Below, in pieces: positions 1 through 17,234 of a stretch of DNA of 17,234 bases. The position numbers and the translations under genes were made by a program. Origin of the DNA: Rubrobacter sp. Lineage in GTDB: Bacteria; Actinomycetota; Rubrobacteria; Rubrobacterales; Rubrobacteraceae. Every line of letters starts with the position of its first letter. The first letter of the stretch is position 1. A model generated the notes under the pieces. The model saw only the letters and a program-made list of their open reading frames with translations. It was not told the DNA's origin and did not search any database. Location: positions 1-17,234 of the forward strand of contig JACDFX010000005.1 in assembly GCA_013815575.1 (NCBI GenBank), given 5' to 3'.

Positions 1-698
1 GTGTCGGCCCCTTGCTCTGGCGCTCTCATGAACGGCTTGAAGAGCCGGAACAGGATCGTAAACGGCCCCGAGTTGTTCGTACCGAACCTGGTGTTGACAG
101 CCCCCGGATGCATGCAGGTGGCCGTGACACCCGTCCCCTTGAGCCGCTCCGCGAGCTCGTAGGTGAACATGATGTTGGCGAGCTTGGTCATCCCGTAGAC
201 CGGGAAACCCCGGTACCGCTTCTTGGATTGCAAATCGTCGAAGTCGATGTTGCCCCACCGCTCGGCCTCGGAGGAGACGGTGACGACCCTGCTCGGCGCG
301 CTCTTCTCGAGCATGTCCAGCAGCAGGTTCGTGAGCAGGAAGGGCGCCAGGTGGTTTATGGCGAAGGTCGTCTCGATGCCGTCCGGAGTCTCGGTTCTCT
401 TGCTCTGCACGAGCCCGGCGTTGTTGACGAGCACGTCGAGCCTGTCGTAGCGGCGTCGGAATTCCTCGGCGAGCGAGCGCACCTCCGCCTGCGAGGAGAG
501 ATCCGCGAGCGCAAGGTCCACCCGGCTTCCGGTCTGGGCCCGGATCTCCGCCGCCGCCTTCTCCCCCCGCTCCGGGTCGCGCCCGACCACGACGACGTCG
601 GCCCCCATCGCGGCCAGCGCCATCGCCGTGGCCTTGCCGATGCCGGAGGTCCCGCCCGTGACCAGCGCCACCTTTCCGCCCATGCCGGGATTATCCAA
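1..698 (-). CDS. Short-chain dehydrogenase/reductase (retinol-dehydrogenase-like), 3' end cut by window edge
   Basis: NAD(P)-dependent oxidoreductase of the SDR superfamily; the substrate is unknown. The reverse-strand reading shows the cofactor motif TGGTSGIG near the N-terminus, then the NNAG motif, a VSS serine strand and the active-site YGMTK (YxxxK), in the right order and spacing for a classical SDR of the retinol-dehydrogenase-like type. About 230 residues are visible with no stop, and the C-terminus lies outside the window. I prefer the TTG start at 698 because AGGAG sits 5 nt upstream of it. The in-frame ATG at 683 gives a protein only five residues shorter, but its Shine-Dalgarno would be about 20 nt away. 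The gene faces the same way as the DUF6069 gene, with 165 bp between them, so a shared transcript is possible but not shown. Confidence 0.9.
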   Translation of the reverse strand, partial: MDNPGMGGKVALVTGGTSGIGKATAMALAAMGADVVVVGRDPERGEKAAAEIRAQTGSRVDLALADLSSQAEVRSLAEEFRRRYDRLDVLVNNAGLVQSKRTETPDGIETTFAINHLAPFLLTNLLLDMLEKSAPSRVVTVSSEAERWGNIDFDDLQSKKRYRGFPVYGMTKLANIMFTYELAERLKGTGVTATCMHPGAVNTRFGTNNSGPFTILFRLFKPFMRAPEQGAD

Positions 699-863
699 AC
701 CTGCTCCTCTTCGTATCTAAAGTTTGCGGACGCCATAAGTCTATACCCCGACCATGAACGCCAGCCCCGAGTTTCGACCCCACCACGCCGGATGTCCGTA
801 ACCGGGGCCACCTTCCCGCGTTCGTTGCGCGTCTCTCCCACACCACCGTGCCGGACGCGGGGA

Positions 864-1301
864 TCACTCTTCCCCGACGAGCGTGGTTAGCACCCCGACG
901 GCGACCGCCCAGGAGGCGACGTGCTCCACCATCAGCGTGACGACCCCGGCGACGGTCGCGCCCGGCATCGAGCCTGAGAACAGCATCAAGACGTCTGGCA
1001 CCAGCGAGATCAGGAGCACCACCAGCGCAACCCTCCGGAATAGCCGAACCGGACGCCTCGCGAAACGCAAGATCAGGCCGAAGGCCACCACCGCGCCCAA
1101 CATCCCCCAGACGGTGAACAATACCGTCGGCCCCACGCCCAGCGGCAGGAAGCCTTCCCCGATACCGAACACCGGTACCGCCACCGTTCGGATCAAAACG
1201 TTCGTCACGACCGCCACCGCGACCGCAACTACCCCAACCCGCGCTAACCGCCCCAACGAAACCCCACTACTCGCAACCCCGCCACCCGATAAAGCCGCCA
1301 C
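864..1301 (-). CDS. DUF6069-type small integral membrane protein
   Basis: Small membrane protein of unknown function. Four hydrophobic helices follow one another: about VAVAVAVVTNVLI, TVLFTVWGMLGAVVAFGLIL, VALVVLLISLVPDVLML and a C-terminal stretch ending AVGVLTTLV. A short basic RFARRPVRLFRR loop lies between helices 2 and 3. This arrangement matches what I know of the DUF6069 family, often found beside regulators in actinobacteria. The frame is open to an ATG at 1340, but that ATG has no ribosome binding site. The GTG at 1301 has AAAGGAGA with a 6-nt spacer, so I start there (145 aa). The predicted minus-strand promoter would then give a leader of about 54 nt. It is divergent from marR and probably controlled by it (inference). 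Confidence 0.75.
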   Translation of the reverse strand: MAALSGGGVASSGVSLGRLARVGVVAVAVAVVTNVLIRTVAVPVFGIGEGFLPLGVGPTVLFTVWGMLGAVVAFGLILRFARRPVRLFRRVALVVLLISLVPDVLMLFSGSMPGATVAGVVTLMVEHVASWAVAVGVLTTLVGEE

Positions 1302-1361
1302 CCCAGTCTCCTTTCCCGCCAAGCCGGATACCCGGTACATCCAACTATGATGTATCTATTC

Positions 1362-1390
1362 ACAATAACATTGACAACAATGAACGTCAA
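1362..1390 (-). promoter_or_regulatory. Predicted sigma70-like promoter for the DUF6069 gene
   Basis: On the minus strand TTGACG (1390-1385) lies 17 nt from TATTGT (1367-1362), which points at the DUF6069 gene. Its -35 is one arm of the TTGAC/GTCAA inverted repeat that also supplies the marR -35. Seen directly as a motif match; activity is inferred. Confidence 0.5.
1371..1390. promoter_or_regulatory. Inverted repeat TTGAC-N10-GTCAA, candidate MarR operator
   Basis: The arms TTGAC (1371-1375) and GTCAA (1386-1390) form a dyad whose two halves are the -35 boxes of the two divergent promoters. A dimeric MarR protein bound here would block both. A further GTCAA occurs at 1403-1407. The sequence shows the dyad; its role as operator is inference from the usual autoregulation of MarR genes. 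Confidence 0.45.
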
Positions 1391-1399
1391 CAGTAAGAT
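1371..1399 (+). promoter_or_regulatory. Predicted sigma70-like promoter for marR
   Basis: TTGACA (1371-1376), a 17-nt spacer and TAAGAT (1394-1399) form a near-consensus promoter in an unusually AT-rich stretch. Transcription would begin near 1406, directly at the AAAGGAG ribosome binding site (1406-1412), so the 5' leader is very short. Confidence 0.65.
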
Positions 1400-1420
1400 G
1401 CGGTCAAAGGAGTTGGTAGT

Positions 1421-1456
1421 ATGAGTTTCGTGCGGGGTGGAACGTGGAGACGGTGA
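1421..1456 (+). CDS. Possible 11-codon leader ORF overlapping the marR start
   Basis: An ATG at 1421 has the best ribosome binding site in the area (AAAGGAG, 8-nt spacer). It reads MSFVRGGTWRR and then meets TGA at 1454-1456, ten bases into marR in another frame. The marR GTG itself has only a weak G-rich site. Either this is a translational-coupling leader peptide, or a base error separates the true marR start from its body. Too short to have a recognisable family. Confidence 0.3.
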   Translation: MSFVRGGTWRR

Positions 1457-1914
1457 GCTCGGGGGCTGTGGGAGATCTCTCCCTGCGGCTGGTGGACGAG
1501 TTCGCCGCTTTTGGTCCGGCGTACATGAAGTGGGTCCGCTCGCGGATGCAGGAGCCGGGCGTAAGCTACGCGCGGATGCGGTTGCTCGGGGCTTTGCACT
1601 GCGGGGGGCCCAAGATCATGAGCGGCATCAGCGACGAGCTCGGGGTCACGCGACGTAACATCACCGCCCTGGTGGACGCCCTCGAAGAAGAGGGCCTCGT
1701 CAGGCGGCTCCCCCATCCCACCGACCGGCGGGCGACCGTCATAGAGCTGACCGACGAGGGCGCGCACACGATGGATACCCTGTACGACAAGCACCGCGGG
1801 GCGGTGGCGGAGCTATTCGTCGGGCTCTCCGAGGAGGACCGGCGCGAGCTCGTCCGGCTGCTTGGGCTCCTGCGTGAGGGATTGCGGCACGAGGGCGGCA
1901 CCTGCGGGGCCTGA
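1444..1914 (+). CDS. MarR-family winged-helix transcriptional regulator
   Basis: DNA-binding repressor of the MarR family, 156 aa, typical length. After an N-terminal helix come the winged-helix elements: ISDELGVTRRNITALVDALE is the helix-turn-helix with its recognition helix. LVRRLPHPTDRRATVIELTDEG is the classic wing, including the conserved DRR. A C-terminal helix (SEEDRRELVRLLGLLREGL) fits the dimerisation region. GTG at 1444 is the only sensible start in this frame. It probably represses itself and the divergent DUF6069 membrane protein through the dyad between their promoters. The ligand cannot be told from sequence. A short upstream ORF with a stronger ribosome binding site overlaps its start. 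Confidence 0.92.
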   Translation: METVSSGAVGDLSLRLVDEFAAFGPAYMKWVRSRMQEPGVSYARMRLLGALHCGGPKIMSGISDELGVTRRNITALVDALEEEGLVRRLPHPTDRRATVIELTDEGAHTMDTLYDKHRGAVAELFVGLSEEDRRELVRLLGLLREGLRHEGGTCGA

Positions 1915-1988
1915 TGAGTACGCCGTCCGGGGCATCCGGTCCCGGCATCCCTCTGTACGGGCGGGGCAGGTAGAGTAACCTACGCGCT

Positions 1989-2975
1989 ATGGATTACTCC
2001 GAGCAGCACCTGGACGTCCTGACCATCGGGGAGATGGTGGTGGACTTCATCTCTGCGGAGAAGACCGACACCCTGAGCAACGCGACCAGCTTTCGCCGTT
2101 ACCTCGGGGGGTCTCCGGCGAACATCGCCGTCTACGTCTCCAAGCTCGGGGGGCGGTCGGCGGTGATCGCCAAGACCGGCATCGGGGCGTTCGGGAAGTT
2201 CCTGAAGAGCGAGCTACAGCGACACGGTGTCGTTACCGATTATTTGCAGATGGACCACAGAACGAACACGACCGTGATCTTCGTCTCCTCAACCTCGACC
2301 ACCCCGGACTTCGAGGAGTTCCGCATCGGCGACTACCTGCTGGAGTCGAAGGAGATCCCCGAGGAGGCCATAGCCCGCGCGAAGGTCGTCCACTCCTCGA
2401 CCTTCGCCCTCTCGCGCGAGCCGTGCCGCTCGGCCGTGATAGAGGCTTTTCGTAAGGCGCAGGGCATGGGCAAGATCGTCTCTCTCGACCCGAACTACAG
2501 CCGGCGCGTGTGGCCTGATTACAAGGAGGCGCAGGGTGTGATCCGTGAGGCCTACAAGCACGTGAACGTGACCAAGCCCTCCGCCGACGACGCCCGCCGG
2601 GTCTTCGGCCCGGACTACGAGCCGGAGCAGTACATCGAGATGTTCCACGACCTCGGCCCCGAGACCGTCATCTTCACGATGGGCGGGGAGGGGAACCTGG
2701 TCTCCGAGAACGGCAAGATCACGGCCCACGTCCCAGCCCGGCCCGTCGACGTCGTCGACGCCACCGGCGCCGGTGACTCGTTCTGGGCAGGCTTTTTGAC
2801 CGCCCTCCTGGACGGAAACGAGGTCGAGCGCTCCGTCCTGTTCGCACGCGAGATCGTCGAGCGCAAGCTCACGACCAAGGGCCCCCTCCCCGCCGATATA
2901 GACCGCGATGAGATCTACGCCTGCGTGGACAATGAGATGGGCGGAAAAGAGAAAAAGAAACCGCAGGAAAGCTGA
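1989..2975 (+). CDS. PfkB-family carbohydrate kinase (fructokinase-like)
   Basis: ATP-dependent sugar kinase of the ribokinase/PfkB family, 328 aa, full length. It shows TIGEMVVDF at the start, then the first family signature around RRYLGGSPANIAVYVSKLGG, then SLDPNYSRRVWP. The second signature is DATGAGDSFWAGF, with anion-hole G260-A261-G262 and catalytic base D263 intact, so it should be active. The C-terminus ends in a lysine-rich tail. It is the first gene of a tight operon, 10 bp before a sucrose-phosphate-synthase-like transferase. Fructose is therefore the likely substrate by analogy with bacterial sucrose clusters that carry a fructokinase, but 5-dehydro-2-deoxygluconokinase-like or other specificities are not excluded. 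The ribosome binding site is weak and no clear promoter is seen in the 74 bp after marR. It is clearly homologous to the kinase domain of the fusion gene downstream. Confidence 0.9.
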   Translation: MDYSEQHLDVLTIGEMVVDFISAEKTDTLSNATSFRRYLGGSPANIAVYVSKLGGRSAVIAKTGIGAFGKFLKSELQRHGVVTDYLQMDHRTNTTVIFVSSTSTTPDFEEFRIGDYLLESKEIPEEAIARAKVVHSSTFALSREPCRSAVIEAFRKAQGMGKIVSLDPNYSRRVWPDYKEAQGVIREAYKHVNVTKPSADDARRVFGPDYEPEQYIEMFHDLGPETVIFTMGGEGNLVSENGKITAHVPARPVDVVDATGAGDSFWAGFLTALLDGNEVERSVLFAREIVERKLTTKGPLPADIDRDEIYACVDNEMGGKEKKKPQES

Positions 2976-2985
2976 GGACGGCCGG

Positions 2986-4476
2986 ATGCGCGTCGCATTC
3001 CTGAACCCGCAAGGGAACTTCGACCCGCACAACAGCTACCTGGCATCCCACCCGGACTTTGGCGGCCAACTCGTTTACGTCCGGGAGGTGGCCCGCCTGC
3101 TCGGCCAGATGGGCCACCACGCGGACATCCTGACCCGCCGCGTGACCGACCCGGACTGGCCGGAGTTCGAGGCCCCGACCGACGCCTATCCGGGCCACGA
3201 GAACGTACGGATACTCCGTATTCCCTGCGGCCCGGAGCGTTTCCTGCCTAAAGAGGATCTCTGGCCCTACTTGGGCGAGTGGGTGGAGGGCGTGGCCCGG
3301 CACTACCGGGAGGAGGGCTCGTGGCCTGATTTCTGGACCGGCCACTACGCGGACGGCGGCCTCGCGGCGGCGTTGTTGGAGGAGGCTTCGGGCGTCCCGT
3401 TCACCTTTACCGGACATTCGCTGGGCGCCTGGAAACTGGACCCCCTCCTGAAAGACGAGGACGACCTGCCGGCGGCGGACGCCCGGTACAACTTTGGGGC
3501 GAGGATCAGGGCAGAGCGCGTGGCGATGGCCCGCTCGGCCGCCATCGTCGCCAACAGCGAAGCCGAGCGCCGCGAGCAGTACGACCACCCGGCCTACCGC
3601 GGCGCGGTGGACGTCCGGGACGACGGGCGCTTCGTCGTGATCCCGCCCGGCGTCAACCTCGACATCTTCGATCCCGACGCGCGGGGCGAACAAGAGGAGG
3701 AGACGCGCGAGAGCATCCAGGCCGCCCACGAACGGGACATCGACCCCGAGAGGCGGGACTTGCCGGCCGTCATCGCCTGGAGCCGGCTCGACCCGAAGAA
3801 GAATCATCTGGCACTCGTAGAGGCCTTCGCCGGAAGCGACGAGCTCAGGGGGCAGGCTAACCTGGTCATGATCACGCGCGGCCTCGACGACCCTTTGCGC
3901 GAGCCCGGCGGCGCTTCGGAAGAGGAGCGGCCCATCCTGAACGCCCTGATCTCGGCCGTTGACCGCTCGGACCTCTGGGGCGGCATATCTGCCTTTGGCC
4001 TCTCGGGGCAGACGGCGCTTGCCGCCCTCTACCGCTGGGGCGCCGACACGGGCGGCGTCTTCTGCCTCCCCGCCGAGTACGAGCCCTTCGGCATGACGGT
4101 CGTGGAGGCGATGGCCGTCGGCCTCCCCGTGGTCGTCACGCAGAACGGCGGCCCGCAGGAGACGACCGACGGAGGTCAGGCCGGCCTCCTGGCAGACCCC
4201 CGGGATCCCGAAGACATCGCCGCGAAGCTGCTCCGCCTCCTCTCTGACCGCGAGACCTGGAAGGCCTACGCCGACCGGGCCCTCGAAAGGTCCCACGACC
4301 TCTACAACTGGCGCCGCACCGCAGAAGGCTACCTGCGGCTGGCGGAGGAGGCCCGGCGGGGAGAGCGGGGCGGGGACCTCTCTTTCCCGATCCCCGACTT
4401 CGCCCGGCAACCGGCCCCGGCAGAGCTCCCACGCCTGGACAACTGGGAGCCCCAACCAGAACATCCGGCAGGGTAA
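2986..4476 (+). CDS. GT4 glycosyltransferase, sucrose-phosphate-synthase-like
   Basis: Cytosolic retaining glycosyltransferase of family GT4 (GT-B fold), 496 aa. The N-terminal half has sucrose-phosphate synthase hallmarks: DFGGQLVYV (G26-G27-Q28), IPCGPERFLPKEDLWPYL, GHYADGG and FTGHSLGAWK. The C-terminal half has the donor-site pair R267/K272 in SRLDPKKN and the E-x7-E motif E366/E374 in EYEPFGMTVVEAM. It should transfer a hexose from a nucleotide sugar to a sugar phosphate, most simply giving sucrose 6-phosphate; the exact substrates are inferred. The ATG at 2986 is chosen because TGAGGA lies 7 nt upstream and its product starts exactly like the next paralogue (VAFxNPQGNFDP). A longer frame from 2908 overlaps the kinase and has a non-conserved basic extension. 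No phosphatase domain is attached. Likely one operon with the kinase and the fusion gene. Confidence 0.9.
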   Translation: MRVAFLNPQGNFDPHNSYLASHPDFGGQLVYVREVARLLGQMGHHADILTRRVTDPDWPEFEAPTDAYPGHENVRILRIPCGPERFLPKEDLWPYLGEWVEGVARHYREEGSWPDFWTGHYADGGLAAALLEEASGVPFTFTGHSLGAWKLDPLLKDEDDLPAADARYNFGARIRAERVAMARSAAIVANSEAERREQYDHPAYRGAVDVRDDGRFVVIPPGVNLDIFDPDARGEQEEETRESIQAAHERDIDPERRDLPAVIAWSRLDPKKNHLALVEAFAGSDELRGQANLVMITRGLDDPLREPGGASEEERPILNALISAVDRSDLWGGISAFGLSGQTALAALYRWGADTGGVFCLPAEYEPFGMTVVEAMAVGLPVVVTQNGGPQETTDGGQAGLLADPRDPEDIAAKLLRLLSDRETWKAYADRALERSHDLYNWRRTAEGYLRLAEEARRGERGGDLSFPIPDFARQPAPAELPRLDNWEPQPEHPAG

Positions 4477-4495
4477 CGACAGAGAGGATGGGCGG

Positions 4496-6961
4496 ATGCA
4501 CGTAGCGTTTATCAACCCGCAAGGCAACTTCGACCCCGAGGACTCCTACTGGACCGCCCACCCAGACTTCGGCGGTCAGCTCGTCTACGTCAAGGAGCTG
4601 GCGCTCGCGATGGGCAACCTCGGACACAAGGTGGATATCGTGACGCGGCAGATCATCGACCCGGCCTGGCCGGAGTTCGAAGCCCCGACCGACGCCTACC
4701 CCGAGGCCCCGAACGTGAGAGTTCTCCGAATACCCTGTGGCCCGGAGCGCTTCCTGCCCAAGGAGGATCTCTGGCTTTACCTTGGCACGGAGTTCGTCCC
4801 TAACCTGATCTCCTTTTACGAACGCGAGGGCTCCCTGCCAGACGCCGTTACCTCGCACTACGGTGACGGGGGTTTGTGCGCCGCGCTTTTCGAGGAGAGG
4901 ACCGGCATCCCGTTCAGCTTTACGGCCCACTCTCTTGGCGCCCAGAAGATGGACAAGATGGGCGTGCGCCGCCGCGACGTCGCGGAGACCGACGAGAAGT
5001 ACCACTTCTCCAAGCGCATCGTTGCCGAGCGGCTGGCGATGAACCGCTCGCGGGTCAACGTCACCAGCACGGGCCAGGAGCGCTTCGTTCAGTACACCCA
5101 CAACGCCTACCGCGGGGCCGTGGACCCGACCGACGGGGCCCGCTTCACGGCCGTACCCCCGGGCGTCGCCATGCACATCTTCGATAAGAACTCCCGCACG
5201 GATGACGAGGGCGCCGTCCGCGAGCACGTCCGGGCCTGCCTGGAGCGCGACCTCGCCCCCGACCGCCTGAGTCTGCCATGCGTCGTCGCCTCGAGCCGGC
5301 TCGACCCGAAAAAGAACCACATCTCGCTCGTCGAGGCCTTCGCCAGCAGCCCGACCCTGCGCGAGAGCGCGAACCTGGTCATCCTCACGGGCAACATGGA
5401 GAACCCGCTTGAGGACTACCGGGACGCCGACGACGGCGAGCGGGCCGTGCTAGACGGCATCATGGGTACGATAGACCGGGCGGAGATGCGGGGCATGGTC
5501 TCCATGTTCGCCATCAGGGGACAACGACGCCTCGCAGCCGCCTACCGCTTCCTCTCCGAACGTCGCTCGGTCTTCGCGCTCACGGCCAACTACGAGCCGT
5601 TCGGGCTCGCGCCGCTGGAGGCGCTGGCGGCGGGCCTGCCGGCGGTCGTCACGAAGAACGGGGGGCCGAGCGAGTCCCTGCGCGAGGGGGACGAAGAGTA
5701 CGGCGTCCTCGTCGACCCGGGCGACCCCGAGGAGGTCGCGGCGGGCCTCTATTCCCTCGCGGGCAACGCCGACCGCTGGCGCCGCTTCGCCGAAGCCGGC
5801 TACGGGCGCGTGCTGGCAAAGTACACCTGGGAGCGCACCGCGGAGGGATACCTGGACGCCATAACGGGCGCGGCAAACGATTCGGACACATCTCCGTATA
5901 ACTTCCCCTCGCCCAAGTCCAGGCTGGAGATTCCTGCGTACTTCACCGACCCTGGCTCGGATGACGGGGCTTCGCTCGAAACGCTAGACGGGTTGTACTT
6001 CGGGCTCGACGTGCTCGCGGTCGGGGAGTCGCTCGTTGACTTTATCTCGCACGAGTTCAGGATCTCGCTCAGGACCGCCGACAGGTTCTCGCGTTACCTT
6101 GGCGGCCAGCCGGCCAACGTCGCCGTCTACGTCGCCAAGCTCGGCGGTCGCTCCGCCGTGATCACAAAGGTCGGCACGGACTACTTCGGCGAGTTCGTCG
6201 AGGACCAGCTCGGCCGGCATGGTGTCTCCACGGAGGGCGTCCACCGCGCACCGGGGGAGCCGACCACGAGCGCCTTTGTTACCAGGACCGTCAACGTCCC
6301 GGACTTCCAGGTCAACCGGGGCGCCGACTCGCTGCTGAACATCAGGGAGGTCCCCGACGAGCTCGTCGAGCGGGCGCAGGTCGTCCACACTTCAGCCTTC
6401 GCCCTCTCGCGCGACCCGCAGCGGCTGGCCGTGAGGAGGGCCATGAGGCTCGGGGCCCGGCTCGGCAAGGTCGTCTCCCTCGACCCCAACTACGACCCGC
6501 GCGTCTGGCCAGACCGGGAGGAGGCCTGGGAGGTGCTGGCCGAAGTCCTACCCTACGTCACAATAGTCAAGCCCTCCCTCGAAGACGCCAGGCGCCTCTT
6601 CGACCCGAACATGAACGACGCCGCGCTCGAGGAGGCCTGCCTCGACGCCTTCCACGACCTCGGGGCGGGGGTCGTCGTGATCACGAGCAGCGGCGGCGTG
6701 GTCGTCGTCTCCGACGGCACCTCGGTGGAGCGGGTGGGTCCCCTTCCCAGGGTGGACATCCAGAGCGTCACCGGCGCCCGCGACGCCTTCTGGTCGGCGC
6801 TGCTCGTCGGGCACCTGGACGGCAAAGATTGGCCAACGAGCGTGCGCTTCGCCCACGAGGTCGCCGCGCTCAAGCTCGGGGTGGAGGGCCACGTGGAGCG
6901 CATGATCGACCGCGAGGCACTCTACCGGCGGCTCGAACAGGGCGCCGGCCAGAGGGCGTAG
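4496..6961 (+). CDS. Fusion: sucrose-phosphate-synthase-like GT4 transferase + PfkB kinase domain
   Basis: A two-enzyme fusion of 821 aa. Residues 1 to about 465 are a full GT4 transferase very like its upstream neighbour: DFGGQLVYVKEL (G26-G27-Q28), the PCGPERFLPKEDLW block, TAHSLGAQK, R268/K273 in SRLDPKKN and E367/E375 in YEPFGLAPLEAL. A linker of about 35 residues leads to a PfkB-type domain (about 503-815) with LAVGESLVDF, RYLGGQPANVAVYVAKLGG and SLDPNYDPRVWP. Its nucleotide-site motif reads SVTGARDAFW: the catalytic base D763 is kept, but the third residue of GAGD is R762 and the usual upstream Asp is Ser. The kinase half may be weakened or regulatory. In some known SPS enzymes this C-terminal place is taken by a phosphatase-like domain. 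The gene starts 19 bp after its neighbour with GAGAGG upstream, and ends the operon. Confidence 0.92.
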   Translation: MHVAFINPQGNFDPEDSYWTAHPDFGGQLVYVKELALAMGNLGHKVDIVTRQIIDPAWPEFEAPTDAYPEAPNVRVLRIPCGPERFLPKEDLWLYLGTEFVPNLISFYEREGSLPDAVTSHYGDGGLCAALFEERTGIPFSFTAHSLGAQKMDKMGVRRRDVAETDEKYHFSKRIVAERLAMNRSRVNVTSTGQERFVQYTHNAYRGAVDPTDGARFTAVPPGVAMHIFDKNSRTDDEGAVREHVRACLERDLAPDRLSLPCVVASSRLDPKKNHISLVEAFASSPTLRESANLVILTGNMENPLEDYRDADDGERAVLDGIMGTIDRAEMRGMVSMFAIRGQRRLAAAYRFLSERRSVFALTANYEPFGLAPLEALAAGLPAVVTKNGGPSESLREGDEEYGVLVDPGDPEEVAAGLYSLAGNADRWRRFAEAGYGRVLAKYTWERTAEGYLDAITGAANDSDTSPYNFPSPKSRLEIPAYFTDPGSDDGASLETLDGLYFGLDVLAVGESLVDFISHEFRISLRTADRFSRYLGGQPANVAVYVAKLGGRSAVITKVGTDYFGEFVEDQLGRHGVSTEGVHRAPGEPTTSAFVTRTVNVPDFQVNRGADSLLNIREVPDELVERAQVVHTSAFALSRDPQRLAVRRAMRLGARLGKVVSLDPNYDPRVWPDREEAWEVLAEVLPYVTIVKPSLEDARRLFDPNMNDAALEEACLDAFHDLGAGVVVITSSGGVVVVSDGTSVERVGPLPRVDIQSVTGARDAFWSALLVGHLDGKDWPTSVRFAHEVAALKLGVEGHVERMIDREALYRRLEQGAGQRA

Positions 6962-6964
6962 CCC

Positions 6965-7301
6965 GTGGAGAGGGAGAAGGGTTTCATCGCCCGGCAGAAG
7001 GAAGATTGAAAATCCCACCTCTTCCGCTCGCCCTTGCGGCGTCGGTGGGGGTTGGTGGGGTTGGGGATCTCGCTCGTCGTGATTCCTCACCGACGCCCCC
7101 CGAACGGGCCTCGCGGCCTTCCCGCCGTTCGGCGTCCTCGAGGGGATGGGCGCCCACTTCGGCTCCCTGGCTGAGCTCAAGCCCGAGGAGCAGGCGACGC
7201 TCGCCGGCATCCTGCGTGCCTGGGCCGGCCTCTTTGTGATCTGCAGTTTCGCGCTGATGGTGATCGGGGGCATCTTGGGTGGAGGTCCTCCGGTTCCTTA
7301 A
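6965..7301 (+). pseudogene. Possible decayed small membrane protein, spread over three frames
   Basis: This 421-bp gap (6962-7382) has no intact gene, but it reads like one broken protein. From GTG 6965 one frame gives VEREKGFIARQKED and then stops at 7007. The next frame continues KIPPLPLALAASVGVGGVG, a hydrophobic stretch. From 7083 to the TAA at 7299-7301 the third frame gives FLTDAPRTGLAAFPPFG, then GSLAELKPEEQATLAGILRA and a clear transmembrane stretch GLFVICSFALMVIGGILGG. Only the last part has an ATG (7146, 51 aa), and GAGGGG abuts it with no spacer. The second frame change falls in a G-run-rich segment (7041-7066), where indels or read errors are likely. A real 51-aa protein or chance open frames are alternatives. 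No strong promoter is seen before the next gene; CATAAT at 7341-7346 is a weak -10 candidate. Confidence 0.35.
7038..7097. repeat. Perfect 10-bp inverted repeat enclosing a G-run tract
   Basis: GGCGTCGGTG (7038-7047) and CACCGACGCC (7088-7097) are exact complements, 40 nt apart. The loop holds repeated GGGG runs separated by TT or TTGGT (to 7066), which could form a two-tier G-quadruplex on the plus strand. It lies between the kinase-transferase operon and the GalT-like gene. It could be a weak terminator or merely part of the decayed frame; the repeat itself is certain, the role is not. Confidence 0.5.
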
Positions 7302-7382
7302 GCGGGAAGCCTGGGGCGCACGGCCGCACCGCGGAGTCTGCATAATGTGCCGCGTCGCACCCGGGACCAGCAGAGGAGCAGG

Positions 7383-8471
7383 ATGACAGATTCCAGGATT
7401 ACAGACCTACCGGCCCTGATCAGAGGCCTCCCCCCCGAAGACCGCGCCCTCGCCGAACGCATCCTCGACACCTCCGCCACGACCGGGCGGCTCGACCCGC
7501 CGGAGGGGATGCGGCCCTGGATCGAAAAGTCCTTCGGCTCCGTGGAGGCCGTGACGGAGCAGCGCATCGTGAAGGTGACCAACAGGATCACCCTGGAAGG
7601 CACCCTCTTTAACGAGCTGCGGGCCTCCCGTCCCCTCGACACCGGCGTAAGCCTGGACCTCGACAGAGAGATAGCCGCCACGGAAGGGGACCCGTTCTGC
7701 CGCCCCGAGGAGGGCACCCCCGCCGACGTCTTCGGCCGCGTCAGGGGCAAACACGCCACGACCGCCTCCAACATCGCCAAGTACGACGGCTTCCACGGCG
7801 TCGTCGTCTTCGATGACCATAACCCCCTGCACCTCACCCCCGAGAAGGTCTCGGACTACGTCTCAGTCGGCCTGGAGTGGTGCCGCGAGGCCGTCGGGGC
7901 GGACCCTGAGGCGAAGTATCCGTTCCTTATGTGGAACTGCCTCTGGCGGGCCGGAGGCTCCATCATTCACGGCCACGCCCAGGTTACCGCCACCCGCGGC
8001 TCCCATTACCCGAAGGTCGAGCGCCTCCGCCGCGCCGCCGCCGGCTACCGCTCCGAACACGGCACGGATTATTTCGGGGACCTCCACAGGGTCCACGACG
8101 CTTTGGGCCTCGGCGTCCCGGCAGGGGAGGGCGTCAAGGCGTTCGCCAGCCTCACACCTGTGAAGGAGAAGGAGCTCGTGGTGATCGGCGCCGGCCCTGG
8201 GGACGCGGCCCTGCACCGGATCGTCGGCGCCCTGCTGCGTTCGTTCGTCGACGACCTCGGCGTCCGGGCCTTCAACGTCGCCTTCTACATGCCGCCGCTC
8301 GCGCCCGCCGAAGAAGACTGGGCGGGCTTCCCGACGGTCGTGCACGTCGTGGACCGGGGCGACCCGGCAAACCGCACCTCGGACATCGGGGCCATGGAGT
8401 TGTACGCGGCCCCGGTGGTCGCCTCGGACCCGTTCCGGGTCGCGGGGGCGCTGCGGGGGGCCATTGCGTAA
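7383..8471 (+). CDS. GalT/HIT-superfamily nucleotidyltransferase- or phosphorylase-like protein
   Basis: A 362-aa protein of the galactose-1-phosphate uridylyltransferase/HIT superfamily. The key sign is IIHGHAQV, an HxHxQ active-site motif (H196-G197-H198-A199-Q200) in which the second His would be the nucleophile that takes up a nucleotide. It follows a strand-rich block, FHGVVVFDDHNPLHLTPEKV and MWNCLWRAGGS, as expected for this fold. The likely chemistry is transfer of a nucleotidyl group between a sugar-1-phosphate and UTP, ADP or phosphate; the substrate is not predictable from sequence. I do not see the usual GalT cysteine pair. ATG 7383 is chosen for the GAGGAG 4 nt upstream; an in-frame GTG at 7347 adds 12 basic residues without a good site. 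Its place after the sugar kinase/transferase operon suggests a role in nucleotide-sugar supply or recycling. Confidence 0.75.
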   Translation: MTDSRITDLPALIRGLPPEDRALAERILDTSATTGRLDPPEGMRPWIEKSFGSVEAVTEQRIVKVTNRITLEGTLFNELRASRPLDTGVSLDLDREIAATEGDPFCRPEEGTPADVFGRVRGKHATTASNIAKYDGFHGVVVFDDHNPLHLTPEKVSDYVSVGLEWCREAVGADPEAKYPFLMWNCLWRAGGSIIHGHAQVTATRGSHYPKVERLRRAAAGYRSEHGTDYFGDLHRVHDALGLGVPAGEGVKAFASLTPVKEKELVVIGAGPGDAALHRIVGALLRSFVDDLGVRAFNVAFYMPPLAPAEEDWAGFPTVVHVVDRGDPANRTSDIGAMELYAAPVVASDPFRVAGALRGAIA

Positions 8472-8480
8472 TCCCCGGTA

Positions 8481-8548
8481 GCGAAAGGATCTCGCAAAGA
8501 TCATCCTTTTGCGCGATGCGGCTTCGGGCGCTTTGTCTCATCCTTTCG
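8481..8548. promoter_or_regulatory. One left arm with two alternative right arms (competing hairpins)
   Basis: GCGAAAGGAT (8481-8490) can pair with ATCCTTTTGC (8503-8512; one G-U) or with ATCCTTTCG (8540-8548; perfect over 9 bp). Only one pairing can form at a time, a layout seen in attenuators. No T-run follows either stem. It lies in the 159-bp gap between the GalT-like gene and the MBL-fold gene. It may be a terminator of the first gene or leader control of the second. Confidence 0.35.
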
Positions 8549-8630
8549 TGCTGTCTGAACGACGGAACCAACCGGCTGACGCGCCCCAACCCGGGCTACG
8601 CCGGAAAAAGGACGCACGAGGAGGAAGCGT

Positions 8631-9398
8631 ATGGCGCAGGTCGACGAGGTGGCGAAGGGTATCTACCGGATCTGCACGTTCGAGCCACAGTCCGGGCTGA
8701 ACTTCAACCAGTTCCTGATCGACGACGAGCACCCGGCCCTCATCCACACCGGCATGTTCCCGATGTACGACGACGTGCGCAAGGCCGTAGGAGAGGTCAT
8801 CGACCCCTCGCGTCTGCGCTACGTCGTTGTCCCGCACTTCGAGGCCGATGAGTGCGGGGGCATGGGCCGCTTCGTCGAGGGGGCGCCCGACGCCGTCCTG
8901 GCCTCTAGCGAGCTCGGGGCGATGGTCAACCTGTCGGGGTGGGACTACTCGGGCCCCGTGCGGGGCTTCCGCGACGGCGACACCCTGGAGCTCGGGGAGC
9001 ACACCTTACGCTTTATGGAGACCCCGCACGTCCACCACTGGGACTCGATGATGGTCTTCGAGGAGACCACAGAGAGCCTCTTCCCGGCGGACCTGTTCAT
9101 GCAACCGGGAGACCAGCCTCCCGTCGTGCGGGAGAACCTGGGGGGCGCAATGTGCCAGTTCGCCAGGGAGACGGGCATCTTCCCCGCGGAGTATCCGGTG
9201 CTCAAGGTGACGGACCGCGTCGAAGAGATAGACCCGAGCTGGATCCACCCGATGCATGGCGGCAGCGTACCACGCGAGTCGACACCCTACTACTTCCACG
9301 CCCTGCGCAACCAGCCCTTCGCCTTCGAGGGCAAGCTCTTCGGTCGCATGCTACCCGGGTTCTCCGTCCCGGCCGTGGAGGAGGGCAAGTGGACGTAG
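8631..9398 (+). CDS. MBL-fold, ODP/flavodiiron-like metalloprotein
   Basis: Stand-alone metallo-beta-lactamase-fold protein of 255 aa, resembling the diiron (ODP) domain of flavodiiron proteins but with no flavodoxin domain. Visible ligands in order are H69-x-E71-x-D73 (HFEADE), H136 in HHWDSM, D154 in FPADLF, and H206/H209 in HPMHGGS. In canonical flavodiiron proteins D73 is followed by His; here it is E74, so the second metal site differs. The fold and the HWxDSM-type motif favour an oxygen- or NO-handling diiron protein over a hydrolase, but activity is uncertain. The start is supported by AGGAGGAA 5 nt upstream of the ATG. It overlaps the next gene by 10 bp, so the two are probably translated together. 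Confidence 0.82.
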   Translation: MAQVDEVAKGIYRICTFEPQSGLNFNQFLIDDEHPALIHTGMFPMYDDVRKAVGEVIDPSRLRYVVVPHFEADECGGMGRFVEGAPDAVLASSELGAMVNLSGWDYSGPVRGFRDGDTLELGEHTLRFMETPHVHHWDSMMVFEETTESLFPADLFMQPGDQPPVVRENLGGAMCQFARETGIFPAEYPVLKVTDRVEEIDPSWIHPMHGGSVPRESTPYYFHALRNQPFAFEGKLFGRMLPGFSVPAVEEGKWT

Positions 9399-9883
9399 AG
9401 ACCAGGCTGGAGAAGCTTGGGCTCGTCCTCCCGGAGCCGATGCAACTCCCGCCCGGGGTGGAACTCCCCTTCGCCTGGGTGCGGGTGCGCGGTAACCGTG
9501 CCTACGTCTCCGGCCACGGCCCATTGAACCCGGACGGCTCGCTCTGCGGTCCATTCGGTAAAGTCGGCACGGAGGTCTCTTCAGAGGTCTCCCCGGAGGA
9601 GGGCTACGAGGCGGCCCGCGGGTGCGCGCTCTCCGTCCTCGCCAGCCTCAAGCGCGAGCTCGGCGACCTAGACCGCGTAACCGCCTGGCTCGTGGTCCAC
9701 GGACTCGTTAACGCGGCCTCTGACTTGGGCGGATCGGCCGGCGTCGTCAATGGGTTCTCCGATCTGATCCTGGCCCTCTACGGCCCCGAGGCCGGAACCC
9801 ACGCCCGCACCGCCCCCGGCGTCGCGACCCTCCCGCTAAACCACGCTGTCTTCGTAGCCGCCGAGGTCAAAATAGCCGCTTGA
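9389..9883 (+). CDS. RidA/YjgF-family protein
   Basis: A 164-aa member of the longer YjgF/YER057c/UK114 subfamily. RidA proteins hydrolyse reactive enamine/imine intermediates; this subfamily's substrate is not known. Signature stretches are GNRAYVSGHGPLNPDGSL near residue 35, a long central helix with LASLKRELGDLDRVTAWLVV, and THARTAPGVATLPLN, in which R140 matches the substrate-carboxylate-binding Arg of RidA. GTG 9389 is chosen because GGAGGAGGG lies just upstream and because MDVETRLEKLGLVLPEP is the usual N-terminus of this group. The frame is open far upstream, but only as a shadow of the MBL gene. Its start lies inside the end of the MBL-fold gene, a coupled arrangement. Confidence 0.9.
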   Translation: MDVETRLEKLGLVLPEPMQLPPGVELPFAWVRVRGNRAYVSGHGPLNPDGSLCGPFGKVGTEVSSEVSPEEGYEAARGCALSVLASLKRELGDLDRVTAWLVVHGLVNAASDLGGSAGVVNGFSDLILALYGPEAGTHARTAPGVATLPLNHAVFVAAEVKIAA

Positions 9884-9888
9884 GACTG

Positions 9889-9931
9889 TTAGCGGTCAGC
9901 TTTCAGGCTCAGTTCCGGAACTGACCGCTAA
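9889..9931. terminator. Perfect 11-bp hairpin with nested palindrome, probable bidirectional terminator
   Basis: TTAGCGGTCAG (9889-9899) and CTGACCGCTAA (9921-9931) pair perfectly around a 21-nt loop. A perfect 16-bp palindrome, TCAGTTCCGGAACTGA (9909-9924), overlaps the right arm, so two different cruciforms are possible. It begins 5 bp after the RidA-like stop, and the next gene converges from the other side. There is no adjacent T-run; TTTTTT occurs only at 9972-9977. The CTGACCGCT unit is the kind of short word found in dispersed REP-like repeats of some bacteria. Confidence 0.6.
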
Positions 9932-9998
9932 TCGCACAACTTTCTATGTGCAGCAAACGTACATTTCTCCGTTTTTTGCTCGGGGGATCTTTCGGTGC

Positions 9999-10976
9999 TT
10001 ACCAGTCTGGCACGGGCTGCTTCGGGCATCCGAGGCGCTCGGCGAACCACGCGAGAGTCTTTTCCAGCCCTTCGCGCGCTGGGACGCGAGGTTCCCAACT
10101 GAGGGACTCGCGGGCCCGGGTCAAGTCCGGGCAGCGGCGTTTGGGGTCGCCCGGCGGCAGTGGGGCGAAGGAGATGACGCCTTTATTGCCGGAGAGATCT
10201 ATGACCATTTCGGCGATCTCCAGCACGGTCATCTCGACAGGGTTGCCGAGGTTTACGGGGCGGGTCTCGGCGCTTTGCATCAGGCGCAGGAAGCCTTCGA
10301 TCAGGTCGTCCACGTACTGGATGCTCCTGGTCTGGGAACCGTCGCCGTGGACGACGAGGGGTTCGCCGGCGAGCGCGCGGCAGGCGAAGCTCGGGACGAC
10401 GCGCCCGTCGTTAGGACGCATGGCGGGGCCGTAGGTATTGAAGACGCGGGCAATGCGGGTGTCTACCTCATGGTGGCGATGGTAGGCCATGGTGATGGCC
10501 TCGGCGTAGCGCTTCGCCTCGTCGTAGACGCCGCGGATGCCGACCTGATCCACGTTGCCGCGGTAGTCCTCGTGTTGTGGGTGGACGAGCGGGTCGCCGT
10601 AGACCTCGGAGGAGGAGGCGAGCAGCAGGCGGGCGTCCCGGGCCTTCGCGAGGCCGAGGACGTTGTAGGTGCCGAGGGCGCCGGCTTTAAGGATCGGGAT
10701 GGGGATGCGCTCGAAGTCCGTGGGGCTCGCGGGGGAGGCGAGATGGTAGATCACATCCAGCTTTCCCCGGATCTCGATGGGCAGCGTGACGTCGTGGTCC
10801 AGGTAGTCGAAGTTCGGATCATCCGCGAAGTGGGCCACGTTTTCCAGCGAGCCCGTCCTCAGGTTGTCCGCGCAGACGACTCGGTAACCTTCCGCGAGCA
10901 GCCGTCCGCAAAGGTGGCTGCCGAGAAAGCCAGCACCACCCGTCACGAGCGCCCCTGGCCTCCGGATCTCAGTCAT
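9999..10976 (-). CDS. uxs: UDP-glucuronate decarboxylase (UDP-xylose synthase)
   Basis: Extended-SDR sugar-nucleotide enzyme of 325 aa that would convert UDP-glucuronate to UDP-xylose. It has the Rossmann motif [12 protein letters not shown] at the N-terminus. The active-site residues are S123-E124 in SSSEVYGDP and Y151/K155 in YDEAKRYAE, then [19 protein letters not shown] and [19 protein letters not shown]. The [15 protein letters not shown] segment is characteristic of the UXS group rather than of GalE or RmlB. Its ATG overlaps the end of the UDP-glucose dehydrogenase gene by 8 bp, and that enzyme makes its substrate, which strongly supports the assignment. A UDP-apiose/xylose synthase-type or 4-epimerase function is a less likely alternative. 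Confidence 0.88.
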
Positions 10977-12366
10977 GCCCGAAGCCCCTGTAGAGTAGGC
11001 CGGCCTCGCGGGCGGCGGCGGGGTCGATGGCGTTGCGGCCGTCGATCAGGAGCTTGGGTTCCTGCATGAGCGAAGCCACGCGGCGGAGGTCGAGGTTGCG
11101 CACCTCCGACCACTCCGTCACCACGACGGCGGCGTGCGCACCTTCGAGCGCCTCGTGGGGGTCGAAGGCCACCAGTAGGTCCGGCGCCCTCCGGGCGGCT
11201 GCCTTGGCGGCCACGGGATCGTAGCCGACCACCAGCGCGCCAAGCGAGCAGAGCTCCGCCGCTATACCGAGGCTCGGGGCCTCACGCAGGTCGTCGGTGT
11301 TCGGCTTGAAGGCGAGACCTAAGAGCGCCACCCGCTTGCCGTCCAGCGTGCCGAGGTCCCGTTGGAGCTTAGAGACGACGAGCTCGCGCCGACGGTCGTT
11401 CACGGCGACCGTGGCATCAAGGAGCCTCGTCTCGTGTTGGTACTCGCGGGCGATGGAGCGGAGGGCGGCGACGTCTTTGGGCAGGCAGGAGCCGCCCCAG
11501 CCGATCCCGGCGTTCAGGAAACGCGGGCCGATGCGCCCGTCGAGGCCGATCCCGGTCGCCACGCTCCCCACGTCCGCCCCCGTCAGTTCGCAGAGGTCGG
11601 AGATCTCGTTGATAAAGCTGACCTTTGTCGCGAGAAAGGCGTTCGCCGCGTACTTGATCATCTCCGCGCTCGCGAGATCCGTCACCACGAACGGTACGGT
11701 CACCCTCGGGCGAGGGTCCATCTCCACAGGAAAGCTCTGCTCGATCACGGGCCCGTACAGCTCCCGCATGACGTCCACAACCCACGCCTCCTCCGCTCCC
11801 ACCACGATCCTGTCCGGAAACAACGAATCGTAGACGGCGCTCCCCTCGCGCAAGAACTCCGGGTTGGAGGCGACGCCGAACCGGACCTCCTCCGGGTGAT
11901 GCACCCCTCCGACCTCGTCGGCCCCCTCCCGGATGAGCACGGAGACGTAGTCGCCGCTACCCACCGGCACCGTGCTCTTGTTGGCGACCACGAGCGGTCG
12001 CGCGCGCCGGGTGGATTCGGCCAGAGCCCGCCCGATGCTGCGGGCAACGGACGAGACGTTTGAGAGGTCGGCCGCGCCGCCCTCTCCCTGCGGTGTGTCT
12101 ACGGCGATAAAGACGACGTTGGCACCACCCACTGCCGCATCGAACCCTTCGGTAAAGGAGAGCCTTCCCGCGCCCACCCCGCGCGCGACCAACTCTTCCA
12201 GGCCCGGTTCGTAGACCGGCATCCTGCCCTGCTGCAGCCCCGCGACGCGTTCCCGGTCCTTGTCGACACACGTCACCCGATGCCCGACCCGCGCCAGGCT
12301 CGCCCCCGTCACGAGCCCCACGTACCCGGCCCCAACGACCGCCACGTCAGCCACCCGCGACAACAC
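10969..12366 (-). CDS. ugd: UDP-glucose 6-dehydrogenase
   Basis: Oxidises UDP-glucose to UDP-glucuronate with two NAD+. The 465-aa length is usual for bacterial enzymes. The NAD motif is VVGAGYVGL (G12-x-G14-xx-G17), followed by [24 protein letters not shown] and [12 protein letters not shown]. The catalytic cysteine is C294 in [13 protein letters not shown]. The C-terminal half carries [20 protein letters not shown], the UDP-binding signature of the family. GTG 12366 is the start, with TTG as the next codon and a GGAAGG upstream; a GTG four codons later is possible. It is the first gene of the pair with the UDP-glucuronate decarboxylase. No promoter is obvious in the 105-bp gap before it. 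Confidence 0.95.
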
Positions 12367-12471
12367 CGCCCTTCCGACCAGCCTCCAGCCAACACCCGAA
12401 GGTTACCAGGAAGGCCGGTTCGAACGAAAGATGCACGACGCGGTGGGGAAACCTGCCCCCCGGCCCGACGC

Positions 12472-12990
12472 CTAGACCGGCAACCGGGCCCTGTTCCCCA
12501 CCTCGACGCCGCGCTCCGCGAAGAAGCCCTTGTTGACCTCGAGGGCGTACTGGGCGGGCTCGGCGGACGTATAGTGGGGCGGTGTGTCGTCGAGTGCCTT
12601 CATGTCCTGGATGTCCACGATGCGCCCCTCGGAGTCCATAAAGGCTATGGAGAGCGGGATCAGGGTGTCCTTCATCCAGAACGACAAGTCTCTCTCCTCC
12701 GGATACGCGAAGAGCATCCCGGCGTCCTCGGCCAGCGCCGTGCGCCCCATGAGACCACGGGCCATCTCGTCCGTGTCGTCCGCGATCTCGACTCTCACCC
12801 TGACGCCGTCTTTGCCTGACGTGTCTATGGCGACGATCTCGGGAGCCTCTTTCGTAGCCCCCGAACTCGCGGCGGAGGACGAATCGGACCCGTTGGATTC
12901 GGCGTCGGAGGCCGTCCCGCTCCCCCCGTCCTGGCCGCAGCCGGCCGACAGGAAGACGAGGGCCAGCAAGGCGATCATCGAACCTCTCAT
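12472..12990 (-). CDS. DUF192 secreted lipoprotein
   Basis: Exported protein of 172 aa with unknown function. Residues 1-17 form a short signal peptide ending FLSAGC, with C18 the likely lipidated cysteine (the -3 residue is Ser rather than the usual Leu). A Ser/Gly/Asp-rich linker follows. The DUF192 domain then runs from about residue 65 to the end: RGLMGRTALAEDAGMLF, SFWMKDTLIPLSIAFMD and YALEVNKGFFAERGV are its familiar blocks. The ATG overlaps the AlaX stop codon (ATGA), so it is probably translated by coupling. It is the last gene of a three-gene minus-strand unit; its link to tRNA editing is not understood. Confidence 0.85.
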   Translation of the reverse strand: MRGSMIALLALVFLSAGCGQDGGSGTASDAESNGSDSSSAASSGATKEAPEIVAIDTSGKDGVRVRVEIADDTDEMARGLMGRTALAEDAGMLFAYPEERDLSFWMKDTLIPLSIAFMDSEGRIVDIQDMKALDDTPPHYTSAEPAQYALEVNKGFFAERGVEVGNRARLPV

Positions 12991-13697
12991 CGCAGCACGA
13001 GCTCCACGCGCTTGTTCTGGCGGCCCTTGCTCTTGTGGGCGGTGATCTCGATGTTGCCCACCTCTCTCGTGTTGGCGACGTGGGTGCCGCCGTCGGCCTG
13101 GGTGTCCAGGTTCTCTATCTCGACGATCCTGACGGTCTTTACGCGTTCGGGTACGAGGTTGACCTGCGTTCGGATCAGGTCGGGATTACTCAGCGCCTCT
13201 TCGCGGGGCAACTCGTAGACCTTTACCGGCCGGTTCTCCGCCAGCGCCTCGTTGGCCCGGCGCTGTATCTCGCGGACGGCTTCGGCGGTCCACTCGCCGG
13301 GGAAGGAGAAGTCCATTCTGGCGTGGTCGGGGCGCATCTGGCCACCGGTTACTTTGGCGCCGAACTCCCGCCAGATCACACCGGAGAGGACGTGCAGCGC
13401 CGTGTGGTAGCGCATGTGGGCGTACCGCCTCTCCCAGTCCAGCGTCCCCTCTAATTCCTTCACCGTATCCGGGATGGCCCGGTCGAGGACGTGGACGATC
13501 CCACGCCCCTCCCGCCGGGCGTCCACGACGGCGGCGTTCACGGGACCAATACCTAGAGAACCCTTGTCCGCCGGCTGCCCGCCGCCGCCGGGATAGAACG
13601 CCGTCCCGTCCAGGACCACTTCCCGTCCGTCTATCCTCTTTACGCCGGCCCGGAACTCCTTGAGGTAGGAGTCCCCGAGGAAGAGTTCTTCGGTCAC
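12987..13697 (-). CDS. alaX: AlaX-type alanyl-tRNA editing protein
   Basis: Free-standing editing domain related to alanyl-tRNA synthetase, expected to remove serine (or glycine) wrongly attached to tRNA-Ala. At 236 aa it is the AlaX-M size. FYPGGGGQPADKGSL near residue 35 and the metal motif HTALH (H98/H102) are clear. The second metal motif reads ADGGTH (D202, H206), whereas many members have Cys where D202 stands; I believe some AlaX members share the Asp, so this need not mean loss of function. The end NIEITAHKSKGRQNKRVEL matches the family. The GTG start overlaps the stop of the PHP gene (GTGA) and has no ribosome binding site of its own, which points to coupled translation. Confidence 0.9.
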   Translation of the reverse strand: MTEELFLGDSYLKEFRAGVKRIDGREVVLDGTAFYPGGGGQPADKGSLGIGPVNAAVVDARREGRGIVHVLDRAIPDTVKELEGTLDWERRYAHMRYHTALHVLSGVIWREFGAKVTGGQMRPDHARMDFSFPGEWTAEAVREIQRRANEALAENRPVKVYELPREEALSNPDLIRTQVNLVPERVKTVRIVEIENLDTQADGGTHVANTREVGNIEITAHKSKGRQNKRVELVLR

Positions 13698-14452
13698 AGC
13701 GGGAGGGAGCCCTGTTCGTGGTTCTCGAAGGTGGCGACCTCGCGGTAGCCGACGTCGTGGACGAGTTTCAGGCTCCGGTCGTAGCCCGCCCCGACTTCGT
13801 CGGGGGCGTGGGCGTCGGAGGAGAGGATGATTGGAACGCCCCGGCGGTGGAACATCTCGAGGAACTGCCGGGAGGGGTAGATCTCACCTACCGGCTTCCT
13901 CAAGCCCGCCGCGTTTACGTCCACGACAACACCCGATTCAGCGACGGCGTCGGCGGTCTCTTCGAGCAGCGGGGTGATGTCCCGCTCGGGATAGCGGCGG
14001 AAGATCTTGATCAGGTCGGGGTGGCCGATGACCTCGAAGCGCCCCGAGAGGGCGGCCTCGCGGACGTTGCGGTAGTAGGCCGCGTAGAGCTCGTAGGCCT
14101 CGTAGCGCTCGTAGACGCTCTGGTCTGTGGCCCGGTCCACCTCGTCCCCGTCGACCCGGTGGACGGAGCCTATGACGTAATCGTAGGGAAGCGCCGTCGC
14201 GTCGGCTTCCATCCGCTCCTCCCGGCCGGGGACGAAATCTATCTCTATGCCGAGACGGAGTACCACGCTCTCGCTGATCTCTCTTGACTCCCGGAAGGCG
14301 GCCACGTCGATCTTGTCCAGGTAGCGGTCGTGCTCGGTTATGCCCATCTGGCGTATGCCCCTGCTCTTCGCCACCTCGCAGTAGCTCAGGATGTTCTCGA
14401 CCGTCATCGGGCGGTCGTCGTGGGCTATGACGTGCAGGTGGTAGTCGATCAA
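13694..14452 (-). CDS. PHP-family phosphoesterase (histidinol-phosphatase-like)
   Basis: Metal-dependent phosphoesterase with a PHP domain, 252 aa. Metal ligands can be followed through the chain: H5/H7 (DYHLH), E40-H41 (GITEHDR), E70 (GIEIDF), H98 (GSVHRVD), H144 (GHPDLI) and D213/H215 (SSDAH). The layout resembles HisK-type histidinol-phosphate phosphatases, but no other his gene is nearby, so the substrate may differ. The TTG start at 14452 is supported by GGAG 7 nt upstream. It heads a unit with alaX and the DUF192 gene through 4-bp overlaps. It is divergent from the antiporter gene and shares an AT-rich control region with it. Confidence 0.85.
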   Translation of the reverse strand: MIDYHLHVIAHDDRPMTVENILSYCEVAKSRGIRQMGITEHDRYLDKIDVAAFRESREISESVVLRLGIEIDFVPGREERMEADATALPYDYVIGSVHRVDGDEVDRATDQSVYERYEAYELYAAYYRNVREAALSGRFEVIGHPDLIKIFRRYPERDITPLLEETADAVAESGVVVDVNAAGLRKPVGEIYPSRQFLEMFHRRGVPIILSSDAHAPDEVGAGYDRSLKLVHDVGYREVATFENHEQGSLPL

Positions 14453-14467
14453 GGGGTCACTCCAGGG

Positions 14468-14504
14468 ATATAAGGGTATAAGACTTTTCGACTCTATCTT
14501 ATAT
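14468..14504. promoter_or_regulatory. AT-rich divergent control region with TATAAG inverted and direct repeats
   Basis: TATAAG occurs at 14469-14474 and 14477-14482, and its complement CTTATA at 14498-14503. The best dyad is TATAAGA (14477-14483) with TCTTATA (14497-14503), 13 nt apart; ATATAAG (14468-14474) with CTTATAT (14498-14504) is also exact. It lies between the divergent PHP and antiporter genes. The repeats may be -10 elements, an operator, or both. No good -35 box was found for either direction. Confidence 0.45.
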
Positions 14505-14546
14505 GATGGTCGAGGCGTTTATACGGGCGGCGGAGAGGGACGGGCA

Positions 14547-15581
14547 TTGAGAAACATCGCTTACGGCGTAACGGCGGCGCTGGCAGCGGCGGTCGTGGTC
14601 GCGGAGCTGTTGCATGCGGCCACACTCCTCATCTTCGGGCTCACGGCGCTAGCCCTGATCGGGCTGGCCTGGGTCCTCGGCCAGGCCACGGAGAGCCTCG
14701 GCGTCCACGCGGGCCCCCGCATAGGCGGCATCCTCAACGCCACCTTCGGCAACGCCGCCGAGCTGATCATCACCATCTTCGCCCTCTCTGCGGGCCTGAC
14801 GACCGTCGTCAAGGCATCGATCATCGGCTCGATCATCGGCAACGTGCTCTTCGTGCTGGGCGCCAGCCTGCTTCTCGGCGGCCTCAAGAACGGCACCCAG
14901 ACCTTCTCCTCGACCATCGCCGGCATCAACGCCTCGATGCTCGCCATCGTCGCGGCCGCCCTGGCCCTGCCCACGATCTTCGCGGCGACCCTCCCTGGGA
15001 CGCCCCCGACCTTCCTCAGCATCGAGGTGGCCGTGGTGATGTTCGTCCTCTACATCCTGTACCTGATCTTCTACTTCCGATCCCCGGAGGGCCAGGCGGC
15101 CGGTCCCGAGCACGAGCCGCAGTTCGGGAGAGCGGCCTCGTTCGTGCTGCTCATCGGTGCGACGGCCGCCGTCGCCTACGTCTCAGAGGCCTTCGTGGGA
15201 GCCCTGGAGCCTCTGACAGAGGAGGTCGGGCTCTCCGAGCTCTTTGTCGGCATCATCATCGTGCCGGTCGTGGGCAACATCGCGGAGCATATCGTGGGCG
15301 TCCAGATCGCCTACAAAAACCAGATGGACTTCTCCATGGGCATCTCGCTCGGCTCCTCCATCCAGGTCGCCCTGCTGGTCACCCCCATCCTGGTCTTCTT
15401 CGGCGCCTTTATCGGCCAACCCCTCCAGCTCGTCTTCACCCCCCTCGAGCTGGGCGCCCTGGCCGCCGCCGTTATCATCACCGGCTTTATCGCCCTGGAC
15501 GGCAAGTCCAACTGGCTTGAAGGGGCGATGCTCCTTGGTGTCTATATAATTTCAGCCCTGGCGTTCTTCTACGCGCCGTAG
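14547..15581 (+). CDS. Calcium/proton antiporter of the CaCA/CAX family
   Basis: Polytopic inner-membrane cation exchanger, 344 aa, with about ten hydrophobic segments. The two alpha repeats that form the ion site are clear: ATFGNAAELIITIFALSAG (E72) in the first half and GNIAEHIVGVQIAYKNQMD (E247) in the second, each with the GNxAE core typical of CAX-type Ca2+/H+ exchangers. A polar stretch with PEGQAAGPEHEPQF separates the halves. The TTG start at 14547 is used, with GGAGAGGGACGG just upstream. An ATG at 14503/14506 opens a 13-15-codon frame that stops at 14548-14550, overlapping this TTG, so a coupled leader peptide is conceivable. Specificity for Ca2+ over other cations is by family only. 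Confidence 0.9.
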   Translation: MRNIAYGVTAALAAAVVVAELLHAATLLIFGLTALALIGLAWVLGQATESLGVHAGPRIGGILNATFGNAAELIITIFALSAGLTTVVKASIIGSIIGNVLFVLGASLLLGGLKNGTQTFSSTIAGINASMLAIVAAALALPTIFAATLPGTPPTFLSIEVAVVMFVLYILYLIFYFRSPEGQAAGPEHEPQFGRAASFVLLIGATAAVAYVSEAFVGALEPLTEEVGLSELFVGIIIVPVVGNIAEHIVGVQIAYKNQMDFSMGISLGSSIQVALLVTPILVFFGAFIGQPLQLVFTPLELGALAAAVIITGFIALDGKSNWLEGAMLLGVYIISALAFFYAP

Positions 15582-15583
15582 AG

Positions 15584-15679
15584 CCACTGCACCCGGCAGG
15601 CGAGTACGGGCACTTTTCGGTCGGGTTGATCGGGGTGTTCGTGCCAGGCTGGTGGCACGCGTGCGCCGGGAATCAGTGG
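15584..15679. terminator. Nested inverted repeats between convergent genes, probable bidirectional terminator
   Basis: An inner hairpin CGTGCCA/TGGCACG (15640-15646 with 15653-15659, 6-nt loop) lies inside a long-range stem. That stem is built from CCACTG plus CCCGGC (15584-15589, 15592-15597) and GCCGGG plus CAGTGG (15665-15670, 15674-15679). The right outer arm covers the methyltransferase stop codon. There is no T-run. The position between two converging genes fits termination in both directions. Confidence 0.5.
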
Positions 15680-16563
15680 CGTGGTCTGGAGGGCGTAACG
15701 TCTCTCTCCGCCCGCAGGCCGTACATGAGGGGTAGGGCTGGCACGTCTTCCGGCGGAACCATCCGGCGGCCGGGCAACTCGCGCATTCGGGTGAAGTGGC
15801 GCTCCCCGTTGGAGTAGGGATACTCTTCGAAGGCCATGATCTTCAACCCAGCCCCAGCCAGCGCCGTGACGACCTCTCCGAGACCCCACCGGAACAGGTA
15901 GCACGGTTCGGGGTTCTCGAACCCGCCGACGCCCTCCGCGTAGCCGGCGGGCGTGAGACCGCCTCCCGAGTCCGCAACGTAGTCGCCGACGCCCTCTTCG
16001 AGAAGGAGCTGTTCTCCACCGGAGGGATAGTCGCGCGTGAGGTTCCAGACGTCATCGAAGATCTCGGCGGCCGGGTGGAAGTCCACGAGCACAAAGCGTC
16101 CGCCGGGCCCCAGGACGCCTGCTATTCCGCCGGCCCAGGAGGTGAGATCCGGCATCCAGCAGACGACGCCGTAGGAGGCGAAGACAGCGTCGAAGCAACC
16201 CTCGCCCCTCACGGTCTCCGCCAGCCAGTCGTATACGTCGGCGTGGATGAATCGGGCCGGCACGCCGCTCCTTTCGGAGAGACGCCGGGCCGAGCGTACC
16301 GCCCGGTCACTGAGGTCCACGCCCGTTACCTCGGCCCCGAGGCGGGCGAGGCTCAACGAGTCGCCCCCGGAGTTGCATTGCAGGTGCACCACGGTCTTGC
16401 CCGACAGGTCTCCTAGCAACCCCAGTTCCTCGGGGAAGAGCGTGGAGCCTCCGGCCTTCAGGAAGTCGGCGAGTCCCCCGCGGTGGCTGTCGTGCGCCCC
16501 GACGACCGCGTTCCACGAACGGCGGTTCTGGTCGCGTGGCCCGTATAGGTTCGGCCCGCTCAC
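15673..16563 (-). CDS. Class I SAM-dependent methyltransferase
   Basis: Methyltransferase with a Rossmann-like SAM-binding domain, 296 aa. Motif I is HLQCNSGGDS (about 60-69), followed by VTGVDLSDRAV with the acidic D83 that usually holds the SAM ribose, then ADVYDW, FDAVFASYGVVCWMPDL and LGPGGRFVLVDFHP. The C-terminal third is a substrate-side extension with a PEPCYLFRWGLGEVV segment. The GTG at 16563 is chosen because it overlaps the stop of the upstream glycosyltransferase (GTGA) and starts the conserved-looking sequence SGPNLYGPRDQNRRSW. A longer frame reaches 16626, but that part lies wholly inside the neighbour. The acceptor is unknown; coupling to a glycosyltransferase suggests, but does not prove, a glycan or glycosylated product. 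Confidence 0.85.
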   Translation of the reverse strand: MSGPNLYGPRDQNRRSWNAVVGAHDSHRGGLADFLKAGGSTLFPEELGLLGDLSGKTVVHLQCNSGGDSLSLARLGAEVTGVDLSDRAVRSARRLSERSGVPARFIHADVYDWLAETVRGEGCFDAVFASYGVVCWMPDLTSWAGGIAGVLGPGGRFVLVDFHPAAEIFDDVWNLTRDYPSGGEQLLLEEGVGDYVADSGGGLTPAGYAEGVGGFENPEPCYLFRWGLGEVVTALAGAGLKIMAFEEYPYSNGERHFTRMRELPGRRMVPPEDVPALPLMYGLRAERDVTPSRPRH

Positions 16564-17234
16564 CTCGTCCGCTCCGCGACGACGTCCCGCAGCACCGCAA
16601 AGAACCCCTCCACCGTCTCCCTCCACCGCGGAAGGCCGGTGGCCCGGCGCAGCGCGGCGCCGGACATTTTCTCCCTGAGACCGGCATCGGAGAGGAGACG
16701 TCCCAGCGCTTCGGAGAGCGCCCCAGGGGTTCCGGGCGGGACGAGCAGGGCGGCCTCCTCGCCGACGACCTCAGGCACCGGCCCGGCCCGGTAGGCAACG
16801 ACGGGAAGTCCAAAAGAGAGCGCCTCGGCGTAGACGATGCCGTAGCCCTCAAAGCGGGAGGGCAACGCGAAGATATCCGCGGAGACGTAGAGGCCAGAGA
16901 GGGTGGCGTCATCGACCGGGCCGTGAACGGTTATCGAGGGGTCTCCCGCCGCGGCCTCCCGCACCATCGCCGCGTAGGACGCGTCGGCGTCGGTCTCGCC
17001 GGCGAGGTTCAAGAGGGCCCCGGATCTGTCTCTCGCCCTCCAGGCCTGGACGAGATCCAGGATACCTTTACGTGGGATCCACTGCGCCACGCACAGGACG
17101 CGCAGGGCTTCCCCTTCACGAGGCCCCCGTGCCGGATCGCACCCCAACCCGTCGAGACCGGGCCGAACGACGCGAACACGGGCGGCAGGAGCTCCTCTAT
17201 TCAGCAAGACCTCCATTCCGTGCTGGCTCATGGT
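16560..17234 (-). CDS. GT4 glycosyltransferase, N-terminus cut by window edge
   Basis: The C-terminal (donor-binding) half of a GT-B glycosyltransferase, about 224 residues visible. The order is typical: RVVRPGLDGL at the domain junction, then VLCVAQWIPRKGILDLVQAW. The E-x7-E motif is SRFEGYGIVYAEALSFG, followed by GLPVVAYRAGPVPEVV and LLVPPGTPGALSEAL. In many GT4 enzymes the stretch before PRKG has an Arg (R-x4-K pair); here that place is Gln. The reading frame is open at the right edge, so the ATG at 17231 is probably internal and the true start lies outside. Its stop overlaps the GTG of the methyltransferase. It is not closely similar to the two sucrose-phosphate-synthase-like transferases in this window. 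Confidence 0.85.
   Translation of the reverse strand, partial: TMSQHGMEVLLNRGAPAARVRVVRPGLDGLGCDPARGPREGEALRVLCVAQWIPRKGILDLVQAWRARDRSGALLNLAGETDADASYAAMVREAAAGDPSITVHGPVDDATLSGLYVSADIFALPSRFEGYGIVYAEALSFGLPVVAYRAGPVPEVVGEEAALLVPPGTPGALSEALGRLLSDAGLREKMSGAALRRATGLPRWRETVEGFFAVLRDVVAERTR

Follow-up and report, generated by a model that had tools for sequence, protein, structure and literature searches.

We propose that a three-gene operon in the 17,234-nucleotide stretch of Rubrobacter DNA analysed here (the window) leads to sucrose 6-phosphate or a phospho-disaccharide much like it, and that the PfkB domain fused to one of its two sucrose-phosphate synthase (SPS)-like transferases now serves as a non-catalytic sensor or dock. 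We give this explanation as a whole a probability of about 0.58. It builds on computed homology, the fusion itself, the loss of a kinase motif, purifying selection and tree positions, from which we infer the substrates, the product, the lost kinase activity and a part for K2 in regulation or docking. The features concerned are:

1371..1399, + strand: sigma-70-like promoter match, TTGACA-17-TAAGAT, upstream of the MarR gene (consensus scan only)
1444..1914, + strand: MarR-type regulator gene (PF01047, 44.5 bits), ending 74 bp upstream of K1
1989..2975, + strand: K1, PfkB-type kinase; ATG at 1989, stop at 2973-2975, 328 aa
2986..4476, + strand: G1, GT4 transferase, SPS-like; ATG at 2986, stop at 4474-4476, 496 aa
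4496..6961, + strand: G2K2, SPS-type GT4 with a degenerate PfkB domain; ATG at 4496, 821 aa
4496..5953, + strand: GT4 (SPS-type) domain of G2K2 (G2), about residues 1-486
6005..6943, + strand: PfkB domain of G2K2 (K2), about residues 504-816; predicted pseudokinase
6773..6784, + strand: GARD in place of the PfkB anion-hole motif GAGD, G2K2 residues 760-763
7389..8471, + strand: GalT-like nucleotidyltransferase with an HGHAQ motif, downstream of the operon; start codon uncertain

The sequence-only reading had described a three-gene operon with K1, G1 and G2K2 in that order, and this layout is confirmed, with gaps of 10 bp between K1 and G1 and 19 bp between G1 and G2K2. The start of G1 is preceded by GAGGA and that of G2K2 by GAGAGGA.

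A probable fructokinase and an SPS-type transferase

Judged by its sequence, K1 is probably a working fructokinase. It consists of one PfkB domain (187.1 bits in the profile search, against a cut-off of 25.8), carries both the GG motif and an intact GAGD expected of a PfkB fructokinase, and groups on the kinase tree with separate fructokinase-type genes of Chloroflexota. Its nearest solved relative is the fructokinase of Halothermothrix orenii (3hj6, E 2.5e-76), a match that bears out the PfkB enzyme as one of fructokinase type. K1 and K2 are both full-length homologues of this enzyme and of the Vibrio cholerae fructokinase, VcFRK, as the available part of its report describes it (PMC6240065); the motif reads GAGD in K1 and GARD in K2, K2 alone is joined to a transferase, and both lack an Arg aligned to VcFRK R176.

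Both transferases match H. orenii SPS (HoSPS; 2r60) far beyond chance, as their earlier assignment to SPS-type GT4 enzymes had implied. For G2 this is the nearest solved relative (E 5.1e-160) and also the best fold match of the GT4 part of the G2K2 model; the VIA-align rows span mainly model residues 1-462, so that the absence of a PfkB chain among them is uninformative on K2. On the transferase tree, G2 lies in a 26-row clade with HoSPS at a support of 99/100. It has the catalytic His, the E-X7-E motif, the donor-site Arg and Lys and the basic acceptor-phosphate residues by which an SPS is recognised, and the residues that align with the catalytic set described for TeSPS (PMC7264703) are retained. 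Among fused proteins (the best 120 of 2101 matches), H151, K96, K157, R180, R270, K274, E369 and E377 (HoSPS numbering) are kept in 120/120; this list and the list of G1 relatives used below each contain proteins of the window itself and near copies (P0001, P0121-P0128), and their rows are not independent. Scores against the NCBIfam SPS equivalog TIGR02472 are below its cut-off of 576 bits for both G1 (298) and G2 (275). Since HoSPS itself scores 322 bits, this cut-off also excludes a solved SPS; an SPS of the two-domain type scores 655. The solved HoSPS chain differs from G2 in being a GT4 unit of 499 residues, with no counterpart to the fused PfkB domain.

These assignments make likely the route already suggested, in which a PfkB enzyme makes the acceptor and a GT4 enzyme glycosylates it, here from fructose 6-phosphate to a phospho-disaccharide. 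K1 would convert fructose to fructose 6-phosphate, and the GT4 part of G2K2 would then transfer a glycosyl group onto it, most likely glucose from UDP-glucose. A channelled or heteromeric form of this route is possible.

G1 and the identity of the product

G1 and G2 are not equivalent copies, as read from their sequences. HoSPS is also the best sequence match of G1 (E 6.8e-150), but the transferase tree, which supports an SPS placement for G2, excludes G1 from the clade that HoSPS and G2 share. The condition named in the first reading for its refutation, that both transferases group with a different proven acceptor, did not arise for G2. The AU test rejects a recent copying of G2 as the origin of G1 (p 0.0076). 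The pocket of G1 is changed at the acceptor site: among the best 120 of 2684 G1 relatives, a list in which one entry (P0080) is a G1/G2 chimera with K2 attached, HoSPS Q156 is replaced by W in 111/120 and R179 by A in 109/120. The same 120 proteins keep H151, K96, K157, R180, R270, E369 and E377 throughout and K274 in 116, and 108 have an N-terminal GGQ, the other 12 rows being incomplete. G1 is, moreover, absent at 6/14 Rubrobacteraceae loci, and a doubled transferase function is not supported. We propose an accessory role for G1, as an SPS-like enzyme whose acceptor pocket is modified.

A competing account, which we consider less probable but would not dismiss lightly, is that the donor of G1, and perhaps of G2, is a different one, or its acceptor is not fructose 6-phosphate, and that the operon yields a different or mixed disaccharide. 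Mannosylfructose-phosphate synthase, for instance, takes its mannosyl group from GDP-mannose. The position of G1 on the tree and its two acceptor-site replacements favour such a shift, whereas the retention of the phosphate ligands K96 and R180, together with K157, in every one of the 120 relatives speaks against it, as does the fact that SPS is the solved enzyme nearest to G1 (504 vs 130 bits).

The phosphatase search also bears on this account, in its favour and against the sucrose 6-phosphate route: no dedicated sucrose-phosphate phosphatase (SPP) was found in the source genome, which is 83% complete. Its PF05116 hit, on contig C6, was rejected as a true SPP, scoring as a Cof-type HAD protein (158.6 bits, cut-off 137) and far below the SPP_plant-cyano cut-off (20.1 bits vs 183.65). 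PF05116 matches occur in 15/16 Rubrobacteraceae genomes checked, whether the fusion is present or absent, the match in the source genome being the only one typed; in other genomes that bear the fusion, matches are similarly weak or there are none. Under the sucrose 6-phosphate route, which we prefer, the sugar would be released by a general HAD phosphatase encoded elsewhere. The cyanobacterial SPS-SPP two-domain enzymes, in the portion of the literature available on them (PMC4390843), resemble G2K2 in carrying a second, enzyme-like domain at the C-terminus of an SPS, but that domain is a phosphatase acting after SPS, whereas the partner of G2 is a homologue of a kinase, which would precede SPS in the pathway.

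A conserved, probable pseudokinase domain

K2 is recognisably a PfkB domain (PF00294, 166.8 bits, G2K2 residues 505-798; E 8.6e-53 against 3hj6), in which replacement of the anion-hole glycine has turned GAGD into GARD. The change is typical of the fused proteins: the best 120 of 2101 matches comprise 117 with VTGARD, 2 with VTGASD, 1 with VTGGRD and 0 with GAGD. In an alignment of 42 separate and 17 fused kinases (L031 counted apart, L034 left out), the glycine at K1 position 262 is kept in 42/42 separate kinases and is R in 15/17 fused ones, and glycine 232 (K1 numbering) is S in 17/17 fused kinases. A pattern count of the motif found GAGD in 37 separate rows and its absence in 15 fused rows; it missed rows L031 and L034, both of which read GAGD by eye. 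An approximate version of the PROSITE pfkB pattern matches only 5/42 separate kinases and so was not used. The missing GAGD of the second PfkB domain had gone unmentioned in the first reading of the sequence.

K2 is nevertheless under purifying selection, with dN/dS of 0.09-0.23 compared with 0.10-0.30 for K1 (six comparisons each). Many of its columns are invariant across 40 aligned fused proteins, including the catalytic Asp, D763, and several sugar-binding residues are kept, among them the GG/N sugar-binding motif. Since it lacks GAGD yet is under purifying selection, K2 looks like a conserved pseudokinase that would have lost its kinase activity. Weak residual kinase activity is possible, because Asp763 and several sugar-binding residues are retained. 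The earlier statement that both functions are doubled is thus only partly supported: two PfkB and two GT4 domains are present, but only one kinase looks catalytic, because loss of the anion-hole glycine is lineage-wide in the fused PfkB domain.

It is conceivable that all four domains, kinases and transferases alike, are active and form two parallel or heteromeric channels from fructose to a phospho-disaccharide, K2 working with a phosphate site altered by Arg762 in place of the glycine. The retained catalytic Asp and GG/N motif, the purifying selection and the presence of GAGD in one fused K2 lineage would fit such an arrangement. We consider it unlikely, as G262R and G232S, both close to fixation in the fused lineage, fall in the loops that bind phosphate and nucleotide, and as six of the 14 operons lack G1. 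The structure model of G2K2 is poor in the N-terminal part of K2 (block means mostly 32-55, about residues 500-620), and with the lid so poorly modelled neither lid contacts nor the placement of Arg762 are readable from it.

Slightly less likely still is an inert K2 that serves only for solubility or as a linker and neither regulates nor docks. Loss of GAGD fits a loss of function, although nothing points to this role specifically, and a dN/dS similar to that of K1 and the many invariant columns are hard to reconcile with it. That a domain lacking part of its kinase machinery is well conserved suggests that K2 has come to control or tether the transferase.

We therefore return to K2 as a sensor or dock, and propose that it would be a former fructokinase no longer capable of efficient phosphate transfer. 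It could sense fructose or fructose 6-phosphate and so control the synthase. Alternatively, it could dock the working K1 through lid-to-lid contacts, as in PfkB fructokinase dimers; the available part of the V. cholerae study describes dimerisation via the lid domains (PMC6240065). More tentatively, we suggest that G2K2 is an SPS controlled or scaffolded by its built-in pseudokinase, whose catalysis may have been lost after the fusion, phosphorylation being left to a separate fructokinase, and whose fold may have been re-used as a sensor of these sugars or a dock for the active kinase.

Pseudoenzyme control is well established for protein kinases. To our knowledge, it has rarely been shown for small-molecule kinases in metabolic pathways. 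Plant FLN1 and FLN2 belong to the plastid polymerase complex. Like K2, they are fructokinase homologues, and kinase activity was not detected in either according to the accessible part of the report (PMC5405513). They differ from K2 in being chloroplast proteins that are not fused to a sugar enzyme. If our proposal is correct, K2 would be a PfkB-fold metabolic pseudokinase whose target is the enzyme that follows in the same pathway. In source databases the fused protein is named sucrose-phosphate synthase or PfkB kinase, and it should not be counted as bifunctional on such a name alone.

Origin and spread of the fusion

Relatives of the fusion occur in 13 other Rubrobacteraceae genomes, where they are cut by contig ends in G008 and G009, and also in Chloroflexota; at most two candidates were scored per genome in these searches. 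Recurrence in many genomes rejects an assembly artefact. Rubrobacter tropicus also has a fused protein (P0135). A separate K1 accompanies the fusion in 14/14 Rubrobacteraceae genomes with a recognised fusion, a count that leaves out G017, which has a K2 fragment only and no K1. No further fusion was found in the order of G421 (2 genomes).

The 12 fused K2 rows of the kinase tree form one clade, and loss of GAGD requires one change on the tree when the SGGD of G757 is scored as lost. GAGD thus appears to have been lost once, in a fused lineage common to Rubrobacteraceae and Chloroflexota. An origin of K1 and K2 by local duplication is rejected (p 5e-130). The fused K2 of genome G757 stands beside a separate kinase and, with its SGGD, may still work.

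The Chloroflexota genome G398 holds a fused-lineage K2 with GAGD (L031), and no separate kinase relative was found in that genome at E values to 1e-20. Three observations lead us to count L031 as fused: the kinase-tree clade in which it falls, the start of a fused gene on another contig of G398, and a 10-base stretch common to both contig ends, read by eye. Exact-overlap comparison of these ends gave 0, one of them carrying an adapter-like tail, and the unbroken fused reading in G398, across the two contigs, is therefore putative. One fused domain has relatives in intact (L031) and in degenerate form, and comparing them directly could test whether catalysis was lost and a new role gained.

The Chloroflexota loci that were read usually have an SPS gene adjoining a fructokinase-type gene, which suggests that the pairing is old. 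In the literature searched, to which subscription papers were mostly external, no SPS-fructokinase fusion is reported. The spsA-sppA-frkA-amsA operon of Synechococcus PCC 7002 likewise places sucrose-synthesis and fructokinase genes together, but as separate genes and with a dedicated phosphatase and an amylosucrase; no fusion is described in the available part of that source (PMC11046441).

Neighbouring features

In the consensus scan of positions 1300-8800, promoter-like sites number 3, compared with 0.4 on average in shuffles. The match at 1371..1399 is possibly the operon promoter, and the MarR-type gene is possibly the first gene of the operon; a MarR relative also lies within ~2 kb upstream of K1 at L009, L010, L011, L015, L017 and L110. 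The whole window has no Rfam match at gathering scores.

The GalT-like protein has no sequence match in the PDB up to E 10, and its model matches GalT (1hxp, E 6.7e-9) and ADP-glucose phosphorylase (2h39, E 8.9e-9). Its gene follows the fused gene by at most 50 bp at L012, L013, L015, L016, L017 and L029. As an operon-specific partner it was rejected, with matches in 35/39 family genomes compared with 14 for the fusion (15 including the G017 fragment); it is a common gene of the family, probably with no particular tie to the operon.

Operon layout and the fused kinase domain

The sequence-only reading had placed a kinase, a sucrose-phosphate synthase (SPS)-like transferase and a transferase-kinase fusion in one three-gene operon, and this arrangement holds, with gaps of 10 and 19 bp.

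1444-1914: MarR-type gene, 74 bp upstream of K1
1989-2975: K1, separate PfkB-type kinase
2986-4476: G1, SPS-like GT4 transferase
4496-6961: G2K2, GT4 transferase (G2) fused to a PfkB domain (K2)

A GAGGA stretch precedes the G1 start and a GAGAGGA stretch the G2K2 start; a promoter-like site lies 5' of the MarR-type gene. Six relatives carry a gene related to this regulator no more than about 2 kb ahead of K1.

PMC5405513 and PMC6240065 place the anion hole and catalytic base of PfkB kinases in the GAGD region. This motif reads GAGD in K1 and GARD in K2. The best 120 fused proteins listed carry VTGARD (117), VTGASD (2) or VTGGRD (1), and GAGD in none. In a wider alignment, the motif glycine is present in 42/42 separate kinases and Arg in 15/17 fused rows; Arg is lacking in L020 (GGSD) and in the Chloroflexota genome G757 (SGGD), whose motif may still be functional. 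Ser also replaces another glycine, at K1 position 232, in 17/17 fused rows, and it is already found there in the Thermoflexales row L031. At the Asp ahead of the motif (position 260 of Vibrio cholerae fructokinase), the fused sequences of the multiple alignment have Ser or Asn, apart from L031, which keeps Asp, and L019, which is truncated; Asp is likewise present in G757. The catalytic Asp763 is retained in K2. Because its dN/dS against six relatives is 0.09-0.23 (K1, 0.10-0.30; G1, 0.17-0.25; G2, 0.13-0.20), K2 is not decaying.

History of the fusion

A 39-row kinase tree unites the 12 fused K2 domains in one clade (100/99), with L031, which carries GAGD, as the earliest branch and the other 11 united at 99/97; a single change suffices for the GAGD loss. 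In the sequence available for the L031 genome (G398), a search at E up to 1e-20 recovered no second kinase relative. The K1 rows cluster with separate Chloroflexota kinases, and an origin of K1 and K2 by local duplication is rejected on this tree. A separate K1 adjoins the fusion in 14/14 Rubrobacteraceae genomes where the fusion was recognised; a fifteenth, G017, yielded a K2 fragment only. The simplest history begins with the fusion of an SPS-fructokinase gene pair, in a genome that already had or later regained a separate kinase; the phosphate site of the fused kinase was then lost a single time, while the domain remained under selection.

On the Rubrobacter contig L018, the fused gene comes first and a K1-type gene (2683-3504) after it, as in G421 and G757, two of the Chloroflexota fusions; the K2 of L018 is the first branch among Rubrobacteraceae K2 domains.

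Within the class of G398, 64/396 genomes match at E up to 1e-40, and the commonest layout among loci read is an SPS gene with an adjoining separate kinase gene. Only four Chloroflexota genomes among these loci have the fusion (G421, G757, G396 and G398). The window's own phylum gives matches in 15/396 genomes at E up to 1e-90, 14 in the window's family and one an unfused protein. A TreS-type gene precedes the SPS-kinase pair in the Chloroflexota genome G634 (873 bits, cut-off 678). In L100, from a Chloroflexota genome, the TreS-type gene (884-2542) is directly 5' of the pair, an order that possibly links trehalose and sucrose metabolism. In L099 and L032, the surroundings of the pair include genes resembling sugar ABC permeases, with scores short of the model cut-offs.

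The two transferases

Catalytic residues of the TRANSFERASES were located by carrying the cyanobacterial SPS set (His158, Glu331, Glu339, Arg105, Arg178, Arg249 and Arg253, from PMC7264703) into Halothermothrix orenii SPS numbering through the printed alignment and a multiple alignment. His151, Lys96, Lys157, Arg180, Arg270, Glu369 and Glu377 are retained in 120/120 of the best listed fused proteins and in 120/120 of the best listed G1 relatives, and Lys274 in 120/120 and 116/120, respectively. With this set retained, G1 and G2 both look like active transferases. The acceptor-site neighbourhood is altered in the best 120 G1 relatives listed: position 156 is Trp in 111 and position 179 Ala in 109, and Lys160 is retained in one, with Arg in 13. 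Given these changes beside the acceptor site, G1 may differ in acceptor preference.

In a transferase tree of 36 rows, H. orenii SPS sides with G2 (26/36 rows, 99/100) and G1 falls outside; a tree constrained to place G1 with the Rubrobacteraceae G2 rows fails the AU test (p 0.0076). G1 is accessory, since only 8/14 fusion loci carry it. The database protein P0080 (841 aa) matches G1 in its first part and G2 plus K2 in its last, a chimera fused to K2 that is either natural or an assembly product; recombination between neighbouring transferase genes is possible. In two Chloroflexota, the (inferred) fused gene has a distant GT4 gene after it, a partner other than G1: in L020 at 2515-3678 and in L031 at 980-2149.

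Proposed mechanism

We propose that K1 would convert fructose to fructose 6-phosphate, to which G2 would transfer glucose, giving sucrose 6-phosphate, and that K2 would serve as a non-catalytic sensor or dock. K2 could retain fructose binding or pair with K1; both roles are plausible because, in V. cholerae fructokinase, the lid mediates dimerisation and the enzyme closes over its fructose (PMC6240065). Sequence, motif, selection and tree positions are established by computation; the activities, the product and the part played by K2 are inferred. A dedicated sucrose-phosphate phosphatase was not found in the window's own genome (82.95% complete), where the PF05116 match is a Cof-type HAD protein. 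PF05116 matches above the low family cut-off occur in 19/22 genomes, with and without the fusion, mostly at 29-38 bits, and are missing in G007, G396 and G480. We found no report of an SPS-fructokinase fusion in the accessible text of the literature searched. The component parts are of known kinds; what is new is a lineage-wide, inactivation-type change in a sugar kinase fused to SPS.

Flanking genes

7389-8471, +: GalT-like nucleotidyltransferase with an HGHAQ motif
8631-9398, +: ODP-family metallo-beta-lactamase-fold protein
9999-12366, -: NAD-dependent epimerase/dehydratase gene overlapping a UDP-glucose dehydrogenase-type gene

Neither Pfam nor NCBIfam gives a match for the GalT-like protein at E 0.001; its modelled fold resembles GalT and ADP-glucose phosphorylase. 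The gene is matched in 35/39 Rubrobacteraceae genomes; matches, where named, are mostly "hypothetical protein". The epimerase/dehydratase gene possibly encodes a UDP-xylose synthase, and the products of this overlapping pair would share the UDP-glucose pool with an SPS. The ODP-family protein is weakly similar to flavorubredoxin models, and its gene is followed by a YjgF/RidA-like gene.
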